64,000 nucleotides of DNA from a virus. Below the pieces are notes generated by a model, which saw only the letters and a list, made by a program, of their open reading frames with translations, was not told where the DNA came from and searched no databases. How positions within the stretch are numbered: the first letter of the stretch is position 1; each line of letters starts with the position of its first letter. Made by a program: the position numbers and the translations under genes. This document shows positions 1 to 64,000 of the stretch, in pieces. The stretch is from IMG/VR virus record IMGVR_UViG_3300037541_000804, positions 101,330 through 165,329 of that record; one strand, 5' to 3'.

Positions 1-132
1 GGCAAATCTCCCGTATTTGTGCAACTCCATGATTTGTTTTGTTGCGATGGAGAGAGCAATCTGGCGCAAGTGCGGCCATTTGTGAGCGTTTAAAGCGAAG
101 GCAATTTTGGCGGAAGTGGATAGATCGTTCAT
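1..132 (-). CDS. Hypothetical protein, cut by window edge
   Basis: An open leftward frame begins with ATG at 132 and runs off the left edge (44 residues visible). Its start overlaps the stop of the next upstream gene in an ATGA junction, which implies translational coupling. No family is recognised. Confidence 0.6.
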   Translation of the reverse strand, partial: MNDLSTSAKIAFALNAHKWPHLRQIALSIATKQIMELHKYGRFA

Positions 133-563
133 GGATTCAATCTTACCACTTCACCGCTGTCTTGCAAGATGAAAAGTGGATATTTTTGCTTTATTTTCTC
201 TTCTGGAATATCCGTTCCCTCAAGATCAAGAAAGCGCAAATTATTTTTCGCGCCAAGCATTTTCATGGCCTTATGTACTGCGGGATACCACTTTTTCTTA
301 GGAGAATCTAGCCTTAATTGAATAAAGAAAAACTCCATGTTTTGCCTCTCATCGCTAGGAATAACACAATAAGTTACAAAACTGTTATCGTAATCGGGAT
401 TTTTTACCCTGATTTCTTTAACCCATTGTCCATTCTTGCGGAAATAACGCCCGCTACAATAAAAAGTGCAAGTTTTGCCGCAAAACTTCTCGCAGTTTTG
501 ATCTAAACGATTTGAAAGTTTTTTGCTGCAAGGTTTTTCTCGGAAAATGTATTTTTCGTTCAT
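129..563 (-). CDS. Hypothetical protein, 144 aa
   Basis: Soluble, basic protein with a Cys-rich N-terminal third (Cys near residues 12, 24, 28, 32 and 36), possibly a metal-binding knuckle. The spacing does not match a zinc finger I know. It is preceded by a good promoter whose -10 box ends 6 bases before the ATG, so the message is probably leaderless. No function can be assigned. Confidence 0.65.
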   Translation of the reverse strand: MNEKYIFREKPCSKKLSNRLDQNCEKFCGKTCTFYCSGRYFRKNGQWVKEIRVKNPDYDNSFVTYCVIPSDERQNMEFFFIQLRLDSPKKKWYPAVHKAMKMLGAKNNLRFLDLEGTDIPEEKIKQKYPLFILQDSGEVVRLNP

Positions 564-597
564 GGCTTTAATATGCGACTAAATCACTCCCCGTCAA
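564..597 (-). promoter_or_regulatory. Leaderless sigma70-type promoter
   Basis: TTGACG at 597-592, a 16-base spacer, CATATT at 575-570, then six bases to the ATG at 563. The -35 lies inside the end of the upstream 39-aa gene. Confidence 0.6.
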
Positions 598-703
598 CCT
601 TTTTATTTCGGCGATAGGCTTTTTTGCTAACCATGCGAAAAGATGGCGGCGGCAAGAGTTTGCGTGTTTTCTTGGCTTTGAGTTTGATTGAGAAGAGAAT
701 CAT
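584..703 (-). CDS. Small basic protein, 39 aa
   Basis: A short frame rich in Lys and Arg. It is accepted because an excellent promoter (TTGACA, 17 bases, TAATAT) places its ATG five bases after the -10 box. It fills what would otherwise be an empty gap. Function unknown; the charge would suit nucleic-acid binding. Confidence 0.5.
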   Translation of the reverse strand: MILFSIKLKAKKTRKLLPPPSFRMVSKKAYRRNKKVDGE

Positions 704-708
704 ACGAG

Positions 709-737
709 ATATTACTCGTAATATAATGTCTTGTCAA
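709..737 (-). promoter_or_regulatory. Leaderless sigma70-type promoter
   Basis: TTGACA at 737-732, 17-base spacer, TAATAT at 714-709, then five bases to the ATG at 703. One of the best matches to the consensus in the window. Confidence 0.65.
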
Positions 738-759
738 TCGCTTTTAAAGACATTCGCCG

Positions 760-1173
760 CTAAAACGAATAATTGTCCCACTTTTCCCGCTCTGTTTCAG
801 CTTCCGCAAGTCTGGCCTTCAATTCCGAAATAGTTTCTTGGCAGGGTTCGTCGTTACTTTCTTCGCCTGATATTTCTTCTTCGATAGCTTCAATTTGAGA
901 ATCAATCTCAGAAACCAAATCGTCCTTCACGCTATCACATTCGTCACCGTCGTAATATTCGTTGTTTATTTCGACAAAATCTTCTTCACTAATCCAATCG
1001 GCTAACCCGCAACGGTATGCCGTAGGATCAAGCTCTTTTAGGGCATTACTTGTATTGAAACTCATTCCCGCAATAGTACAACCAGGATAAATATCATCAA
1101 GCATGTCGCTGTAACGACTGTCAACGTCAATGGCTTCTAGTTCGGCGACAATCAGGGATTCGAGTTTGTTCAT
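760..1173 (-). CDS. Acidic hypothetical protein with C-terminal coiled coil
   Basis: A strongly acidic 137-aa protein. The last third is a Glu-rich helix with heptad spacing, typical of a coiled coil. A weak promoter (TTGACT, 16 bases, TTAAAA) precedes it. The high negative charge could suit a DNA mimic, but nothing specific shows that. Confidence 0.65.
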   Translation of the reverse strand: MNKLESLIVAELEAIDVDSRYSDMLDDIYPGCTIAGMSFNTSNALKELDPTAYRCGLADWISEEDFVEINNEYYDGDECDSVKDDLVSEIDSQIEAIEEEISGEESNDEPCQETISELKARLAEAETEREKWDNYSF

Positions 1174-1203
1174 GTATTATTTTAAGCTAAAATTAAGCAA
1201 TAG

Positions 1204-1587
1204 TCAAATCCTTTCGGCCAATTTCAATTCCAGCCAAGCAGGATTTTTATTCTCACTGTCAAGGCGTAATTGCTCATTCATCCAATTTTGCATTTCTTCG
1301 TGAAAATAACGCTCTCTTTCCTGTTCATATTCACGTCGAAATTCAATCTCGCTTTCATATTCGATGGCAGAAACGCTAAGGCAAGACTGGTTATATTTTT
1401 GAAAAACTTTTTCAGCCTCTTCTCTTGAATCAAACCAATGGGCGGTTCTTTTCCATCCTTGAGGGGTTAGATAACGGGAGAATTTCATGCCTCGAAATTC
1501 TTCAAAGTAAGAGACGTACCACTTGTTTAGAACGTCTGCGCCGTATGTTACCGCGCTAGTTGCTTGATTAAATGATGGAATAATCAT
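1204..1587 (-). CDS. Hypothetical protein, 127 aa
   Basis: Mixed protein with an aromatic N-terminal half and a highly charged, helical C-terminal half. Its own leaderless-type promoter at 1593-1621 fixes the start. No recognised family. Confidence 0.65.
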   Translation of the reverse strand: MIIPSFNQATSAVTYGADVLNKWYVSYFEEFRGMKFSRYLTPQGWKRTAHWFDSREEAEKVFQKYNQSCLSVSAIEYESEIEFRREYEQERERYFHEEMQNWMNEQLRLDSENKNPAWLELKLAERI

Positions 1588-1592
1588 GGGTT

Positions 1593-1621
1593 ATTATCAG
1601 CCAATGTTTTCGTCGAGTCAA
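1593..1621 (-). promoter_or_regulatory. Leaderless sigma70-type promoter
   Basis: TTGACT at 1621-1616, 17 bases, GATAAT at 1598-1593, five bases to the ATG at 1587. Confidence 0.55.
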
Positions 1622-1623
1622 GG

Positions 1624-2280
1624 TCAATTTACCAATTTAGCGGCCAATTCTCGAATTGCGGCCCAAAGAACGGGCGAGTTATGTTTGCTTCCACTAATGG
1701 AATAGCCAGTTTGGCCGATTTTAGAAACGTTAGCGCGGCCAAAGCCCAAGGTTTTAATGGGCAGTTTAACACTTCGCTCCTTGCAGGCACGCTCAAAATC
1801 GGGCCATTCAATCATTTCGCCGTTCTTAAAAACTAATACAGAGTATTTGTGCGCTTGTTCGGTTCTTTCAAATCGTTCTTGTTTTTGTTTTTGGATTTCG
1901 GCGTCACGAATGGCATTTTCGGTTTTAGCTTTTTCGCGAGCTTCGGCGGCTTTTTGTTCGTAAACTTCTGGAAAGTCAATCGCGGCTTCCCATTCTGCCA
2001 TTTTAGCGTCACAAGTGGCATTGACGCTCTCCATCAAAGCGGGGATATTATCAATAAATGTAACATGAAAAGGGCAAAAACAATTCCTAACTTTGACAAA
2101 AAGCTGGCGTTTGTCATCTTCGATGTGCTCGAAAACGATTTTGTTTTTGTCAGTCTTGAAGTAATACTTTCGGCCAATTGGCCCAAGGTAAACGGGATGT
2201 TTACCCTCGTATGGAGTCAATTCAACGTTTGCTTCGGCGAAAACGATTTTGGCGGGGAAAAAGAATGCAAATTTGTTCAT
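1624..2280 (-). CDS. Hypothetical protein with central coiled coil, 218 aa
   Basis: Three parts are visible: a beta-rich N-terminal region (about 1-85), an Ala/Glu/Lys-rich helix likely to form a coiled coil (about 95-145), and a C-terminal region rich in Gly and Ser. No catalytic motif is seen. The start sits six bases after a near-consensus promoter. Confidence 0.65.
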   Translation of the reverse strand: MNKFAFFFPAKIVFAEANVELTPYEGKHPVYLGPIGRKYYFKTDKNKIVFEHIEDDKRQLFVKVRNCFCPFHVTFIDNIPALMESVNATCDAKMAEWEAAIDFPEVYEQKAAEAREKAKTENAIRDAEIQKQKQERFERTEQAHKYSVLVFKNGEMIEWPDFERACKERSVKLPIKTLGFGRANVSKIGQTGYSISGSKHNSPVLWAAIRELAAKLVN

Positions 2281-2286
2281 GGGTGA

Positions 2287-2314
2287 AATATACTGGTTAA
2301 TCTGCGACTGTCAA
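2287..2314 (-). promoter_or_regulatory. Leaderless sigma70-type promoter
   Basis: Perfect TTGACA at 2314-2309, 16 bases, TATATT at 2292-2287, six bases to the ATG at 2280. It overlaps the end of the upstream gene. Confidence 0.7.
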
Positions 2315-2520
2315 ATCCATTCTAGCCGATACCTGAAACAGTTAAAGTTAATCCATTTATTTCGGCGCGTTGGTTTACTGGACAAGTCCCAACGATAAAC
2401 GCATTTTTTATTTTGCGCCAAATTGTCTGAATAAATAACTACATCAAATCGTTTAACGTTTGGGGCGTATTTTAGAAGAATTTCATCCGTGGATGGTTCT
2501 TTGCGGGCGTATAGTGTCAT
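2311..2520 (-). CDS. Hypothetical protein, 69 aa
   Basis: Small basic, aromatic-rich protein. The promoter at 2526-2554 ends five bases before the ATG. No family recognised. Confidence 0.6.
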   Translation of the reverse strand: MTLYARKEPSTDEILLKYAPNVKRFDVVIYSDNLAQNKKCVYRWDLSSKPTRRNKWINFNCFRYRLEWI

Positions 2521-2525
2521 GCGGG

Positions 2526-2554
2526 AATATAGCGTTTAAATCACCAAACGTCAA
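2526..2554 (-). promoter_or_regulatory. Leaderless sigma70-type promoter
   Basis: TTGACG at 2554-2549, 17 bases, TATATT at 2531-2526, five bases to the ATG at 2520. Confidence 0.65.
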
Positions 2555-2955
2555 ACCAATTCTTGCCATTCTTCTTCGGCGCAATTGTTATAAACGTAAT
2601 AGATTTTGCCAAGATGTTTTAATCTTGCAAGAATGCCCTTAATAATTTCGTCGCTTTTGCCCCAACATCCAAGGCTAAATATGATTTTCTGCCCATCATG
2701 AATGTCTTTCATGTCACAGTCGCAGTCAAACCACACATAAAGCATTCTCTTTTCGTCTCCATCCAAAAAATGCACGCGAAAACCTTTTGCATGAGGAACG
2801 CAAATTTCAAATTCGGCGCGAACACTTGCAATTTTCTTTAGGCGTTTTAGATCGTGATTGGAGTATCGCGTTCCGAGAAAATCATAAATGATTTGCGCGA
2901 TTTCAAAAACGTCTTTTTTATCTGTGGCGACAAATCCTTGTGTTGAGCTTCCCAT
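2551..2955 (-). CDS. Hypothetical protein, 134 aa
   Basis: Soluble alpha/beta-looking protein. Its last 15 residues overlap the promoter of the next gene. Function unknown. A promoter of the common type decides the start. Confidence 0.65.
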   Translation of the reverse strand: MGSSTQGFVATDKKDVFEIAQIIYDFLGTRYSNHDLKRLKKIASVRAEFEICVPHAKGFRVHFLDGDEKRMLYVWFDCDCDMKDIHDGQKIIFSLGCWGKSDEIIKGILARLKHLGKIYYVYNNCAEEEWQELV

Positions 2956-2961
2956 GTCGAG

Positions 2962-2989
2962 AGTATAGTTTATTACTTGCCCGCGTCAA
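2962..2989 (-). promoter_or_regulatory. Leaderless sigma70-type promoter
   Basis: TTGACG at 2989-2984, 16 bases, TATACT at 2967-2962, six bases to the ATG at 2955. Confidence 0.6.
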
Positions 2990-2990
2990 C

Positions 2991-3323
2991 TTAATACTGG
3001 CTAAATCCCCAATTTTTGGCCAGTTCTTCCAAATTGATTGTGTGTTTGTCTTTATAGACGATGAAAAAGCGATTAAGTTCTTCTTTTGAGGAAAAATCCT
3101 TGTAATAGGCGCTATCGTCTCGCCATCCAACGTGTGCCCTGAACCAACTAGGTTCTTCGCTTGGCTCCAAGTATTCGAGAAAACTAATTGACAATTCCGA
3201 ATCGCAAGAGCTGTTAAATTCAAACTCTTGAGTCTTTTCTTCGGACGGCCAAACTCGTTCGCCCCAAATTCCAACGCGCTTGCGAAATGAGAAGCTAGAA
3301 TATTTTGGTTGTTTCTTTTTCAT
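2991..3323 (-). CDS. Hypothetical protein, 110 aa
   Basis: Basic N-terminus, then a Glu-rich, aromatic body. It starts three bases after the stop of the upstream gene and has no promoter of its own, so it is probably co-transcribed with it. Confidence 0.6.
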   Translation of the reverse strand: MKKKQPKYSSFSFRKRVGIWGERVWPSEEKTQEFEFNSSCDSELSISFLEYLEPSEEPSWFRAHVGWRDDSAYYKDFSSKEELNRFFIVYKDKHTINLEELAKNWGFSQY

Positions 3324-3326
3324 AAG

Positions 3327-3530
3327 CTAAAACAACATCAAGCATTTGCCGCTCTCGTCAACATAATAGCCGCCGAAAATATTGTCAGATTTCATCCAAC
3401 GCAAACCACGATCTTTGCAAAAATCATGGCATTCGTCAACCGTTCCTTCAAAAATCACGGGCAAATCAAAATACGTCTTGCCGCCGTCTAGTTGAGTGTG
3501 TGAATGGAAATCGCGGACTGTTGTTTTCAT
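3327..3530 (-). CDS. Hypothetical protein, 67 aa
   Basis: Small soluble protein with several His, Asp and Cys residues but no recognisable metal motif. First gene of a two-gene unit driven by the promoter at 3538-3565. Confidence 0.6.
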   Translation of the reverse strand: MKTTVRDFHSHTQLDGGKTYFDLPVIFEGTVDECHDFCKDRGLRWMKSDNIFGGYYVDESGKCLMLF

Positions 3531-3537
3531 GTGTTAA

Positions 3538-3565
3538 ATTATACCCGTTAAATGGGCCGCGTCAA
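3538..3565 (-). promoter_or_regulatory. Leaderless sigma70-type promoter
   Basis: TTGACG at 3565-3560, 16 bases, perfect TATAAT at 3543-3538, seven bases to the ATG at 3530. Confidence 0.65.
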
Positions 3566-3855
3566 TAGTTTTTGACTAATTCGGCGCGTTTTCTACCCCA
3601 AAATTCACGACGCTGATTGCAGCCGTGGAAGTTTCGGCATTTGTCAACTGGAATCTGGTATTTTCCTTCGTTTTTGCGCGAAAAGTAAATTATCTCCAAG
3701 TCAAAAACGTTTCTATGCTTGTTGTGAACACTATACCAACGTCGCGAAATTTTAGTGATTGAGAATGATTTGGCGTTTTTGCACCATGATTTTATCCTGT
3801 AAAGGGCATGTTCTCTGCTAGAGTGCCCTCCTAAACGTAACGAATGAGTCTCCAT
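3562..3855 (-). CDS. Basic hypothetical protein, 97 aa
   Basis: Rich in Arg, Lys and His, so possibly nucleic-acid binding. Its start overlaps the upstream stop by one base. Unrecognised. Confidence 0.55.
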   Translation of the reverse strand: METHSLRLGGHSSREHALYRIKSWCKNAKSFSITKISRRWYSVHNKHRNVFDLEIIYFSRKNEGKYQIPVDKCRNFHGCNQRREFWGRKRAELVKNY

Positions 3856-4055
3856 TATAAAACCAGTTGTCTTTCTTCTTCGGCGAAATCTGATTTGATT
3901 GTTAGGGTTCCTTCTAGGAGAATTTGCTTATAGCCGCCCGATTTATCGCAATCTATATAGCTGCCTTTTAGGTCAACCCAATGACTAGACCAAAAAAGTT
4001 TGCCATCCAAGTTTCTAAAAACAAGGTGGCCATCTTCATAAGAGAGTTTTTTCAT
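3855..4055 (-). CDS. Hypothetical protein, 66 aa
   Basis: The ATG at 4055 is chosen because it forms an ATGA overlap with the upstream stop; an alternative GTG start lies six codons upstream. Beta-rich small protein of unknown role. Confidence 0.55.
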   Translation of the reverse strand: MKKLSYEDGHLVFRNLDGKLFWSSHWVDLKGSYIDCDKSGGYKQILLEGTLTIKSDFAEEERQLVL

Positions 4056-4267
4056 GATAAAATATTGGGCCAATCGCTTAATTTTTCTGTTGGGACATTA
4101 ACCATTGAAGCGTACAGGGCGGGAACGGCTTTTTGGGCTTGTTGCATTTTCTCAAGAGCAGTTATTTCTCCAATTTTGAGTCTCCACAAGCGTAAAGACG
4201 CAGCAATCAGGGTTTTCCAAAAGACAAACGTGCGTTCGTCTAGGTTGAATGATTGGGCGGTTGTCAT
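4052..4267 (-). CDS. Hypothetical helical protein, 71 aa
   Basis: Ala/Leu-rich, mostly helical, with no membrane segment. It couples to the next gene through an ATGA junction. No family recognised. Confidence 0.55.
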   Translation of the reverse strand: MTTAQSFNLDERTFVFWKTLIAASLRLWRLKIGEITALEKMQQAQKAVPALYASMVNVPTEKLSDWPNILS

Positions 4268-4278
4268 TTGTTAGTAAA

Positions 4279-4575
4279 TTATCCCAAACAAGTCATTTGA
4301 ATTGTGCATCCACCCATCCAAACGCGCCCATTTTCAACTTTTTCCTCCGAATAAACGAGGGTAAAATCTTTAGGTGAAACGGTCTCAAAAATGTTAGAGT
4401 ATTGGCGGATAATATCAGCCTTCAAAAGGTCAAGCATTTCTTCGGAGTTTTCGCCGATGAACGCCTTGATATTGTAGCACAAATCAATTGGTTTGTCAAA
4501 ACGCCAAACAACAGCAAGTGTGTGTTTGTAGTCGTTTTTGTTGAAGCGTAATTCGACTGGAAAAATGATTCTCAT
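4279..4575 (-). CDS. Hypothetical protein, 98 aa
   Basis: Small alpha/beta protein. Preceded by one of the strongest promoters in the window and therefore read as the first gene of a leftward unit. Unknown function. Confidence 0.6.
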   Translation of the reverse strand: MRIIFPVELRFNKNDYKHTLAVVWRFDKPIDLCYNIKAFIGENSEEMLDLLKADIIRQYSNIFETVSPKDFTLVYSEEKVENGRVWMGGCTIQMTCLG

Positions 4576-4581
4576 GGTTAG

Positions 4582-4609
4582 ATTATATAAGCAATTGGCC
4601 GCTAGTCAA
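4582..4609 (-). promoter_or_regulatory. Leaderless sigma70-type promoter
   Basis: TTGACT at 4609-4604, 16 bases, perfect TATAAT at 4587-4582, six bases to the ATG at 4575. Confidence 0.7.
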
Positions 4610-4998
4610 GCCCTACCCATAAACTTCTCAATCGAATCGCCAACTGAAACGCCCCACATTGGCACAAGCTCATCCGTTCCAACAAAACAGGGCTTTGTGT
4701 TCAAAATTGAAAGCCAATAGCCCTTTGCTAGAATATCAACGCCGTTGTCTTTTTCGATTCTATTTGCCGCTTCTTCGCTGGTTACTTGGATGCTAACGCA
4801 ACTTTCACATCCGCCGTTTGGATTATCGGTTAAAGGAATAGTGATTACATTATTGTGAATGGCGTTTAGCATGTGCATTCCCATCCCGCCGTATTCATCT
4901 GGATTAGCGGCCAAATCAGCGGCCCGAATGGTTTTTTCGTCTTTGCGGAGATAGTAGCGTGTTCGTTTCATGAGAATATAGTCGGTTGTTTTTGTCAT
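4606..4998 (-). CDS. Hypothetical protein, 130 aa
   Basis: The ATG at 4998 overlaps the upstream stop (TAATG), which makes it a better start than codons further upstream. A central Gly/Cys stretch lies in a mixed alpha/beta protein. No function known. Confidence 0.6.
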   Translation of the reverse strand: MTKTTDYILMKRTRYYLRKDEKTIRAADLAANPDEYGGMGMHMLNAIHNNVITIPLTDNPNGGCESCVSIQVTSEEAANRIEKDNGVDILAKGYWLSILNTKPCFVGTDELVPMWGVSVGDSIEKFMGRA

Positions 4999-5219
4999 TA
5001 GGCAAACCACTTTTCGGCAATTTTGTCCTTTATTTTTTGGCGCTCATTTTCGGCGGCCCAATGTTTTACCTCTTGAATAATCTCATAAAATGTGGGCAAA
5101 TGGTAAAAATTAAATCCGCCGTATTCGCAATAGTCAAGGACTTGTTGGCCGTTTTTCTTTTTGTAATAGATTTTAAAGCCTAGGTCTAGGAGTTGTTGTT
5201 CAGTGAATGGTTTGTTCAT
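4998..5219 (-). CDS. Hypothetical protein, 73 aa
   Basis: Charged, helical small protein beginning with a basic stretch. It is coupled to the next gene by TAATG. Unrecognised. Confidence 0.55.
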   Translation of the reverse strand: MNKPFTEQQLLDLGFKIYYKKKNGQQVLDYCEYGGFNFYHLPTFYEIIQEVKHWAAENERQKIKDKIAEKWFA

Positions 5220-5222
5220 GGT

Positions 5223-5393
5223 TTATTCAATTTCAATTTCGGCGTGAAATCCTACAATTTCTTGTTCATTGTATGAGCCAGCGTATTCTTCTTTGATTCT
5301 TACGCTGGAATCTTTAACCTTAAATTGGGTTTTCGCCGAAACATATTCGGCGATGGCTTGGTGGATTTCGTTTTGTTTTAGGACGATTTGCAT
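5223..5393 (-). CDS. Hypothetical protein, 56 aa
   Basis: Continuous frame from ATG 5393 to TAA, lying tightly between neighbours with three bases on each side. Acidic C-terminus. Function unknown. Confidence 0.5.
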   Translation of the reverse strand: MQIVLKQNEIHQAIAEYVSAKTQFKVKDSSVRIKEEYAGSYNEQEIVGFHAEIEIE

Positions 5394-5396
5394 AGT

Positions 5397-5558
5397 TTAG
5401 TTCCCCACTCTTGAGCAGTTAATGAATCGGCAATCTGGATGCAGAAACTCAAACTTATCCCTCACATCGTTTTCATAAGTCCCGCGCATTTCAAAGTAAT
5501 CGCGCTGACCGAATTTGTCAATAAAATTAACCTTGAAAAGGTAAGTTGTCTGGTTCAT
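5397..5558 (-). CDS. Hypothetical protein, 53 aa
   Basis: Short frame filling the space between two other small genes with one- to three-base gaps. Charged and aromatic, two Cys near the C-terminus. Function unknown. Confidence 0.5.
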   Translation of the reverse strand: MNQTTYLFKVNFIDKFGQRDYFEMRGTYENDVRDKFEFLHPDCRFINCSRVGN

Positions 5559-5559
5559 A

Positions 5560-5727
5560 TTAGACACTTGGAATCATTCGCTGGACATTTTGCCTTAGTT
5601 CTTTCGCTTTTTCGTAAAGAAAAAACAAATCAAGCCTATCTGCATCATCTTCGGAAGCTGATTTTAGAAGATTTTCTATCCCGTCAAGAATGTTTTCGCA
5701 GTCGTAGAGGTTGTTTAGAGTAATCAT
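5560..5727 (-). CDS. Hypothetical helical protein, 55 aa
   Basis: Acidic helical small protein. Its ATG forms an ATGA junction with the stop of the ArdA-like gene, which supports both starts. No family recognised. Confidence 0.5.
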   Translation of the reverse strand: MITLNNLYDCENILDGIENLLKSASEDDADRLDLFFLYEKAKELRQNVQRMIPSV

Positions 5728-6152
5728 TCCCTATAGTAATACGTTTCGCCGTCATAGTCAACCGATGAGTAGTCCATCATTAAAGAATTTGCCGCCGCTT
5801 CCCAATCAATGTGACAAGCGGGCCAGCCTCCGTCTCGATCAATTGCGCCGATTCTTTCGGCGTAATTTTGGGCGTATTCCTCAAAATCCTGTTCGCGAAT
5901 TAATTCCACTCCATGAAACCACTCGCGCCCGAATTGTTCGCGCAAATCAAGCAGGTTCTTCAATTCTTCGTAATCGCTGAAATCCCATTCATAGCCAAGT
6001 TCTTCATCTGTAAGATTTTCGCCGCTTGGGATTTGAAGTTTTTCTTTAATTTCGGCGATTTGCTCAACAGTCAAGCACTCTTTCCACTCGTTAAAAGAGG
6101 TTTGGAGTTCTTCTAGGCGCTCGTTTAAGTTTCTGGAGTCGAGGGTTTTCAT
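5724..6152 (-). CDS. ArdA-like antirestriction protein (candidate)
   Basis: 142 aa and strongly acidic. The C-terminal third (about 95-140) resembles ArdA proteins: an Asn-Tyr-Ala-Glu stretch, a Trp-containing turn, then Ile-Asp-Trp-Glu-Ala-Ala and a closing Tyr-rich strand. ArdA proteins are elongated acidic DNA mimics that block type I restriction enzymes soon after DNA entry. The N-terminal two thirds match less clearly, so this could be a divergent acidic protein. A promoter-like TTGACT/CAATAA pair lies upstream. Assignment rests on pattern memory only. Confidence 0.45.
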   Translation of the reverse strand: MKTLDSRNLNERLEELQTSFNEWKECLTVEQIAEIKEKLQIPSGENLTDEELGYEWDFSDYEELKNLLDLREQFGREWFHGVELIREQDFEEYAQNYAERIGAIDRDGGWPACHIDWEAAANSLMMDYSSVDYDGETYYYRE

Positions 6153-6183
6153 GCCTTTATTATTGGCTATTTTGGGTCGAAAG

Positions 6184-6387
6184 TCAAGGGTTATTGCAGC
6201 TTTCCCAATACTTTTGTAAGTGATTTTGGGCCGTGTTCATGGCATCGTCAATCAGTTCGCCTTCGGAAAGCGCCCTGTCTGAAAATCCTTTAAAAACTGT
6301 TCTCTTTTTATTCGCTGGCGTGTTTGCGTAGGCAATCCACCAGTTAGCTTGAGCAAGGCAATATGCTTGTAATTGATCTTTTGTCAT
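6184..6387 (-). CDS. Hypothetical protein, 67 aa
   Basis: Ala/Gln-rich helical protein with aromatic residues and no membrane segment. First gene behind the promoter at 6393-6421. Unknown function. Confidence 0.6.
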   Translation of the reverse strand: MTKDQLQAYCLAQANWWIAYANTPANKKRTVFKGFSDRALSEGELIDDAMNTAQNHLQKYWESCNNP

Positions 6388-6392
6388 AAGAA

Positions 6393-6421
6393 ATTATGGT
6401 TTAAAAACCCCAACAAGTCAA
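6393..6421 (-). promoter_or_regulatory. Leaderless sigma70-type promoter
   Basis: TTGACT at 6421-6416, 17 bases, CATAAT at 6398-6393, five bases to the ATG at 6387. The -35 overlaps the stop codon of the upstream zinc-ribbon gene. Confidence 0.6.
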
Positions 6422-6579
6422 GTCCAAAAACTCTTTTCACAATCGGAGCATTGGTGCTCTGCAACAACGCATTTATTTTCCCTGTCGCACGGGTCAAGAG
6501 ATTGAGCCTCCCAGAAAACCATGTAAGTTGTCAAGGTTTTTGAGCCGCAAAAGGGGCAGAAAATGATTAGCTCGTTCAT
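6418..6579 (-). CDS. Small zinc-ribbon protein, 53 aa
   Basis: Two Cys pairs are visible, CPFC near residues 8-11 and CSDC near 45-48, the layout of a rubredoxin-type zinc ribbon. Such small ribbons often serve in nucleic-acid or protein contacts. No partner is known here. Confidence 0.55.
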   Translation of the reverse strand: MNELIIFCPFCGSKTLTTYMVFWEAQSLDPCDRENKCVVAEHQCSDCEKSFWT

Positions 6580-6581
6580 GG

Positions 6582-7001
6582 CTAGGAAAGTAAAATTTGC
6601 AAACTTTTGGCGTATTTTAGGATTTGTTTGTCTGTAGGAGAGTCGGCCAAGTTGGCTAGATTGTCGGCGATTTTGACGCGGATAGCAAGTTGATTGCCAC
6701 TGTTTTTAATCGTGCGAATATTATCCTCGTAGCTGATTCGTTTGTCGAGAGTGAGGAGTAGAATGGCGCTAATAACTCGCCCATTAATACCAGCAAGCTC
6801 CAAAGAAACAATGGACGCCCCAGATTCGACGCTATCATGAAGGTATGCCGTTGCAATCAGTTCATCATCAAACCCAAAACGATCACCTGCAACTCTTGCT
6901 ACGTCAATAACATGATTAAAATATGGCGCGGTTCCATCTCTTCTAAATTCATTTTTGTGAATTTCTTTTGCCAACTCGTAAGCAATGTCTTGTTGTCTCA
7001 T
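6582..7001 (-). CDS. HD-domain hydrolase, (p)ppGpp hydrolase-like
   Basis: 139-aa single-domain HD protein. Metal ligands are visible as H30 (in YFNHVIDVA), H55-D56 (in AYLHDSVE) and a later Asp in the KIADNLANL helix. This layout is that of the small MESH1/SpoT-type HD family, which removes pyrophosphate from alarmones; related HD proteins act as nucleotidases. A phage could use it to blunt the stringent response. The start at 7001 lies six bases after a -10 box; an upstream in-frame ATG would place the promoter inside the gene. Substrate is inferred, not shown. Confidence 0.65.
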   Translation of the reverse strand: MRQQDIAYELAKEIHKNEFRRDGTAPYFNHVIDVARVAGDRFGFDDELIATAYLHDSVESGASIVSLELAGINGRVISAILLLTLDKRISYEDNIRTIKNSGNQLAIRVKIADNLANLADSPTDKQILKYAKSLQILLS

Positions 7002-7007
7002 ATTTTT

Positions 7008-7036
7008 ATAATCAACCATTCACGGCAACTTGTCAA
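7008..7036 (-). promoter_or_regulatory. Leaderless promoter, weak -10
   Basis: Perfect TTGACA at 7036-7031, 17 bases, GATTAT at 7013-7008, six bases to the ATG at 7001. It favours the downstream ATG over the one six codons earlier. Confidence 0.4.
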
Positions 7037-7202
7037 GTGGCGGATAAAAAACCTCAAAGATTTCGCCGTCGTTTGTGTATCGTCCATTCACTTTCCAGAA
7101 TGGCTCAACGTTCAGAATTTGCTGCTTCTTTGGGGCGAAAATTTCTGGCAATGCGCCAAGAAAAACTCCGCCGAGAATTGCTAGAACAAAGAGTCCTTTC
7201 AT
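7020..7202 (-). CDS. Small exported or membrane-anchored protein, 60 aa
   Basis: Begins with a basic residue followed by a Gly/Leu/Ala hydrophobic segment (about 3-22), a signal peptide or single membrane anchor, then a polar tail. The neighbouring endolysin gene suggests an envelope role. Unrecognised. Confidence 0.55.
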   Translation of the reverse strand: MKGLFVLAILGGVFLGALPEIFAPKKQQILNVEPFWKVNGRYTNDGEIFEVFYPPLDKLP

Positions 7203-7208
7203 GGGTTT

Positions 7209-7236
7209 AATATAGGGGTTTATTCCCGCGAGTCAA
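7209..7236 (-). promoter_or_regulatory. Leaderless sigma70-type promoter
   Basis: TTGACT at 7236-7231, 16 bases, TATATT at 7214-7209, six bases to the ATG at 7202. It lies inside the end of the endolysin gene. Confidence 0.65.
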
Positions 7237-7849
7237 CCAAGTAGATTGTTTTTCCCCAAAGTTTCTCCATCTTGTCGAGTACACCGCCAAGCCAGTACTT
7301 GTTCAGGCTTTTAGGATCATTCTTTGCGCCAACAGGGCAGTAAATCCTTTGAACGCCCACAATCGTAGGGTTTTTGCTGTAAAGTCGGCCAGCTAGTAAT
7401 TTTGCCGAAAACTCAATACACTCGTCAACACTTTCAAACGTGTGATACTTTCCTTTAAGAAAGATGCCGAACACATTGTTTTTCTCTCGCGCAAACAAAG
7501 ATTTGCCGTTTGCCGATTCGTGCATAGCAATTGCGACCAAAAATATCGGACAAATGTTATTTTTTCGTGCTTCGGCCAAAAACTTCTCCCCTTTGCCCGC
7601 TAAAACTCCGCCCAAAAATTGATCCAGTCGCCCGCTTGCGATGATTGAGTGGTTGTGAATATTATAATCCTTAGACAAGGAAACCGTTTTTACAGGCTTA
7701 GCTTTCGGAACGAAGATTCTTTTAGCGTTTAGCGCCATCTCTCGGAAGGCGTCAAGCAGTTTAACGCTTTTTCGAGCTTTTGTTTCGGCGTATCCGTGAT
7801 GAATTGATAGGCCGACAATGGCTAGAATGATTAGGCTAATGGTTTTCAT
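7220..7849 (-). CDS. Secreted glucosaminidase-family endolysin
   Basis: 209 aa. An N-terminal hydrophobic segment ending near Ala-Glu at about 22 looks like a cleavable signal peptide. The rest matches the glucosaminidase (lysozyme-like) fold: AMHESANG around residues 105-112 carries the likely catalytic Glu, followed by NNVFGIF, a Ser-Val-Asp-Glu-Cys helix, and the IYCPVGAKNDPK loop seen in several phage and bacterial wall hydrolases. It should cut N-acetylglucosamine linkages in peptidoglycan. A signal peptide would let it leave the cell without a holin. The 40-aa membrane peptide just upstream may still help. Confidence 0.75.
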   Translation of the reverse strand: MKTISLIILAIVGLSIHHGYAETKARKSVKLLDAFREMALNAKRIFVPKAKPVKTVSLSKDYNIHNHSIIASGRLDQFLGGVLAGKGEKFLAEARKNNICPIFLVAIAMHESANGKSLFAREKNNVFGIFLKGKYHTFESVDECIEFSAKLLAGRLYSKNPTIVGVQRIYCPVGAKNDPKSLNKYWLGGVLDKMEKLWGKTIYLVDSRE

Positions 7850-7852
7850 GGG

Positions 7853-7975
7853 TTATTCGATTTCTCCAAACAAGAGACCAAAGGCTTTCCAGCCGTATTT
7901 TTCAAACACTGGAATTGCTGGCATAGCAATAATTCCGACAATAAACAGTTCGTAAATGTGGTCGAGGATTTTCAT
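7853..7975 (-). CDS. Membrane peptide next to endolysin, 40 aa
   Basis: A short frame with one hydrophobic segment (about 8-25) interrupted by Pro, and an acidic tail. It ends three bases before the endolysin start. Position and size would fit a small holin-like peptide, but there is no sequence proof. Confidence 0.45.
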   Translation of the reverse strand: MKILDHIYELFIVGIIAMPAIPVFEKYGWKAFGLLFGEIE

Positions 7976-7995
7976 GTTATTTTGTGTGTTTAAAC

Positions 7996-8181
7996 TTAAC
8001 CGACAACCTGCCACCCTGCAATCATTTTTTCGGTTTCTTTAATAGCGGCGAAGTCTGGCGTTAGTTTGCTTTTAAGCGGCACGATTCGTTCAATGGCAAT
8101 CCATTTTTCGCCGTGAAGGGTTGTCAAGTCGGAGGCGTATTTTTTAGCGGCCTTTTTGGTTGTCGGGTAGTGGTAAAGCAT
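7996..8181 (-). CDS. Hypothetical protein, 61 aa
   Basis: Basic N-terminal half with several Lys and Ala, mixed C-terminal half. Preceded by a promoter at 8189-8215. Function unknown. Confidence 0.55.
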   Translation of the reverse strand: MLYHYPTTKKAAKKYASDLTTLHGEKWIAIERIVPLKSKLTPDFAAIKETEKMIAGWQVVG

Positions 8182-8188
8182 GGGTGAG

Positions 8189-8215
8189 TATATATCAGTT
8201 ATTTTCGCCCGTCAA
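8189..8215 (-). promoter_or_regulatory. Leaderless promoter, short spacer
   Basis: TTGACG at 8215-8210, 15 bases, TATATA at 8194-8189, seven bases to the ATG at 8181. Confidence 0.5.
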
Positions 8216-8562
8216 ACAAATTCTTCCCACTCTTTTTCTTTCATCGCGGCATACTGTTCGGCGGAAAGCGCGAAAACGCTGATTAGCGCGTCTGGTTCGG
8301 CTTGCACGATGAAATCGCCGACTGACAAGGGAGAAATGCAAGAAACAGCTTCGCCGTCAACCATGAACGAGCAAAAGAACCCGCTTTCTTGTTTCTTTTT
8401 TGTTTTTAGGGTGCTCAATTGTTTGTCGATTTCGACGATCAACTGGCCCTTTTCTTTTCTGGGGATTTCAGAATCGGCCAACAAATCATTTTTGGCCGCG
8501 ATTAGTCCAACGCGGGACATTTTTTGGATTTCTTGGACAAAGGTTAAGAGATTGTGGGGCAT
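8212..8562 (-). CDS. Hypothetical protein, 116 aa
   Basis: The start is placed at the ATG at 8562, six bases after a -10 box. A longer frame beginning with TTG at 8577 would run through that promoter. Helical N-terminal half, beta-rich C-terminal half. No family recognised. Confidence 0.6.
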   Translation of the reverse strand: MPHNLLTFVQEIQKMSRVGLIAAKNDLLADSEIPRKEKGQLIVEIDKQLSTLKTKKKQESGFFCSFMVDGEAVSCISPLSVGDFIVQAEPDALISVFALSAEQYAAMKEKEWEEFV

Positions 8563-8568
8563 GGTTTT

Positions 8569-8596
8569 AATATACAAAATAATTACCGCACGTCAA
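8569..8596 (-). promoter_or_regulatory. Leaderless sigma70-type promoter
   Basis: TTGACG at 8596-8591, 16 bases, TATATT at 8574-8569, six bases to the ATG at 8562. This site decides the gene start. Confidence 0.65.
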
Positions 8597-9062
8597 CCAC
8601 ATTCTCCAACTTCACCATGACAAAAGGTGATTGATTTTTGTCTTCCAACTCAAGCCTAGTTTTCTTTGGAGACAATTCGCTAGACAAAACCATGTTTTCA
8701 ATCGTTTCTTCGGAGACTTGTTTTCCGTCCATGAAGAAAATGCTTTTTGGTTTGTTGCCAGAAATATTTACGCCCAAAGATGTATTTCCGTTAAAGCCTT
8801 CATAGAGTTTTAGGCCGTCTTGATAAAAACACCGTTTAACACCATTGGGAAGATGGGGAACTTCACGCTCTTCTGACTGGATGCCAGCCTTTACATTGGC
8901 CGTATTCGCATATTCAACGCCGAACAATCCTTGGATTTGAGACTGTTTCTCAATATGAGCGGTAAATCCCTTTTTGAGCTTAACAGGTCGGCGTGTGGTT
9001 AGGCTAAAAATTGAGCCTTTGGGGCGGTTTGCTAGGCGGCGGGTAATTTCGGTGATTTTCAT
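8583..9062 (-). CDS. Conserved phage hypothetical protein, 159 aa
   Basis: The N-terminus (RRLANRPKGSIFSLTTRRPV) matches a pattern I associate with widely distributed phage proteins of about 120-160 aa that have no assigned function. They carry a basic stretch followed by an Ala/Asn-rich strand region. Nothing catalytic is visible. Confidence 0.6.
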   Translation of the reverse strand: MKITEITRRLANRPKGSIFSLTTRRPVKLKKGFTAHIEKQSQIQGLFGVEYANTANVKAGIQSEEREVPHLPNGVKRCFYQDGLKLYEGFNGNTSLGVNISGNKPKSIFFMDGKQVSEETIENMVLSSELSPKKTRLELEDKNQSPFVMVKLENVVDVR

Positions 9063-9063
9063 T

Positions 9064-9192
9064 TTATTTAAGTCTTTTAGGTAATTCTACGCCATATTTC
9101 AACCAGTGCCAAATCATTGTTTGGGCCGTGCCTTGTTCATGTTGCCAGCCGAGATTTAACTCAGGATGATTTTTCGTTTGGCGCTTTTTCAT
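9064..9192 (-). CDS. Hypothetical protein, 42 aa
   Basis: Small basic frame that begins within the end of the upstream gene in another frame and ends one base before the next start. Trp/His-rich centre. The tight packing supports it, but it could be spurious. Confidence 0.4.
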   Translation of the reverse strand: MKKRQTKNHPELNLGWQHEQGTAQTMIWHWLKYGVELPKRLK

Positions 9193-9607
9193 CAATCAAT
9201 AAAGCGTTAAACTCCTTCTCTGTCAACGGGTTTGAGTCAATATATTCGCCGTCTTTGGGTGATTCCAAGGTGTAGAGAATTTCAATCAGTTCTTTGGATT
9301 TTTCTTCCTGAACGGCGAGGGCAATTTCTTTCTTTAAGTTACTGGTTTTCAACGCGATAGCGCCAGCGACGACTTGAAAGAGCGGCGATTTCTCGCGGGG
9401 TTTAAGGGAATCTCGCAATTCTTTATTGTCGGCCAAAAGAGGCAAAACTGGCATTTTTACTTGGCGCAAGAACATTCTTGTTTTATCATCGCGGCCCAAA
9501 CAAAAGAATTCATTAGTTTGTCGGCGCTTCTTCTGTTCGGTCAAGTAATAGAATGCGTTGTTGACTTGATCTACTGTAGCGAATTGAGTGTATTTGTCTT
9601 TAATCAT
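9161..9607 (-). CDS. Hypothetical protein, 148 aa
   Basis: Charged helical protein with a Lys/Arg-rich first third and a Glu-rich second half. It overlaps the upstream gene by four bases (ATGA). No function recognised. Confidence 0.6.
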   Translation of the reverse strand: MIKDKYTQFATVDQVNNAFYYLTEQKKRRQTNEFFCLGRDDKTRMFLRQVKMPVLPLLADNKELRDSLKPREKSPLFQVVAGAIALKTSNLKKEIALAVQEEKSKELIEILYTLESPKDGEYIDSNPLTEKEFNALLIDEKAPNEKSS

Positions 9608-9837
9608 GGTTTCAATTTACGTTTATTATTCCAGTTGTCAAGATGTTTTTGACACATATCAATCCAACCTATCAACGCCTCGTCTTTGGTTAGAATCGCC
9701 CGCTTCTTTACCTCAAACAAGAATTCGGCGTATTCTTTCGGGCGCGAAGAGTAATAGCGATTGATTTGCCAATAGTCGAACCCCCTTACAAGGCCCAAGT
9801 GTTTAATACAGCGAAAGAGGTTTTTTAGGGATTGCAT
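9604..9837 (-). CDS. Basic hypothetical protein, 77 aa
   Basis: Lys/Arg/Tyr-rich helical protein. A TAATAA -10-like box lies four bases before the ATG, but the place where a -35 should be is occupied by the left end of the IS, so insertion may have damaged its promoter. Confidence 0.55.
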   Translation of the reverse strand: MQSLKNLFRCIKHLGLVRGFDYWQINRYYSSRPKEYAEFLFEVKKRAILTKDEALIGWIDMCQKHLDNWNNKRKLKP

Positions 9838-9943
9838 GATTTTATTAGTAAATTGACGAAAAGAAAACCCCTTCGTTTACGGAGGGGATGAATTTTCGCA
9901 TTGTTTTAGGAAATTTTGTAAAAGTTAGTGTAATATAATTTGA

Positions 9944-11104
9944 ATGACGCATCGCGGCTACAAATATCGCATATATCCAACAGCTTGTCAAGAGGGAATC
10001 TTGCGCAAAACGATTGGATCGTGTAGATTTGTGTACAATTGGGCGCTGGCACAGCGGCGAGAGGCGTGGGTGACGAGTAAAAAAAGCGTTTCTTACAGCG
10101 CAACGTCCAAAGGTTTGACCGAACTCAAGGAGTCGCCCGAGAAAGTTTGGCTTAACGACGTTTCAAGCGTTTGCTTACAACAAAGTTTGCGAAATCTTGA
10201 TTTGGCGTTTAACAACTTTTTTCGCAAAAAATCCGCATATCCATCTTTCAAGAGTCGAAAAAATGGTGGCAGTGCGCGATTTATGGATAACGCTTTCCAA
10301 ATTAAAGGAGATGGCTTGTTTCTTGCAAAAATTAAAACGCCAATCGTGATTAAGTGGTCGCGTCAGCTTTCCAGCGCTCCTAATTCATGCACAATTTCCC
10401 AAAACGCTGCGGGTCAGTGGTTTGCATCGTTCTTGTGCGAGGAAGAAATACCTCACTTGCCGCCAACGAATAACAAGGTTGGCATTGACGTTGGAATTGA
10501 AAACTTTGCCACACTTTCAGACGGGCGAAAATTTCAATCTCCGAAAGCGATTCGTAAGTTGCGCAAAAAGTTAGCATGCTTGCAAAAGCGTCACTCGCGC
10601 AAGCAAAAAGGCTCTAAAAACCGTGAACGCGCTCGCAAAAAGGTTGCCCGCGTTCACCAGCACATCGCAGATGTGCGTAAAGATTTTCTCCACAAACTGT
10701 CAACTCAACTCGTTCGCGAAAACCAAGCGATTGCAATTGAGGATTTGGCGGTGTCAAACATGGTTAAGAACCGCAAACTTTCTCGCTGTATCAGCGAGCA
10801 AGGCTGGCGCGACTTTCGCACTATGCTTGAATACAAGTGCGAATGGTATGGGCGAGAACTACTTGTCGTTGACAGGTTTTTTCCCTCATCCAAGACCTGT
10901 TCTTGTTGTGGAGCGAAAGCAGAGTTAACATTGAAAGATCGTGTTTGGAGTTGCGCCTGTGGCGCAACGCATGATCGCGACGTGAACGCCGCGAAAAACA
11001 TTTTGGCCGCTGGACAAGCGGTTGCAGCCTGTGGAGCTGACGGAAGACCAACGAAGAACTACGTTCTTCGCGGCAGTCGGCAACGAAGCAGGAAACCTTC
11101 TTAG
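9944..11104 (+). CDS. tnpB: TnpB RNA-guided nuclease (IS605 family), copy 1
   Basis: 386 aa, full length for the family. Visible parts are the N-terminal helical segment with RFVYNWAL, the RuvC-like triad D182 (GIDVGIE), E266 (AIEDLAVSNM) and D346 (HDRDVNAAKNI), and a Cys4 zinc ribbon (CSCCG and CACG, about 319-340). All catalytic residues are intact. TnpB proteins use an RNA from the right end of their element to cut DNA at the donor site and so keep the element in the population. The guide would be read from sequence just beyond 11147. A -10-like TAATAT precedes the ATG. It is closely similar to the copy at 14182. Confidence 0.9.
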   Translation: MTHRGYKYRIYPTACQEGILRKTIGSCRFVYNWALAQRREAWVTSKKSVSYSATSKGLTELKESPEKVWLNDVSSVCLQQSLRNLDLAFNNFFRKKSAYPSFKSRKNGGSARFMDNAFQIKGDGLFLAKIKTPIVIKWSRQLSSAPNSCTISQNAAGQWFASFLCEEEIPHLPPTNNKVGIDVGIENFATLSDGRKFQSPKAIRKLRKKLACLQKRHSRKQKGSKNRERARKKVARVHQHIADVRKDFLHKLSTQLVRENQAIAIEDLAVSNMVKNRKLSRCISEQGWRDFRTMLEYKCEWYGRELLVVDRFFPSSKTCSCCGAKAELTLKDRVWSCACGATHDRDVNAAKNILAAGQAVAACGADGRPTKNYVLRGSRQRSRKPS

Positions 11105-11112
11105 CAACGAGA

Positions 11113-11147
11113 AGAATCCCCGTCGTTCACGGCGGGGAGTATGTCAA
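11113..11147 (+). repeat. IS right-end hairpin, shared with 29056-29090
   Basis: A 35-base segment with CCCCGTC and GGCGGGG arms closing on a TCAC loop region and ending in TCAA. It is the likely 3' part of the TnpB guide RNA scaffold. An identical copy, without tnpB, occurs at 29056-29090 on the other strand. Confidence 0.75.
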
Positions 11148-11339
11148 TTAGAAAAACAATTCAAACAAGGAATGACATGGGAAAATCATGGTGTTCATGG
11201 GTGGCATATTGACCACATAATCCCACTGTCCTCTGCCAAGGACGATATTGAACTGTTGAAAAAACTTTGCCATTATACTAATCTTCAACCTCTTTGGGCC
11301 GAAGAAAACAGGATTAAATCTAACAAGATAACAGCTTAA
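11148..11339 (+). pseudogene. C-terminal fragment of HNH homing endonuclease
   Basis: Starting at the first base after the IS, the frame reads LEKQFKQGMTWENHG and then the HNH core WHIDHIIPLSSA, NLQPLWAEEN and a basic tail. In related free-standing HNH endonucleases LEKQF is preceded by a further N-terminal region, which is missing here, so this is a truncated gene. Without the IS the only local start is an ATG in QGMTW, giving about 55 aa. The last 20 bases overlap the convergent RuvB-like gene. Confidence 0.75.
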
Positions 11340-12255
11340 CCACTTCTCGCCCTTTCGATGATAGCTCTCGCTTCCCATTAAGGCGCAAAAATCCCTTCTT
11401 TAATAGGTGATGCTCATGATCTTGACGCAAGGCTGTAGCTGGAACGCTCATGCATGCTGAAATTTCTGTCAGGGTCATTGGCCCGCGTTCGTAAAGCAAT
11501 TTTAGTATCCCAAGCTCCAAATTATCGAGTCCGTGAACTTTAATATCTGCAATATTTGAGAGATTCGCAAAGTCCGCCGAATCAAAAGAATTTCTTTTCT
11601 TAATCGCACAAAAGTTAGCCACCTTGCGAGCCATTTGTCCAGCATCGCGAGGATTTGGCCTGATACTATCAACAATTTCCTCCAAAATATTATCCTCGAA
11701 TTCGATTTCTGGCACGTTTAATTGAATAATTTGCATTAGTTCGCTCTTTGAATACGGTGCAAGAGAAACAACCTCCATTCGGCTCTTCAACGGTTTGCCA
11801 AGTTTATTAGAATCCGTAGTGGCAAAATTCATCGACAATTTGCAAAAATCAAACTCATAATCTGTCCCGTCGTGATTAACGCGGCGAATATGGCTCTTTT
11901 CAGTGTTAAGCAGGGTCAAAAACCACGTTTGGACGGCGCGAGGAAGCTCGTGTGACTCGTCTAGCAAAAGACAAACGTTCTCCCTATCAACAATATGAGG
12001 CATATATACATTGTCGATAAACCACTGAACGCTTTTAACGTTTGCAGAGTTAATTTCGATATATTTGCCCGTTGTTCCAGACTTAGTAATCTCTTTTGCA
12101 AACTCTCGAATGAACCTTGTTTTCCCAAACCCAAAAGCCCCCGTGAACAAAAGATGTGGCAATGGCCGTCCTGCTTCGCGGGTTTCTAGGTGAAACGATA
12201 GCAAAGACTTGATTTTATCCTGTCCCGTTAGATTAGCGAATAGTGTTTTAGTCAT
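11320..12255 (-). CDS. RuvB-like AAA+ ATPase
   Basis: 311 aa, close to bacterial RuvB (about 335). Walker A GAFGFGKT at 39-46, Walker B LLLDES at 96-101, an Arg-rich sensor region near 155-170, and a C-terminal winged helix (about 245-310). RuvB drives branch migration of Holliday junctions with RuvA. No RuvA is visible here, so it may use the host partner or act alone in recombination or replication restart. Preceded by a strong leaderless promoter. Confidence 0.8.
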   Translation of the reverse strand: MTKTLFANLTGQDKIKSLLSFHLETREAGRPLPHLLFTGAFGFGKTRFIREFAKEITKSGTTGKYIEINSANVKSVQWFIDNVYMPHIVDRENVCLLLDESHELPRAVQTWFLTLLNTEKSHIRRVNHDGTDYEFDFCKLSMNFATTDSNKLGKPLKSRMEVVSLAPYSKSELMQIIQLNVPEIEFEDNILEEIVDSIRPNPRDAGQMARKVANFCAIKKRNSFDSADFANLSNIADIKVHGLDNLELGILKLLYERGPMTLTEISACMSVPATALRQDHEHHLLKKGFLRLNGKRELSSKGREVVKLLSC

Positions 12256-12261
12256 GTGAGT

Positions 12262-12289
12262 ATATTAGATGATTAATTTTCACTGTCAA
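12262..12289 (-). promoter_or_regulatory. Leaderless sigma70-type promoter
   Basis: TTGACA at 12289-12284, 16 bases, TAATAT at 12267-12262, six bases to the ATG of the RuvB-like gene. Confidence 0.7.
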
Positions 12290-12530
12290 GAATTACTGCG
12301 GAAAACAGTGTTTCGCCATCCCTTTCGGCGGATTCCTTACGACTGATTTCATTACAGGCCACAAGCGCTTTGTAATTTTCGCTTTCTGAGAAGTCTTGAA
12401 GAAGGATTTTTGAAATTGCTTCAAACAGTTCTTCCTTTTGTTTCGGGGAGACTGGTTGAGAAGCATAATGATTCCAGCAAGCAGAGACCATGTTAGAGCA
12501 TTCTTTGAGCACTTGTTGTTTTGTTATCAT
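12273..12530 (-). CDS. Hypothetical helical protein, 85 aa
   Basis: Mostly helical with several Cys residues. It has its own promoter at 12540-12568. No family recognised. Confidence 0.6.
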   Translation of the reverse strand: MITKQQVLKECSNMVSACWNHYASQPVSPKQKEELFEAISKILLQDFSESENYKALVACNEISRKESAERDGETLFSAVILDSEN

Positions 12531-12539
12531 AGCGTGAGT

Positions 12540-12568
12540 ATATTAAGTGGTTAATCGGGCCGTGTCAA
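12540..12568 (-). promoter_or_regulatory. Sigma70-type promoter, 9-base leader
   Basis: TTGACA at 12568-12563, 17 bases, TAATAT at 12545-12540, nine bases to the ATG at 12530, so a leader of only about two or three bases. Confidence 0.6.
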
Positions 12569-12771
12569 CTGAATTGGAAAGCTTCAACGACAATTTCTGG
12601 CTCTTTTTCAACTTTCGACGGAATTACTTGAAACGTTTGGGCGAAGTTTTTTGCTGCCCGTTTTTGAAGATCAACTCGCGAAGCCTTGAATTCTTCGTCA
12701 TCAGTGAATCCGAGTGCGCGGAGTTGGTTGATTGTCATAGTGACAAAGCTGGTTGAGCCGTGGGTTCTCAT
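12565..12771 (-). CDS. Hypothetical protein, 68 aa
   Basis: Small mixed protein. The start could instead be the ATG at 12738 (MTINQLRAL), which begins the better-looking core. It lies four bases after the upstream stop if the longer form is used. Confidence 0.5.
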   Translation of the reverse strand: MRTHGSTSFVTMTINQLRALGFTDDEEFKASRVDLQKRAAKNFAQTFQVIPSKVEKEPEIVVEAFQFS

Positions 12772-12775
12772 GTGG

Positions 12776-12922
12776 TTATTTGTTGAAAAAGTCTAGGTCA
12801 GTAAGGAGCTTTAGTCCAGCGAATTCTTGGGTTGGAACTTTTTTATCCCAATATTTCATGCGAGTTTCAAAAGAGGCGTGTTGGCAATCGTTCATGATAA
12901 TACTCTCCATTATTTTTGCCAT
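12776..12922 (-). CDS. Hypothetical protein, 48 aa
   Basis: Its ATG overlaps the upstream stop (TAATG). An internal ATG ten codons on is an alternative. Charged and aromatic, unrecognised. Confidence 0.45.
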   Translation of the reverse strand: MAKIMESIIMNDCQHASFETRMKYWDKKVPTQEFAGLKLLTDLDFFNK

Positions 12923-13323
12923 TAGTCAAACCCATTCCCAAACACTTCATCGTAATCGTAATTAAAATGCTCACAATAATCAAACACTGTGTCCTTTTGG
13001 CGGCGGGTTACATCGTCGCCCCTAAATGTGGATTTCCTACAATCGCCAAGCCATGATAGGTTTTTAACGCACATCCAGCCTTGTGACAGAAGCCAGCTTT
13101 CCCATGATTGGTCAAAGCCGCTCTTTGAATATCGGCCCTTTTTACGAGAATTTTCATTCGCGCCGCATTTAAAAACCGCCAAATAGGTTGCAGCAATCTC
13201 ATGTTTTGCGCCGCTAAATCCGTAAAAGTCGCCGTTTGGCGCAATCCACGCATTATATTCAAAATTAGCGTCTGGAATCTCTTGTGGGATTTTGTCTTGG
13301 AAGATTATGTTGATCTTTTTCAT
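12922..13323 (-). CDS. Hypothetical protein, 133 aa
   Basis: The ATG at 13323 is preferred; the longer frame would overlap the end of the gene upstream. Rich in Trp, Tyr and Cys, with a repeated Trp-Ser/Gly pattern near the centre. Function unknown. Confidence 0.6.
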   Translation of the reverse strand: MKKINIIFQDKIPQEIPDANFEYNAWIAPNGDFYGFSGAKHEIAATYLAVFKCGANENSRKKGRYSKSGFDQSWESWLLSQGWMCVKNLSWLGDCRKSTFRGDDVTRRQKDTVFDYCEHFNYDYDEVFGNGFD

Positions 13324-13340
13324 CCAGCCAATATACCCAT

Positions 13341-13784
13341 TTACTTCCCCTTGTCCAGTCTTTTGTATCCCCAAGTTTTGCGGCGATTTGCTTCGTGCCA
13401 CTCAATAGGTTCTCCGTGTAGGCAATTATCGTAATAAGCATCAAAGATTACGCCGTTCTTAATTACTTGCAAGTGTTCGGTGGTAAACACCAAATATGTG
13501 CCGCGTTTGAATTTATCAACTGATTTTAAAATCGGGCGATTCTTTAGCCAAACGGTTTTTCTCTTTCGGCCAAAGTTTTTGGTCAGAGAGAGGGCTTCAT
13601 CCCACGTCATATATTTGCGCCAAGCGTAGATTTTCTTTTTCGGCCAATTCTTTGACTTGCGCAATTTTCCAAGTCGCCATTGGACTTTGTAAACTGGTTC
13701 TCCCGTGATTAGGGAAACAGCCACCGTTCCACAAGAGAAATCACACTCGGGAAAGTCGGCCCGATTAAAGGTTTTCAACTTCAT
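13341..13784 (-). CDS. Papain-like cysteine protease fold (candidate)
   Basis: 147 aa. Residues about 14-22 read CDFSCGTVAVS, resembling the catalytic Cys helix of small papain-like phage proteins. Near 100-115 there is GTYLVFTTEHLQVIKNG, where the His is a candidate catalytic residue, followed by a strand with Asp. The overall order, Cys helix then GTY-strand-His, fits that fold, but the match is weak. It could process a phage or host protein. Confidence 0.4.
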   Translation of the reverse strand: MKLKTFNRADFPECDFSCGTVAVSLITGEPVYKVQWRLGKLRKSKNWPKKKIYAWRKYMTWDEALSLTKNFGRKRKTVWLKNRPILKSVDKFKRGTYLVFTTEHLQVIKNGVIFDAYYDNCLHGEPIEWHEANRRKTWGYKRLDKGK

Positions 13785-13830
13785 CTCTTATTTTGGCCGA
13801 AAATAACGAACAAATCAAGAAAAAAAGATT

Positions 13831-13927
13831 GAACGCGACAAGATTTGAACTTGTTCTCTCCATTTGCGTGCCTACTCCAGAATTAACTGTCTCGGACTTG
13901 AGTATGCTACCATTACATTACGCGCTC
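13831..13927 (-). tRNA. tRNA-like gene with expanded anticodon region
   Basis: Acceptor arms GAGCGCG and CGCGTTC pair over seven bases (one G-T). U8-A9, a D-arm with AATGGTA loop, and a perfect T-arm (ACAAG, TTCAAAT, CTTGT) are present. Between D- and T-arms there are 50 bases instead of about 22 to 41, and no standard 5-bp anticodon stem with 7-base loop can be drawn, so the isotype cannot be called. CCA is not encoded and a T-run follows. It is either an interrupted or decayed tRNA or an odd tRNA mimic. Confidence 0.5.
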
Positions 13928-13935
13928 AAATTGGA

Positions 13936-14019
13936 AATGAGAATTGCCACTTTCGATACTACGAAAAGTCCCTAATCCTCCCTTGCGGGTAGTGGCCCGT
14001 TTTGCATTAGGCTCTCATT
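13936..14019. other. Cloverleaf-like structured element, 84 bases
   Basis: Outer arms AATGAGA and TCTCATT (7 bp) enclose two hairpins: ACTTTCG/CGAAAAGT at 13949-13969, and CCTAAT/ATTAGG (13971-14011) containing CGGG/CCCG. It lies nine bases from the tRNA-like gene and just before the second IS. It has no standard T-loop, so it is not a tRNA I can name. No protein frame uses it. Strand is uncertain because both strands can fold. Confidence 0.4.
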
Positions 14020-14087
14020 GTTTAGAAATTATTGCCTGTCTCTCCAAGCTGTCACCGATGGCCTTTACCAAACCACGCGCAAAGAAA

Positions 14088-15389
14088 GCCCCTTCCTTTA
14101 GGTAGGGGATGAATTTGCGGTCAAACAAAATAATTAAAAAGTTTTTGGGTGTTTTTTAACAATTAGTGTAATATATGGTGATTGCACCACCGCGCTTACA
14201 AATTCCGAATTTATCCAACGACAGCGCAAGAACAAATCTTGCGGCAGACGATTGGGTGTACGCGGTTCATCTATAATTGGGCGCTGGCCCAAAGAAGGGA
14301 GGCATGGGTGCAAGATAAGAAAAACATGACCTATGCAAAGTCTTGCAAAGCGTTGACGGAGTTAAAAGACTCGCCAGAGCGCGAGTGGCTTAACGATGTG
14401 TCAAGCGTTTGCTTGCAACAAAGCCTCAATAACTTGGACGTTGCATTCGGCAATTTCTTTAAGAAGCGGGCGGCATATCCCAGCTTTAAGTCTCGCAAAA
14501 ACGGTGGTTCTGCGCGGTTTATGGGCAACGCCTTTCGGCTGAAAGGCGAAAGCCTCTTCCTCGCGAAGATTAAAACGCCAATTAAAGTTCAATGGTCGCG
14601 CCCGCTTTCCAGCGTTCCGAACTCCATTACCGTTTCTCAAAACGCCAGCGGTCAATGGTTTGCGTCGTTCCTTTGTGAGGAGGAAATTGAAAAGCTTCCG
14701 CCTTCCAACGGTCGAATCGGTATCGACGTTGGTATTGAAAATTTTGCCACACTCTCGGATGGGTGCAAATTTCAATCTCCAAAAGCAATTCGTAAACTGC
14801 GCAAGAAAATGGCACGCCTGCAAAAGAGTCATTCGCGTAAGCAAAAAGGCTCCAAAAACCGTGAACGCACTCGCAAAAAAGTCGCCCGCCTTCACCAGCA
14901 TATTTCAGATGTGCGCAAAGATTTTCTCCACAAACTGTCAACTCAACTCGTTCGCGAAAACCAAGCGATAGCGTTAGAAGACTTGTCTGTATCAAACATG
15001 GTTAAGAACCGCAAACTTTCTCGCTGTATCAGCGAGCAAGGCTGGCGAGACTTTCGCACCATGCTTGAATACAAATGCGAATGGTATGGGCGCGAGCTAC
15101 TAATAGTAGATCGTTGGTTTCCAAGCAGCAAAACCTGCTCATGTTGTGGAGCGAAGGCTAGCTTTGGCCTAGAAACAAGGCAATGGACGTGTGGCGGCTG
15201 CGGCGCTAGCCATGACCGAGACGTTAACGCCGCAAAAAACATTTTGGCCGCTGGACAAGCGGTGTCAGACTGTGGAGTGGACGGAAGACCAACGAAGAAC
15301 TATGTTCTTCGGGGCAGGACACTACGAAGCAGTAAATCAAAGGCGCGAGCCAAGGAATCCCCGTCTCTTTAGGGCGGGGAGGATGTCAA
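14088..15389 (+). mobile_element. IS605/IS1341-type element 2, tnpB only
   Basis: Left-end hairpin CCCCTTC/GTAGGGG at 14099-14118, followed by ATGAATTT as in element 1. The right-end hairpin CCCCGTC/GGGCGGGG ends in GGATGTCAA at 15389. The ends are related to those of element 1 but clearly diverged, so the two copies are not a recent duplication. No tnpA. Left boundary approximate. The element sits between the 84-base structured element and the 133-base structured element. Confidence 0.7.
14182..15372 (+). CDS. tnpB: TnpB RNA-guided nuclease (IS605 family), copy 2
   Basis: 396 aa starting at TTG 14182, which aligns with the ATG of copy 1. The nearby ATG at 14175 is in another frame. RuvC-like acidic residues (GIDVGIE, ALEDLSVSNM, HDRDVNAAKN) and the zinc ribbon (CSCCGA, CGGCGA) are all intact. 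Roughly four fifths of residues match copy 1, with long identical runs around the RuvC and zinc-ribbon regions. The predicted guide beyond 15389 corresponds to the base of the structured element at 15400. A TAATAT box precedes the start. Confidence 0.9.
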   Translation: MHHRAYKFRIYPTTAQEQILRQTIGCTRFIYNWALAQRREAWVQDKKNMTYAKSCKALTELKDSPEREWLNDVSSVCLQQSLNNLDVAFGNFFKKRAAYPSFKSRKNGGSARFMGNAFRLKGESLFLAKIKTPIKVQWSRPLSSVPNSITVSQNASGQWFASFLCEEEIEKLPPSNGRIGIDVGIENFATLSDGCKFQSPKAIRKLRKKMARLQKSHSRKQKGSKNRERTRKKVARLHQHISDVRKDFLHKLSTQLVRENQAIALEDLSVSNMVKNRKLSRCISEQGWRDFRTMLEYKCEWYGRELLIVDRWFPSSKTCSCCGAKASFGLETRQWTCGGCGASHDRDVNAAKNILAAGQAVSDCGVDGRPTKNYVLRGRTLRSSKSKARAKESPSL

Positions 15390-15399
15390 CTGTCTAATA

Positions 15400-15532
15400 A
15401 AACTTTAGCACGCTAAATTCGTTCCGTCAATCCCCAAGACACAATATCGAGGGGCGAAACCATTAACCGTTGGTTCCAGCAATCAACCCATTTGTAGGGT
15501 GCCTATCGCGTTTAGGCACGGTGCTAAAGTTT
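15400..15532. ncRNA. Structured RNA-like element with 12-bp closing stem
   Basis: AAACTTTAGCAC at 15400-15411 pairs perfectly with GTGCTAAAGTTT at 15521-15532. Inside lie CCCC/GGGG, GGTT/AACC and a strong hairpin GTGCCTA/TAGGCAC. This makes a multi-branched fold of about 133 bases without a protein frame. It starts ten bases after the IS right end and ends seven bases before the stop of the convergent gene. It could be a non-coding RNA, a riboregulator, an intron relic or an elaborate bidirectional terminator. Confidence 0.5.
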
Positions 15533-15538
15533 AAGAAA

Positions 15539-15793
15539 TTAGGAATGCAGCTTGTGGTTCGTATAAGCGGCTTTGAACTTGGGATAGCTCTTGTATTTGG
15601 TCAAGTCTTTTTCAACCATTACGCGGTGAATGCTGTTGATAGAGCAACCTCGCTTGCGCATAGCGCTAACGGTTTCCGCCTCGTCAGAAGCCATAATCGC
15701 CCTTGGTCTTCCGAGGTTCTTAATGCGGCCATTCGCAAGAATTTTTGCGCGAGCTACTAGCTGATCTACGATTTGTTTGTTTTTGTTGTTCAT
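15539..15793 (-). CDS. Putative helix-turn-helix protein, 84 aa
   Basis: Basic, helical. A segment around residues 42-60 (AMRKRGCSINSIHRVMVE) looks like a helix-turn-helix of the resolvase or terminase-small type, preceded by LGRPRAI, an arm-like basic motif. It may bind DNA as a regulator. Its transcript would read into the structured element downstream. Confidence 0.5.
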   Translation of the reverse strand: MNNKNKQIVDQLVARAKILANGRIKNLGRPRAIMASDEAETVSAMRKRGCSINSIHRVMVEKDLTKYKSYPKFKAAYTNHKLHS

Positions 15794-15859
15794 TTTAGTT
15801 TAGGTTTATTTTGTTTTTTCAGAAGGGGTTTTAGGGAGTTTGGCCGAAAGGCTTAACCC

Positions 15860-16078
15860 CTAAGCGTTAGCGATAATAGACTGTAGTTCAAAAACCACGG
15901 ATTGCAAGTCGTTTTTAATTCGGCGCAGGGCGTCTGGTTGTTTTTCGTGTTTGGCGATTGAACCACCGATAAGATAATACATGTTTTGCACCACGTCAAC
16001 TGCTTCCGTGGAATAGTCGAGAATTTCTTGTCGCGGGTTATTTGTTAGGCTGGGGGCGATGCGGTCGATGAGTTTCAT
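15860..16078 (-). CDS. Hypothetical helical protein, 72 aa
   Basis: All-helical small protein with an amphipathic C-terminal half. The 66 bases upstream to the previous stop hold only a weak A/T-rich stretch. Unrecognised. Confidence 0.55.
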   Translation of the reverse strand: MKLIDRIAPSLTNNPRQEILDYSTEAVDVVQNMYYLIGGSIAKHEKQPDALRRIKNDLQSVVFELQSIIANA

Positions 16079-16081
16079 AGT

Positions 16082-16267
16082 TTAGTCAATTCTAAGGAAG
16101 TCTTCGCCTTCCGTCAAGTTATTTGTGTCTATTTTTGGGTCAGTTTCATCAATTTCGTCGCCAGCGTCAAAATGTTCGGTTTCCCAATAAGGATTCCAGC
16201 AACAACCGTCGCCGCAAAAGTCGCCGTTGTCAACGTAGAGTTCGCAAGAGTGTAGGAGGGAAATCAT
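16082..16267 (-). CDS. Acidic Cys-containing protein, 61 aa
   Basis: CGDGCC near residues 18-23 in a very acidic context; possible metal site. Follows its upstream neighbour closely. Function unknown. Confidence 0.5.
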   Translation of the reverse strand: MISLLHSCELYVDNGDFCGDGCCWNPYWETEHFDAGDEIDETDPKIDTNNLTEGEDFLRID

Positions 16268-16284
16268 GTGTTTTGTTTTTAAAA

Positions 16285-16485
16285 TTATGCGCTGCCGTAG
16301 CGGAAACTTTTCCAGCCATCTCCGTAATTAGAAAATCCAAGTTCTTCTAATTTGGCCGTGTCTTCTTCTGAAATTTCAGCATCGTCATAACCGCAAATCC
16401 ACAATTCGTCATGCTCGCAATGAGTTTGGTATGGTTCGTCACCATATTTAAGGAAAATGGTTAGTGCTTCGATTAGGTTTTTCAT
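16285..16485 (-). CDS. Conserved phage hypothetical protein, 66 aa
   Basis: The patterns ALTIFLKY, THCEHD and ending GWKSFRYGSA belong to a small protein I associate with many unrelated phages, always unannotated. His and Cys in THCEHDELWICG may bind a metal. Function unknown. Confidence 0.65.
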   Translation of the reverse strand: MKNLIEALTIFLKYGDEPYQTHCEHDELWICGYDDAEISEEDTAKLEELGFSNYGDGWKSFRYGSA

Positions 16486-16488
16486 GGG

Positions 16489-16572
16489 TTATTTCTTGAG
16501 AACCAGTAGAACTGGCAGTGCGACGAAACAAATCGCCGCAATCCAGATTAAGATTTTGAAGATTGTTTGCAT
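16489..16572 (-). CDS. Membrane micropeptide, 27 aa
   Basis: One hydrophobic helix (about 4-24) and a Lys-Lys end. Fits a single transmembrane segment. It ends three bases before the next gene and starts two bases after the previous stop. Confidence 0.45.
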   Translation of the reverse strand: MQTIFKILIWIAAICFVALPVLLVLKK

Positions 16573-16573
16573 A

Positions 16574-16780
16574 TTAGTTGAGAACAATAATCGACTTATC
16601 TGGCGGAGTCAAGCCGAAATTCTTTTGCGGCGGGGTTTTATTTGGCCGACCATTCGCCGCTAGCTGAAATAGAGCAACAGCAACAACACCAGCCATAAAT
16701 ATAGACAAAATCAACCAAACAATTGGCCCAAAAATAATCCATCCAAGGAATTTGGCCGTTTTTAAAAGCATAATTTTCAT
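16574..16780 (-). CDS. Membrane protein, 68 aa
   Basis: The ATG at 16780 makes an ATGA overlap with the upstream stop and is preferred to earlier in-frame starts. Two hydrophobic stretches (about 5-22 and 24-45), then a polar Pro/Lys-rich tail. Unrecognised. Confidence 0.55.
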   Translation of the reverse strand: MKIMLLKTAKFLGWIIFGPIVWLILSIFMAGVVAVALFQLAANGRPNKTPPQKNFGLTPPDKSIIVLN

Positions 16781-16860
16781 GAAAATAAAGACGCAAAAAT
16801 GAAAACAAGAACAGCCGACAAACCCAATACACAAACGAAATTCTCTGGGGTAAAGGTCAT
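16777..16860 (-). CDS. Membrane micropeptide, 27 aa
   Basis: One hydrophobic helix from about residue 7 to the end. ATGA overlaps at both ends place it inside a translationally coupled chain of small genes. Confidence 0.45.
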   Translation of the reverse strand: MTFTPENFVCVLGLSAVLVFIFASLFS

Positions 16861-16995
16861 TGTTTTTCGATTAGTTTTTTGGCCTCGTTGACACAATCTA
16901 ACAAAAAATCATTCATTTCCTTCTCGTCTCCCGTGTTAGCGTTTTTTGTTAATGAGCGGGAATAGAGCGTTTTTGATTTGTTGTAGGGTGAACAT
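16857..16995 (-). pseudogene. Small gene with apparent frameshift in A6 tract
   Basis: From ATG 16995 the frame reads MFTLQQIKNALFPLINKKR and stops. One base further on, at a run of six A, another frame continues with NTGDEKEMNDFLLDCVNEAK and stops at an ATGA junction with the next gene. Joining the two gives a sensible 45-aa acidic helical protein. This is either a one-base indel, an assembly error or a frameshifting site. Confidence 0.45.
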
Positions 16996-17001
16996 GTGTT
17001 G

Positions 17002-17244
17002 TTAGTCTTCGTTGTCAAAATATTCGGTGTATTGTTTACCATTGTCAAATAGATAATTCAACAAGGCTTCTCTATCTTCCGAAACGGCGATAATTGAGAC
17101 GGCCAAGGATTCATCCTTTGTGCGAATGTCTTGAAGAATGCAGTATTTATTTTTGCCGCTACCATCATCGTATTTTTCGATATGGCAGTAGTCAGGATGT
17201 ACTGCTGGGCGAAAGGAGATTTGAGGATATTTTTCTTCTTTCAT
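17002..17244 (-). CDS. Hypothetical protein, 80 aa
   Basis: Charged alpha/beta protein with an acidic, Tyr-rich end. One base separates its start from the stop of the Cys-rich gene upstream. Unrecognised. Confidence 0.55.
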   Translation of the reverse strand: MKEEKYPQISFRPAVHPDYCHIEKYDDGSGKNKYCILQDIRTKDESLAVSIIAVSEDREALLNYLFDNGKQYTEYFDNED

Positions 17245-17245
17245 G

Positions 17246-17404
17246 CTAATATCGGGCGCGGCAATCTACATTTAGGCAAATTCCTTGGCCGTGACGGGTA
17301 AAGTTTAGCGTTGTTCCGCATTTTCGGCAGAAACCGCAGAATTTGCAGATTTTGCAGATTTTGCCGAGGTAGTAGAGAAAGCGGAGATGTAGTTTGCGAA
17401 TCAT
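17246..17404 (-). CDS. Cys-rich zinc-binding-like protein, 52 aa
   Basis: Residues about 17-30 read CKICKFCGFCRKCG, followed by two more Cys later. This is a dense set of CxxC pairs that should bind zinc. Basic overall. ATGA overlap with the gene upstream. Confidence 0.5.
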   Translation of the reverse strand: MIRKLHLRFLYYLGKICKICKFCGFCRKCGTTLNFTRHGQGICLNVDCRARY

Positions 17405-17847
17405 AGCGATAGTGTAGTATGCCAGTAACTCTCAAAGCTGTCAACCAATTCCCAACAATAATCTTTCTTGCAATCGTTGTTGTAGAGGTATGAGCCGTCT
17501 GGAAGAACGAACGATAATAGTCCGTCTCCATTCCAATAATAAAGCATTTTTATTGAGCGATTGTTGCTGATTTGAAACTCTTTACAGTTGAAGATTTCGG
17601 CGCAGGTGAAGAAATTTTCGCAAGTTTCATCGCATTTTAGGAATGTATTTGGTTCGTTTTCGCAATCCCATTCTGGCACAGGCTGTTTTGGTAGCTCAAT
17701 AACATTTTCGCGCAGTTCAAAGGTTGAATAGCAGCCTAATGTGTAATCTGGCCCAATTCTATCCTGTTTAAAAAACAAGTGGCGCAAGTGTTCGCCAACG
17801 AGGTTGGGGTTGTCTTGGGCGTTGACAGAGAGATTTAGAGAGAACAT
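17401..17847 (-). CDS. Cys-rich hypothetical protein, 148 aa
   Basis: Acidic protein with about ten Cys spread through the middle and end. Preceded by a promoter at 17853-17881 and by a divergent rightward gene. No family recognised. Confidence 0.6.
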   Translation of the reverse strand: MFSLNLSVNAQDNPNLVGEHLRHLFFKQDRIGPDYTLGCYSTFELRENVIELPKQPVPEWDCENEPNTFLKCDETCENFFTCAEIFNCKEFQISNNRSIKMLYYWNGDGLLSFVLPDGSYLYNNDCKKDYCWELVDSFESYWHTTLSL

Positions 17848-17852
17848 CTTCC

Positions 17853-17881
17853 AAACTACACTTTTTTGTTTGGGCCGTCAA
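17853..17881 (-). promoter_or_regulatory. Leaderless sigma70-type promoter
   Basis: TTGACG at 17881-17876, 17 bases, TAGTTT at 17858-17853, five bases to the ATG at 17847. Confidence 0.5.
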
Positions 17882-17937
17882 ATGTTTTTGTTAAATTTTT
17901 GCGGCAGGAGGTTGGGTTTTTGAATGTAATATGGGGT

Positions 17938-18567
17938 ATGAAAGCTTCTTCTCGCGCAAGGAAAATCCTTAAATCTTTCCCGCAGGATGTTCAAAAATAC
18001 TTTCTAAAAATAGACAAAAAGCTCCAAAAACAGGGCTACACTTTTTTTCTTGGCGGCGGAAAGTCTCTTTATAATAGCGGGAAATGCTCTGGTTACTTTT
18101 GTCCCACAAGTAGGGTTTTGGCCGTTTCTATTGGAGGCTTATTAGAAGACTCTATTTCAACGCTGACGCACGAATACTGTCACTATTTGCAATATAAAAA
18201 TAAATCATCAATTTGGCACAGTTGTAAAATCTATAGCGGTCATCAAAGGTTCTTAAATTATCTTAGTGGTTCTAAAATTTATAAGGCTAGAGAATGCACT
18301 ATCGCTGCGCTCCTTCTTGAATTAGATTGCGAAAAAAGGGCCATTCGCGCTCTAAAAAGATGGCCAAAATATATAGATATTAATTTAGCAAAAAAAAGCG
18401 CAACTGCTTATATTTTGTCCCATTGGTGGATGTTGGAAAACAGAAAATGGCCAACCACTAGTATCTATAGCAAAAAAATTCTTTGTCACTGCCCAAACAA
18501 ATTCCTAAAGTCTTATCTTAATGTCCCAGAAAAAATAGCCATTGCTTTCAAACGTCACTTAAGATAA
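17938..18567 (+). CDS. HExxH metallopeptidase-like protein
   Basis: 209 aa. HEYCH at 78-82 is a zinc-binding HExxH motif in a helix, following a hydrophobic strand (RVLAVSIGGLLE), as in zincin-type peptidases; no clear third ligand is identified. The start at 17938 lies five bases after TAATAT, matching the leaderless pattern on this strand; an upstream ATG at 17866 would read through the promoter. It may cleave protein or just keep the fold. It is a lone rightward gene in a leftward region and its codons are A/T-rich, which suggests separate acquisition. Confidence 0.6.
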   Translation: MKASSRARKILKSFPQDVQKYFLKIDKKLQKQGYTFFLGGGKSLYNSGKCSGYFCPTSRVLAVSIGGLLEDSISTLTHEYCHYLQYKNKSSIWHSCKIYSGHQRFLNYLSGSKIYKARECTIAALLLELDCEKRAIRALKRWPKYIDINLAKKSATAYILSHWWMLENRKWPTTSIYSKKILCHCPNKFLKSYLNVPEKIAIAFKRHLR

Positions 18568-18659
18568 GTATGCTATAAAAGCAAACCAATTTTGTCAAAT
18601 TCGCACAAAAGGATTCCGCCCAATTTAAAAGAGGCATTTGATCGTTGGTGTAAATAAAA

Positions 18660-18684
18660 AACCCTCGCCTTTTGAGCGAGGGTT
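18660..18684 (-). terminator. Rho-independent terminator
   Basis: AACCCTCGC and GCGAGGGTT form a nine-pair stem with a seven-base loop. On the minus strand it is followed by a T-run, so it ends leftward transcription after the 59-aa membrane gene. It also faces the end of the rightward metallopeptidase-like gene. Confidence 0.8.
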
Positions 18685-18703
18685 GATTAGTTCTTTTAAT
18701 GAA

Positions 18704-18883
18704 TTATTTCTTTTTGAAATTCAGGGCCAAGTAATTGACCACTTTTGCTACTTTCGCAACCCAACTATTGTCCTTGTCTGAGGGAGTGAGATTTGCGACT
18801 AGGGATGCCACGGTGACAATTCCAGTCACAATGGCAATAAGGGCTTCTGCGTTGTCGGTAATGAATTTAATGGAATCTTGCAT
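18704..18883 (-). CDS. Small membrane protein, 59 aa
   Basis: One hydrophobic helix (about 13-32), a polar linker and a Lys-Lys-Lys end. Shape resembles small one-helix holins, though no lysin is adjacent. Stands just before the terminator. Confidence 0.5.
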   Translation of the reverse strand: MQDSIKFITDNAEALIAIVTGIVTVASLVANLTPSDKDNSWVAKVAKVVNYLALNFKKK

Positions 18884-18913
18884 AGGGTGAAATCTTTCTC
18901 CCCTAGATTACAC

Positions 18914-19051
18914 TTAAAACTGCAAAATTCTCTCCAACAATCTTTGTTGCCTGCGTTTAAGGCAGTTAGAGTAGCGTGTTTTTTTCGGCCCATACCAATA
19001 CCAGTAACAGAACGACAAAAACGAATAAAAAAAGTACTTAATAATCACCAT
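18914..19051 (-). CDS. Small membrane protein, 45 aa
   Basis: Aromatic-rich hydrophobic helix at the N-terminus (about 2-20), then a very basic tail. Its ATG lies within the end of the zinc-ribbon gene upstream. An alternative frame in the same DNA cannot be excluded. Confidence 0.4.
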   Translation of the reverse strand: MVIIKYFFYSFLSFCYWYWYGPKKTRYSNCLKRRQQRLLERILQF

Positions 19052-19254
19052 TTTTCTTTTGGGCAGGGTTTGTTGCTGAAAATCTTTGCTTTCAACATGC
19101 ATTTGCAAACGGAACAATGGGCAACTGGCGTGTCAGCTTTAAATTCGCACGAGTTGCAAATTGCCAAGCGAGCTTCGCCCTTTTTAAATTGTTCGGCGGA
19201 GGGAGAAAAGGCCGTTCCCCATGATTTTAAAATGTCAAGAATGTTAATCGGCAT
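19045..19254 (-). CDS. Zinc-ribbon protein, 69 aa
   Basis: ICNSCEF and HCSVCKCMLK, then CPKEKW at the end, a pattern I associate with large-phage small proteins with two CxxC knuckles and a CPxxKW end. Likely structural zinc. Role unknown. Confidence 0.6.
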   Translation of the reverse strand: MPINILDILKSWGTAFSPSAEQFKKGEARLAICNSCEFKADTPVAHCSVCKCMLKAKIFSNKPCPKEKW

Positions 19255-19648
19255 ATTCTATTCCGTATATATTACCCGTAATTGTGTGATGTGAGCAATT
19301 TCTCATCGACAAATCAATATGTTCCTCCGTCAAGTCTTTAAGGATGAATTCCCCATCGCGCCAAACTACTTGATACTCAGTCTCAAAAACAACCATTTCT
19401 AGTATATCGCCCAAATAGATTTTCCGACCCGCCGAATCAAAATAACCGCTCCAAGGTTCCACGACAAAGTTTCTGGAATCATGCTCCACGACAAAATCGC
19501 CTTCATCTTCGTATGGTGCTTGTCTTACGATTTCTATAATTCCGCCAGTCGGCAAGAGGGCAAACTCGCTCGTAGTCCGTTGATTGGACGGCCAGAACGG
19601 GGAATTGGTGTAGAGGTTGGCCTTCTTGGAAAACAGTCGAAAATTCAT
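19244..19648 (-). CDS. YopX-like protein
   Basis: 134 aa. The second half shows the YopX-type order: a glycine-framed turn then IYLGDILEM, a strand ending YQVVWRDGEFILKD, and near the end TITGNIYG. YopX proteins are small beta-rich phage proteins, common in acc. regions, without a defined biochemical role. The N-terminal 30 residues are less typical. Confidence 0.6.
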   Translation of the reverse strand: MNFRLFSKKANLYTNSPFWPSNQRTTSEFALLPTGGIIEIVRQAPYEDEGDFVVEHDSRNFVVEPWSGYFDSAGRKIYLGDILEMVVFETEYQVVWRDGEFILKDLTEEHIDLSMRNCSHHTITGNIYGIEYAD

Positions 19649-19683
19649 GGTTTTTTAATTTGCTCTTTAGTGAGTTGTTTCAT

Positions 19684-19887
19684 TTAATTATCAAGCAAAT
19701 ACTTGATTCGTTCAGGAAGAAGTTTAACTCTGCTTGGAACTTCATGCAGGTAATCTTTTAGAACTTCTCGCACTTGCTTTAGAGTCTTGAGTTCTGATTC
19801 AATTACGGTGACGATAAACGCTTCATGATCAAAATCTTTCGGCGGAAAAGCGGGGAGAAGATAGGAAAATCTTTCAGAAAGGTTCAT
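19684..19887 (-). CDS. Hypothetical protein, 67 aa
   Basis: Helical, slightly basic at the end; unrecognised. The 36 bases between it and the YopX-like gene hold nothing obvious. Confidence 0.5.
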   Translation of the reverse strand: MNLSERFSYLLPAFPPKDFDHEAFIVTVIESELKTLKQVREVLKDYLHEVPSRVKLLPERIKYLLDN

Positions 19888-19900
19888 GTTAGAATTTAGC

Positions 19901-20494
19901 CTATTTTTCGATAATTACAAGCTTTTTCTCTAATTCTTCAATATTCCATGTCAAGGCTCGATTTTCAACACTTAGTTTCGCCACTTCTTCTTTTAATTCA
20001 GCGATTATTTCGTCCGCTTCGGAAAGTAATTGAACCTTGTCTTCGTATTCTTCCTGTAGCTTAGAAATGTTTTTAGCGTCATTCGCGACTAGGTTAATTT
20101 CGGCAATTAGGCCAAAATGCCTGACAGCTTCTTCTATTTCGTCCCAAAGAGTTTTTGTCGTTTCTGGATCGTCGCCGAAATTGTCGGTCCACTTTTCGAG
20201 TTCTTCTTCTACGTCTGATTTGGCGTCTTTAAGGTCTTGGATTTCGGATTCGAGGTTTTTAATTGAATCTTTAAGGCCGCTCACCTTATCCTCTTGGGCT
20301 TTTTGCTCTCCCTCACAATCAACCAAAATCTTAATCGCCGCTGTTCGGCCTATTATTCTATAGGCTTTAATAATCGGGAACTCTTGGCCGTCTGGATATT
20401 CCGCTAAAACTGGAATAGGGCAACCATTGATGCCGAAAAGACACCGTTCAATTTCTTCGTTCTTAATATAGGCTGAAATAGATTCTGGATTCAT
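19901..20494 (-). CDS. Coiled-coil protein, 197 aa
   Basis: After a mixed N-terminal domain (about 1-60) nearly all the rest is Glu/Lys/Leu-rich with heptad spacing, in two blocks (about 65-110 and 135-197). Likely a rod-like scaffold or assembly factor. ATGA junction with the gene upstream. Confidence 0.6.
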   Translation of the reverse strand: MNPESISAYIKNEEIERCLFGINGCPIPVLAEYPDGQEFPIIKAYRIIGRTAAIKILVDCEGEQKAQEDKVSGLKDSIKNLESEIQDLKDAKSDVEEELEKWTDNFGDDPETTKTLWDEIEEAVRHFGLIAEINLVANDAKNISKLQEEYEDKVQLLSEADEIIAELKEEVAKLSVENRALTWNIEELEKKLVIIEK

Positions 20495-20655
20495 TGTTTT
20501 TGCTGAATTAATAGTTGGACTTTTCTCAAGGCTACTTCTGCGTCCAAAAGAGGGGCTTTCAGTCGTGCGGGCAATGTAGAGTCTTTTTGCGCGAAGTCAA
20601 GTTTTGGAATGATAAAATCAAAAATAACAGCAAGGTATTCTTCTGGATCAGTCAT
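20491..20655 (-). CDS. Hypothetical protein, 54 aa
   Basis: Small helical protein. Overlaps the upstream stop by eight bases and the downstream start by four, so translation is probably coupled through the group. Confidence 0.5.
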   Translation of the reverse strand: MTDPEEYLAVIFDFIIPKLDFAQKDSTLPARLKAPLLDAEVALRKVQLLIQQKQ

Positions 20656-20881
20656 TTAGTTGTTCCTCCCATTTTTTGAAAAGATGGTCAGCATATTCTG
20701 TTAAAAAATTTGTTATATCTACAATGTTTGTTCCATCGTCCCACGCTACGGCTGTAATCTCATAGCGTTCTGGAATTGGCGGATCGCCCAAACTATATTT
20801 ATATTCGCCCGTGGCTTTCTCCGCTTGATGAATTTCTACTTCAAAAATTAGTCTAGGGTCTGTTAATGAAGAAATTTGCAT
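20648..20881 (-). CDS. Hypothetical protein, 77 aa
   Basis: The ATG at 20881 is chosen because it sits one base after the upstream stop; longer frames would overlap deeply. Acidic alpha/beta protein. Unknown. Confidence 0.55.
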   Translation of the reverse strand: MQISSLTDPRLIFEVEIHQAEKATGEYKYSLGDPPIPERYEITAVAWDDGTNIVDITNFLTEYADHLFKKWEEQLND

Positions 20882-20882
20882 A

Positions 20883-21272
20883 TTACTTTTTGCCAATTTT
20901 GTGGTAATATTTTTCAAAATCCTCTGGAGTTTCCATGCAAATAAATCCCCCTGCAATTGAATCAGCTTCACCACTTTCGCCCATCTTCTTCGACAAGTCA
21001 ACCTCGGGAAGGTAGGCGTTAACAATTACATCCTCGTCTAAACCTCCCATTCGATAGTAGCAAAGTTTTTCTTTAGCGTTGTCGGGTTGAACGTATCTAT
21101 CCAAAGACCATAGATAAACCACCTTTTCTTCACCGTTTTTCCACTCGTCGCCTTCTCTGTCTGGCGAAGATAGCAACTCGAAAATTACATTATGGGCAGC
21201 TTCATTTGGGCCACGGTAAATAAACTTTGGGCGCTTGTTTTTAGGAGCGGGTTGGTTGGGAGAATCAGTCAT
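20883..21272 (-). CDS. Hypothetical protein, 129 aa
   Basis: Pro/Lys-rich N-terminus and an acidic body. A clear promoter fixes the start although the gene upstream ends almost at the same place. Function unknown. Confidence 0.6.
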   Translation of the reverse strand: MTDSPNQPAPKNKRPKFIYRGPNEAAHNVIFELLSSPDREGDEWKNGEEKVVYLWSLDRYVQPDNAKEKLCYYRMGGLDEDVIVNAYLPEVDLSKKMGESGEADSIAGGFICMETPEDFEKYYHKIGKK

Positions 21273-21604
21273 GCGTTAATATCGTAGAGCTTTTTCAACT
21301 TGTCAAGGGCCACAAAAACACCAATTTTTTTACAGAAGGCGTCTCCCACATAACAATCGGCCCGAATAACGATCTTTTCTTCTCCCTTTTGAAGTTCCAA
21401 TTCTGTTGCTCCCCCACGTTCTGACACCATTTCGTATCCAAAGCCGCCGCGTTTAATATTTTCGCGAATAGCTCTGTCGGAAATGAGCGGTTCAAGTTTG
21501 TCTTTCCACTTCTTGCGGCGCATGTGTTTAACTGAAACTTTGTAACCCTGCGATTTGAGATTTTGCAAGGCGGCGGTGTTTGGGGCGGGTTTGGTGTTTT
21601 TCAT
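21269..21604 (-). CDS. Basic hypothetical protein, 111 aa
   Basis: The ATG at 21604 lies two bases after the stop of the membrane gene upstream and is preferred to earlier in-frame codons. Lys/Arg-rich first half; unrecognised. Confidence 0.6.
   Translation of the reverse strand: MKNTKPAPNTAALQNLKSQGYKVSVKHMRRKKWKDKLEPLISDRAIRENIKRGGFGYEMVSERGGATELELQKGEEKIVIRADCYVGDAFCKKIGVFVALDKLKKLYDINA
21278..21306 (-). promoter_or_regulatory. Leaderless sigma70-type promoter
   Basis: TTGACA at 21306-21301, 17 bases, GATATT at 21283-21278, five bases to the ATG at 21272. Confidence 0.65.
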
Positions 21605-21606
21605 AA

Positions 21607-21804
21607 TTATTTTTTGAACTTTACGAGTTTGACGAAGGTTGCAGCGGCTACTAGAATGGCTACGGGAACGGCTACCCACCACGGGGAGATAAGGGATGCC
21701 AGCCAAAATGTGACTACAAACGGTACAACGGCCAAAAGCACTAAAAATAGACAAAAAATAGCACACCCAAAATTGTTATTGGGGAGTAGGATTGGGTTAG
21801 GCAT
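21607..21804 (-). CDS. Membrane protein, 65 aa
   Basis: Two hydrophobic helices (about 13-34 and 41-59) with a short turn and a basic C-terminal tail. No family recognised. Driven by the best promoter in the window. Confidence 0.55.
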   Translation of the reverse strand: MPNPILLPNNNFGCAIFCLFLVLLAVVPFVVTFWLASLISPWWVAVPVAILVAAATFVKLVKFKK

Positions 21805-21810
21805 GGGTTA

Positions 21811-21839
21811 ATTATAGCTTGTTATTTCAACGAGTTCAA
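21811..21839 (-). promoter_or_regulatory. Leaderless promoter with perfect TATAAT
   Basis: TTGAAC at 21839-21834, 17 bases, TATAAT at 21816-21811, six bases to the ATG at 21804. Confidence 0.7.
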
Positions 21840-22330
21840 CTGTTTTTTGTACTTTTCTTGGCCGCTTCAACTAACATTTCTCTGATAGCCTGCCATTCGC
21901 TGTTTCGGTAGGCGCTCTCGACATACACGAAAGCTCCAGAAAGATTATGAGAATTATTAAGAATATAGTTCTCCGCATTTTGGCGAATGAAAAACGCCTG
22001 CTCAAATTTGTCGATAAACTTAATATACCGCTTCTCCCAATCGTCGGGGTCAAAGTCTTCGCCCGAATATGGGTCTTTGGGCAATTCTGGAATGACTTGT
22101 TCGCCGTTACTGTCAATGCTGATTGACCGATAATCGGTTGCCTCGTTGTATTTTTCCTCTAGTTCCTCAAACTCCGAATAGTCTAATTCATCTTCGCCGT
22201 TTACATAAATGATTTTGTCGGAGTCGAAATCGCTGTCAACGCAGATTTCTTGTTTGCTGTACACACAGTAAATCGGAGATTCGGTCGCCAAACCGTTTTG
22301 CGTGAGAATATTTTGGAGGTTGTTAATCAT
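21836..22330 (-). CDS. Acidic hypothetical protein, 164 aa
   Basis: Very rich in Asp and Glu through the first two thirds. The ATG at 22330 follows the upstream stop by one base; a TTG six codons earlier is unlikely. Acidic composition is compatible with a nucleic-acid mimic but does not prove it. Confidence 0.6.
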   Translation of the reverse strand: MINNLQNILTQNGLATESPIYCVYSKQEICVDSDFDSDKIIYVNGEDELDYSEFEELEEKYNEATDYRSISIDSNGEQVIPELPKDPYSGEDFDPDDWEKRYIKFIDKFEQAFFIRQNAENYILNNSHNLSGAFVYVESAYRNSEWQAIREMLVEAAKKSTKNS

Positions 22331-22331
22331 G

Positions 22332-22517
22332 TTAAAAATTCTTTCCAAGCAAAAACGCCAAATTCAATACCGCAGCAACTCCCATTATCGCACTCCCGAC
22401 AAAGAACATCATCAAAGGAACGACTTTACCTTTATCGGGATCATCTCCCGCCGAATAACCAATCCATCCAAAAGATAAGATAGTAAAAAACAACAAAAAA
22501 TAATGAGCCTCATTCAT
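22332..22517 (-). CDS. Membrane protein, 61 aa
   Basis: Two hydrophobic helices (about 6-22 and 33-55) separated by a charged loop with Asp-Asp and Lys. Small two-helix shape; unrecognised. Confidence 0.55.
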   Translation of the reverse strand: MNEAHYFLLFFTILSFGWIGYSAGDDPDKGKVVPLMMFFVGSAIMGVAAVLNLAFLLGKNF

Positions 22518-22530
22518 GGGTTAATGTGTA

Positions 22531-23151
22531 TTAGAATTCCGACCCGTCAATCTTTTTTCGTGGTTTGTAAACGCGAACGTGAAAGAGTCTAAAATCCCCA
22601 TTGTCATCCATGAATTTATTGATTACTTCCATCTTGTCGCCGCGAGGTAAATCTGGCATTGCGTCGTTAATAATTTGCCAAAGTTTTGGGTAACTTTTAT
22701 TCTCGATTAAATGACGAATCGTGTCTTGACACTCTTCTGGAACTAAGAAATCCTTGTATTTCATTTCCTCCAAACCTTCAATCTTTGGCGGAGGTTCGCC
22801 GCTTGGATTCAAATCCGCACCGTCAAATTCTCTACCACTGCCAAAATATCCGCCGTTTTTCTTTAGCGCAAGATATTGTTCAATTTGTTTTTGGATTTCG
22901 TAGGCGATTTGGGGTTCTTTGCCGATGCTTGAGTTGCAAATTCCTGGCCCGCCGTTTGGTGGATAGTCTGGGAAGAACGCTTGCTGAATTGGCCGACAAA
23001 GTTCCTCCATTTTATCCCAGTCTAAGTCATGGTATTGTTTGGGGAAGATTTGTTCAAGAGCGGTTTTGGGCTGGTTAATACGGAAGCGTTGAAAGGCTTC
23101 TAGCGCGGCCAAAATTACTTGAATTTGTGGTTCGGAAAGGGTTATTTTCAT
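22531..23151 (-). CDS. Hypothetical protein, 206 aa
   Basis: Helical N-terminal third (about 1-35), Pro/Gly-rich centre, alpha/beta C-terminal part. The opening pattern resembles helical starts of other unannotated phage proteins. TTGACA with TAATAT about nine bases before the ATG suggests its own promoter. Confidence 0.6.
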   Translation of the reverse strand: MKITLSEPQIQVILAALEAFQRFRINQPKTALEQIFPKQYHDLDWDKMEELCRPIQQAFFPDYPPNGGPGICNSSIGKEPQIAYEIQKQIEQYLALKKNGGYFGSGREFDGADLNPSGEPPPKIEGLEEMKYKDFLVPEECQDTIRHLIENKSYPKLWQIINDAMPDLPRGDKMEVINKFMDDNGDFRLFHVRVYKPRKKIDGSEF

Positions 23152-23163
23152 GTGTTTTATATA

Positions 23164-23400
23164 TTAAACTAAGTTCCCCGATTTGTCAACGGGCCATTCT
23201 GGATGTTTTTCGTCGTTGAATGGGCGACTAAGTTCTCCGCATTTTGGGCAACTTTCATCGCTAGGACTTTGGCAATCGCGAGATTTTTCCTTCCAATAGT
23301 TTTCGCAATCTTCACAATGAAAGAACCTATAGCCTGCAACGGGTTTTCGCGGCTTCCAATGAGTTTCGGCGAGTTGTTGGATGGCGTCATTCAAGTTCAT
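23164..23400 (-). CDS. Zinc-ribbon-like protein, 78 aa
   Basis: HCEDC at about 28-32 and CPKCG near 51-55 form two Cys pairs. The overlapping 73-aa frame lacks this pattern and is rejected. Probably structural zinc; role unknown. Confidence 0.55.
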   Translation of the reverse strand: MNLNDAIQQLAETHWKPRKPVAGYRFFHCEDCENYWKEKSRDCQSPSDESCPKCGELSRPFNDEKHPEWPVDKSGNLV

Positions 23401-23648
23401 GCGTAAAAATCTATTCTCGCTTCCATGTGTAATTGGGCGTTTTTATCTAACTTTTTAAACTCTTTGCAAATCAAGTAAAGATGTTTCGCGGCGTTCATTC
23501 CGCTCGTTTCGGCGCGAAAACAAAATGATTGCCCGTTTTCCTGCTTGTCAAAAACAATGTCTTCGCCGCCCCAAATTAAATCAACAAGTTTTCTTATAGA
23601 AACTCGTTTGGAATTGTGGGTTCCTTTGATGTGTGTCCATTCGCTCAT
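23397..23648 (-). CDS. Hypothetical protein, 83 aa
   Basis: Mixed alpha/beta small protein, overlapping the next gene by four bases. Unrecognised. Confidence 0.55.
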   Translation of the reverse strand: MSEWTHIKGTHNSKRVSIRKLVDLIWGGEDIVFDKQENGQSFCFRAETSGMNAAKHLYLICKEFKKLDKNAQLHMEARIDFYA

Positions 23649-23653
23649 AGGTT

Positions 23654-23824
23654 TTAAATTTGCGCTGTGAGAACTTCTTCATACGAGAATACGGGCACAA
23701 ACAAGACCCACCAAGTTGTTTTCTTGATTTTTGCGTTGTAGGTTTTAGCGTGAGAGATGCCTTCGCGGCCATCTTCTCGAACGTTACAAGAGCGGAGGAA
23801 GATTTGAGTGGTTTTTTCGATCAT
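23654..23824 (-). CDS. Hypothetical protein, 56 aa
   Basis: Continuous frame between neighbours with tight spacing. The C-terminal part has a hydrophobic Trp/Val/Phe run that may be a buried strand rather than a membrane helix. Confidence 0.45.
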   Translation of the reverse strand: MIEKTTQIFLRSCNVREDGREGISHAKTYNAKIKKTTWWVLFVPVFSYEEVLTAQI

Positions 23825-23835
23825 ATTTTGTCTTT

Positions 23836-24282
23836 TTAAATTTTAAGAGAGGAAATTATTGCCACGCACTTGTTTTTGCCCTTGTTGATGAAACTGTGCG
23901 GTTTTTGGTCATTCAAAATAAAAATATCAAATTTATTTAAATTTCCTTGATCTATTTTATCGGCCTCATTCATGAACTGAATTTCACCGCTTCCATAAAT
24001 CATAATGATAACGCAATCATATTTTGACCGAAAGCCTAACGAATCTACATGCATTCCAATACTTCCAAATCTAAATAAACGGCAATCCAAAACCTCCCTA
24101 CCTATCTTTCGCGCCGAAAGAAATTCTTTGAAAAATTCCTCATGGTTGAATCCGCTGATTTCAAAAGAGTCAACTTTTTGGTCGCCATTTTCTTTATATT
24201 TAGGGAATTTTAGCGCTGAGAGTTGTTTTTTCTCGGATTCCGTTAATTTCATATCGTATGGGTGCATGCGTCCATTCTCCAT
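23836..24282 (-). CDS. 2OG-Fe(II) oxygenase or cupin-like protein (candidate)
   Basis: 148 aa. GMHVDSLGF carries an HxD pair and a second His occurs in DQKPHSFINKG, spaced as in double-stranded beta-helix enzymes. Strands around VIIMIYGSGEIQFM support such a fold. Iron- and 2-oxoglutarate-dependent versions are common in large phages and can hydroxylate proteins or bases. A distal Arg for 2-oxoglutarate is not obvious, so a plain cupin is as likely. Confidence 0.4.
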   Translation of the reverse strand: MENGRMHPYDMKLTESEKKQLSALKFPKYKENGDQKVDSFEISGFNHEEFFKEFLSARKIGREVLDCRLFRFGSIGMHVDSLGFRSKYDCVIIMIYGSGEIQFMNEADKIDQGNLNKFDIFILNDQKPHSFINKGKNKCVAIISSLKI

Positions 24283-24284
24283 AG

Positions 24285-24551
24285 TTAAATATCGTATGGT
24301 GTAGTGTCAAAATTTACTTGCCATTCAACATTTTCATCATAAAAGTCAAACGAACAAACGACATTGCTGTGTCCAGCAAACTCTTTTCTATAAAAGACGG
24401 CAATATCTGGTTGGTTATCAAGAACATCCCACAATATATAAGGAAACTTCTTTAATTCCTCATTCAAATTCAAATCGGAAAGGGATGATTGGAGCATTCC
24501 TGCATATTTGTTTGTAATGTATTTGGCGGTTTTTTGCGCTCTTTTAATCAT
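24285..24551 (-). CDS. Hypothetical protein, 88 aa
   Basis: Basic helical N-terminal half, acidic beta-rich end. A weak promoter (TTGACA with ACATAT, 18 bases) lies upstream. Unrecognised. Confidence 0.55.
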   Translation of the reverse strand: MIKRAQKTAKYITNKYAGMLQSSLSDLNLNEELKKFPYILWDVLDNQPDIAVFYRKEFAGHSNVVCSFDFYDENVEWQVNFDTTPYDI

Positions 24552-24588
24552 GGTTTGATATGTTCGCTATTTACAAGGATTTGTCAAC

Positions 24589-25479
24589 TTATTTTGCGGC
24601 CAATTCTCTAATTTTGAAGATGGCGTGACATTTTCCCTTTAACTCGGTTTCAAATAATACTTCCCGCCCATAATTTTTTGGAAACGAAACTGGCAAGTCT
24701 GCATGTTTGCGCGTGCCGTTCACGCCCTCGCTGTAATGGAAAATTGGTTCAACGGGCCAAGTGTCGTAGGCCAAATCAAATGCTTCTTGGTCGCTCAACC
24801 CATCTGACAACAAAGAATGATGCAATGTATCAAAAGTAATTGGAATACCGCGAAAATACTCCACAAGATTTTTGACACTCCAAACACCGTTGGCGTTGTC
24901 GTTGTTTTCTAGGACAAGACGATTGCGAACATTGTCTGGTAGGCTGTCGTAAACTTCCCAAACACGATTAGCAATTTTAACAGGATCACCTTCGGCGCGG
25001 ACATGCACGTTTAACGGCGAACGATAATCGTTTGGTAAGTCTAATAGGTCAAAGATTTCGGCGTGTTGTTGTAGATCAAGGATGCTGTTATTAATACACT
25101 CAGGATCGTGACTAGAAAGCGTGATATACTCGCTAGGATGAGCGGAAAGACGCAAAGGAGATTCGGCCAAAGATGCCTTGATTTGCTCGCAAACATTTTT
25201 GATTGCGTCGAAATTGGGCAAGTCGCTAATGCGCAGATTAACATTTTTATGCGTCAAGATTGGCGCGAGGCTACTAGACAGCCGATAACCTTGGATGTTG
25301 TTAAGCTGACAAAAGCGAATGGTCCGCAAAGTGTTTTTGAAATTGTGGAGAATGCGCTCGGAAAGTTCGGTCAACGATTCAGAGAATGGCCGCTTGCAAA
25401 ACTGCGTGTAGGTCATTGTTTTGAAGAGATGGCCGTTGTCAGAGAGGGTTTTGGAGATGCAGCAGAGGGAGAGTTTCAT
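24589..25479 (-). CDS. uvsE: UV damage endonuclease UvdE/UvsE
   Basis: 296 aa, the usual size for the family. Recognisable features are the N-terminal CCISKTL, the RFCQLNNIQGYRLSSSL segment, LSAHPSEYITL, VLENND and the FDTLHH metal-site motif of the TIM-barrel fold. The enzyme nicks DNA 5' to UV photoproducts and abasic sites and starts excision repair. In a phage it protects genomes exposed to sunlight. A leaderless promoter fixes the start. The closing region has a few extra Gly and Lys but no loss of key residues is seen. Confidence 0.9.
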   Translation of the reverse strand: MKLSLCCISKTLSDNGHLFKTMTYTQFCKRPFSESLTELSERILHNFKNTLRTIRFCQLNNIQGYRLSSSLAPILTHKNVNLRISDLPNFDAIKNVCEQIKASLAESPLRLSAHPSEYITLSSHDPECINNSILDLQQHAEIFDLLDLPNDYRSPLNVHVRAEGDPVKIANRVWEVYDSLPDNVRNRLVLENNDNANGVWSVKNLVEYFRGIPITFDTLHHSLLSDGLSDQEAFDLAYDTWPVEPIFHYSEGVNGTRKHADLPVSFPKNYGREVLFETELKGKCHAIFKIRELAAK

Positions 25480-25484
25480 GGCTC

Positions 25485-25513
25485 ACTTTAACCTCGCGCT
25501 TCCAATTTGTCAA
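25485..25513 (-). promoter_or_regulatory. Leaderless sigma70-type promoter
   Basis: TTGACA at 25513-25508, 17 bases, TAAAGT at 25490-25485, five bases to the ATG of uvsE. Confidence 0.6.
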
Positions 25514-25881
25514 TAACCTATTTCTTCATGTTTCTTTTTACCGTCCAAGTAGTAATGGAGATACTCATCCTCATCTATTTTTACTACAAAACTATGAGCG
25601 CGATTTGAAAGCAAATCTTTTGTTTCTCCGTCTCTAGGGGGATAATTCCAATCTACTTCGCCGTCATATTTTTCAAATTCTTCATCAGAAATAGTTCCAG
25701 TTCCAATCCTCCATTGCTCCCACAAATCATTGAGAAATTTTCCATTGCCGCAAGAAATTTCTATTCCGAATTTATTTTCAACACCCTCAACGCTATTGCA
25801 AAAATCAACTAACTCATTAATTTCCTCAGAATAATCATGTTCGGGCGAGAATTTTATTCTTAGATCAAGAATTTTTTGCAT
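25510..25881 (-). CDS. Acidic hypothetical protein, 123 aa
   Basis: The ATG at 25881 follows the upstream stop by one base; longer frames overlap the upstream gene. Rich in Asp, Glu and Trp. Function unknown. Confidence 0.6.
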   Translation of the reverse strand: MQKILDLRIKFSPEHDYSEEINELVDFCNSVEGVENKFGIEISCGNGKFLNDLWEQWRIGTGTISDEEFEKYDGEVDWNYPPRDGETKDLLSNRAHSFVVKIDEDEYLHYYLDGKKKHEEIGY

Positions 25882-25882
25882 G

Positions 25883-26098
25883 TCAAAGTTCCTCCAATTC
25901 CAAGTCTGACAAGTCGTTAAAATCGTCAGGTTGTTGGTCTTTATCGTAACAAGCCAAAAGACAGCCAATAGATGATCGAAGCTGGTTTGTCAATTTAATT
26001 ACCTCCTCTTCGTCCACGCTGACGCTATTTAATTCTTTAGCTAGTTGATTGAAATCAAATGCAATATTTTGGCGCAGGCCGTCAAATGATACTTTCAT
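25883..26098 (-). CDS. Hypothetical protein, 71 aa
   Basis: Helical, acidic C-terminus. MKVSFDGLRQNIA is a start pattern I have seen in other phage small proteins. Member of a tightly packed leftward group. Confidence 0.55.
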   Translation of the reverse strand: MKVSFDGLRQNIAFDFNQLAKELNSVSVDEEEVIKLTNQLRSSIGCLLACYDKDQQPDDFNDLSDLELEEL

Positions 26099-26099
26099 A

Positions 26100-26378
26100 T
26101 TATTTTGCCAATTTCAAGTCTTTTAAAATATTCTCAACTGTCAATGCGGCCCTAAGATAGCCTTCTGATTCCACTTGATTAATGCTTAAAAGAAAATGTT
26201 CTTGGAGTTCTTCTTTTGAATTTTTGGCGTTGCTAATGAGAGATTTAAGTTCGGAAACAAGAGTTTCCAAAGTTTCGTGCTCCTTATTGTGACGCCAGAG
26301 ACATTCTTCCGTATGTTTTTCAACAATATATTGAAGCTCTTTGGCGAGGTCTTTAATCAGTGGTTTGGCGGTTTTCAT
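26100..26378 (-). CDS. Hypothetical helical protein, 92 aa
   Basis: Lys/Glu/Leu-rich, likely a helical bundle or coiled coil. ATGA overlap with the upstream gene. Unrecognised. Confidence 0.55.
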   Translation of the reverse strand: MKTAKPLIKDLAKELQYIVEKHTEECLWRHNKEHETLETLVSELKSLISNAKNSKEELQEHFLLSINQVESEGYLRAALTVENILKDLKLAK

Positions 26379-26617
26379 GTGTTTAAAAATCTTGCCTTAG
26401 CGTATTCCCATTGACTTTGGCTAAAATATGGCGCAGAACCGCTTTCAGGGCGTGGAGTATTTTTAATATGTTTTACCAATTCATCATATTTGGCGCAAAC
26501 GTGCATCAACAATAATTCTGCCGAATATTCGGCACTATGAATTTGACTAGCGATTTCTTCGATAGCTAAAAGTTTTTGCGGTTTATGTGGATAGTTAATC
26601 ATCAGTTTTTGTTCCAA
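26375..26617 (-). CDS. Hypothetical protein, 80 aa
   Basis: Helical small protein. Its N-terminus overlaps the gene upstream by 23 bases. A start five codons later (no ATG) is not available, so the longer form is kept. Confidence 0.5.
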   Translation of the reverse strand: MEQKLMINYPHKPQKLLAIEEIASQIHSAEYSAELLLMHVCAKYDELVKHIKNTPRPESGSAPYFSQSQWEYAKARFLNT

Positions 26618-26750
26618 TTAGTTCTTCCTCCGACACTCTCAACAAGTCAAAGTCGTCCACTTCTGGCAGATTGGCAAGTTGTTTTCGGCCAATTTCTTGA
26701 ATAATTTTGGCCCAAGATTGATCGGCGGGGTTGGTTAGGTTGTTATTCAT
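26595..26750 (-). CDS. Hypothetical protein, 51 aa
   Basis: Acidic C-terminal half; starts within the last codons of the upstream gene. Short but packed in the operon with typical composition. Confidence 0.45.
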   Translation of the reverse strand: MNNNLTNPADQSWAKIIQEIGRKQLANLPEVDDFDLLRVSEEELIGTKTDD

Positions 26751-26937
26751 TCACGAAAACTCCTTGTGGTTGTTGGTTTTTCCAATGGGTGTATTCCTCT
26801 TTGTATCTTTTGTCGGCCATTTCTTCTAGCCAAATTAGCCCTTCGTCAAGTGTTTTGGGAACATTTTCGGCGTGTTCTCCAAGAATTTCGGCCCAAAGGC
26901 TATCTTTTATTTCTCTTTTGCTGGGAAATTTAATCAT
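26743..26937 (-). CDS. Hypothetical protein, 64 aa
   Basis: Chosen start ATG 26937, one base after the metallophosphoesterase stop. Helical, charged. Its overall layout resembles the 92-aa gene at 27559, with a basic start, a DxLGxK/ILGEH-like segment and a WxxxY region, so the two may be distant relatives. Confidence 0.5.
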   Translation of the reverse strand: MIKFPSKREIKDSLWAEILGEHAENVPKTLDEGLIWLEEMADKRYKEEYTHWKNQQPQGVFVNE

Positions 26938-26938
26938 G

Positions 26939-27562
26939 TTATGTTGTTTCCCTGTTGTGGTGGTCTGGCATGGAGATTGATTTTTTGTCCATAATTTCTT
27001 TAATTTCCTCGAAAGAGAGTGGCTTTTTGTGGACGCACCATCCGCAATCCAATTGCTTCCCGTTGGCAAAATCTGGCAAAATAGTATTTAGGCTACCGTG
27101 ACTATGAGAACAGAGGCTCCAGCTTCCATGATGAGAACCGTTCCAAACTTGAAAAGCGTAATGATTCGCCACGACAAGCTGTTTATTCCAGATCATTTCA
27201 ATATACGGGCCAAGCACATCGACTTTATTTTTCCAGCCGTTAAATCTGCCGTTTTCAAATTCTCTTTCCCATGGGGAATTGTGATTACCTGAAACAAACC
27301 AAAGTTTCGGTTTAATCCTTTGAACGTCGGAACAAAACTTCTCAACTGACGTATTCAAGCAAAAATCCCCCAATACGAGCAAAATGTCTGACTCTCGGCA
27401 AGTTTGGTTAATTATGGAAATTATATCTTCCGTCATTTCTAGCGACGAATCGTATTCCCTCATCTTGTGAAGAGGAGTTTCCCACGATGGATTATGATTT
27501 AAGTGCAAGCAACCAGTAACAAAGAGTTTTTGTTCGGGTGTGTCTTTGATTTTAGTTCTCAT
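26939..27562 (-). CDS. Calcineurin-like metallophosphoesterase
   Basis: 207 aa. Motifs in order are GCLHLNH (usual form D-x-H), LGDFC (GD), SGNHNSPWE (GNH), ANHYAFQVW and CSHSHG. This is the single-domain calcineurin-like fold with two metals. The first metal ligand, normally Asp, is Cys here, which would change or weaken metal site 1. The ATG at 27562 overlaps the upstream stop (ATGA). Phage relatives are annotated as phosphoesterases without known substrate; nucleotide or RNA ends are plausible. Confidence 0.75.
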   Translation of the reverse strand: MRTKIKDTPEQKLFVTGCLHLNHNPSWETPLHKMREYDSSLEMTEDIISIINQTCRESDILLVLGDFCLNTSVEKFCSDVQRIKPKLWFVSGNHNSPWEREFENGRFNGWKNKVDVLGPYIEMIWNKQLVVANHYAFQVWNGSHHGSWSLCSHSHGSLNTILPDFANGKQLDCGWCVHKKPLSFEEIKEIMDKKSISMPDHHNRETT

Positions 27563-27837
27563 TTGCAATTTTGGATAATTAGGTCTGCCAACATTTTATC
27601 TGGCATCGGTTTGTTGTCAAGCGCCATGAACGCATAACTTTTGCGCCAGTCAGTGTATTTGGCGGTGATTTTTTGGGCCGCTTCTTTTCTTGGATCGTGC
27701 CTAATATCTTCGAGAAACCACGATACTTTAGATGCCTCTCTAAGAATAGTCCTGTGAGCATCTGTGAGGCCGATTTTCTTTCCTAGAATGTCATTCACGA
27801 AAGACTGGCGGATTTTGGCTTTGTCGGGGTATTCCAT
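27559..27837 (-). CDS. Hypothetical protein, 92 aa
   Basis: Helical, with Trp near the centre and a Cys-Lys end. First gene of the unit leading into the phosphoesterase, behind the promoter at 27844-27872. Unrecognised. Confidence 0.6.
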   Translation of the reverse strand: MEYPDKAKIRQSFVNDILGKKIGLTDAHRTILREASKVSWFLEDIRHDPRKEAAQKITAKYTDWRKSYAFMALDNKPMPDKMLADLIIQNCK

Positions 27838-27843
27838 AGCGTG

Positions 27844-27872
27844 TAATCTATCTATCGGTTAGTATTTGTCAA
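27844..27872 (-). promoter_or_regulatory. Leaderless sigma70-type promoter
   Basis: TTGACA at 27872-27867, 17 bases, AGATTA at 27849-27844, six bases to the ATG at 27837. It lies in a 39-base divergent gap. Confidence 0.5.
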
Positions 27873-27876
27873 GAGA

Positions 27877-28542
27877 ATGTTTGACGCTATTTCATCATGT
27901 GAGCAAAAATGGATTAATTCTTTTATTGCATTGCAAATTCCAAAATCTGCAAGTTCGAGCTTGAAAAGGTGTTGCGGCCAGAGAAATTTAATACAAAAAC
28001 ACCACGGATTATTCCAGGCGACTTTTGGCCGAAATCCCCTCTATAAAGGGGTTTTCGATGTACGTCATGCTCTTCCATCTGAAATTTTTCGCATATTTTC
28101 AGTTCAAGTATTTGATTATTTTTCTTTTGCCATAGTTCGCTGCCCGTGGCGGCGTATCGAATCGGCGTATCTCTTCGGAAAGAAGGAAAAGCTGCACAAC
28201 GTTTACGGACTATCTGAGGATTGTTCGTTTGAACAGTTTATTGATTTCCTCTACGAGTCTTGGGAGGCTGGACGGCAAGATATTCTCTTATTGAGAAACC
28301 AGACCGAGTGGACGCATTCTCCTATTTTTAAACCCACGGAAATTCTCAAACTAGAAAGTCTAGAAACAGAATGGCCCAAGATGCTTAAGACCTATGACAT
28401 AAAGGGCTTGCCTCCTTTAACAAGAGAGAATGCCACTGATCGTTCGCAACCCTTAGTTTGGAGTAAGGATTCTAAAGAAAAGGTAATTAGGATGTTTGAG
28501 CCTGAGTTTGAGTTGTTGGGCTATTCGAAGACTTTTGCTTAA
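27877..28542 (+). CDS. Sulfotransferase family protein
   Basis: 221 aa. IPKSASSSL at 21-29 is the phosphate-binding loop for the 5' phosphosulfate of PAPS, and AIVRCPWRRIESAY near 86-99 is the 3'-phosphate-binding motif. The LLGYS end is typical of sulfotransferase family 2. It should move a sulfate group onto a sugar or protein, possibly on the virion or host surface, and fits with the glycosyltransferases further right. It is a single rightward gene in a leftward region and its end overlaps the convergent gene by 56 bases, both signs of late arrival. Confidence 0.75.
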   Translation: MFDAISSCEQKWINSFIALQIPKSASSSLKRCCGQRNLIQKHHGLFQATFGRNPLYKGVFDVRHALPSEIFRIFSVQVFDYFSFAIVRCPWRRIESAYLFGKKEKLHNVYGLSEDCSFEQFIDFLYESWEAGRQDILLLRNQTEWTHSPIFKPTEILKLESLETEWPKMLKTYDIKGLPPLTRENATDRSQPLVWSKDSKEKVIRMFEPEFELLGYSKTFA

Positions 28543-29140
28543 TCCAATAATCGGCAACCCTCTTCAATTCGTCGTTTCTGCGTCTCTCGCAAAGTTCGGA
28601 GATTTTCTTGAGATGATCTAACTCGCAATCTTTTAGCAAAACATAGATAGTTGCTGATTTTCCGTCCAACCCGTTAGTTCCCCAGATTTCGTTTTCGGCC
28701 CGCCACTCGAAACTTTCTGTGTCGGGGATTTCTTCGGGAGGAAGAACGCGAACGTCTTCAAGGTTCCAAATACCATATTTGCGGGGATTTCCAACGTTCC
28801 AATCGTTGTATAATTCGGCGAAAGTCTGAGGTACTTCAAACCATAATTTTCGGCCCGTTACACTGAATCTGTTGTATCCGAAATTATTAAGACCAGCCGC
28901 GCCACCATCCATCATAATATAATCTTCTCCCTCTCCAAAGGAACGATAATCATAATGGGCGATAGAAGTTAGGATTTTTTTGCCGTTGGTTACGCCTAGT
29001 AGTTTCATGTTGTTGTGCGGGCCGCTCTTTGTTCTTTGATTTGAGAGGTTAAATTTTGACATACTCCCCGCCGTGAACGACGGGGATTCTATGTCAGAAT
29101 AAAAATGTTCTTCGTCCCATAAGTAGCAAGTGTTTGGCAT
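28487..29140 (-). CDS. Hypothetical protein carrying an IS end near its start
   Basis: 217 aa. The frame is open from ATG 29140, but codons about 18-28 (ESPSFTAGSMS) are encoded by a 35-base copy of the IS605-type right end. The conserved-looking part may start at the ATG within that copy (MSKFNLSNQ). The rest is soluble with a Gly-rich centre and a polar Gln/Thr tail. It is either a real gene that absorbed an IS end or a gene whose original start was displaced. Confidence 0.6.
   Translation of the reverse strand: MPNTCYLWDEEHFYSDIESPSFTAGSMSKFNLSNQRTKSGPHNNMKLLGVTNGKKILTSIAHYDYRSFGEGEDYIMMDGGAAGLNNFGYNRFSVTGRKLWFEVPQTFAELYNDWNVGNPRKYGIWNLEDVRVLPPEEIPDTESFEWRAENEIWGTNGLDGKSATIYVLLKDCELDHLKKISELCERRRNDELKRVADYWIKQKSSNSPTTQTQAQTS
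29056..29090 (-). repeat. Solo IS605-type right end, no tnpB
   Basis: 35 bases identical to 11113-11147, in opposite orientation, with the same hairpin and terminal TCAA. No left end or tnpB lies upstream, so it is an orphan end or excision/deletion scar. Confidence 0.8.
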
Positions 29141-29141
29141 G

Positions 29142-29366
29142 TTAATATTGGCTGATTTCTTTAGCGGCTTCTTCCATTAACTTCATGCGACCTTCCATTT
29201 CTCCAGTATATTCTACCGTGCGGAAAAGTCCATCTATTTCTTTGAGCGCGTCCAAAATGTCCTCGTTTTTGAGCCAAATATTTCTTGCGCCGTAGATTTT
29301 TGAGCAAATTTCATACATCCGAGAAAACGCTTCATCTTCGCTTAGGACGCAGATTGGGTCTTTCAT
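29142..29366 (-). CDS. Hypothetical protein, 74 aa
   Basis: Helical, acidic, with several Met. ATGA overlap with the gene upstream. Unrecognised. Confidence 0.55.
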   Translation of the reverse strand: MKDPICVLSEDEAFSRMYEICSKIYGARNIWLKNEDILDALKEIDGLFRTVEYTGEMEGRMKLMEEAAKEISQY

Positions 29367-29617
29367 AGCTCGGCGATTTTTCTTTCGGAGCCGTATATCG
29401 AACAGTGAACAATGCCTAGCTCATATTCTTCTTTAGTTAATAGATCGTCTATACCGTATTTTCTAAACGGGCCATCCCATGATTTAATCCTGTCGCCAAA
29501 ATGTTCAGCCCAATCGTTAATTGTTTTTCGGCGGGCGAAGATTTTGTCATAATTTTCGTCCCACTTTTTCATATCAACTTTTCTATATTTATCACCCTTG
29601 CCTGCATTATTGCCCAT
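29363..29617 (-). CDS. Basic hypothetical protein, 84 aa
   Basis: Gly/Lys-rich N-terminus (MGNNAGKGDKYRKVD) suggests a flexible nucleic-acid-contacting tail, followed by a helical body. Function unknown. Confidence 0.55.
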   Translation of the reverse strand: MGNNAGKGDKYRKVDMKKWDENYDKIFARRKTINDWAEHFGDRIKSWDGPFRKYGIDDLLTKEEYELGIVHCSIYGSERKIAEL

Positions 29618-29816
29618 TTGCTAGTTGTTCCATTCTGGTTAAGGTTAGTTCACAAAGCTTTTGTAACGCTTCGACAGTCAAAACATTGATTTCCTCCTGC
29701 AAGTCAATAGGGTCTTTGTATCTATCGAACCCGAAGATAACGTAATCACTCATCACTGTGTCCAAATGACACTTAGCTAGGGCAATGGCGATTTTTCTTT
29801 TTTCGGGGTCAGACAC
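29607..29816 (-). CDS. Hypothetical helical protein, 69 aa
   Basis: Mostly helical, Leu/Glu-rich end. Overlaps the next gene by 11 bases. No family recognised. Confidence 0.5.
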   Translation of the reverse strand: MSDPEKRKIAIALAKCHLDTVMSDYVIFGFDRYKDPIDLQEEINVLTVEALQKLCELTLTRMEQLANGQ

Positions 29817-29959
29817 GATTTGTAGTATATTGGTTGATTTTTTCTCTTGTTAAGCAATAAGATACACCAGCTTTTGCGTTTGTCAAAATACTTCACATCC
29901 CAGAAGACTATTTGCCAGCCTTTTTCGCAAGTGTGGTAGCTAAATAGATTGAATTCCAT
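29777..29959 (-). CDS. Hypothetical basic protein, 60 aa
   Basis: Starts at an ATG inside the end of the sigma-factor gene and overlaps the next gene by 40 bases. Aromatic first half, Lys-rich second half. The double overlap lowers confidence. Confidence 0.4.
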   Translation of the reverse strand: MEFNLFSYHTCEKGWQIVFWDVKYFDKRKSWCILLLNKRKNQPIYYKSCLTPKKEKSPLP

Positions 29960-30491
29960 TCTGGGTCTTAATAATTGTTTTCGCCTCGTCAATTACGGCC
30001 TTCATTACCCTGTGTTTGCATAGGTAAACTTGGCTGGATTTTACGTTGTATTTATTGGAAATTTCTTCCGTGGGTCGGCCCAAAATCACTCGTTCGATGA
30101 AATAATTGAAGTGTTTTTTAGTGAACTTTTGGCGGACATTTTTGGCCGCTTGTTTGATTATTCGCCATTGGTTTTTGGCCGTTTGGGATTCTTGCTTCGG
30201 CGAGGAGTCTTCTTCTAGCTCGTCAAGGTTGTTTTCTTCGCCGATTAAATTGTGGCTATTATTTCGTGCCGCGAGTTCTCTGTGGCGATCAATTAGCCTC
30301 CATTTGGCGATTCGATGAATATATCCAGCGTTAACATCGTCGTGAATCCTGCCAGCCTGAATTTTCTTGTAGAAGTCCAGTAAAACATTTTGCGCCAAAT
30401 CTTGGGCATCTGATTCTTGTAAGCCTTTGTTTCTGGCATGGGCAACAAGCTTGGGGAATTGGTCGGCGTAAACTTCTTCGAACTTTAGCAT
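29940..30491 (-). CDS. ECF-like RNA polymerase sigma factor
   Basis: 183 aa. Residues about 5-70 form region 2, with FPKLVAHARNKG, the DAQDLAQNVLLDFYKKI helix that contacts the -10, and a following helix IHRIAKWRLIDRHRE. A charged linker follows. Residues about 118-170 form region 4, a helix-turn-helix (TEEISNKYNVKSSQVYLCKH) for the -35. There is no region 3, as in ECF factors. It would redirect host RNA polymerase to phage promoters. The style is close to ECF groups of Planctomycetes and Verrucomicrobia, a weak host hint. Confidence 0.75.
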   Translation of the reverse strand: MLKFEEVYADQFPKLVAHARNKGLQESDAQDLAQNVLLDFYKKIQAGRIHDDVNAGYIHRIAKWRLIDRHRELAARNNSHNLIGEENNLDELEEDSSPKQESQTAKNQWRIIKQAAKNVRQKFTKKHFNYFIERVILGRPTEEISNKYNVKSSQVYLCKHRVMKAVIDEAKTIIKTQNGIQSI

Positions 30492-30712
30492 AGGATTTCA
30501 GATACAAGAATTTCTCCTTCGAGGGGTTGCCAAAGTGAGTTTGTCAGGTGAGGGTTGCTAACTTGTTGGCCGACATGGAAACCAGAGTCATTGTCGGCTA
30601 AAAAGCAGGTTAGAATTTGGTCGATGTGCTCTTCCTTGTTGTGAAAGACGGTTTTCTTCTGCGAGAGAACCCAAATGGATGATCGGGCGCTGTCTGTATA
30701 ATAGTCGGGCAT
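30485..30712 (-). CDS. Hypothetical protein, 75 aa
   Basis: Soluble, His-containing protein. Its stop overlaps the sigma-factor start by seven bases, so the two are probably translated together. It could be a partner or regulator of the sigma factor, by position only. Confidence 0.55.
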   Translation of the reverse strand: MPDYYTDSARSSIWVLSQKKTVFHNKEEHIDQILTCFLADNDSGFHVGQQVSNPHLTNSLWQPLEGEILVSEILC

Positions 30713-30718
30713 ATGTAT

Positions 30719-30937
30719 TTATTTAAATTCGCTCAATTGTTTTTCCAACCGCTCGACCGTTTCTGCGCTGTGGAAAATTTCGTACTCTTTGCCGCTAATG
30801 TATAGACCCTCTTTTGTTTTTACTTCCGTATTCGGCGGAAGTATTAAGACCTTGGCTTGGTAGATGCGGGAAAGCGGCGAAATGTCCGACTTTTGAACGC
30901 AGGATGCTAGGATGAAGATTAGTGGTAGGTATTTCAT
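30719..30937 (-). CDS. Small lipoprotein, possible outer-membrane spanin
   Basis: 72 aa from ATG 30937. MKYLPLIFILASC is a short signal with lipobox LASC, so the mature protein starts with a lipidated Cys. The rest has a Pro-containing stretch and a helical end (TVERLEKQLSEF). Next to a coiled-coil protein, a membrane protein and an amidase, it fits an o-spanin, although the mature part is longer than typical Rz1. Confidence 0.55.
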   Translation of the reverse strand: MKYLPLIFILASCVQKSDISPLSRIYQAKVLILPPNTEVKTKEGLYISGKEYEIFHSAETVERLEKQLSEFK

Positions 30938-30938
30938 T

Positions 30939-31187
30939 TTATTTCTGGAACAGCTTCTTAATTTCGGCCAGTTTTTTCTTTTCTTCAATTATCTCTGAAA
31001 CGATTTCCTCCGCACTTGATTGGCTAACGGAATCGGCCTTGCTTCTAAGAACTTGTCGTTGTTCGTCCAACTTGTCAAGACGCGAATCAAATTTTTCGAG
31101 CAAGTCAAAATAAACTGTCTTATTTTTGAGACGCAGGTATTCCGTGGCCGCTTCTAGGAAGGCTTGGAGGATGGCGAAGATGGTCAT
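30939..31187 (-). CDS. Coiled-coil protein, possible inner-membrane spanin
   Basis: 82 aa. A short hydrophobic N-terminal stretch (about 2-14) precedes a long charged coiled coil. The shape resembles Rz-type i-spanins, but the N-terminal segment is short for a membrane anchor. It overlaps the upstream gene by ATGA. Confidence 0.45.
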   Translation of the reverse strand: MTIFAILQAFLEAATEYLRLKNKTVYFDLLEKFDSRLDKLDEQRQVLRSKADSVSQSSAEEIVSEIIEEKKKLAEIKKLFQK

Positions 31188-31522
31188 TTCTCCTCCTTTT
31201 CGGGCCAGACAAATGGGTTTTGGAATTTTGGCAATCTGTTGAAGATATTGTATTCTTGTTTTAGGCCATAAGAAATTTCTCTCCAATCATTTAATAGTGA
31301 TACCATAATTGTAATAGGAGGAAAAGCTGAACTAAAAAGATAATTCCACGCCCAATCATTCTTCATGTGTGTATATGAACTAATCTTTCTCGCCACACAC
31401 CCAAGTAAAAACCATCCCCCGATAAAAACAATCGGCCAAGCTAGCCATCCCAACAGCCAAACGATTGAATTAAGGGCCAAACATGTTGCGGCGCTCAAGA
31501 GGATTACTTTTTTTGTTGTCAA
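31184..31522 (-). CDS. Membrane protein next to amidase, possible holin
   Basis: 112 aa with hydrophobic segments at about 5-25, 27-45 and 62-78, then a polar, charged tail. Position immediately after an amidase gene suggests a holin or antiholin. No family identity is claimed. Confidence 0.5.
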   Translation of the reverse strand: MTTKKVILLSAATCLALNSIVWLLGWLAWPIVFIGGWFLLGCVARKISSYTHMKNDWAWNYLFSSAFPPITIMVSLLNDWREISYGLKQEYNIFNRLPKFQNPFVWPEKEEK

Positions 31523-31530
31523 ACTGTTTG

Positions 31531-32286
31531 TTATTTTTGTTTGATATTTTCTAACTCACTAGCTGGGGCCATTGTAGTTTCTAACTTGGCATCAAAATAC
31601 GCGAACTCCAGATGATCGTCAAGCCAAAAAAAGTCTTTTCCCGAACGGCGGAGGTTTTTGGCGATTTCAGAGCTAGAATAACCTTTTTCGGCCAAAGTTT
31701 TAGCTACGGGAACAAATGTTTTTAGTTGATCAACCACTTTTAAGACAGGACTCTTACTCCTAAGCTCCTCATCAACCATCTCAACAATCCAATCATGGGA
31801 AACCTTATTTCCAGGGCATGACTTGCTTGTACGCTTATCAAGTCTGTGTAGAGTAACCGTATCTTTATTAGCTGGCAAAGAGAGCCATCTCAAGAGTTCT
31901 GCCGTTGTTTTGGCCGTTGTTTTCCAAACCTCCAGTCCTCTGCCAGATTTAGGGTCTTCAACGTCGTAATTCCCCAAAGCTTCAATACCAATAGCCGTTG
32001 AGTTCCAGCCTACAGAATGAATGCCCTTAATTGTCGGTGGCGTCATTCCCCAAATTTGGTCTTCATCAGTGAAAAAATGCGGCCCCTTAGACCATCCTAA
32101 TCCTTGATAAAAGGATTTCAGGTTTTCAAGATGTTGGGCCGTAAAACCCTTTGGTCGTTGAGCTAAACTTGGTGCCGCGCAATGGTGCAAGCACACTCGC
32201 TTAACCCAATCGGGTCGTTTCAGGGTTTTCAAATATTCTCCAAATGATTCTGGAGTCCAGACTTTGCCGACATTGTTATAACTCAT
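31531..32286 (-). CDS. N-acetylmuramoyl-L-alanine amidase (endolysin)
   Basis: 251 aa. The amidase-2 fold shows zinc ligands LHH (34-35), TLHR and SCPG, with GIHSVGWNSTAIGIEALGN between. It should cut the bond between muramic acid and the stem peptide. The last 70 residues (about 180-251) form an extra domain: KTLAEKGYSSSEIAKNLR looks like a small wall-binding or dimerisation helix unit. No signal peptide, so it would need the nearby membrane protein for release. This is the second wall hydrolase in the window. Confidence 0.85.
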   Translation of the reverse strand: MSYNNVGKVWTPESFGEYLKTLKRPDWVKRVCLHHCAAPSLAQRPKGFTAQHLENLKSFYQGLGWSKGPHFFTDEDQIWGMTPPTIKGIHSVGWNSTAIGIEALGNYDVEDPKSGRGLEVWKTTAKTTAELLRWLSLPANKDTVTLHRLDKRTSKSCPGNKVSHDWIVEMVDEELRSKSPVLKVVDQLKTFVPVAKTLAEKGYSSSEIAKNLRRSGKDFFWLDDHLEFAYFDAKLETTMAPASELENIKQK

Positions 32287-32304
32287 GTTTTTTTGTTTTT
32301 AAAT

Positions 32305-32424
32305 TGGTCGCCCGCAGGGATTTGAACCCTATCTCTCCAACAATAGGAGCGCTTTACCGACTACTAGATCGCCACGTTTTCGTCTCTAGCAAGACTACTT
32401 TGTGCCTGATTAAGCTATTGGGCG
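32305..32424 (-). tRNA. tRNA-like gene interrupted in the D-loop
   Basis: The 3' half is near standard: TCGGTAAAGC, a CTCC/GGAG stem, T-loop TTCAAAT with AGGG/CCCT, GGGCG acceptor, then A-CCA encoded. The matching 5' acceptor CGCCC, T8-A9 and D-stem GCTT lie about 47 bases further upstream than they should. Removing about 47 bases after GCTTA would restore a normal D-arm. The 7-base anticodon loop TATTGTT lacks U33, so the isotype is uncertain and the gene may be dead. Confidence 0.5.
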
Positions 32425-32432
32425 TTGTTTTG

Positions 32433-32597
32433 TTATTTTTTGAAACTTTTTAGTGCGTCGTCCCATCTTTTATAGGATTCGGCGAATAGATTTTTGTCTT
32501 TTTTCTCGGCGGAGGATTGCGACAAGTTGAATGCTATGTTGGACAAAATTTGGCCCGCCTGGATCAGGGTTTCTAGTTTTTTGGATGGCTTGGTCAT
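32433..32597 (-). CDS. Hypothetical helical protein, 54 aa
   Basis: Lys/Ser/Leu-rich helix pair. The ATG at 32597 follows the upstream stop by two bases. Unrecognised. Confidence 0.5.
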   Translation of the reverse strand: MTKPSKKLETLIQAGQILSNIAFNLSQSSAEKKDKNLFAESYKRWDDALKSFKK

Positions 32598-32599
32598 GG

Positions 32600-32758
32600 T
32601 TAGTTTCGGAAAAGGATTCCCAGTGCGGCAAAAATAAATGTCGCCCAAAGAATCGCGCCGCCTAGTTCAGTCGAGGCATCTTCGCCCTTCCTGTATTCGT
32701 CCAATGTTGTCACAAAGCTCAACCCGACAAAAACAATAGCCGCTGGTAGGAGACACAT
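32600..32758 (-). CDS. Small membrane protein, 52 aa
   Basis: Two hydrophobic segments (about 2-19 and 34-50) around a charged loop with Glu-Tyr-Arg-Lys. Close to the lysis group, so an envelope role is possible. Confidence 0.5.
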   Translation of the reverse strand: MCLLPAAIVFVGLSFVTTLDEYRKGEDASTELGGAILWATFIFAALGILFRN

Positions 32759-32760
32759 AA

Positions 32761-32979
32761 TTATCGAAAGCAGGGTTGATTGTAGCCATCCTCGTGATTT
32801 TGAAAGTACAGTTCAGAAAGGAAAAACGGAACGATAGTATCTCTCCCGTCAATTTCAACGTCAACAATTCCTTTTTTAGATGGGGAAGAAATGATTTTGC
32901 CAGTTGATCCTTTCTTAAGGAAAGTCCCGTTCTCCCAAAGAGAGATTCGCTGGCCGATTAGTTTTTGTTTACTTTTCAT
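32761..32979 (-). CDS. Small beta-barrel-like protein, 72 aa
   Basis: Short strands with Gly turns (about 10-50), resembling an SH3-like barrel, then a polar tail. Prediction is by eye only. Confidence 0.5.
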   Translation of the reverse strand: MKSKQKLIGQRISLWENGTFLKKGSTGKIISSPSKKGIVDVEIDGRDTIVPFFLSELYFQNHEDGYNQPCFR

Positions 32980-32981
32980 AT

Positions 32982-33176
32982 TCAGTCTAGATATTTGACG
33001 AACCCATTTTTGTTTTTGAGATTAAGCTTTTCAAGAAGAGTCATTTCTTCGGCCAAAGTTAGGGTTTGTTCGCCGAACACTTGTTCGTATTTAACAACGG
33101 ACTTGCTATGGGATTCGTAAAGCATGCCAGCTACAAGACTTAGCGATAGGGTGAGAGAGGTGAAAAATGGTTTCAT
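32982..33176 (-). CDS. Small exported protein, 64 aa
   Basis: An N-terminal hydrophobic stretch (about 4-19) looks like a signal peptide or anchor. The remainder is helical and charged. Overlaps the upstream gene by four bases. Confidence 0.5.
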   Translation of the reverse strand: MKPFFTSLTLSLSLVAGMLYESHSKSVVKYEQVFGEQTLTLAEEMTLLEKLNLKNKNGFVKYLD

Positions 33177-33457
33177 GGGTTAAGAACTTCGAGGGCTATT
33201 TTAGCACAGTTTTCGCTATCTGTCAACCACGCAAACAAAGTTAAGTGATTTTCGCCGATAATTTCAACGTGTTGGATTTCCAAATCTACTTGTTTCTCGC
33301 CGAAAACTTTGGGCGCTTTTAAGTCATAAAGGCCACATGGGAAGCGTTCGTCGCAGGATTTTCCTTCCGCTTCTTTGAGAAGAGACAATTCGGCGTCCCA
33401 AATATCGTTATGATATTGGAGGAATAAGGGGGATTCGTCGGTTACTTTTAAGGTCAT
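33173..33457 (-). CDS. Hypothetical protein, 94 aa
   Basis: Acidic alpha/beta protein. TTGACA lies about 50 bases upstream of the next gene's start within it. No family recognised. Confidence 0.55.
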   Translation of the reverse strand: MTLKVTDESPLFLQYHNDIWDAELSLLKEAEGKSCDERFPCGLYDLKAPKVFGEKQVDLEIQHVEIIGENHLTLFAWLTDSENCAKIALEVLNP

Positions 33458-33469
33458 GTTTTTGCGGCC

Positions 33470-33796
33470 TTAAATTAAGCTCAAAACCTTATCCTTGTCA
33501 AGTAATTTATGCTCACGAAGTTTGAAAAATCTCACTCCTCGTTCTAAGTCTTTTAATTTTTCTTTTATTCTGCCGACTTCTTTTTCTAAGAGCGGCGCGA
33601 GAAAGTTTTTGGCCGCTTCAAGAGTTTCAAAATACTCGTCATGCATTGTCGAGCGGGAGACTGCTTTAATAATATCCTTTTCTCCCTCGAATAGGGCGGG
33701 ATTGACTAGCCAAACAGATTTGGCCGTGGCTTTTTGCACCAAGACTTCGTGAATGGCAAAAGTGTTACGACAGGCTCTATAGAAGGTTTTATACAT
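33470..33796 (-). CDS. Hypothetical protein, 108 aa
   Basis: Basic, with a helical C-terminal half (KEVGRIKEKLKDLERG). Overlaps the upstream gene by eight bases. Unrecognised. Confidence 0.55.
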   Translation of the reverse strand: MYKTFYRACRNTFAIHEVLVQKATAKSVWLVNPALFEGEKDIIKAVSRSTMHDEYFETLEAAKNFLAPLLEKEVGRIKEKLKDLERGVRFFKLREHKLLDKDKVLSLI

Positions 33797-33929
33797 CTTT
33801 TGGTTTTTCTACCAGCTTACAAACTATCTCATATTTTGTTCCGCCCGAACCGATCAAATCGCGAGCGCAGTTTTCGCCGATCCAACCAATCATGGTTTTG
33901 TAAAACTCTTGGTCTGTTCGTCTTTTCAT
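33789..33929 (-). CDS. Hypothetical protein, 46 aa
   Basis: The ATG at 33929 begins four bases after the upstream stop and avoids a large overlap. Lys/Arg-rich. Function unknown. Confidence 0.45.
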   Translation of the reverse strand: MKRRTDQEFYKTMIGWIGENCARDLIGSGGTKYEIVCKLVEKPKDV

Positions 33930-33933
33930 AAGA

Positions 33934-34074
33934 CTATTCTTCTGGCCCAATAATTTCTCGAATCTCACTGTACAATTCCGACCCGCGAGGGCCGCATTCG
34001 TAATCGTTTTCAATCATCCATTCAAGAATGTCTTGGAGGAGGGTTTTTATGTTGGGTGGGAGTTCTTCTTTCAT
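33934..34074 (-). CDS. Hypothetical helical protein, 46 aa
   Basis: Acidic helices. The start is one base after the upstream stop. A longer frame exists but would overlap that gene. Confidence 0.45.
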   Translation of the reverse strand: MKEELPPNIKTLLQDILEWMIENDYECGPRGSELYSEIREIIGPEE

Positions 34075-34075
34075 A

Positions 34076-34237
34076 TTAGTTATTAACTGGATATTCTTTC
34101 GTGACCAACCTTGACTCAAGGTGATTAATTACCCACTGCCACTTGAAAAACACTTTTTTGGGCATTTTTGCCTCGGAAACAATCCATCCACCTTCTGAGG
34201 CTTCGATTGTTAATTTGGAGTATTTTGTTTCGGCCAT
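34076..34237 (-). CDS. Hypothetical protein, 53 aa
   Basis: Small basic protein with Trp residues. The 68 bases before the next gene upstream hold no clear promoter. Unrecognised. Confidence 0.45.
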   Translation of the reverse strand: MAETKYSKLTIEASEGGWIVSEAKMPKKVFFKWQWVINHLESRLVTKEYPVNN

Positions 34238-34305
34238 ATTTTTGATGTGATTTCCCTCACCTTAGCAGTCTCGATAATGGAAAGCAAGTCTTTTCTTTGG
34301 AATCT

Positions 34306-35598
34306 TTATTCACCATTCCGAACGCTGTATTTTGCCTGCAATTTAGCCATTAGACCGAGCACTGGCTCATTATCTTTACCATTTTTATCAAGAAGATTAG
34401 AGTAGGAAAGCAAAGTTCTCCAAATTTGATCGAGAACACCCTTATCAAAGGCAATTGTTTCTGGAAAGGTCTTAGGTTCTGGGGATTTTTCTTCTACTTT
34501 GGCAAACTCCCACATAAATCCTTTACAAATACGCTTATAAGTAAGCGCTTTGCTAATATCGCCGCAAGCTTGCTTGTGAGTGGGGAAAAGAACTCTAGCG
34601 GCTTCCGCAATCGAAGAAAAAGTGTTTATAATTTCTAGGGAAGTTTTATCTAGTTGATTGATTGGTTTTGAGGACGTTGCCATGTTGAAGTTTTCTTTTT
34701 TATTGCCATCTTTATCGAAAGGATTGTGTTTGGAGCAGAGGATAATGTATTCGCTCATTTCTTCCGAAATATGTCTTAGTGCTAGTTTATTTCTGATTTG
34801 TTCATTAGGAATGATTTCCCCGCATTTTTCGCATCTATGTAAAAATTTTTGATCCGCCCCTCTTAAGAATTTAATTACCTCATCAAAATTCTTTCCTAGG
34901 TTCATTTTTTCTCTCAATTTCGTTGTGGAAGTTTGTAATTCTTCGCTCCATTGTTTTATGGTTTTACTCTCTCCCTCAAACTCCCACATCTTGGATAAGG
35001 ATTCAGCGCAGTTTCCACCTGATGGAGGCGTTAAGGCATCTTCGTTAGATAATCCTCTATTTAATCTATCTTTAATAACACTTTTGCTTATTCCCAATTC
35101 TCTAGACCACTGAGAAATGGTTTGGGTTTTCCCGTTAAAACTTACGAACCTGTTCGTTTTCCTGTTATTCGCTTGCTCTATTGCGGATGCCCATCGGCAA
35201 TTATTAGGTTCGTAATTGCCGTCATTAATTATGCGATCTAAAGAAAAACCCTCGGGTCTTTTACCCATGTCGGAAAGAAAATCTTCAAAACTTTTTTGCC
35301 ATCTATCACAAACCTTTATTCCTCGACCTCCGTAATTTTTATAATAATTATCTTTTTCATTACAACACCTATTCATCATAGAATTATATGAGCTTCTTTC
35401 TGGAGAAATAGTCCATCCTCCGTTAGACCTACCGCAGCCGCAAGACTTAGCTTTTCCCTTTTTTAAGAGGTCTGGCCAAATAGATTTTTCTTGGCCGCAG
35501 TCACAAAGACACCTCCATTTTGGTCTATCATAATATAGAACCAACAATTTGTGAAATCTTTGCCCTGTTAAATCTATTAATTTCGGCCCTTTTCCCAT
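34306..35598 (-). CDS. HNH-type homing endonuclease with NUMOD repeats
   Basis: 430 aa. The N-terminal zinc-binding segment CLCDCG...SCGC (about 31-55) precedes an HNH-like core with NYGGRGIKVCDRW, FSLDRI and NYEPNNCRWAS. Two helix-turn-helix units with ISQWSRELGIS and IKQWSEELQTS follow, then a zinc-knuckle-like part (CEKCG) and a NUMOD1-like unit (SSIAEAARVLF) near 330. Such free-standing endonucleases cut a conserved site and spread by gene conversion. Its start overlaps the PD-(D/E)XK gene by 22 bases. The last 60 residues match nothing I know. Confidence 0.7.
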   Translation of the reverse strand: MGKGPKLIDLTGQRFHKLLVLYYDRPKWRCLCDCGQEKSIWPDLLKKGKAKSCGCGRSNGGWTISPERSSYNSMMNRCCNEKDNYYKNYGGRGIKVCDRWQKSFEDFLSDMGKRPEGFSLDRIINDGNYEPNNCRWASAIEQANNRKTNRFVSFNGKTQTISQWSRELGISKSVIKDRLNRGLSNEDALTPPSGGNCAESLSKMWEFEGESKTIKQWSEELQTSTTKLREKMNLGKNFDEVIKFLRGADQKFLHRCEKCGEIIPNEQIRNKLALRHISEEMSEYIILCSKHNPFDKDGNKKENFNMATSSKPINQLDKTSLEIINTFSSIAEAARVLFPTHKQACGDISKALTYKRICKGFMWEFAKVEEKSPEPKTFPETIAFDKGVLDQIWRTLLSYSNLLDKNGKDNEPVLGLMAKLQAKYSVRNGE

Positions 35599-36101
35599 AT
35601 GGTGTATTTTATTTGATACAAATCTGTTGTTTTAATTAAACTTAATAGGTCTTGCCTACCAAACCTACGATACCCACAATACAACGCTTTTTTACTTTCG
35701 GTGACAAGTTTGTTAAAATCGCATAATTTTTCGACTAATTCTAGCAATTCTTTTCTAGAAACTATAATAAATTCATTTTCAAGCTCAAACGCTATATGAG
35801 AACTTTCTCCCAAAATCCAACCATTCTGACCCCTGCAATTCTTTTTTTCTATCCAAGTGTACTCAAAACATGGCTTTTCATTTGTGCGGCTAATTTTTTT
35901 CGCCCCTTTTACATCAATTTTCCACTCTTTCCCGTCTTTTTGAAGAATAAAATCAACATGGCTGAACTGTTCTTTGCGTCGAGCAACGCGAACGGAATAT
36001 CCCTTTTCTTCGGCCAATTGTTTAAATATTACTTCGGCGGAAAATCCCATCTCATGGCAGTCGTGTTTGTCCAGTGAATGTTTGAATTTTTTATGCTCCA
36101 T
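35577..36101 (-). CDS. PD-(D/E)XK nuclease-like protein
   Basis: 174 aa. The core reads GFSAEVIFKQLAEEKGYSV, then FSHVDFIL (first acidic residue) and KIDVKGAKK (D-x-K), the order of PD-(D/E)XK nucleases. Size and opening helix resemble Hjc-type Holliday junction resolvases and small restriction-like nucleases. With the RuvB-like ATPase elsewhere it might resolve recombination intermediates. It could equally be a homing or restriction enzyme. Confidence 0.6.
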   Translation of the reverse strand: MEHKKFKHSLDKHDCHEMGFSAEVIFKQLAEEKGYSVRVARRKEQFSHVDFILQKDGKEWKIDVKGAKKISRTNEKPCFEYTWIEKKNCRGQNGWILGESSHIAFELENEFIIVSRKELLELVEKLCDFNKLVTESKKALYCGYRRFGRQDLLSLIKTTDLYQIKYTIWEKGRN

Positions 36102-36264
36102 TGGTGAATTTTTCTAAGGTTATTGGCAGGGGCTTGGGTTTAGGACAATCGTTTCGCCAATTATCAGTGGCTTCGGGGTAAAACTCGTACAACATCCCCA
36201 TTTTTTGTAGAAAAACGTAGGCTGAAAGCGGCAAATTCTCCAGTTTAGGCTTAAAGTTCAACAT
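36091..36264 (-). CDS. Hypothetical protein, 57 aa
   Basis: The ATG at 36264 lies inside the end of the gene upstream. Pro-rich C-terminal half; function unknown. Confidence 0.45.
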   Translation of the reverse strand: MLNFKPKLENLPLSAYVFLQKMGMLYEFYPEATDNWRNDCPKPKPLPITLEKFTNGA

Positions 36265-36748
36265 AATAGCAATCGCCAATTTGTTTTCCGCCAAGTTTTT
36301 TCATTAAGCGTTCGAAGGGTTTTCGGCGGAATTCTCTATTTATGTTCCACGCCACAATATCGTAACCGTAGTTTTTTTTCAGAAGGCGAAAAACCTCGCG
36401 AAGATTCATCATTGAATCATATGGTTTAGTTTCTCCCTCTGATGCTCCCATAACGGCTACAGCAATTTTTCCCTCTGGAAGAAGAGCGTTTGGATCATCT
36501 AGCCAAAGTTTTCCATGTCCAAAAACAACAATTCGGCCCGTATTCCCTAAAAAACACAAATTGTTGACAAAATACTTGTTATAATATTCAGAAATCTTAT
36601 AGAGCCTATGAGACAATGATCCCTCGCCTAAAATTGAAATGGGCGGGCTTTTTAAGCAAAAGTTTCGCCATATGGCAAAGACTTTCTTCTCCTTGTCTGG
36701 GAATTTCCCGTTAATATTGAATGCCTCGAAGGTGTAACTCACTAACAA
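36251..36748 (-). CDS. GNAT-like acetyltransferase (candidate)
   Basis: 165 aa. The last 60 residues read like a GNAT C-terminus: a MMNLREVFRLLKKNYGYD helix, strand DIVAWNI, a helix with FERLMKKLG and a final strand DCYYVEL. No clear acetyl-CoA loop is visible in the middle. It stands back-to-back with the tail operon, and phage GNAT-like proteins are sometimes virion-linked. Confidence 0.4.
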   Translation of the reverse strand: MLVSYTFEAFNINGKFPDKEKKVFAIWRNFCLKSPPISILGEGSLSHRLYKISEYYNKYFVNNLCFLGNTGRIVVFGHGKLWLDDPNALLPEGKIAVAVMGASEGETKPYDSMMNLREVFRLLKKNYGYDIVAWNINREFRRKPFERLMKKLGGKQIGDCYYVEL

Positions 36749-36766
36749 GGATTACGGACGAAACTT

Positions 36767-37699
36767 ATGGCTCTTTCAGAAAAGGTAAAAAAATCACTGC
36801 TCCAAATTGCGCCTAGCGCAGTGGTGAACTTGTATCGCCTTTACTACGACACCTTACAAGAGCCTGAAAATTTCTTCCCTTTCAATAATGGAACGAATGG
36901 TTTTAACGGGTCAATCATTTTCGGCGGAACAAGATACCTCCCTATTGCTGCCGAAATTGACTCTACTGAAACAAACATTCAACAGCGTATTTCTCGGCCC
37001 AAAATCAAGATTTCTAATACTCAGGGCAAAATCTCCCTACTTTTGCGTCGAAAGAATGAACTTCGCAATGCAAAAATTGTAATAATTAAAACCCTTGTAA
37101 AGTTTCTAGATGCAGAAAATTTCGATAGTGGCGTTAATCCTTATGGTATTTCTGACCCCAACGCTATAATTTCTAGAGAAGAATTTGTTGTTTCTCAGAA
37201 GGTCGGCGAAAACAAAGAGATGGTGGAGCTTGAATTAACTTATCCATTTGATTTGGAAGGCTTTAATATTGCAGGCAAAACTATCATTTCAAACTATTGC
37301 ACGTTCCAATATCGCGGCAAGGGTTGTAATTATTGCGGGCCTCCTATCGCAAAAGCTGATGATAGCAGTTTTTCTTACCCATTCAACGGAAGCTACAACA
37401 TTAAATCCGCCGAAAATCTTTGGGTGAATGGCGAAAACTATACTAGAGGAATGGCCGTTTATGTTGAAAACTACAAAAACCCGCCAAAAACAGTTTTCGT
37501 TTGCATTGCAAATCACGTTTCCAGCCCAACGAATAATCCAAACCAACCAGACGGCGCAATATACTGGGAAAAAGACGAATGTTCAAAAACAATAAACGGT
37601 TGTAAGAAAAGATTCGCAGAAGACCCAACAAACCCATGTTACAAGGGCTACCTACCATTTGGCGGCTACCCTGCAACAGATAAATACCGATTCGGCTAA
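36767..37699 (+). CDS. Minor tail protein L-like
   Basis: 310 aa, longer than lambda gpL (232 aa). Two Cys groups, NYCTFQYRGKGCNYCG (about 180-197) and ECSKTINGCKKRF (about 270-283), supply the four Cys that bind an iron-sulfur cluster in gpL. The closing LPFGGYPA motif is also diagnostic. It sits at the tail tip between the tail tube and J. First gene of the only long rightward operon. Opposed to the gene at 36251 with an 18-base gap. No Shine-Dalgarno is visible. Confidence 0.8.
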   Translation: MALSEKVKKSLLQIAPSAVVNLYRLYYDTLQEPENFFPFNNGTNGFNGSIIFGGTRYLPIAAEIDSTETNIQQRISRPKIKISNTQGKISLLLRRKNELRNAKIVIIKTLVKFLDAENFDSGVNPYGISDPNAIISREEFVVSQKVGENKEMVELELTYPFDLEGFNIAGKTIISNYCTFQYRGKGCNYCGPPIAKADDSSFSYPFNGSYNIKSAENLWVNGENYTRGMAVYVENYKNPPKTVFVCIANHVSSPTNNPNQPDGAIYWEKDECSKTINGCKKRFAEDPTNPCYKGYLPFGGYPATDKYRFG

Positions 37700-38070
37700 T
37701 GGATATAAAAGACCAACTCATTCTTGACTCCAAAAAGAATCCCATGATTGAAATCTGCGGATTCATAGGCTATGACGGTAAAAACTTTATCTACAAGAGG
37801 ATGTTTAACCACAGCCCTCAACCTGATGAGTTTTTCTCGATTTCGCCGCTCGATTATTTGAGATTTAAAAGGGAGTTTATTTTTATCGCCGTGTTTCATT
37901 CTCACATTAAGTCTGGATGCGAACCAACTGATTTTGATTTGGTCAATTCAAAGAATTGCGCCCTGCCTTTTCTCATCTATTCCATCACGGAAAACAAATT
38001 TCATCTTCACGTTCCAGAAAACAGCGAAGCCGACTCATCCCTCATTGAAGAATTTAAAAATCTAATATGA
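37699..38070 (+). CDS. Tail assembly protein K-like, JAB/MPN domain only
   Basis: 123 aa. The JAMM-type zinc site is visible: E18 (EICG), H67-S-H69, T77 and D80 (HSHIKSGCEPTDFD), with Thr where Ser is usual. Lambda K has this domain followed by an NlpC/P60 peptidase; here the second domain is missing. Its order after L and before I supports the call. It is needed for tail-tip assembly. One-base overlap (TAATG) with L. Confidence 0.75.
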   Translation: MDIKDQLILDSKKNPMIEICGFIGYDGKNFIYKRMFNHSPQPDEFFSISPLDYLRFKREFIFIAVFHSHIKSGCEPTDFDLVNSKNCALPFLIYSITENKFHLHVPENSEADSSLIEEFKNLI

Positions 38071-38750
38071 CAACTGTTTTTCTACATGGTTATTTGGGCC
38101 AAAAGTATGGCAAAAAGCACACATTCTCACTTGCAAAACCGAGAGATGCTTTTAACGCTCTGGATTGCCAGTTTGAAGGATTCTCTAAAGAATTAATTGA
38201 ATTAGGCAAAAAAGGCAGCCAATACAGCTTAATCGTTGACGACAAAGAGCTTTATAGCGAAGAAGAGTTTTCTCTTCTTTCTAAAATGAAGGTTGTTCAT
38301 ATTGTGCCTGTTATTTTCGGCGCTGGAGCAGTCGCAGGTATTGTTATTGGAATAACGGCTTTGATTGGAGCGTTTGCTGCATCGGCGGCTGGTTATGCTC
38401 TTGTAGCTTCCGTTCTTACTGCTGTAGCGTTCTCAGCTATTTCCTACGGCGTTCAAGCTCTTTTAATAAAGCCTCCTCAATATAACGCTATTTCCCAAAG
38501 CGGGACGGCGGCTTCAACCGCCGCAACAGCAGCAACAAGTAAATCGTTCCTTTTTTCGAATAGAGAAAACGTCGCGTCTCAAGGCAATCCCGTTCCTCTA
38601 GGATACGGAAGACTAAGAGTTGGTTCGGCCATTATTCAAGAAAATGTCAAGTCCTACCCAAACAGCATAAGCACATTTGACGAGTTCTCATCTCAAGCAG
38701 TTAAAGAGGGCCAATCTTACATGAGTGTTATTCATAACCAACAACTTTAA
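38067..38750 (+). CDS. Tail assembly protein I-like
   Basis: 227 aa. An ubiquitin-like start (VFLHGYLGQKYG...LAKPRDAFNAL, about 4-30), then a long Gly/Ala-rich hydrophobic stretch (about 80-125) and a tail with VPLGYGRLRVGS, the motif seen in lambda I and related proteins. Acts during tip assembly and is probably not in the finished virion. ATGA overlap with K. Confidence 0.75.
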   Translation: MTTVFLHGYLGQKYGKKHTFSLAKPRDAFNALDCQFEGFSKELIELGKKGSQYSLIVDDKELYSEEEFSLLSKMKVVHIVPVIFGAGAVAGIVIGITALIGAFAASAAGYALVASVLTAVAFSAISYGVQALLIKPPQYNAISQSGTAASTAATAATSKSFLFSNRENVASQGNPVPLGYGRLRVGSAIIQENVKSYPNSISTFDEFSSQAVKEGQSYMSVIHNQQL

Positions 38751-41700
38751 TGGAACACTTTTTAAGAAAAAAATCAATAATTGAAGGGGCTGGCGGAGGT
38801 GGCGGTGGCGGCGGCGCGATTGTCATTTCCCCTCCATCTCCTCCTCCCCCAGCACAGCTTGAACCTCCGAAACTTGGAGCTTTACAAAGTCTCGCGTCTT
38901 ATTCTTACGCCGAAACTATTGATATGATTTCTGACGGCCCGATTGATGGTATTGTTAATCAGAACGGCCAATATGTTCAAGGGCATAGAATATTCGAAGG
39001 TATATATTTCGACAATGTTCCCGTCAAGAAAAGTATTGACTCAAGTTACTCTGGAACATCCGCTATCGCAAGCGCCGAATTCTCCCTTAGTGGAGAGGCT
39101 GGAAATTTGTATAATTTATGGTTTAGGTCTGGAGAATTTATCGGCAAGGATTTTACTGGAGCTTCGCATGTAAACGCAACGGGAGGTGTTGAGTTTTTGT
39201 CTGGAAGATATGGCTCTTCTGTTCTAAAAACGAGGTCTTATTTCGCAAATTACGCTCCCGTAAACGACCCCTACACATGTCTAACATATTCCCCAGTAAC
39301 TTCAAGTGGAAGCGTTGGCGATATTCTGAATTGCCCAGTTGCCACTATTAGAGAAAACCAGTTCGAACTAACATGGGAGCGAGATGATATTGCCAAAAGC
39401 ATTTACAATGCTATCGACCTTATTTCAACAGTGGCAGATTCCCCGTCTTCTTTCGGAAGCGATGGCTCACAAATTGCTTCTGCTAAAAAATTACGATTCG
39501 ATTATTCATCATGGGTGGATGTAAAAGACGGACTTTTATCCTTTGACTCATCGAAAGATGATTCTGACTATCCATTTTTTGCTGTCAAAATTAACTTCGG
39601 CGATCCATTCCCCGAAAATGTAACAAATCATTGCTCAAACACTGTAGTCACATTTCAAGCTACCCCAAGAACTCAAACAGTCTCCAGCGATTTCTCGATT
39701 GACGAATACACAAATACTATTCTGCTTGAGGATATTCGAAACCAAGCCTTTAGTCGCATCGAAATTGATGACCTTTCTAGCTCTATAAAATATGGGGCGA
39801 TGAATTATCTCGACCTAACCTACTCAAGAAAAACATCTTCAACAGAATTAGAAGTGGGTGGGTCAATTATTCTATTCGGCGCTAAAAATGACAAAGCCCC
39901 AACTCAAGAAAGTGTTCAATCTATCAAGGATTTCCTGTCTAAGCTTGTTGTTTTGAACTATTCTAATGAAAAATACAACTATAACAACGTCTTGGCGGAG
40001 GCTCGAATGGGCGACGAATTCCAAACGCCGCTTGCTTATTTCCGAAAAGTTTATGTTTCTAAGGAATATTCCGTAAAACTTGCTGGCCCATTTAATGTCA
40101 ACGGCTCTGTGTTTAGGGTGGCTAATTTCGCTGATCCAAATGGATATGCGACTCTTGGATATTCAGAAGTCCCACTAGCAGAAAACGCTAATGGAGAAGG
40201 TTCTACCGATAATCGCAGCGGCAAAAGCTTTTCTAGCTATGCTGGAAATAATAAGTCCACATACGTTGAAGCTGCCCTTCCAATTACTCACATCATTGAA
40301 AATAATAATGTTGATCAAGTGTATGTGACGATTGGCGTTCGTGCTCTTTCCGATACTAATCAGGTAGAACAAGCTCTAACTGGAATCGGCGACGTTCAAG
40401 TAGGGGCGAAAATTCCAACAGCGATTAGGTTTACTATTGAATGGGGTCTTCAAGACTCTTTTGGTAAAGAAGTCTCTTCATCTGTTCAAAAAAGAGTTTA
40501 CCAAGTAAGCGGGGTTGCTGACAACGCTGTTCTAATTGACCTTGGACGCGAAGAAAACTCCTCTATCGTTTCCAAATATTCTTTCGTGGCGGCTTCTAAT
40601 TCTTCTGGCGCTTTAAATGCTTCAAGCGGAATTATTCTTCCATCCTCTGAATCTGGCAAAAAACGCTTTATTAGAATTACCCGAACAACTTACGAATCAA
40701 GCTCTGTTCTTATCCGAAGAGAGATTTCTCTCGAAAAGATAACGGAGGTTATTAACACGCCATTCTCTTATCCAGGTTCAGCTATTATTGGCACAAAGAT
40801 TGACAGCCGAAATATCTCTACAATTCCGCCGCGATCCTTTGACGCAAGACTTAAAAGGGTTTTTGTTCCAAGTAATTATTATCCCCTGAAACCAAACGGC
40901 GAAGATAAACGGCGTTATAAAACAGCCGACGACTTCGCACTAGCAAGTCAAGACGATTTGCAGATTTACAAGGGAAACTGGGATGGAACCTTCAAGGAAT
41001 TATGGACAGACAATCCTGCGTGGGTTTTATTTGACCTTTTAATCAACCGCGATTATGGGCTTGGAAACTTTATTGATCCACGGCAAATTAATGTTTGGGA
41101 GCTTTATAAAATCGGCCAATTCTGTGACGGCGTAAATAGGAGCGGAGTATTTTCTGGCGTTTTAAACTCTTTCGGTGGAAGAGAACCGCGCTATTCAATC
41201 AATATTATTTTGGGCGATAGAATTGATGTGTTTCAAACTATCAACTCTGTTGCCGCCTCATTCAGAGGAAGCATTTACTACCATAATGGAGAAATTAATT
41301 TCGCAGATGACAGGCTGAAAATTCCATCCTACGACTTTTCTAACGCGAATGTCAAAGATGGTTTGTTCTCTTACTCTTCATCAAGAAGGGATCAGGGTTT
41401 TAATGTTATTGAAGTCGCATACTTGGATGAGAACGACGACTTCAAAAGTAAAGTTGAATACATTGAAAATGTTGACAGTATTAGAAAACGCGGCGTTTTA
41501 AAAACTACATACGACTCTTTTGGTGTTACTTCTAAATCTTTAGCCAATAGAATTGGCCGACATATCTTGTTTGGCACTATTGACGAAAACGAAAGCGCTA
41601 GCTTTTCTGCTGGAATGGATGCGATGATGATTAAACCTGGAGACTTAATCAATATTAATGATGAACTAAAAACCCAACAGCGAAACTTCGGGAGAGTTCT

Positions 41701-42817
41701 TGATTTGGACGTGGATTCAAGAACCGTTAGATTGAATGAAAAGTTCCAAGAGGGTGTATTTTTGTCCGATTTAACGCTAGTTTGTCCAAGCGGCGGCAAA
41801 TCATGGGACGAAATCTATGGAAAAGCTCGATATAGCGGAGGATTAACATTTGAAGATTTATACTCAAATGACGTTCCTATATCTCAGAGCTTTAAAATTA
41901 CTGGTTTTGATAACTCTCCAGAATACGGAAGCAATGTTTACATTGGTTCGCCTAAAACATATGAGCAAATAATGTTTACTGGCTTATCTCAAGTAGGTCT
42001 TGCTGGCCTTAGAACTGGATTGTATTCTGGTGCTGGAAGTTTTAGCGGGTACACTTATTTTTCTGGAATCGGCCAAACTTCGGGCTATTCAGTTTCTAGA
42101 AGTGGAACGCATTGGTATTTGAGGGCAGTAGCGTCTGGGAACGTTGTTACAAGCGGCAGTTCTGGCGCTTCTTATCCAACTGGAATATGGGCAACGGGAG
42201 GAGCTTATGACGTTTCCTATGTCGAAAACGGAAACATTGACTTCCTCCAAAATGTTCAAGTTGGCTCGCCATATTCTGTTTCTGTTTCTGGCATTCCCAA
42301 AGATGTTTATAAGGTGGCCTCGATTAGAGAAGTTTCTCCGAATGAATTTGAAGTGGCCGCAATTAAATTCAACTCTGGCAAATTTGCCGAAATTGAAGCC
42401 TCTCAGAATATTGATGATTTTTATTCAACCTTTTCTTTCCTTCAAAGACCACGAGCAAATGCGCCAGTCTCAGTTTCTCAACAGTATCAGCTTGGTGATC
42501 CTACTATTTTAGCTTTTGCAGAGGGGGCTTTTGGTGGAGCGTCCACTACAGATATTTCTGGGTCATGGACAGCGGTTGACGGGGCAGAAAACTATTACAC
42601 TGTATTAACAAAACCCAATGGTTCAAAGGTTTCTTCCGTTACAACATCAACCAGTTATGTTCTCTTGGATCAAGATCAGGTTGGTTTTTATCGTCTTTCT
42701 GTGAGCGCCAAGAATCAAACGCTCGGATATACGTCGAAATCAACCTCTGCTAGTTTAACTATTCTGCCAAGCGCTAGCTTGATTACTCCTTATATCGTTA
42801 ATATAACTATCGCCTAA
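38750..42817 (+). CDS. Host specificity / tip attachment protein J-like
   Basis: 1355 aa. Residues about 14-50 hold a seven-Gly run then a poly-Pro linker. The first conserved block is SLASYSYAETIDMISDGPIDG, typical of J-like proteins. The region about 700-1000 is the conserved TipJ hub (WVLFDLLINRDYGLG, GRDPRY-like GREPRYSINI, FADDR). A Gly/Ser-rich region (about 1080-1150) precedes a C-terminal fibronectin-type III-like domain (about 1250-1350). J forms the central tip fibre and binds the host receptor. One-base overlap with I. Confidence 0.85.
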   Translation: MEHFLRKKSIIEGAGGGGGGGGAIVISPPSPPPPAQLEPPKLGALQSLASYSYAETIDMISDGPIDGIVNQNGQYVQGHRIFEGIYFDNVPVKKSIDSSYSGTSAIASAEFSLSGEAGNLYNLWFRSGEFIGKDFTGASHVNATGGVEFLSGRYGSSVLKTRSYFANYAPVNDPYTCLTYSPVTSSGSVGDILNCPVATIRENQFELTWERDDIAKSIYNAIDLISTVADSPSSFGSDGSQIASAKKLRFDYSSWVDVKDGLLSFDSSKDDSDYPFFAVKINFGDPFPENVTNHCSNTVVTFQATPRTQTVSSDFSIDEYTNTILLEDIRNQAFSRIEIDDLSSSIKYGAMNYLDLTYSRKTSSTELEVGGSIILFGAKNDKAPTQESVQSIKDFLSKLVVLNYSNEKYNYNNVLAEARMGDEFQTPLAYFRKVYVSKEYSVKLAGPFNVNGSVFRVANFADPNGYATLGYSEVPLAENANGEGSTDNRSGKSFSSYAGNNKSTYVEAALPITHIIENNNVDQVYVTIGVRALSDTNQVEQALTGIGDVQVGAKIPTAIRFTIEWGLQDSFGKEVSSSVQKRVYQVSGVADNAVLIDLGREENSSIVSKYSFVAASNSSGALNASSGIILPSSESGKKRFIRITRTTYESSSVLIRREISLEKITEVINTPFSYPGSAIIGTKIDSRNISTIPPRSFDARLKRVFVPSNYYPLKPNGEDKRRYKTADDFALASQDDLQIYKGNWDGTFKELWTDNPAWVLFDLLINRDYGLGNFIDPRQINVWELYKIGQFCDGVNRSGVFSGVLNSFGGREPRYSINIILGDRIDVFQTINSVAASFRGSIYYHNGEINFADDRLKIPSYDFSNANVKDGLFSYSSSRRDQGFNVIEVAYLDENDDFKSKVEYIENVDSIRKRGVLKTTYDSFGVTSKSLANRIGRHILFGTIDENESASFSAGMDAMMIKPGDLININDELKTQQRNFGRVLDLDVDSRTVRLNEKFQEGVFLSDLTLVCPSGGKSWDEIYGKARYSGGLTFEDLYSNDVPISQSFKITGFDNSPEYGSNVYIGSPKTYEQIMFTGLSQVGLAGLRTGLYSGAGSFSGYTYFSGIGQTSGYSVSRSGTHWYLRAVASGNVVTSGSSGASYPTGIWATGGAYDVSYVENGNIDFLQNVQVGSPYSVSVSGIPKDVYKVASIREVSPNEFEVAAIKFNSGKFAEIEASQNIDDFYSTFSFLQRPRANAPVSVSQQYQLGDPTILAFAEGAFGGASTTDISGSWTAVDGAENYYTVLTKPNGSKVSSVTTSTSYVLLDQDQVGFYRLSVSAKNQTLGYTSKSTSASLTILPSASLITPYIVNITIA

Positions 42818-44049
42818 TGTACACTTTTCAACAGTTATTCACAAAGGCAACTCCTCCTGCCGTTGGAGAGGGAAGCGGTATTTGCATACCAGAAAATGCA
42901 ATATTAAATCTTTCTGTTCTTGATAAGTATAATCAGGCAGTTAATTCCAGACAACAATACGGCGGGCAAAATAAACTCTCTTTTGACGTTGACGTAAGAT
43001 ACACAAATGGATCGTTTGCCCCAAGTGGCTCAAACTTTGAAACAGGATTAGTCGGCCCAACATATATTTTTACTAAACAAAAAAACATTCAAGCCTTTGA
43101 TGGCAACCCACAAAGATCATACTCTCTTACTTTTAAGTTAAGGGAGCAGTCTCCATCTTCCGTATCTTCTGGAAGATATTCTATTTACCATAATGAGGCC
43201 GTCATTTCTGGATTTTCGGGCGTTTTAGATGGAACTTCGGGCGCAAATAGACAGACTGGGAGAATTAATATTAATTTGTCAATGTCTGATATTGACTATT
43301 ATGACGTGTCGAAGTTTGAGATTTATTCTGGCTTTTCGCCAAGTTTTTCTGTTGTAACTGGCACTGGCGCTAGTTCTAATATGTTAAAAAGCGTAAGTGT
43401 TTTTCAACAAAAAAGAGACTACACGCTAACCATTAATGAAGGAGAACAACCTCTTGATGGTAGGTATTATCACTACAAGATTTTGCCGTATGATAATTTT
43501 GGTTCGGGATTTGTTTCTACATCTCCAATTAGTGGGATTATGTATAACGGCGAAATTGCTCCTCAGTCATTGAATAATCTCACGGGCAGAGCAATCGTTA
43601 TTCTTCAAGAGGGAGCTTATTGCATTCACACTCTTCATACTGGCGCTATCACTGGTTCTGGTTATCAGATACTAGATATTATGGCCAATATTTCTGGAAA
43701 CATTCGAACAGGCAATTTCTACAGTGAAAACCTTAGCTCTAATACTACTCAGAAAGACACCTACCCATTCCGCACGATTAAATATCTTGCCCAATTAACT
43801 GACGCCAGCGGTTACTGTTCGTCAAGAGAGATTATGATTACGGATAATACGTTATCAAATATTTCGGGCCACTCTGGGTTATATGTATCTGAGTATGGGA
43901 TGTCTGACACTGGCAACTTTACCCGCATTCTTGTTTCGGGAGAAGGAACGGGCGTTTCTGACTACTCTAGAGGCACAGGGTTTATTTACCTCATGGCCCA
44001 ACTGCAAAATCCCGATGGACAATATAAACTTTGGAGGACAATTCTTTGA
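42817..44049 (+). CDS. Tail tip or fibre protein, 410 aa
   Basis: Beta-rich, Ser/Gly/Thr-rich protein directly after J (one-base overlap). Repeats of the ISG or SG type and many aromatic residues are typical of fibres or receptor-binding parts. No enzymatic motif. Composition like J, so probably a tip accessory fibre. Confidence 0.6.
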   Translation: MYTFQQLFTKATPPAVGEGSGICIPENAILNLSVLDKYNQAVNSRQQYGGQNKLSFDVDVRYTNGSFAPSGSNFETGLVGPTYIFTKQKNIQAFDGNPQRSYSLTFKLREQSPSSVSSGRYSIYHNEAVISGFSGVLDGTSGANRQTGRININLSMSDIDYYDVSKFEIYSGFSPSFSVVTGTGASSNMLKSVSVFQQKRDYTLTINEGEQPLDGRYYHYKILPYDNFGSGFVSTSPISGIMYNGEIAPQSLNNLTGRAIVILQEGAYCIHTLHTGAITGSGYQILDIMANISGNIRTGNFYSENLSSNTTQKDTYPFRTIKYLAQLTDASGYCSSREIMITDNTLSNISGHSGLYVSEYGMSDTGNFTRILVSGEGTGVSDYSRGTGFIYLMAQLQNPDGQYKLWRTIL

Positions 44050-44261
44050 TTGCTAGTTCTTATTTTTCGGCCAAAAATGTTTTGGCGCAGGGTTCTTTTT
44101 ATCCGCCTAGACTTTCTCTCCAAGAAAGAACTGGTTTTTTTAGCGGCCTATCAACAACAGGAATGACCTCTTTTGATGGGGCTATGGTTTTTCAAACAGG
44201 AAGCGGTCAAGCTTTATTCGTCGTTCAATCTGGAATGTGGAAACAAGCTAGCCTTGTTTAA
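44031..44261 (+). CDS. Small tail-associated protein, 76 aa
   Basis: Short beta-rich protein ending the rightward operon. The frame starts with TTG at 44031. A better start may be TTG 44046, which overlaps the upstream stop and follows GGAGG at about nine bases, the clearest Shine-Dalgarno-like site in the window. Its end overlaps the convergent 54-aa gene by 14 bases. Confidence 0.55.
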   Translation: MEDNSLIASSYFSAKNVLAQGSFYPPRLSLQERTGFFSGLSTTGMTSFDGAMVFQTGSGQALFVVQSGMWKQASLV

Positions 44262-44412
44262 GGAACGACTTTCCCAGAGAAACCATAAATTCAGCCTTCT
44301 TGTCTTTGGATAAAGAAGAATACTCCTTTTTCAGCCGCCGATAAACGCGGCGAGTAATTGGGTTTTCTGGATTGACAAGTTTACGAAGCTTTTTGGCGAC
44401 GGTGTTACGCAT
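44248..44412 (-). CDS. Basic protein, 54 aa
   Basis: Rich in Arg and Lys throughout, probably nucleic-acid binding. A TATAAT lies only two bases before the ATG, so transcription would begin slightly inside the frame unless the -10 is shifted. Faces the tail operon. Confidence 0.5.
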   Translation of the reverse strand: MRNTVAKKLRKLVNPENPITRRVYRRLKKEYSSLSKDKKAEFMVSLGKSFLKQG

Positions 44413-44420
44413 GAATTATA

Positions 44421-45068
44421 TTAACTCAAATTAAAGGCTTCGATGCTGTATTTAAATGGATTGCCGTCAATACTTTTGACCAGATTGAGCATTTCGGCCA
44501 CCAAATCACGAGTTTCTTTTTGGGCGTCTTTTTTTAATCGTAAATTACAAAGGTGAACAAATGCATGAAAACTACCAGTCCAAATAAATTTTGTCTCTAA
44601 CGCCAAAGGAAGAATAATTCGGCACTGTTCCTTTGATACTCCAACCTTACACATTTCGTCATAAACTTCCTTAGCATGATCTACAACGGATTGCATCCTA
44701 GATAGGAAATATTTGTTTTTATCTTCGAGAACATCTTCGGCGCTTCCCTGCTTTGAGTCTTTCGATTGCATTCTCAACTTCTCTGGCAACCAATAAGAAT
44801 CAGAAAAATCAACATATCTTCCGCTAATGGAGTTTCGCGCCCATCCGATCTGGTGGGTAAATAATTGACGCTCTACAAAAATAGGGCATTCAATCCTAAA
44901 TTGCAATTGAGGATGACGAAATGGCGTAGTGTGCCCATGAGAAGCAAGGTACTTCAAAAGTTTGGCGTCTTTTTCTTCAAAACGCTTGCTTTCCTTATTA
45001 TATGAGACGCGGGCGATATTAGCTACCATAAGATCATCGCCAAAGTGAGAGAGAAGTTCTGTTTTCAT
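44421..45068 (-). CDS. thyX: Flavin-dependent thymidylate synthase ThyX
   Basis: 215 aa, standard length. The motif region FTHQIGWARNSISGRYV corresponds to the ThyX signature in the phage-type variant with FxHQ in place of the bacterial RHR. RHPQLQFRIECPIF upstream and the NLRLKKDAQKETRDLV helix downstream complete the fold. It makes dTMP from dUMP using FAD and methylene-tetrahydrofolate. It supports phage DNA synthesis with the dNMP kinases near 60 kb. Confidence 0.9.
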   Translation of the reverse strand: MKTELLSHFGDDLMVANIARVSYNKESKRFEEKDAKLLKYLASHGHTTPFRHPQLQFRIECPIFVERQLFTHQIGWARNSISGRYVDFSDSYWLPEKLRMQSKDSKQGSAEDVLEDKNKYFLSRMQSVVDHAKEVYDEMCKVGVSKEQCRIILPLALETKFIWTGSFHAFVHLCNLRLKKDAQKETRDLVAEMLNLVKSIDGNPFKYSIEAFNLS

Positions 45069-45107
45069 GTTTTTTGGATGTGATTTTTAGCGTTCCTGAG
45101 TTTTCGG

Positions 45108-45536
45108 TCATAACGATTGTTTCCTAACCCAAGAAGACGAATCCTCCTGAAATCCTAATTTTTTGTAAAGTTTTTCCAGCTTTTTGTTGTTTTGGGCCTT
45201 AACTGAACCCATGATTACAATATCATATGGCTTCGCAAAGTCAAGGGCCGTTTTGAATAATTTCATGCCGTAACCTGATTTCGACAGCCATAAAATATCC
45301 TGAAAAACAGTCTTATTGAATAACGGATTAAAACCAGCTTGCCCCAAAAAGATGCTATCCAACGCCTCATTCGACCAACAATGATAAGTCCATGTTAGCA
45401 ATTGAGGAACGGCCAATGTCGCTAAACCTTCTTTGCTAATCGGCGCTAAATGGGCCGCGCTTTGATCGTGAAATATTTGATCAAGATTCTCCAAAAGAGC
45501 CAAATATTCGGCTGGATTGGTGATTTTTTTAACCAT
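45108..45536 (-). CDS. GNAT-like acetyltransferase
   Basis: 142 aa. GYGMKLFKTALDFAKPYD followed by strand IVIMGSVK, then NNKKLEKLYKKLGFQE is the GNAT C-terminal pattern with the KLGF motif. The N-terminal half is less clear, and the usual GxGxG-like loop is reduced. Substrate unknown. Confidence 0.6.
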   Translation of the reverse strand: MVKKITNPAEYLALLENLDQIFHDQSAAHLAPISKEGLATLAVPQLLTWTYHCWSNEALDSIFLGQAGFNPLFNKTVFQDILWLSKSGYGMKLFKTALDFAKPYDIVIMGSVKAQNNKKLEKLYKKLGFQEDSSSWVRKQSL

Positions 45537-46080
45537 CAGTCAAGTAAGTAATTATCTCATCATCTCCTTTGATTTTTAAACTAGCTATTGCTGGACAAGT
45601 CAACATGTTTTGCGACTTTTCGATTAACCAAACCCTCTCTCCTCCAAATTTATTTTTTAATACTTCGTCCGACCATTTAGCAATCCTATCCCTCGTTGGA
45701 AACGAGTTTGCAAAACAAAAGGATAGGTGGTTTTCCACAATTTTTCCAGCGTAAGAAGCGAAAACACCTCTGATATAGTGTCTTTTTTGTTCTAAATTAA
45801 AAAGATTTTCTTTTAAAGAGCCTATAAAATGCCAATTCCACTCCAGCTCTTTGTCGCTATTTGGAGTCCCATATTGATTGGGATTTCCCCAATCAAAAAA
45901 CCTCACATATTTAAAATATTCACAATTTGGCCTCCATGTCGGAGAATCGTAAAAACTTAAAAAATCACCTTTACCAATCTCAAAGGCGATTTCGTTCGTT
46001 ATTTGATCAGGGTATTCTTCACGAGGCAGAGTCATTTTAAAATAATTTTTCCTAGCAAAGCGGCATTTTAAATATTCCAC
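45529..46080 (-). CDS. Hypothetical protein, 183 aa
   Basis: Aromatic-rich soluble protein with a Phe/Tyr/Trp-dense first half. Eight-base overlap with the GNAT-like gene, so probably co-translated. Unrecognised. It could start at the Met at position 16. Confidence 0.55.
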   Translation of the reverse strand: MEYLKCRFARKNYFKMTLPREEYPDQITNEIAFEIGKGDFLSFYDSPTWRPNCEYFKYVRFFDWGNPNQYGTPNSDKELEWNWHFIGSLKENLFNLEQKRHYIRGVFASYAGKIVENHLSFCFANSFPTRDRIAKWSDEVLKNKFGGERVWLIEKSQNMLTCPAIASLKIKGDDEIITYLTDG

Positions 46081-46249
46081 TATTTTCTGGGGAGTCTAAG
46101 ATGCTTTCTATTTCTCTGGCCCATGTTGGATTATGGTTGTCTATGTGACGAACAATCTGATTCTTAGATAGGTTAACCGCCGTAAATCCCAAAATAGTAG
46201 AATACTCGGCGAAAAGATCGTTGGTTTGGTGAAGAATTATTCGAGCCAT
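46052..46249 (-). CDS. Hypothetical protein, 65 aa
   Basis: Small alpha/beta protein overlapping both neighbours by a few bases. Unrecognised. Confidence 0.5.
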   Translation of the reverse strand: MARIILHQTNDLFAEYSTILGFTAVNLSKNQIVRHIDNHNPTWAREIESILDSPENSGIFKMPLC

Positions 46250-46509
46250 TAGATTGAGTTTTTCTTCTCGATTTCGCTGTTTTCCGCACTATTTGGCCCA
46301 AGCGGATCAAATTTTTCTACCCCGCCCGAATGTGGCAAAACCAAAGGGGGCAAGTCTAGATTGAAAATACTATTAATCGGCGGGACTTCAATGGTTTTTT
46401 CTTTATTTTGGCCGTTGATTTTCAGTTCTTCAACCCGAAGATCAACAAATCTATACCAAAAGAGAGCCAATAATAGAAACAAACAGGGAAAAAAGTTCCA
46501 GTGTTTCAT
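46249..46509 (-). CDS. Membrane-anchored protein, 86 aa
   Basis: A single hydrophobic helix (about 6-22) then a polar Pro/Asn-rich tail, so an N-terminal anchor with an outside or cytoplasmic tail. ATGA overlap with the gene upstream. Confidence 0.55.
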   Translation of the reverse strand: MKHWNFFPCLFLLLALFWYRFVDLRVEELKINGQNKEKTIEVPPINSIFNLDLPPLVLPHSGGVEKFDPLGPNSAENSEIEKKNSI

Positions 46510-47294
46510 TTGTTCAATAGATTAATGAGTTTCCAGCAGTCTTGCGGCGGAATGTCGCCGTATCCGTTCCAGACTTTTTCTTCACTTTTCTTGTATTTTT
46601 GTTCCACAAGGAAGTCTCGGAATTTGGCCCAAGAGTTGTACTTCTTCTTGGCGTGCTGTTCAAGGGTGTGTTGTGGGTCAAGAGCGTTTGGGGCGCTGTC
46701 TTGGTGTTCTTCTACGGCGTTTTTGCCCTTGGAGATTTCGTCATCACCAACGATATTGATGTTCAGAAAGTTGCGGACGCAGCGAACAAACGCCCGATTT
46801 TCGGCCTGAGTTTCTTTTAGGGAAGACATAAAATCGCCGCAATTTTCAGAAGTGGAGTTGGCAATTGATTGAAAACTCACATGAGTATCATTCGTTTCAT
46901 AATTTGGCTCCCATTGAATTGTGCAAATTGCTGATACGCCGTTCTCAAGATAATTCAATTGATAATGAACAGTAGAGTAGCCTCGAAGTCGGGCCAATTC
47001 TTTGTATCCGCCAAGTTTACATAGCAGTTGATGATCTTCCAACCCCTCAATAGAAGGGGGGATTTCTTTTCCAGCGCGTTCAAACCATCCTTTGTTTGGA
47101 TAGAGGAATCTATGGTTAATCATAGCCCGATAGTCAACCCATCCTTCTGGAGTAAACTTATAATCTACATTTTGAAGCAAACCGTGTTCGTCACGTTGAA
47201 GTTTAATGGGGCCGTTTTCATAACCCGCCTTATGAGGAGGAAGGTAAACTAATTGGGAGGGAGTTTCTGCCGCTGTGGTGGTGTCGTTGGTCAT
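46506..47294 (-). CDS. Hypothetical protein, possible annealing/recombination factor
   Basis: 262 aa. The centre holds a conserved-looking helix, SLKETQAENRAFVRCVRNFLNI (split here: SLKETQAENRAF then VRCVRNFLNI), similar in style to the E-T-x-A-x-x-R-A helix of ERF/Rad52-type annealing proteins. The flanking beta-rich part (about 105-150) fits that fold. The match is by eye and weak. C-terminal 70 residues are charged and could bind a partner such as SSB. Confidence 0.35.
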   Translation of the reverse strand: MTNDTTTAAETPSQLVYLPPHKAGYENGPIKLQRDEHGLLQNVDYKFTPEGWVDYRAMINHRFLYPNKGWFERAGKEIPPSIEGLEDHQLLCKLGGYKELARLRGYSTVHYQLNYLENGVSAICTIQWEPNYETNDTHVSFQSIANSTSENCGDFMSSLKETQAENRAFVRCVRNFLNINIVGDDEISKGKNAVEEHQDSAPNALDPQHTLEQHAKKKYNSWAKFRDFLVEQKYKKSEEKVWNGYGDIPPQDCWKLINLLNK

Positions 47295-47349
47295 AATAAA
47301 GATAGCCCTTTGCGAATTTCTGGTTTCAAATAGTCGTCACAGTTTGTTA

Positions 47350-47535
47350 TCAGTCGGGCGGGGCGATAGGTGGTTGTTGGGCAATTGGTTTTATGGAAAA
47401 AGATTCTTTATCATCGGTCACTTCCCACCCAAAGTCAAGAAGAATTTCTCTAAGCGAGTCGGAGGTTTCGAATTTTTCTCTTGTTTGTATTTCCAACGCA
47501 AAGAGGCGATCCAGATTGCGATTTGAGGATTCCAC
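47350..47535 (-). CDS. Hypothetical protein, 61 aa
   Basis: Helical charged first half, Pro-rich end. Lies between the recombination candidate and tRNA-Glu. Unrecognised. Confidence 0.45.
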   Translation of the reverse strand: MESSNRNLDRLFALEIQTREKFETSDSLREILLDFGWEVTDDKESFSIKPIAQQPPIAPPD

Positions 47536-47556
47536 TGTTTAGGATACATAGAAAGA

Positions 47557-47633
47557 TGGCGAAGCGTGCGAGATTTGAACTCGCGTTGATCGGCTGAAAA
47601 CCGATTTTCCTAAACCAGCTAGAAGAACGCTTC
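47557..47633 (-). tRNA. tRNA-Glu (anticodon TTC)
   Basis: Complete cloverleaf: acceptor GAAGCGT/ACGCTTC, D-arm TTCT/GGAA, anticodon stem ATCGG/CCGAT with loop TTTTCAG (TTC at 34-36), T-arm GCGAG-TTCAAAT-CTCGC, discriminator G and encoded CCA; 77 bases. It may help read GAA codons, which this phage uses heavily. Confidence 0.9.
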
Positions 47634-47637
47634 GTGT

Positions 47638-48792
47638 TTAACTGTAAAAGTAAAAGTACTCATTGTCAAGCCAAAACTCATCATTGTCTAAAATTTTATT
47701 GGCCCGCGAAAATGGAATGTTTTGTTTAAAATGAGCCACGGATGGAAAGATTTGGCCGTTGCTGAATAACTGTTTCTTGGTGAAGAATTTGGCGTCTTTA
47801 GGGATAGTGTCAACTACTTTACGGTCTGGAAGGTCTAAAATTTCAACATTGTAGTCGAAAAACTCTTCACGCATCGTTGGGAGGATTTCTTCATTGTCGC
47901 AAAAAATAATAACATCCAGTCCCAAACTTTTGGCCGCTTTGACATATTCCAACGTGTAGCTATCCAAAGAATCGGCCATTAAAATCAACCGTCCGATTTG
48001 GGCGCGAAATTGTTTTAATCCATCCAGGGTTATGGGTTTTCTGGTAATTATATGAGCCTTGTAGCCGTTTTGCAACCAGTGAAATAAGCATTGCTCATCA
48101 TGTTTTAAATCCATGCGGAAATGTAAATGGCCGTTTTTAAGTGCGGGATTTTCGGCAAAAAAGTCGGGAACAATTTCCATCACGGCATTGTAATAGTCGC
48201 CGCCCACGCGAATGGTCTTCATGTTCAATTGAACACCTTTGCAGAGAAGGTCAAAAACCGCTTGGCAAACTTTCTCTACTTTAATAGTGCGAATCATTTT
48301 GGGCGATTCGTTTGGCTGGAATGAGGGTTTTCGGTCGCCCCATTCTGGTTCTAGGATGATTCTTTTTTCAGGAGGAAGCCACGAACTTAAAACCTGCTCT
48401 GGATAAGTGTGGCTAAATAAAATAACCGATGGAATTTCGTATGCCGCTGCCATATGAGCGCATACAGAATCAATCCCCATAAACAAGCTCGCCCGCTTCA
48501 TTAAGTAAAAGGTCTGCCCCCATGACAAACCCAAGAATTGGCCGTCTGTTCCGTCTATAATCGGATCATTCTTGCCGCCGATTTGAAAAACCTGACAGCC
48601 AAACTTGTGTAAGACTGGCTTGATGAGCGAAATAACTTCTGGGAAGAGTTCGTAGTGTTTCGAGGGAAGCTTGTTGTCATTATGAATCAAAACAAACTTG
48701 TCCGCCGTTAGAGGAAAGAATTTTTCGTTCAGGATTGGTTTTTCCTTGGGGATGACTCCCAAAGCGGTTGAATACACTTGTTGTAAATTCAT
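47638..48792 (-). CDS. GT9 heptosyltransferase C-terminal domain plus extra domain
   Basis: 384 aa. The first 200 residues resemble the C-terminal (nucleotide-sugar) half of GT9 heptosyltransferases: FVLIHNDNKLPSKHYELF, VFQIGGKNDP, LFMGIDSVCAHMAAAYEIPS and LFSHTYPEQ. The matching N-terminal half is the end of the next gene upstream. The last 180 residues form an unrelated alpha/beta domain with MDLKHDEQCLFHWLQNGYKA and DVIIFCDNEE, which looks like a small nucleotide- or HAD-like domain. Probably adds a sugar to a phage or host surface glycan. Confidence 0.65.
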   Translation of the reverse strand: MNLQQVYSTALGVIPKEKPILNEKFFPLTADKFVLIHNDNKLPSKHYELFPEVISLIKPVLHKFGCQVFQIGGKNDPIIDGTDGQFLGLSWGQTFYLMKRASLFMGIDSVCAHMAAAYEIPSVILFSHTYPEQVLSSWLPPEKRIILEPEWGDRKPSFQPNESPKMIRTIKVEKVCQAVFDLLCKGVQLNMKTIRVGGDYYNAVMEIVPDFFAENPALKNGHLHFRMDLKHDEQCLFHWLQNGYKAHIITRKPITLDGLKQFRAQIGRLILMADSLDSYTLEYVKAAKSLGLDVIIFCDNEEILPTMREEFFDYNVEILDLPDRKVVDTIPKDAKFFTKKQLFSNGQIFPSVAHFKQNIPFSRANKILDNDEFWLDNEYFYFYS

Positions 48793-48940
48793 TTTTTATT
48801 GGAGCGAATTTTTAACCAAAGTTTATGGGTTGTGGAGTAGTAAATCTTTTCTTCTATCAAGGACGAAATGTAAGAAAAAACATAAAACACACTTGAAATA
48901 GTAAAAAACGGCAAACTTAGTAAGTAACTAAGATAGTAGG

Positions 48941-50881
48941 CTAGCTTAACCATTCAGCTCTATGTTCTAGGGTATTGTGATGGACCGACATGAATCGCTG
49001 AGTTTGAGCGTGCGGATAGAAGGCGGCAACAAAATAACCCTTGTGCTCTCGATTCCCTTCCATAAACAAAATGTTTTCAAATACTGGTGCCCATGCTAAG
49101 ACTCTATGCACGGATTCATGCCCTTCAATCAGTTCAAAAAACTCTGGTTTCGTGAAGAAATACAGATTGTATTCGGGGTATAAAAATTTGAACTGCTTGA
49201 GTAAGCTATTGACCACAATCAAATCTCCAGCCGATTCTGGCATCACAACGCAAATTCGTTTTCCTTCGTCGTCTTTGTCCAAGAGTTCGGCCAAATCTAC
49301 TGGCTTGTTGTTGAGGTTGGCGTTAAATTGAAGCGCGAGGTTGACGAAGTGCTTGTAAACTCCTTGGTAGTCGTTGGATTTTCTTAAATGGGCCGCCCAG
49401 TTTTTGACATGGCTAGTGTTTTGGTCAACCTTTTCACCCATCATGTTTGTGAGCAAGTTAATTGCAAATCCTTCTGGAGAGAGATTATTGGGCGGGACGT
49501 GAGATGGGTTTTTAGGAACGGGTTCGAAAGAAAAACCTTCCCAATTCGCAGGCTCCAATAATTCAAAATAATCTGCAATTCGCCGACAAACTTTATCTGT
49601 AGATGCCCATTCAATAGCAAATTCGCGAGCGCGTTTTTCTAATTCTCTGCGTTCACCCATTGGCAGGTTGACGAATTTTTCCATCAACTCGCAAATAGAA
49701 TCTGGACAAGAGTTAGCTTTAACGAAGCAGCTCCCGACCTCCATATAAGGATTCCATTTAATCGGCCAGCCCCCGCTATTTTCATGGCAACCATCTAATC
49801 CACAACTATACTCTGTGACAAATGTTATCTTTTCGCACATTTTGCCCTGCCATGTCGTGTACTCATATCCGCCGCTATTAAAAGCGCTGATTACCGCATC
49901 GCTTAACCCGTAAATATCGCATAAATTTTCTTCACTTACTCCATGAACAATGGAACAAGTTGAATAGGTTTTTTCTGCCTTACAATGAGGGCAATCTTGA
50001 TCTAAGCCGTAGAAGGATTTTACTTCCCACTGTTTACAATTACGACAATAGTACGTTGTGAGAACATCATTTGGGTCTAATCCCTTATCTTGAACAATCT
50101 TCGGCAAATCCCAACCTTCTCCACCGTAAAACGTATGGAAGTATAATTTGGCTTTGATATTTGAATTATTATCTTTGAATTTTTTGAACGCCTCTACTGT
50201 ATTTGGAAACGCCTTCCTTAACTGACTGCGATTAACGGTCAAAAATACCGTAGCGTCCTCTAGTCCAAACTTCTTTCTTAAAGAGTTTCGGCGGTCTTCC
50301 GAAATCGGGTGGAATTCATTTGGGTCAACTGTTCCAGCGATAGTTTGAACATGACTGTATCCAAGTTTCTCATATTCTTTTTGTGCAAAGGTTGCCCATA
50401 CGGCCAAGTGTTTGCATTTCGCCGCCATATCAATTTGAGAGGGAAGCAAGGGGAGACTGTCTGCTGTGTAGTGATAAAGAGTAGGAACAACATCATTCCA
50501 CCTTCGGCCAACTACATCATCATAAGCCCACGAATCCTCACAAAAATAGCAAAAATCAGGCTTCTCAATTTTTAGAATCTCGTCAATTCTATAATTGCCG
50601 TAACTAGCATTACGTTCGGCAGCATTGCGAGCGTTTGGGTCTTGAATCGAAGCTATTTGCTGCTGTTGCTCTGGGGTAGGATGCGTTCCATAGCACTTCC
50701 ACGGCATTCTCTTAGCTTCTGGAGCATCCCAAGGAATGCCTGCCGCCGCTTCTACCACTTCCCAATCTGGCTGATTAAAAAACCAACGAAGCAGTCTTTT
50801 TTTATGGCCACCAAAACCAGTCAAAAGACGCGAAAAATTACTAAATACTAGAAGTTTTTTCTTTTTCATTCTGTTTTCCAA
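48941..50881 (-). CDS. GT4-type glycosyltransferase fused to GT9 N-terminal domain
   Basis: 646 aa. Residues about 1-470 are a GT-B glycosyltransferase: a glycine loop near 18-25, VFLTVNRSQLRKAFPNTVEAF in the donor half, and an inserted zinc ribbon (YYCRNCKQW, CPHCKAEKT). Residues about 545-646 match the N-terminal half of GT9: ICVVMPESAGDLIVVNSLLK and YFFTKPEFFELIEGH. The C-terminal half of that GT9 unit is in the next gene. One protein may transfer two sugars, or the order is a relic of a larger fusion. Start overlaps the GIY-YIG gene by 16 bases. Confidence 0.65.
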   Translation of the reverse strand: MENRMKKKKLLVFSNFSRLLTGFGGHKKRLLRWFFNQPDWEVVEAAAGIPWDAPEAKRMPWKCYGTHPTPEQQQQIASIQDPNARNAAERNASYGNYRIDEILKIEKPDFCYFCEDSWAYDDVVGRRWNDVVPTLYHYTADSLPLLPSQIDMAAKCKHLAVWATFAQKEYEKLGYSHVQTIAGTVDPNEFHPISEDRRNSLRKKFGLEDATVFLTVNRSQLRKAFPNTVEAFKKFKDNNSNIKAKLYFHTFYGGEGWDLPKIVQDKGLDPNDVLTTYYCRNCKQWEVKSFYGLDQDCPHCKAEKTYSTCSIVHGVSEENLCDIYGLSDAVISAFNSGGYEYTTWQGKMCEKITFVTEYSCGLDGCHENSGGWPIKWNPYMEVGSCFVKANSCPDSICELMEKFVNLPMGERRELEKRAREFAIEWASTDKVCRRIADYFELLEPANWEGFSFEPVPKNPSHVPPNNLSPEGFAINLLTNMMGEKVDQNTSHVKNWAAHLRKSNDYQGVYKHFVNLALQFNANLNNKPVDLAELLDKDDEGKRICVVMPESAGDLIVVNSLLKQFKFLYPEYNLYFFTKPEFFELIEGHESVHRVLAWAPVFENILFMEGNREHKGYFVAAFYPHAQTQRFMSVHHNTLEHRAEWLS

Positions 50882-52068
50882 AAAAAATTATTACATTTGC
50901 ACCGCTTCCTAATGGATTGATAAACTGAAGCCGTCAGCATTTTATATTTATCGCAGGCTTGGTATATGCTATCAAAAGATTCTACGATATTCATATCGTC
51001 GTCAAGCCTGTATAATTTCTTATACTTTCTGCCAAGAAGTTCCTTTGATCTAAAAATGAACCCTCTAACGCTATGCTTATTATAGAGGCAGCATGTTCTA
51101 ATTAGTTTTTTATCTATTCCACTATAGATATGGGCCTCTATCAAAGAATGGTGTTCCTTGATAAGATTCATATTTAAATCATATTGAAGAACTGGTCCAG
51201 ATTTTCTGCTCACCTCTATCAGATAATCCGTAGTAAATTTTATACCATAACGAGAAGCTTTTTCTCCAATTCTGCCCCCGTTTTTTACCTCTCCAAGGTA
51301 TTCCCACTTATACCCGTGGCAAATAGAACCTTTCCTGCACGCAACGCGAATTTTATTGGCTGATATGTTGGTCTGTAATTGCGCAAATCTTGCATTTTTA
51401 TATTCCGCAATAAAATTGCCATTTATGTCTTTTTGAACGACTTGCGTTCCGTTTTTCTCGCTAATCCTATCTTTCAAAGATTCACTTATTCTTTCGCGGC
51501 TTTGTCCCTTCGTTTTCGATTTGATCGACTCATAACTCCATATAAACCCAGCGTACTTGTATTTCCCATACCCAAGAGCCGCACGTTTGATACCATCTCT
51601 ACTTAAACCCGTTTCTTTTTCGGCCATTCCAATACTATCATATTCTTTAACTAGATACTCGTCTTCGCTCCATTGGTACACTTTTCTACCATGAAACCTG
51701 CTCATTTTATCTTTAGATTCTTGCGTTCTCTTTAGTCCAAGAGTACTGCCAGCAGTTGGACAAATATTATAGCCAATAATTGGATCGCAAGCTTTTAGCG
51801 TATCAATAAAATACTGCTCCCTTTCAATTAGCTTTTCTTTTTCAACAAAATCAATACATTCAAAAACAAAATTACTTGCGCCGCTTGCATAATAAGCATT
51901 TGTTAGATACTCGTTATCATGGGTTCGGTTTTCGAGAGAGCTTTTATGAACTCCATAACGTTTTTTTAACTTGACGGCACTTCCAATATAGAATTTTCCA
52001 TTCGTCAAATTGGTGATCTTGTAAATCCCGCTTTTGTTTCTTAGGCTGTCTTTTACTCTAAATTCCAT
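50866..52068 (-). CDS. GIY-YIG homing endonuclease with NUMOD repeats
   Basis: 400 aa. GIYKITNLTNGKFYIGSA (about 14-31) is the GIY-YIG core; the catalytic Arg (KKRYGVH) and Glu (EREQYF) are in place. The C-terminal 250 residues hold repeated NUMOD1-like units with F-D-S-I-x-x-A patterns that bind DNA. Free-standing endonucleases of this kind insert between genes and cut relatives that lack them. A/T-rich codons differ from the neighbouring glycosyltransferase. Confidence 0.8.
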   Translation of the reverse strand: MEFRVKDSLRNKSGIYKITNLTNGKFYIGSAVKLKKRYGVHKSSLENRTHDNEYLTNAYYASGASNFVFECIDFVEKEKLIEREQYFIDTLKACDPIIGYNICPTAGSTLGLKRTQESKDKMSRFHGRKVYQWSEDEYLVKEYDSIGMAEKETGLSRDGIKRAALGYGKYKYAGFIWSYESIKSKTKGQSRERISESLKDRISEKNGTQVVQKDINGNFIAEYKNARFAQLQTNISANKIRVACRKGSICHGYKWEYLGEVKNGGRIGEKASRYGIKFTTDYLIEVSRKSGPVLQYDLNMNLIKEHHSLIEAHIYSGIDKKLIRTCCLYNKHSVRGFIFRSKELLGRKYKKLYRLDDDMNIVESFDSIYQACDKYKMLTASVYQSIRKRCKCNNFFWKTE

Positions 52069-52076
52069 CCATTATA

Positions 52077-52460
52077 CTAACTCCCAAACCAATAATCCAC
52101 CTTGCCATTTTCAATGTTGATTTGCTCAAGAAAAACGTGATCTGTTGGTTGCCGAAGCTTAACATCTTTCGCTGCGTCAATAATGAATTGAGAATATTTA
52201 GGGTTCCTAATTGTCCCGTAATGTTTGAAAGTATATTCTCCCTCAACTATGCTCTCAAAATCAGGGTAAGAGACAGTTGTTTTTCCAAAGTCTTCATCGT
52301 CTTCTACCTCGTCCCATGCGCTGTAATTGAAGTGAGACTTTTGAAGCCTTTTTGGCTTGAGGAGCTTGGTGATTTTCTCGTCTAGCTCGTCAAGGGTTGA
52401 TGTTTGGGTGTGTGGTAGGGTTAATTTCATATTATTCTGCCGCCTCCTCTTTAAATTCAA
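52077..52460 (-). CDS. Hypothetical protein, 127 aa
   Basis: Basic start, acidic centre. Probably begins at the ATG at 52430, eleven codons later (MKLTLPHTQ), because the longer form overlaps the gene upstream. Unrecognised. Confidence 0.5.
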   Translation of the reverse strand: MNLKRRRQNNMKLTLPHTQTSTLDELDEKITKLLKPKRLQKSHFNYSAWDEVEDDEDFGKTTVSYPDFESIVEGEYTFKHYGTIRNPKYSQFIIDAAKDVKLRQPTDHVFLEQINIENGKVDYWFGS

Positions 52461-52953
52461 ACTTGTTTGCGGCCCAAAGTATTTCCTTAATCGCTTCCTC
52501 GAAAAACACTCGAATAACCTCTGCTTCGGCCAATTCTAGGCCAACGTAAAAACTTAGAGAACCATTGCGAGTCACATTCAGGGTATAGACGTTTTTATCC
52601 TTTTCGCCATCTTTTTTCGCTTGTTTGACAGTCGGAGCGAGTTTAATGGATGTTTTATTACTATCAAAGTTGTGAAAAAGATCACAAGGCCCGTATGTTC
52701 TGACGGCGTGGACAAACTCGCCTGCTTCCTTTTCGTTGAATTTGACACGGAATCCTTTTTCAGGATTGGCCTTAAGGTTATAGAAACTAGCTTTTCGGCC
52801 CGCCTCATCCCAACTTTTTTGCTTTACACACTCAAGCATGATCGTTGGACCATCTTGCATTTTCCAGAGATTAAAGGAAATGGCTGAACCAGCAAAGGAG
52901 GATGGATCGTTTTTGTCGCGGTATGGGGTCGGCTTATAGAGGGAGTACTTCAT
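52432..52953 (-). CDS. Possible ssDNA-binding protein, 173 aa
   Basis: Beta-rich with the order SAISFNLWKM, IMLECVKQKSW, GFRVKFNEKEAGEF and SFYVGLELAEAEVI, then a helix. This layout of strands and C-terminal helix recalls PC4/Whirly-like ssDNA-binding folds in large phages. The match is by shape, not by motif. A TATAAT lies five bases before the ATG. Confidence 0.4.
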   Translation of the reverse strand: MKYSLYKPTPYRDKNDPSSFAGSAISFNLWKMQDGPTIMLECVKQKSWDEAGRKASFYNLKANPEKGFRVKFNEKEAGEFVHAVRTYGPCDLFHNFDSNKTSIKLAPTVKQAKKDGEKDKNVYTLNVTRNGSLSFYVGLELAEAEVIRVFFEEAIKEILWAANKFEFKEEAAE

Positions 52954-52991
52954 GGTGGATTATATTAACCAATAAACGTGTAATCCCTAAT

Positions 52992-53417
52992 GTGAAAACT
53001 CTGTCTTTTTCTGATATTCAGGCTTATCCTTTTGTCAAAGCAGCGCGAAAGTCTCAGATTAGTGACAAAACTTTCAATACAACCAGTTTGCGTTGGGTGA
53101 TGGAGAAGTTTTATCCCTTTTTCGTCAAGAAACTAAGTGAATTGGGCGTCTCGGTTTGGGATAATAAGTGGGATTGCGAGGATTTTACCTCGTTCTTCAA
53201 GTCTATGGCTCAGGTTTGCCACCGCAACGGGAATGGTACGGCAGAAGGCTTAGCTATCGGCGAAATCTATTATCACCAAGATGGTGCCAGCGGTGAAAAT
53301 CATGCTATAAACGTGATATTCGCAGAAAGCGGCCCAATCTTTTTTGAACCACAACAAGGTTTGCCTGTGAAATTGTCCGATTCAGAAATGCGGTCTATTT
53401 ACTATTTTAAAATTTAG
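52992..53417 (+). CDS. Cysteine-peptidase/transglutaminase-like protein (candidate)
   Basis: 141 aa from GTG 52992, the only start that does not overlap the divergent gene. DCEDFTSFF, with Cys in a helix start, then GENHAINVIF with His, and GPIFFEPQQG with a possible Asp/Glu region suggest a papain/transglutaminase-type Cys-His arrangement. A TGTAAT box sits just upstream. First of three rightward genes. Confidence 0.45.
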   Translation: MKTLSFSDIQAYPFVKAARKSQISDKTFNTTSLRWVMEKFYPFFVKKLSELGVSVWDNKWDCEDFTSFFKSMAQVCHRNGNGTAEGLAIGEIYYHQDGASGENHAINVIFAESGPIFFEPQQGLPVKLSDSEMRSIYYFKI

Positions 53418-53425
53418 TATATTAT

Positions 53426-53545
53426 ATGAACAAATTTCGATCCCTACTTTTCGCCGCTTTTCTTTTTCTTTCATCCTGTGCTCAAAAGACCGAAATCCCA
53501 GAAGTGGATCATGTAATTTGGCGCATTTGTGGTGATCTAGTGTAA
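53426..53545 (+). CDS. Small lipoprotein, 39 aa
   Basis: MNKFRSLLFAAFLFLSSC is a signal with lipobox LSSC; the mature part has only about 22 residues. A TATATT box lies two bases upstream. Could be an Rz1-like o-spanin or an envelope protein active against superinfection; no proof of either. Confidence 0.55.
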   Translation: MNKFRSLLFAAFLFLSSCAQKTEIPEVDHVIWRICGDLV

Positions 53546-53554
53546 TTACCTAAT

Positions 53555-53821
53555 ATGACTTCACAAACGGCCCTAAACATTCTAGCTGGCGAATTGGGTT
53601 CAACCATCGTGGCAAATCAAGCTATTTACACTGGTAAATACTCTAGAATCGAGAGCATTGGCACAAACTGTATCATTTCTGGAGCTTCTTCAACAAGCAC
53701 TCAGTCTGTAAATGTTACTGGTTTAAATGGCCGAACTCTAGTTTCGCCGTTTAGCATCACCGTTCCGATTAACACGTTTCAGCTTTTCAGTGGCGCTTGT
53801 AATTTGGTTCACGGAACCTAA
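53555..53821 (+). CDS. Small beta-rich, possibly structural protein, 88 aa
   Basis: Ser/Thr/Ile-rich with strand-turn patterns, no charged clusters. Composition resembles decoration or tail-fibre accessory proteins and the rightward tail genes. Stop overlaps the start region of the convergent gene by one base. Function unknown. Confidence 0.5.
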   Translation: MTSQTALNILAGELGSTIVANQAIYTGKYSRIESIGTNCIISGASSTSTQSVNVTGLNGRTLVSPFSITVPINTFQLFSGACNLVHGT

Positions 53822-54214
53822 TTATTTCGTCATGTCAATTTTGACGTGAGGCGTTTCTACGACTTTGGGCATTTCCGAAGAATGCTTCTTACCTAGGCGT
53901 TGGGCGGAATAATTTTTTAGCCAAGCCTCCTTAACTCCATCTTTGCCGTCTTTCGATTCCCTCTTCTCCGAAAGCTCCTTGCTTAAATTTTGAAAGTCTC
54001 CAACGCGAGTATATTTTTCAGTTCGGCGGACAAAGGCTTTTTTGTCTCGGGGGTCTAGTTTAGTGTCGATTGCTGCTAGGGGAGCGTGATAAACGCGCCG
54101 CCATTGACCCTCTTGGGTTCCATCTTCTCCGTTATAGACCTTCTCATCGGTCATGTGAAAAAACACATCAACTGATTCGCCCGTAGTTTCGTTAAAAAAT
54201 TCGTAAAGTGGCAC
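53822..54214 (-). CDS. Conserved phage hypothetical protein, 130 aa
   Basis: Opens with MPLYEFFNETTGE, a start like FmdB zinc-ribbon proteins but without Cys, followed by a charged, Lys-rich body. Start codon is GTG, placed two bases after a TATAAT, as for the gene at 44248. Confidence 0.55.
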   Translation of the reverse strand: MPLYEFFNETTGESVDVFFHMTDEKVYNGEDGTQEGQWRRVYHAPLAAIDTKLDPRDKKAFVRRTEKYTRVGDFQNLSKELSEKRESKDGKDGVKEAWLKNYSAQRLGKKHSSEMPKVVETPHVKIDMTK

Positions 54215-54222
54215 GAATTATA

Positions 54223-54957
54223 CTAACAACTCTCTTCATCTTCTTCTGTTATTTCTTGACAGTATTTAAAGACGAACCCTCTTGTATGTTTTCTCTTTCC
54301 TTTACATACAGCGGGAATATGTTTCCAGCAATCTCCTAATTTTAATTTTTCAGACGCTTCTCTTGCTGTTTCAAATCTTCCAATGAAATTTTCATTCTTA
54401 TCGTAAGCTAATACCGCTCGGGCAGAGGGGTTTTTTGGACCAACAAACAGTCCTTTATGATTTTCAGACAACTTTCTTTTGGTTTCTTCGGAATGCTTAT
54501 TATTTCCCTTTGCAACTCTTGTCTCCCATGCTTTTTGCATTGATTCTGGACTATTTTTGCGGCCCTTTCGAGATTCTGACATTTTTCTTTTAGTTTCATC
54601 TGACGCTTTTCTGCCAAGCTGCATTAAAGATATTTTCTTTCGCGTCTCTTCATTATGCCTGGCTCCTTCTCCGCCTTCCGTAAGATTAATTAAAATCCCG
54701 CCATCGCATTTTTTTCCATAATGCTTAATATAGGACACTTCTAAATCAAACGCCTCTCTTTGAGAAAGGTTTTCATGAACAATCAATATTAAATCACGAT
54801 TTTTCGGCTTGAAATCGCCCTTTCCTTCCCTATGTAAGTGTTTAGCAAACGGGCGTTCTCTCCTTCCCATCCCTATATAATAAGGAGTTTTATCTTCTCT
54901 CAGATAAAAATATACGCAATAATTACTATTCTCTTTTTCGGAGAAGTCTAGTTGCAT
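54223..54957 (-). CDS. GIY-YIG endonuclease with NUMOD3 repeats
   Basis: 244 aa. VYFYLREDKTPYYIGMG (about 15-31) is a GIY-YIG variant; ERPFAKH has the Arg. The centre has repeated ETRKKISLMQLGRK, ETKRKMSESRKGRK and ETKRKLSENHKG units, i.e. NUMOD3 DNA-binding repeats. The end has a NUMOD1-like unit. Homing endonuclease between two unrelated genes. Confidence 0.75.
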   Translation of the reverse strand: MQLDFSEKENSNYCVYFYLREDKTPYYIGMGRRERPFAKHLHREGKGDFKPKNRDLILIVHENLSQREAFDLEVSYIKHYGKKCDGGILINLTEGGEGARHNEETRKKISLMQLGRKASDETKRKMSESRKGRKNSPESMQKAWETRVAKGNNKHSEETKRKLSENHKGLFVGPKNPSARAVLAYDKNENFIGRFETAREASEKLKLGDCWKHIPAVCKGKRKHTRGFVFKYCQEITEEDEESC

Positions 54958-54971
54958 TCAAGATATTACAC

Positions 54972-55199
54972 CTACTCATCAATCGACAAATTTTCTTCGC
55001 CCATTCGCCCGAAAATAAAAGACCTCATATTCTCCAGCACTTTTTTCTGTTCCTCGGTCGTAACCTGAGAATATTTAACATCTTGGCGGATGTTTAGGAG
55101 AATGTCGGAAACGATCATTCGCCATTTCCAGCCATTGGTGGCTTGGTAGAATTCGGAGTCTTCTTCGGGGAGTTGAAAGGTTAGAGTGGCTTGGGGCAT
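54972..55199 (-). CDS. Hypothetical protein, 75 aa
   Basis: Acidic, helical; ends with an Asp-Glu tail. Two bases after the Hsp20-like stop, so same operon. Unrecognised. Confidence 0.5.
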   Translation of the reverse strand: MPQATLTFQLPEEDSEFYQATNGWKWRMIVSDILLNIRQDVKYSQVTTEEQKKVLENMRSFIFGRMGEENLSIDE

Positions 55200-55201
55200 A
55201 A

Positions 55202-55702
55202 TTAGAGGATTTTAATTGTGGCCGCTTTTTCTTCTTTTTTCGGCGAAAAGAAGATTTCTAATAGGCCATTGCTCATTTGGGCCGCTGGTGATTCAAGTTC
55301 GTAGTTTTGATAATCTGGAACGACCCAAGAGACGTTATAATGGTTTTCATGGTTAACAGACTTAACCGTGAGTGTCCCCGTTTTATCTACAGTAACACAA
55401 ATATTTTCCTTAGCATATCCAGGAAGTTCTAGGCGAAATTTGAGAACTTTAGAAGCGATCTTGGTAAAATGCTTATCTTCGCCTCGGAGTTTTTCGAACG
55501 CTTCCTTTAAGGTTTTGGCGTGATTTTCTCCTTCTGTATATGGACGATATGGTGGAACATATGGACGATAATAATCGTCATTGCTTGGGCGGCGCGGATT
55601 ATGATTTGGCCAACCCCAATATGGAAAGTCAATATAACAATTTTTCGGTTCTAAACTGCTGCCGCTATATGGGTCTGGAATGTATAGGTTATCAATTTTC
55701 AT
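55202..55702 (-). CDS. Hsp20/alpha-crystallin small heat shock protein
   Basis: 166 aa. The C-terminal 95 residues are an alpha-crystallin domain: FRLELPGYAKENICVTV, GTLTVKSV, AQMSNGLLEIFFSP. The N-terminal 60 residues are Pro/Tyr-rich and disordered-looking. Small heat shock proteins hold unfolded proteins; phage versions are known in large marine phages and may assist virion assembly. Its own leaderless promoter precedes it. Confidence 0.8.
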   Translation of the reverse strand: MKIDNLYIPDPYSGSSLEPKNCYIDFPYWGWPNHNPRRPSNDDYYRPYVPPYRPYTEGENHAKTLKEAFEKLRGEDKHFTKIASKVLKFRLELPGYAKENICVTVDKTGTLTVKSVNHENHYNVSWVVPDYQNYELESPAAQMSNGLLEIFFSPKKEEKAATIKIL

Positions 55703-55707
55703 AGCTT

Positions 55708-55735
55708 AAATTAAGCGACGATTTAAGAATGTCAA
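55708..55735 (-). promoter_or_regulatory. Leaderless sigma70-type promoter
   Basis: TTGACA at 55735-55730, 16 bases, TAATTT at 55713-55708, five bases to the ATG of the Hsp20 gene. Confidence 0.65.
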
Positions 55736-56802
55736 GTCATTTGCGCCAAAATTCCATCCACTGCCTTCCCCCATGAGTGCGTGGTTTGCAACTTTTGGCC
55801 GTTTGGGTTGGGGGTTTTGGCTTTCTTTTCGGCGAGTTCAAAGCCTTTTAGAATTTCTTCATCGCTAACATCAAAGAAATCTCCTTGGTTAAATTCCCCG
55901 CCATTTTGGAAAAATACTCCATCGTGTGATGGGCGCATTCCAGACGGCTTAATCATAATGGAATTGTCCTCATTTGCCCACCCAAGATTTCCAGCGGATT
56001 CAGTCGTAACGGCCCATTTACCCAAAGCTGTTGAGGTAAAAGGCGGAATATTCCAACTCTCACTTGGCGAAATTCCACCCAAATCTACATCAATCGAGTT
56101 GTGGTAATCGTTTAGTTCAGTGTGAGTAGAGAGTCTTGGCAGAACGTTAACGTTGAAAAATCTTTGTCCTCCTAGAGCTTGATGAATTAGCCTCTGATTA
56201 TCTTCCGCCGAAAAGAACGGGTTATTTACAAGTAGCGTTAGGGAGTGGTTTCTATTATTTCCATACTTCTTGACCCACAATGAGATAATTTTTGCTGTCA
56301 ATTTTCGATGTTCGAATTTCTGGCAAAGACCCCAATGGGTGGTATCTAGGTATTTTTTACCAGTAACATGATACTCGGGCGAAAACCCAAGATTAAACGA
56401 TCCAACGTTATCACAACCCGCCGCACGGAAAACGCCTTCTGAATATGGGCCACAGAATAAGGTTTTCTTCTGTAGTTTAACGATTTTAGTCTCTATCAAA
56501 CTTGGCGAGGAGGTTTCGTGATACGTCAACAGAATTTGATTATTCGTCCTAACCCTGTCGCTATCATTCAAATGCCAGTTTTTAACGCAGACAACTTCCT
56601 TATCAAGGAAATCCCAACGCTGATTGATAGATTTCTGCAACCAGTCAACAAATTCTTTTTCTAGTTTAAAGGCCGATAAGTCGGTTTTACCTATTGGAAA
56701 TAGCCCGATTTCAAATTCGCGGCGATAAAATTCCCTAAGTAAATTCAAACTTACAAAACCAAGAGATAGTGAGTTGATGGGAAGTTCGAGAATCAATTTC
56801 AT
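55732..56802 (-). CDS. Glycosyltransferase, GT-B type
   Basis: 356 aa. SLGFVSLNLLREFYRREFEIGLFP is split here as SLGFVSLNLL then REFYRREFEIGLFP and is a GT-B N-terminal start. ILLTYHETS, KTLFCGPYSEGVFRAAG and the SLTLLVNNPF/GGISPSESWNIPPFTSTALGKW region (split: GGISPSESWNIPP, FTSTALGKW) fit a GT4-like donor domain. It belongs to the glycosyltransferase block from 47.6 kb. Acceptor unknown. Confidence 0.65.
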   Translation of the reverse strand: MKLILELPINSLSLGFVSLNLLREFYRREFEIGLFPIGKTDLSAFKLEKEFVDWLQKSINQRWDFLDKEVVCVKNWHLNDSDRVRTNNQILLTYHETSSPSLIETKIVKLQKKTLFCGPYSEGVFRAAGCDNVGSFNLGFSPEYHVTGKKYLDTTHWGLCQKFEHRKLTAKIISLWVKKYGNNRNHSLTLLVNNPFFSAEDNQRLIHQALGGQRFFNVNVLPRLSTHTELNDYHNSIDVDLGGISPSESWNIPPFTSTALGKWAVTTESAGNLGWANEDNSIMIKPSGMRPSHDGVFFQNGGEFNQGDFFDVSDEEILKGFELAEKKAKTPNPNGQKLQTTHSWGKAVDGILAQMT

Positions 56803-56831
56803 TGTTAATATAAATGATACTAACTTAAAAA

Positions 56832-56948
56832 ATGATAATCTATCAAATCAAAAATATGATAAATGGTAAGGTTTATGTGGGTCAGAGTCAAAAAAGCTTT
56901 GAAGAAAGATATAGAAACATTTTGGATTCGGAGTCTGTAAAAGTGTAA
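56832..56948 (+). pseudogene. Truncated GIY-YIG endonuclease fragment, 38 aa
   Basis: MIIYQIKNMINGKVYVGQSQ is a second, shorter GIY-YIG N-terminus with catalytic region SFEERYR, stopping at TAA right after. It lies nine bases before the full GIY-YIG gene. It is a relic of a duplicate or of an older copy. Confidence 0.65.
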
Positions 56949-56956
56949 TTCTTTTT

Positions 56957-57649
56957 ATGGAAATTTACAAAATAACCAACAAAATTAACGGAAAATTCTA
57001 TATTGGACAAACCATAAATAACTTCAAAAGACGATACGACTCTGATAACTGGTGGAAATGCAAAAGAATGAGTCTATATTTAAAGAATGCAGTTAATAAA
57101 TATGGAAATGAGAATTTTCAAGTAGAAATTTTAGAAAAAGACATTAAAGACGAAGAAACCTTGAATGAAAGAGAAATTTTTTACATAGAAAACTTGAATT
57201 CTGTATATCCCAATGGATATAATTTAATGTGCGGCGGCTGTTCCAATACGAAAAGAACTCATAGCTTAGATACTCGCGAAAAAATTTCTAATGCTGCTAA
57301 AAGAAAAAATGGAAATAAACCCTATATATTTAAAAACCATAAAACTGGCGAAATTATTTCTGCAAACCTTTTATCTCAACTTTGTAAAGATAAAAAGCTT
57401 CTTAACTCAGAAATGTCGTTAGTTTATAGGGGTTTAGTTAAACAACATAGATATTGGACTTTGCCTGATACAAAATTAAAAAGATGGAAGATAAAATCTC
57501 CCGCTGGGGAGATTTTTATTTTAATTCAGGGAGAATTTAGCCCCTTTTGCCAAGAAAAAGGTATCCAGAGGTCGAATTTGACTCTTTCCAAGAAAAACGG
57601 AGGGAAAGGTTCTCATGGTTGGAATATTTTAGAGATTTACGAGGAGTAA
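56957..57649 (+). CDS. GIY-YIG homing endonuclease
   Basis: 230 aa. EIYKITNKINGKFYIGQTI at the start, the Arg in NFKRRYDSD and the Glu in NEREIFYIENL give an intact active site; GYNLMCGGCSN and a helical DNA-binding part follow. Very A/T-rich compared with the phage genes, so recently imported. Rightward, opposite to its neighbours. Confidence 0.8.
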   Translation: MEIYKITNKINGKFYIGQTINNFKRRYDSDNWWKCKRMSLYLKNAVNKYGNENFQVEILEKDIKDEETLNEREIFYIENLNSVYPNGYNLMCGGCSNTKRTHSLDTREKISNAAKRKNGNKPYIFKNHKTGEIISANLLSQLCKDKKLLNSEMSLVYRGLVKQHRYWTLPDTKLKRWKIKSPAGEIFILIQGEFSPFCQEKGIQRSNLTLSKKNGGKGSHGWNILEIYEE

Positions 57650-57652
57650 TAA

Positions 57653-57961
57653 TTAGTTTTTTACGCCATTGATTCCATAGTTATTCATTATAGCCGCTGA
57701 ACCGCTACCCAAATAGGTCGGCTTCTGGGTTTCAATAACGGTTGTTTTTTTGCCATCAACGGGAGTAATTGTTGTAACTGTTCCGCCACCTAAATATTTT
57801 GGGCGTTCAACGGTTCTACCAGTAGCCGTCACTTTTCCCGCCGAATCTTTCACAACGATTTTAGACCCGCCCCCAAGGTATTGGGGTGTTGGCGTAACAA
57901 TGATTTTATCTGCCGCAAAAAGTTGGGCCGAAAAGAGGAGAAGGAAAAGTAAAGTTTTCAT
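57653..57961 (-). CDS. Exported protein with three P-x-YLG repeats
   Basis: 102 aa. Signal peptide (about 1-16, ending FAA). Then three copies of a short unit: PTPQYLGGGS, ERPKYLGGGT and QKPTYLGSGS, spaced about 30 residues apart, alternating with charged strands. Looks like a secreted or periplasmic repeat protein. Function unknown; family not recognised. Confidence 0.65.
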   Translation of the reverse strand: MKTLLFLLLFSAQLFAADKIIVTPTPQYLGGGSKIVVKDSAGKVTATGRTVERPKYLGGGTVTTITPVDGKKTTVIETQKPTYLGSGSAAIMNNYGINGVKN

Positions 57962-58029
57962 AGTCTAAGTTACAAAAAAAATTCAAAAAGGCGTGTTGTT
58001 ACACTAAAGGCTTGCTGTGTTTTTGTTAA

Positions 58030-58047
58030 GGAGGCCCAGATTCCTCC
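58030..58047. other. GGAGG/CCTCC hairpin
   Basis: GGAGG at 58030-58034 pairs with CCTCC at 58043-58047 around an eight-base loop. It lies between the repeat-protein gene and tRNA-Met. The rest of the 138-base gap (57962-58099) shows no gene. Confidence 0.35.
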
Positions 58048-58099
58048 ATGTCCACTCATTAAAGATTGCTACTGTTAAGCTAACTACCTAATTGAAAAT

Positions 58100-58171
58100 T
58101 GGATGCAGGGCGCGAAATCGAATCGCGATAAGAAACTTATGAGACTTCTTTGCTTACCAAAGCTCCCTGCA
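58100..58171 (-). tRNA. tRNA with CAT anticodon (Met or modified Ile)
   Basis: 72 bases: acceptor TGCAGGG/CCCTGCA, a short D-arm (TTT/AAA around GGTAAGC), anticodon stem GAAGT/GTTTC (two wobbles) with loop CTCATAA, T-arm CGCGA-TTCGATT-TCGCG, discriminator T and encoded CCA. The A8 and small D-arm are unusual but the rest is canonical. Confidence 0.8.
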
Positions 58172-58266
58172 AACTAAAAAATTGGTTGGCGGGTTAACTC
58201 GCTATTATCTCTGAGTCCAGATTTCTCTGTTTGGGCTGACAACAGATCAAGCGCCGCCCATTTGTA
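58172..58266. other. Gap after tRNA with CAGA/TCTG hairpin
   Basis: 95 bases without a gene. A small hairpin CAGA-GAAA-TCTG and a sequence ending CCAACCA are seen, but no T-loop, so no second tRNA is called. Confidence 0.3.
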
Positions 58267-58644
58267 CTAGAAAGGAACGCTATCCGAGCTTTGGTCGCCG
58301 TCTTCTTCTTTCTTGGCTGGTTTCGAATTTGACTTTTCGCCGTCTGGACGACTTGGGCCGAATTCAAAGTGGCTACCAATGATTACTGGCTTGCTCTTTT
58401 TGGCGTCTCCTTCTCCCCATTCTTCGATTTCGACTTTGCCAACAACAACAACGCTGCTGCCTTTTTTGGCAAACTTTAGGGCTGTTTCGCCCGCTTTATT
58501 GCCGAAGAACTTAGCTGTCCACCAACTTGTTTTGTCTTTGCCGTCTTGCGAGGCGATGCGGAGTTCAACGATTTCTGTTCCGCTGCCTGTTTTACGTACG
58601 GAAGGTTCGCTTCCCAAATTTCCAATGATTGTTGCGCTGACCAT
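58267..58644 (-). CDS. ssb: Single-stranded DNA-binding protein (SSB)
   Basis: 125 aa. OB-fold core with IGNLGSEPSVRKTGSGTEI (about 6-24), WWTAKFFGNKAGETALKF and KGSSVVVVGKVEIEEW. The tail is acidic with a DSVPF end, matching the bacterial SSB C-terminal tip (DDIPF) that recruits other proteins. Coats ssDNA during replication and recombination. The leader of about 40 bases is C/A-rich, without a Shine-Dalgarno. Confidence 0.9.
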   Translation of the reverse strand: MVSATIIGNLGSEPSVRKTGSGTEIVELRIASQDGKDKTSWWTAKFFGNKAGETALKFAKKGSSVVVVGKVEIEEWGEGDAKKSKPVIIGSHFEFGPSRPDGEKSNSKPAKKEEDGDQSSDSVPF

Positions 58645-58685
58645 ATGTTTTGTGTTTGTTTGTTGTTTTGGGTTGAAAATATAAA

Positions 58686-58925
58686 CTATAGCTTGCGGCT
58701 TGCAAGCTCTTTTTCTGCTAAAAGTGTGGCGATGTCATCGACATGAAGACAATCACACATACAAGCGTACTCTTTGGCCGATTGAATAACGGCAATGTCT
58801 CCATTGCAATAATCGTTTCCTTCTACGGCTCCATAAAGGACGCCGAAAGCTTCAATTTGGCCGAAACCGTTTAGTCGAACGATTTTGTCTCCGTTTTGGG
58901 CGTGTCTGCCATTTCTATAATGCAT
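58686..58925 (-). CDS. Conserved phage hypothetical protein, 79 aa
   Basis: From ATG 58925: MHYRNGRHAQNGDKIV, GVLYGAVEGNDYCNGDIA and CMCDCLHVDD form a pattern I associate with many phages without known function. Two Cys-rich spots may bind metal. Follows the sigma gene stop by 11 bases. Confidence 0.65.
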   Translation of the reverse strand: MHYRNGRHAQNGDKIVRLNGFGQIEAFGVLYGAVEGNDYCNGDIAVIQSAKEYACMCDCLHVDDIATLLAEKELASRKL

Positions 58926-58936
58926 GTTTTTTTGGG

Positions 58937-59509
58937 TTAAATATATTTCTTCATCTTTGGCTTGGCCCACAAGATAAACTTGTTGTGAAGGTTTGTCAAG
59001 GAAATTTGTGAAGTTTTCAATTCGGCGGAAAGTTTGTGCCACGGTTTAGGCTTCGTTTGGAAATAACGACCCTCAATAATAGCCGAAACTCGTTCGTCTG
59101 GATAACTTTTCGCCAGATTAGATAATTCGTCAAGGGCTAATTGTTCGACATTTTCAATCTCCTGTTCATATGAACAATCAAAAGAACCCTCTTCTAGGCT
59201 TTCCCATGGGCGAGAACGATTAACGATGTTCATACACATCCATTTGACATTTTGGCCGACCCAAGTTGGGTATTTCATGTTTTTGGACGGGTCATAGTTC
59301 ATGGCAAGTCGATACATGTGGTAATCCTTGTCTTCATGAATTTCGTTTTTAAACACGTCGTAATCGCTAGACAAACTTTGTTTTAGACAGGTTTCAAATA
59401 TGCCTGAATGGAAATTGATCAATTGCTTCATAGCTTCGCTATCTCCATTCTCCTTAACGGATCGAATCAATTCCAAGTCTTTATCATGGCAATACAGGCT
59501 TTTTCTCAT
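58937..59509 (-). CDS. Sigma factor-like protein, phage late type (candidate)
   Basis: 190 aa. Opens with DLELIRSVKENGDSEAMKQLI and a NYDPSKNMKYPTWVGQNVKW segment (split as NYDPSKNMKYP, TWVGQNVKWMCMN), which matches the region 2 pattern of sigma-70 relatives such as T4 gp55. The end has a short helix-turn-helix with LSAELKTSQISL. It would bind host core polymerase and direct it to a promoter set, probably late genes. The match is clear in region 2 only. Confidence 0.55.
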   Translation of the reverse strand: MRKSLYCHDKDLELIRSVKENGDSEAMKQLINFHSGIFETCLKQSLSSDYDVFKNEIHEDKDYHMYRLAMNYDPSKNMKYPTWVGQNVKWMCMNIVNRSRPWESLEEGSFDCSYEQEIENVEQLALDELSNLAKSYPDERVSAIIEGRYFQTKPKPWHKLSAELKTSQISLTNLHNKFILWAKPKMKKYI

Positions 59510-59522
59510 CTTTTTATAGTAA

Positions 59523-60881
59523 CTACGTCGAAGAGTAAATTGTTCTTTTTGTTTTTCTTTGAGATTTTAGAGAAGAAAATTTCTCGATATTTTCCCACTT
59601 CCTCTTTAGTCCAAATTTGGGTTTATCAAGCCAATTGTAAAAATCAACAGCCATATGCCCCAAAACTATAAACCTAGACATAGAAAGGCCATTTATTGTT
59701 TTTATTCTCACAACAGACCTTCTTATTTCGTTCGGAACAATTTCATTAAGGTAATCGGCGACTTGATCGGAACAGACCAAGCCCATGACGATGGAGTTTT
59801 TTCTTAAACAAATATGCCCATCTCCATCAATCATTCCAACCGTCCATGCCTTTATTAATTTCTCATTTCCTAAAATTGGAAATGGAATCTCTTCTTTTGT
59901 TGATTTCCTTGGCTTTATATTCCAGAGTTTTAGATTCTCCACTATTGACGGTGATTGCATCAATATACTGTACAATATCTTATGATTGCTTTTTTCTGGA
60001 GGGTCAATTCCGAGCGGGTAGTCTGTTTTTAAAAATGCTTGGAATTTTTCAATCAACTCCATGTCAGAAGAAGAAAACTTAGCCGAAAACCCATTTCCAG
60101 TGCTATTACTTTTAAGGCATCCATCCGCGCAAAATAATCCAGCAAAATAGGCTGTTTCCTCATTAAAATGAGAAAATGCATATGTGTCAATATTGTGTTT
60201 TTGCCTTCTTTTGTCCAGCCAAAAGAAACCGTAACATCTGTTTATCTGTTTCTTTGTGAATTTAGAAAAAAACTCATCATCCGTATCTTTTCCATATTTA
60301 AAAAAAGCTTTCAAGGCTTCCCTCGCTTTAAATTTTGACTCAAAGCGATGGAGAGAATTGAATGGTAGAGCGTTTTGTGCCATTCTTTTTGTAAAATTGG
60401 AAAATCTATTTATGAGTTTTTTAGGATAACCCTTTTCTCTATTGAAAATGAAATCGTCAAAGTGGCACGTTCTTAAAGAACATTCAAAATCAGAATTATC
60501 CGTCTCAAACGGGTGAAGTCTTGAAACGAAGAAAAAAATCACGTCTCCAAAGCCATCAAGGAATTCTTTTTCCTGAATTGTTCTCACATCATCTATGACG
60601 ATATTATTTCCATTAGAGAGATTAATCATTTTCCCGATAGCGCGTAGATGGTTCTGTTCTCCGTTTTTAAAGGCTATTTCTCTTAGAAAGATGGAAAGCT
60701 CTTCTTTGGAAGAGAATTCTCTATCAAGATGCTTTATTGGGAAATTCTTCCCACAGAGCAAAGACTCTGCCTTCTTGTCAAAGAAGGATTGAAACGAAAT
60801 CATTGTCCATCCGTTTTTCTTAGCGACCAAGGCTAAAGTTGTTTTCCCTGCATTTTTTCTTCCAGAAAGCGATATAATCAT
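59523..60881 (-). CDS. dNMP kinase-like domain fused to LAGLIDADG endonuclease
   Basis: 452 aa. Residues 1-200 are a P-loop kinase: GRKNAGKTT at 7-15 and IDDVRT near 96-101, as in the neighbouring dNMP kinase. Residues about 205-452 form a LAGLIDADG homing endonuclease: motif 1 AYFAGLFCADG at 244-254 and motif 2 AWTVGMIDGDG at 345-355, both with the catalytic Asp. There is no intein splice residue pair (no start Cys/Ser, no end His-Asn), so this is a C-terminal fusion or invasion, not an intein. The kinase lacks part of the normal lid. Confidence 0.75.
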   Translation of the reverse strand: MIISLSGRKNAGKTTLALVAKKNGWTMISFQSFFDKKAESLLCGKNFPIKHLDREFSSKEELSIFLREIAFKNGEQNHLRAIGKMINLSNGNNIVIDDVRTIQEKEFLDGFGDVIFFFVSRLHPFETDNSDFECSLRTCHFDDFIFNREKGYPKKLINRFSNFTKRMAQNALPFNSLHRFESKFKAREALKAFFKYGKDTDDEFFSKFTKKQINRCYGFFWLDKRRQKHNIDTYAFSHFNEETAYFAGLFCADGCLKSNSTGNGFSAKFSSSDMELIEKFQAFLKTDYPLGIDPPEKSNHKILYSILMQSPSIVENLKLWNIKPRKSTKEEIPFPILGNEKLIKAWTVGMIDGDGHICLRKNSIVMGLVCSDQVADYLNEIVPNEIRRSVVRIKTINGLSMSRFIVLGHMAVDFYNWLDKPKFGLKRKWENIEKFSSLKSQRKTKRTIYSST

Positions 60882-60928
60882 ATCTAGTATTAGACTAATA
60901 TCTGGCGTTTTCTAAACCAGAGAAAAAA

Positions 60929-61549
60929 TCAAATCTTCGGAAGTGGAAAATCTTTTTGCCATTGGGGAATTTTGTCAGCGAAAATCTGGTTGAAGAATTG
61001 CTGTGATTTATAATAACGCAGGTTATCGTCTCCATGAAAATTGTTCCATTTAATTTTGTGGGCCGCTCTTTCTTCAAGAATTGGATCATTGGCCATTTCA
61101 TCTTCTCCAGCACACGGATACAAATTGCCGTTCTCGTCATAACGAGACAAATGAATGGTGATTCCGCCGTTCGTTTCAACCCAAGGTAATTCATTCGAGC
61201 AAAACCTAGTGTCGGTCAAAATCACAACATGAGGATTCTCTTGTTCAGAGAGAGTTTCTTCGAGCTTTTTAATCCAGTGATCGGGGTCTTTGGCCCTCCA
61301 ATAGCCGCTACCATATGCAATAAGAGTTTTTCGAATAAGCTCCTTTTCAAAGGGGTCTTCTGTAAATGCGCTAACACCAGCATTAAGCAAGAAAAGAGGA
61401 TTTAACTCTTTCTTTAATTCATTGGCAAATGCATACTGTTTGGCGAGTATGTTTTTGGCCGCAAATTCTTTAATAAAGACATCTGCCAACGAATTTTTCC
61501 CACACCTTTTTCGGCCCGAAATAGAAACTATTTGATGATTCATCATCAA
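60929..61549 (-). CDS. Deoxynucleoside monophosphate kinase
   Basis: 206 aa. P-loop GRKRCGKNS at 11-19, a DPFEKELIRKTLIAYG helix, ILTDTRFCSNE (like the IDDVRT motif of the neighbour) and a C-terminal helical lid. Resembles T4 gp1 type kinases, making dNDPs from dNMPs. Works with ThyX and the nucleotidase. It is a paralog of the kinase domain of the next gene downstream. Confidence 0.8.
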   Translation of the reverse strand: MMMNHQIVSISGRKRCGKNSLADVFIKEFAAKNILAKQYAFANELKKELNPLFLLNAGVSAFTEDPFEKELIRKTLIAYGSGYWRAKDPDHWIKKLEETLSEQENPHVVILTDTRFCSNELPWVETNGGITIHLSRYDENGNLYPCAGEDEMANDPILEERAAHKIKWNNFHGDDNLRYYKSQQFFNQIFADKIPQWQKDFPLPKI

Positions 61550-61550
61550 A

Positions 61551-62120
61551 CTAACGAGAACATAGCGTAGATTCTTCCAGAATTTTTTCTATCACATCAT
61601 TATAGGATAAGTCCTTAGTGTTCCAATTTGACGGAACACAAACAGCGTTTCCTCCTGCGGCGATAAATTCATCGCAGTTTTTCTGTAGGTCATCAATTAA
61701 TAAAGATTCTGGATTTGCCAGTAAATATTTCTTCTTAGTGAAGACGCAATCGCCCGTGGAAATTGCTGGATTAATCTTTTCATTTAGCCATTTTACTTTG
61801 CCCCAAACGCAATATAACCCATCGGAGGGAGAACTCAGTATTGTTACTGGCGCGAAACGTCTTAAAAAATCATAAAGATTCCTTGACCACGGGTAAGCTG
61901 GCAACGAGTCCCAAAAGTACTGATCATTTCCTTCAACACATTGCCAAAATTCCGCATTTGTAATTTCGAACAGAGCGGCCATATCAAAATTCCCATATTC
62001 TATATATTCGGAAACAGTTATCGGTTTATCTTTGCGATATTTCTTATTGAGTTTATGGAGAGCGGCCTCGAAGAAATTCGTGAGCACGCCGTCTTGGTCG
62101 AGATAAATGTTTCTAATCAT
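61551..62120 (-). CDS. 5'(3')-deoxyribonucleotidase-like HAD protein
   Basis: 189 aa from ATG 62120. HAD motif I is YLDQDGVLTNF (nucleophile Asp 8, acid-base Asp 10). Motif II ILSSPSDG, a Lys in GKVKWLNEK and motif IV LLIDDLQKN follow. Family members remove phosphate from dNMPs and control dNTP pools. The Gln between the two Asp is a little unusual. One base lies between its stop and the kinase start. Confidence 0.8.
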   Translation of the reverse strand: MIRNIYLDQDGVLTNFFEAALHKLNKKYRKDKPITVSEYIEYGNFDMAALFEITNAEFWQCVEGNDQYFWDSLPAYPWSRNLYDFLRRFAPVTILSSPSDGLYCVWGKVKWLNEKINPAISTGDCVFTKKKYLLANPESLLIDDLQKNCDEFIAAGGNAVCVPSNWNTKDLSYNDVIEKILEESTLCSR

Positions 62121-62124
62121 AAAT

Positions 62125-62352
62125 TTAATAAACCTTCCAATCAAACGCAGAAAGACTAAAATTTCCTTCTAATTCTTCCAGTAAGATTTCGCACCAAGAA
62201 CTGGCGACATTACACTCTTTCACGGTGTAAGTTTGGCCGATTTCTAGTTTCGCGCAAGATTCATTGACGCTCTTAAACCAATGTCTGATTTTGTTGTTGG
62301 TAGCAACAAGTTTTTCGCCCTTTTGCGGCCAATTCAATTTAAAATTCTCCAT
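62125..62352 (-). CDS. Hypothetical protein, 75 aa
   Basis: Starts at ATG 62352 within the end of the upstream gene. Beta-rich, with Trp and Cys; unrecognised. Confidence 0.5.
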   Translation of the reverse strand: MENFKLNWPQKGEKLVATNNKIRHWFKSVNESCAKLEIGQTYTVKECNVASSWCEILLEELEGNFSLSAFDWKVY

Positions 62353-62545
62353 ATGGCTCCCACTCTTGAGTTTCAATCTTTAGCTTACGCATGCACATAT
62401 CCTCATCATCGAAGTCCCAAATCTTATTCGGGCCAGCAGGATAATACTGTTCTAGCTCACGCTTAAATTGCCAGAAATCTTCGTAAGCGCGGCGAATCTT
62501 TCTCTGATATTCTTCAAAGGTGGGAGTGAAGGGGTCTAAGTCCAT
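62339..62545 (-). CDS. Hypothetical acidic helical protein, 68 aa
   Basis: Two aromatic helices with many Asp/Glu. Overlaps the gene downstream by 14 bases. Function unknown. Confidence 0.5.
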   Translation of the reverse strand: MDLDPFTPTFEEYQRKIRRAYEDFWQFKRELEQYYPAGPNKIWDFDDEDMCMRKLKIETQEWEPYGEF

Positions 62546-62546
62546 A

Positions 62547-62777
62547 CTATTTTATAGTAATCTTCGCGCCGCCAAAGGTGGGCCATTTTTCTTGGATTTC
62601 ATAATAGCTAGAGCACTGCCTACCAGCGTTGATTTGGCCGAAAAGAAAGCGTTTTGCGTGCTCTCTGGAAAGCTGCGTTTGAACTTCAACATTGAAACTG
62701 TGCGTTAAAATTGGCCGACTCCTTCCATTTTCAAGAGTTTGGGCCGAAAGTTCGTCGGTAGTCAAAAAACTATTCAT
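62547..62777 (-). CDS. Hypothetical protein, 76 aa
   Basis: Basic, mixed fold. Overlaps the upstream gene by eight bases. Unrecognised. Confidence 0.5.
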   Translation of the reverse strand: MNSFLTTDELSAQTLENGRSRPILTHSFNVEVQTQLSREHAKRFLFGQINAGRQCSSYYEIQEKWPTFGGAKITIK

Positions 62778-62958
62778 GATATGGAATCAATTCCTCCGTC
62801 ACCGTTTGCCTAACAATCCGAAAACTGTGGTCAGCGCTTTCATTCTTGGTTATAAAATCCACGGCATCTGCTTGCGCGTGAAAGGATAGACAACATAGCC
62901 AGTCGCTCTCAAAAAGTTTAGACTTGGATTCCACAATATAGTTGATACATTTGATCAT
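62770..62958 (-). CDS. Hypothetical protein, 62 aa
   Basis: Starts at ATG 62958, one base after the MazG-like stop. Strand-helix pattern with His and Cys; unrecognised. Confidence 0.5.
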   Translation of the reverse strand: MIKCINYIVESKSKLFESDWLCCLSFHAQADAVDFITKNESADHSFRIVRQTVTEELIPYHE

Positions 62959-62959
62959 G

Positions 62960-63319
62960 CTAAAACTTCTTGCCACCCTCCTGTTTTCGAGCTTCGTGAG
63001 AGTGATCTTTCCGTGTATCGTTGAACTTCATCTTATCCTCAAAAGCGCCTTGAAGATCATATCCGAATCCGCCAGCGTAATCAAACAAACGAATCAGTGC
63101 ATCAACAAGTTCGACTTCCGCCATTTTCCGAGAAGGAATCTTGTCGTCCATCAAGTTTTTGCGCTCTCCCTCCATAGCTTCGGCGATTTCCGAAACCATG
63201 AGCATTAGAAGCTCTCCCTTGTTTCGAGAAATGGGAAAGCCAGTGTGAATATCCGTCCACCATTTCTGGTTTGCGGCGTGGCAAAGATCGCGATAGCTGT
63301 TTAGGTCCATACTAAACAT
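62960..63319 (-). CDS. MazG-like nucleotide pyrophosphohydrolase
   Basis: 119 aa (start could be the ATG at 63310). The MazG/dUTPase-type helical metal site is visible: ELLMLMVSEIAEAMEGERK (ExxE) and EVELVDALIRLFD (ExxD). Members hydrolyse (d)NTPs to monophosphates; phage versions also affect alarmone levels. Ends a dNTP-supply group and would complement the HD protein at 6.6 kb. Confidence 0.75.
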   Translation of the reverse strand: MFSMDLNSYRDLCHAANQKWWTDIHTGFPISRNKGELLMLMVSEIAEAMEGERKNLMDDKIPSRKMAEVELVDALIRLFDYAGGFGYDLQGAFEDKMKFNDTRKDHSHEARKQEGGKKF

Positions 63320-64000
63320 ACGTTAGAATCGGCGGAATCTAACATCTTTTTCTTTCGGCGCAAAACATTTTCGGGCGGAAAGAAAGAATCTTCCCCTTAT
63401 ATGTAAAAGTTACGAATGCGCCGATTAGCGCGTGTACCGTATAACTAATCGTACTCTAGACCAGTATCTTAGTTTGCTTCGCAAAGTGGAATCCGTCTTT
63501 CGCTCATTCTTCGCTCCAGACTTTGAATGAGAGGGCTATCGCCGCCCTCTCAAACTCTCTTGGCGCTTGACAATCTTGTATCGCTTTTCTCCGAGAGGTT
63601 TCTCTATGCCCCAAGATTCTCAAGACTCATCCTCTTCTATTGTTGTTCTAAGCAGACGTTAATCGTTGCCTCAACGAATCGTCTATTCTTTGCTTGAATA
63701 TATACAGCACAATCGCTTTCGCGCTCCGCTTATGCTTCGCATTTTCTCCTACTTTCCCCCATCATCCCCCAAATTACAGCGGAAAGACCCAACTTCTTGC
63801 AAAGATTTTTTCGCGCTTTGTCGGGCAAAGTTTTCAACTCGTTGAAAATCAATGGTTTAGCTAATTGTAAGAAGTTTGTAAAAGTTTAAAAGCGCTGTTC
63901 AGTTGAACACCTATTTTAGGTTAGTTTTCAGAAAAAGTTGAAAACTGAGGGTTTTGTCTTTCGGGCGGAAAAAGTTGATCTTTTTGCTAGATTTGTCTCT
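63320..64000. other. Gene-free, hairpin-rich region at right edge
   Basis: About 680 bases with no convincing frame on either strand. Contains hairpins GATTAG/CTAATC (63423-63450), CTCATTC/GAATGAG (63503-63531), GAGAGGGC/GCCCTCTC (63529-63551), the near-palindrome TTTTCAAC-TC-GTTGAAAA (63831-63848) and AGTTTTCA/TGAAAACT (63923-63946). A 13-base direct repeat TTTCGGGCGGAAA occurs at both ends (about 63369 and 63959). A TTGACA lies at 63567-63572. It could be a replication origin, a control region or a leader. Confidence 0.55.

Follow-up and report, generated by a model that had tools for sequence, protein, structure and literature searches.

How did the right end of an insertion sequence (IS) come to lie on its own in a phage genome, with no transposase gene and no left end beside it? 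The question is raised by 35 bases at positions 29056-29090 of the window, by which we mean the whole 64,000-nucleotide stretch analysed (G000:101330-165329 of the joined record G000, 165,329 bases). Direct sequence comparison bore out the preliminary description: 29056-29090 on the minus strand equals 11113-11147 on the plus strand at every one of the 35 positions, in inverted orientation. A 30-mer search returned this pair as the sole inverted exact match of at least 30 bases in the record, and a chance match over 35 exact bases is negligible. The record holds three tnpB elements, listed here with the orphan copy:

9858 to 11147, plus strand: element 1, of IS1341 type, with tnpB at 9944-11104, a left hairpin at 9868-9887 and the right end at 11114-11147; left boundary approximate.

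14080 to 15389, plus strand: element 2, with tnpB at 14182-15372 and left and right hairpins of its own; left boundary approximate; supported by Pfam.

G000:53366-54532: tnpB of the third element, whose right end is GAATTCACGCCGTTCACGGCGGGGAGTATGTCAA.

29056 to 29090, minus strand: orphan right end, consisting of an (A)GAAT guide, a CCCCGTCG-TTCA-CGGCGGGG hairpin, AG, TATG and a terminal TCAA, and matching the right end of element 1 at 35/35.

Similarity between the orphan copy and element 1 begins one base before GAAT and stops after TCAA, the point where elements 1, 2 and 3 cease to resemble one another too. Right ends of the IS608 type carry GAAT, a hairpin and TCAA in that order; because the orphan copy has this layout, with a guide tetranucleotide, an imperfect hairpin and a cleavage tetranucleotide at the boundary, the shared 35 bases are the complete right-end signal of the IS200/IS605 tnpB-only family and little beyond it. 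Its designation as an orphan IS right end thus held up. So did the absence of companions: at 29056 we found neither a left end with its own hairpin nor tnpA or tnpB between ends, the neighbourhood contains no tnpB, and full left-end matches in the record are restricted to elements 1 and 2. No gene for the Y1 transposase TnpA was found anywhere in the 165-kb record. A hairpin scan of the whole record for further solo ends, allowing up to three mismatches, returned only the right ends of element 1 and the third element (G000:54539), the left end of element 1 and the orphan copy.

The tnpB of element 1 matches the Pfam families OrfB_IS605, Cas12f1-like_TNB and HTH_OrfB. Identity alone does not prove element 1 to be the parent of the orphan copy, because the right-end 34-mer (with one C/T and one free position) recurs in contigs of Shewanella, Nocardiopsis, Thiomicrospira, Salinivibrio, Planosporangium and a Halobacteriales archaeon. 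The T in GAGTATGTCAA of the orphan copy is common to elements 1 and 3 and not to element 2. At its own locus, element 1 adjoins what remains of the 3' part of an HNH endonuclease gene (window 11148-11339; a weak HNH_4 match, with 43% identity to a protein of G004); the N-terminal part of that gene does not appear beyond the opposite end of the element.

The preliminary description had placed the orphan copy inside a gene, the open reading frame (ORF) 28487-29140, and had proposed that the copy might supply its start codon. Neither proposal was supported by comparison with related phages. The full ORF found nothing when used as a homologue query and has no Pfam or PHROGs match; homologues were obtained by way of a neighbouring gene, from an alignment and by searching the records of the relatives themselves. 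They start at the equivalent of Met45 (the ATG at 29008), with MKL(L/K)G, and for this reason the gene most likely starts at 29008:

28487 to 29008, minus strand: the MKLLG gene (MKLLGVTN...), 173 amino acids, with a conserved start and no assigned function; homologues at 54-67% identity all begin there.

29009 to 29141, minus strand: the leader, between the upstream gene (29142-29366) and the start at 29008; it contains the orphan end and a possible interrupted frame from 29140.

The hairpin therefore lies in the leader, 48-82 nt upstream of the conserved start, and falls within ORF 28487-29140 merely because the frame happens to stay open upstream. The ATG within the hairpin (SMSKF, 29062) is not conserved, and the GGGGAG one base before it is poorly spaced for a ribosome-binding site. 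Tail to tail with the MKLLG gene, and overlapping it, is a sulfotransferase-family gene (window 27877-28542; PF03567, E 3e-12) that is conserved in many related phages. In the closest relatives (G019, that is L176, 5176-6458, and also G020 and G021), a GIY-YIG/NUMOD homing endonuclease gene (Pfam E 1.6e-12) interrupts the MKLLG gene some 63 bp past its start and is followed by a full-length MKLLG copy with a different 5' end. The MKLLG start region took inserts in both lineages.

If the 35 bases were an ancestral part of this locus, they would be expected in homologous loci. The orphan hairpin, with up to three mismatches allowed, is absent from every related record sampled, including the fetched homologue loci, and since no sampled relative has it, the orphan end looks derived rather than ancestral. 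The pattern TGACATAGAATCCCCG has four viral matches, all lacking the hairpin, and nothing in the sampled relatives corresponds to the 133 bases that separate the upstream gene from 29008. G021 carries a tnpB element, and the G020 contig ends before the corresponding place. The ancestral state was not seen, as neither a full element nor a clean empty site turned up at exactly this place in any allele or relative.

A metagenomic record with a repeated 35-mer, whose two ends are diverged copies of each other, might also arise when two genomes are joined at a repeated right end. Such an assembly artefact is highly implausible here: the gene order on both sides (29607, 29363, the MKLLG gene and 27877) is kept in G019, G020 and G021. 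Nor could joining two genomes at the repeat have produced the sequence to the left of the hairpin, which is not tnpB. The record ends themselves (G000:1-2238 and G000:162353-165320, the latter window 61024-63991) align collinearly, with gaps, at about 84-92% identity, a pattern that would fit closure of a circular or terminally redundant genome from reads belonging to two strains.

The leader may retain a hint of what preceded the hairpin. When 37 bases are deleted, from after TGAC to TCAA (34 also works), the frame from the ATG at 29140 ends at a TGA that overlaps the ATG at 29008 as ATGA, a stop/start overlap common in packed phage operons. This restoration suggests that a small upstream frame may have been interrupted and fused in frame to the MKLLG gene, although agreement of frame after such a removal has a one-in-three probability by chance. 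No homologue of the small frame was detected.

A larger inverted repeat surrounds the hairpin:

29053 to 29101, minus strand: extended inverted repeat, in which ATTCTGACATA, left of GAAT, is the reverse complement of the right-hand TATGTCAAAAT at 10 of 11 positions; it reaches three bases past the element terminus.

Elements 1-3 have no similar mirrored flanks. Eleven-mers within one mismatch of ATTTTGACATA number 9 in 330,658 positions, and inverted pairs of equal quality and spacing number 3 in the record; the fold of the hairpin has z-scores of -5.6 on the minus strand and -4.9 on the plus strand. Because the mirror extends three bases beyond the terminus, it is not wholly inherited from the element, and flanks mirrored across the element boundary hint at a deletion by template switching at the hairpin. 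The mirror might instead reflect selection for a longer hairpin, but the site has neither terminator nor promoter. More generally, a regulatory role, as RNA or as DNA, is an improbable reason for the hairpin to persist in the MKLLG leader: although it is long, stable on both strands, 48 nt before the gene start and extended by pairing past the element boundary, it has no terminator tail, no promoter and no Rfam match, and none occurs near the MKLLG-gene homologues.

We favour the reading, at a probability of roughly 0.6, that an IS1341-type tnpB-only element closely related to element 1 left these 35 bases behind as a dead relic. The orphan right end is real and probably recent. Of the origins offered in the preliminary description, a deletion scar is the one that best fits a right end with no tnpB, left end or TnpA. 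An IS200/IS605 element, or the right-end part of one, would have come to lie in the MKLLG leader and then lost everything except the right-end signal, that is, the GAAT guide, the hairpin and the TCAA terminus; we infer the former presence of the whole element at this place. Loss may have proceeded through template switching associated with the hairpin, as suggested by the bases left of GAAT, in which the terminus and three bases of local flank reappear in inverted form. The nascent strand would fold back at the hairpin, copy its own flank and rejoin the template on the far side, which would account for the mirror as well as for the disappearance of the remaining element. As a by-product, the insert would join the short upstream frame to the MKLLG gene in frame, giving the long ORF, and the relic would require no function. 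One feature sits less easily with a scar: the retained piece begins within one base of GAAT, which is neater than the usual random deletion. If mirrored flanks recur at other orphan ends, one could test whether IS elements are lost by template switching at hairpins; for annotation, a scar of this kind can be misleading because it extends an ORF call.

The preliminary description also proposed a minimal element mobilised in trans. The unit would be a terminal-only mini-element (a palindrome-associated transposable element, PATE) of about 37 nt, running from after TGAC to TCAA and inserted by a TnpA supplied by the host or another element. TGAC precedes both the 37-nt unit and the left end of element 1 (TTGAC), several plasmids carry right ends with no detectable tnpB, and mobility of such forms is suggested by the six strain-specific insertions described for a 52-bp terminal-only derivative of ISHwa23 (PMC3119063). 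PATEs carry a near-terminal palindrome of IS605 type, have no coding capacity, leave no target duplication and are mobile or join left and right termini; of these traits, the palindrome and the lack of coding are seen in the orphan end. It has no left-end sequence (left of the hairpin is GAAT, of right-end type, rather than AAAA/AAAG), it is present in a single copy, and the TGAC flank is not common to elements 2 and 3. Given that precedent for mobility on one side and the lack of TnpA in the record on the other, we regard this origin as unlikely. Recombination between left and right hairpins, as in Haloquadratum, was also considered and is not favoured, given the right-end type of the bases left of the hairpin. 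A bolder version, in which a lone right-end hairpin, its cleavage site and a mirrored terminus form a 34-37-nt mobile unit that TnpA can insert in trans into phage genomes, is very unlikely; were it true, the orphan right ends on plasmids of haloarchaea and cyanobacteria would be copies of the unit and not scars.

The suggestion that the orphan end serves the TnpB of elements 1 and 2, as a decoy or a guide source, found no support and is extremely unlikely to be correct. Its appeal is that the copy is identical to the element 1 end that closes the TnpB guide-RNA scaffold. That scaffold (omega-RNA/reRNA) normally extends back into the 3' part of tnpB, but the orphan end holds only the last 35 nt, amounting to the last hairpin, without the part from 3' tnpB, and has no Rfam match.

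We compared the probable relic with known systems. The GAAT guide, hairpin and TCAA cleavage tetranucleotide stand in the same order as in right ends of IS608 layout, but the orphan end has no paired left end and hence is not a complete element. Among the IS605-type elements of Haloquadratum walsbyi, deletion between similar palindromes yields 52-bp terminal-only forms, some of which may still move (PMC3119063). These PATEs are alike in having lost the core and tnpB while keeping one near-terminal palindrome and the terminus, in tens of bases; they differ in keeping left-terminal sequence and arising by recombination of left and right palindromes (52 bp) (PMC3119063), whereas the phage copy has no recognisable left-end sequence and a mirrored flank. 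An ends-only IS605 copy in Halanaerobium hydrogeniformans likewise consists of transposon ends without intact genes, but spans 271 nt, with a left hairpin, 58 nt of tnpB and a whole right end (PMC7290912).

Right ends without tnpB recur. In a hand-picked set of plasmid and phage loci, which does not give a rate, those of Natrinema, Halomicrobium, Natrononativus, Haladaptatus and Oscillatoria plasmids (L157, L183, L185, L187 and L184) have a similar hairpin and an ATGTCA terminus, though their hairpins are divergent from that of the phage copy, and show no tnpB similarity within about 2 kb upstream. In L150-L155, L186, L188 and L189 the right end is directly preceded by a tnpB or transposase gene, and in L156 by a remnant of one. 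The 176-kb plasmid pAt1 of Allochromatium tepidum (NZ_AP024564.1, W01) carries 16 hairpins of this IS605 type at up to three mismatches, one of which follows a tnpB that survives as two fragments. Set beside these systems, the relic is most likely a new and fairly ordinary instance of a published kind of decay product, and adds a phage example to those described for IS200/IS605 elements.
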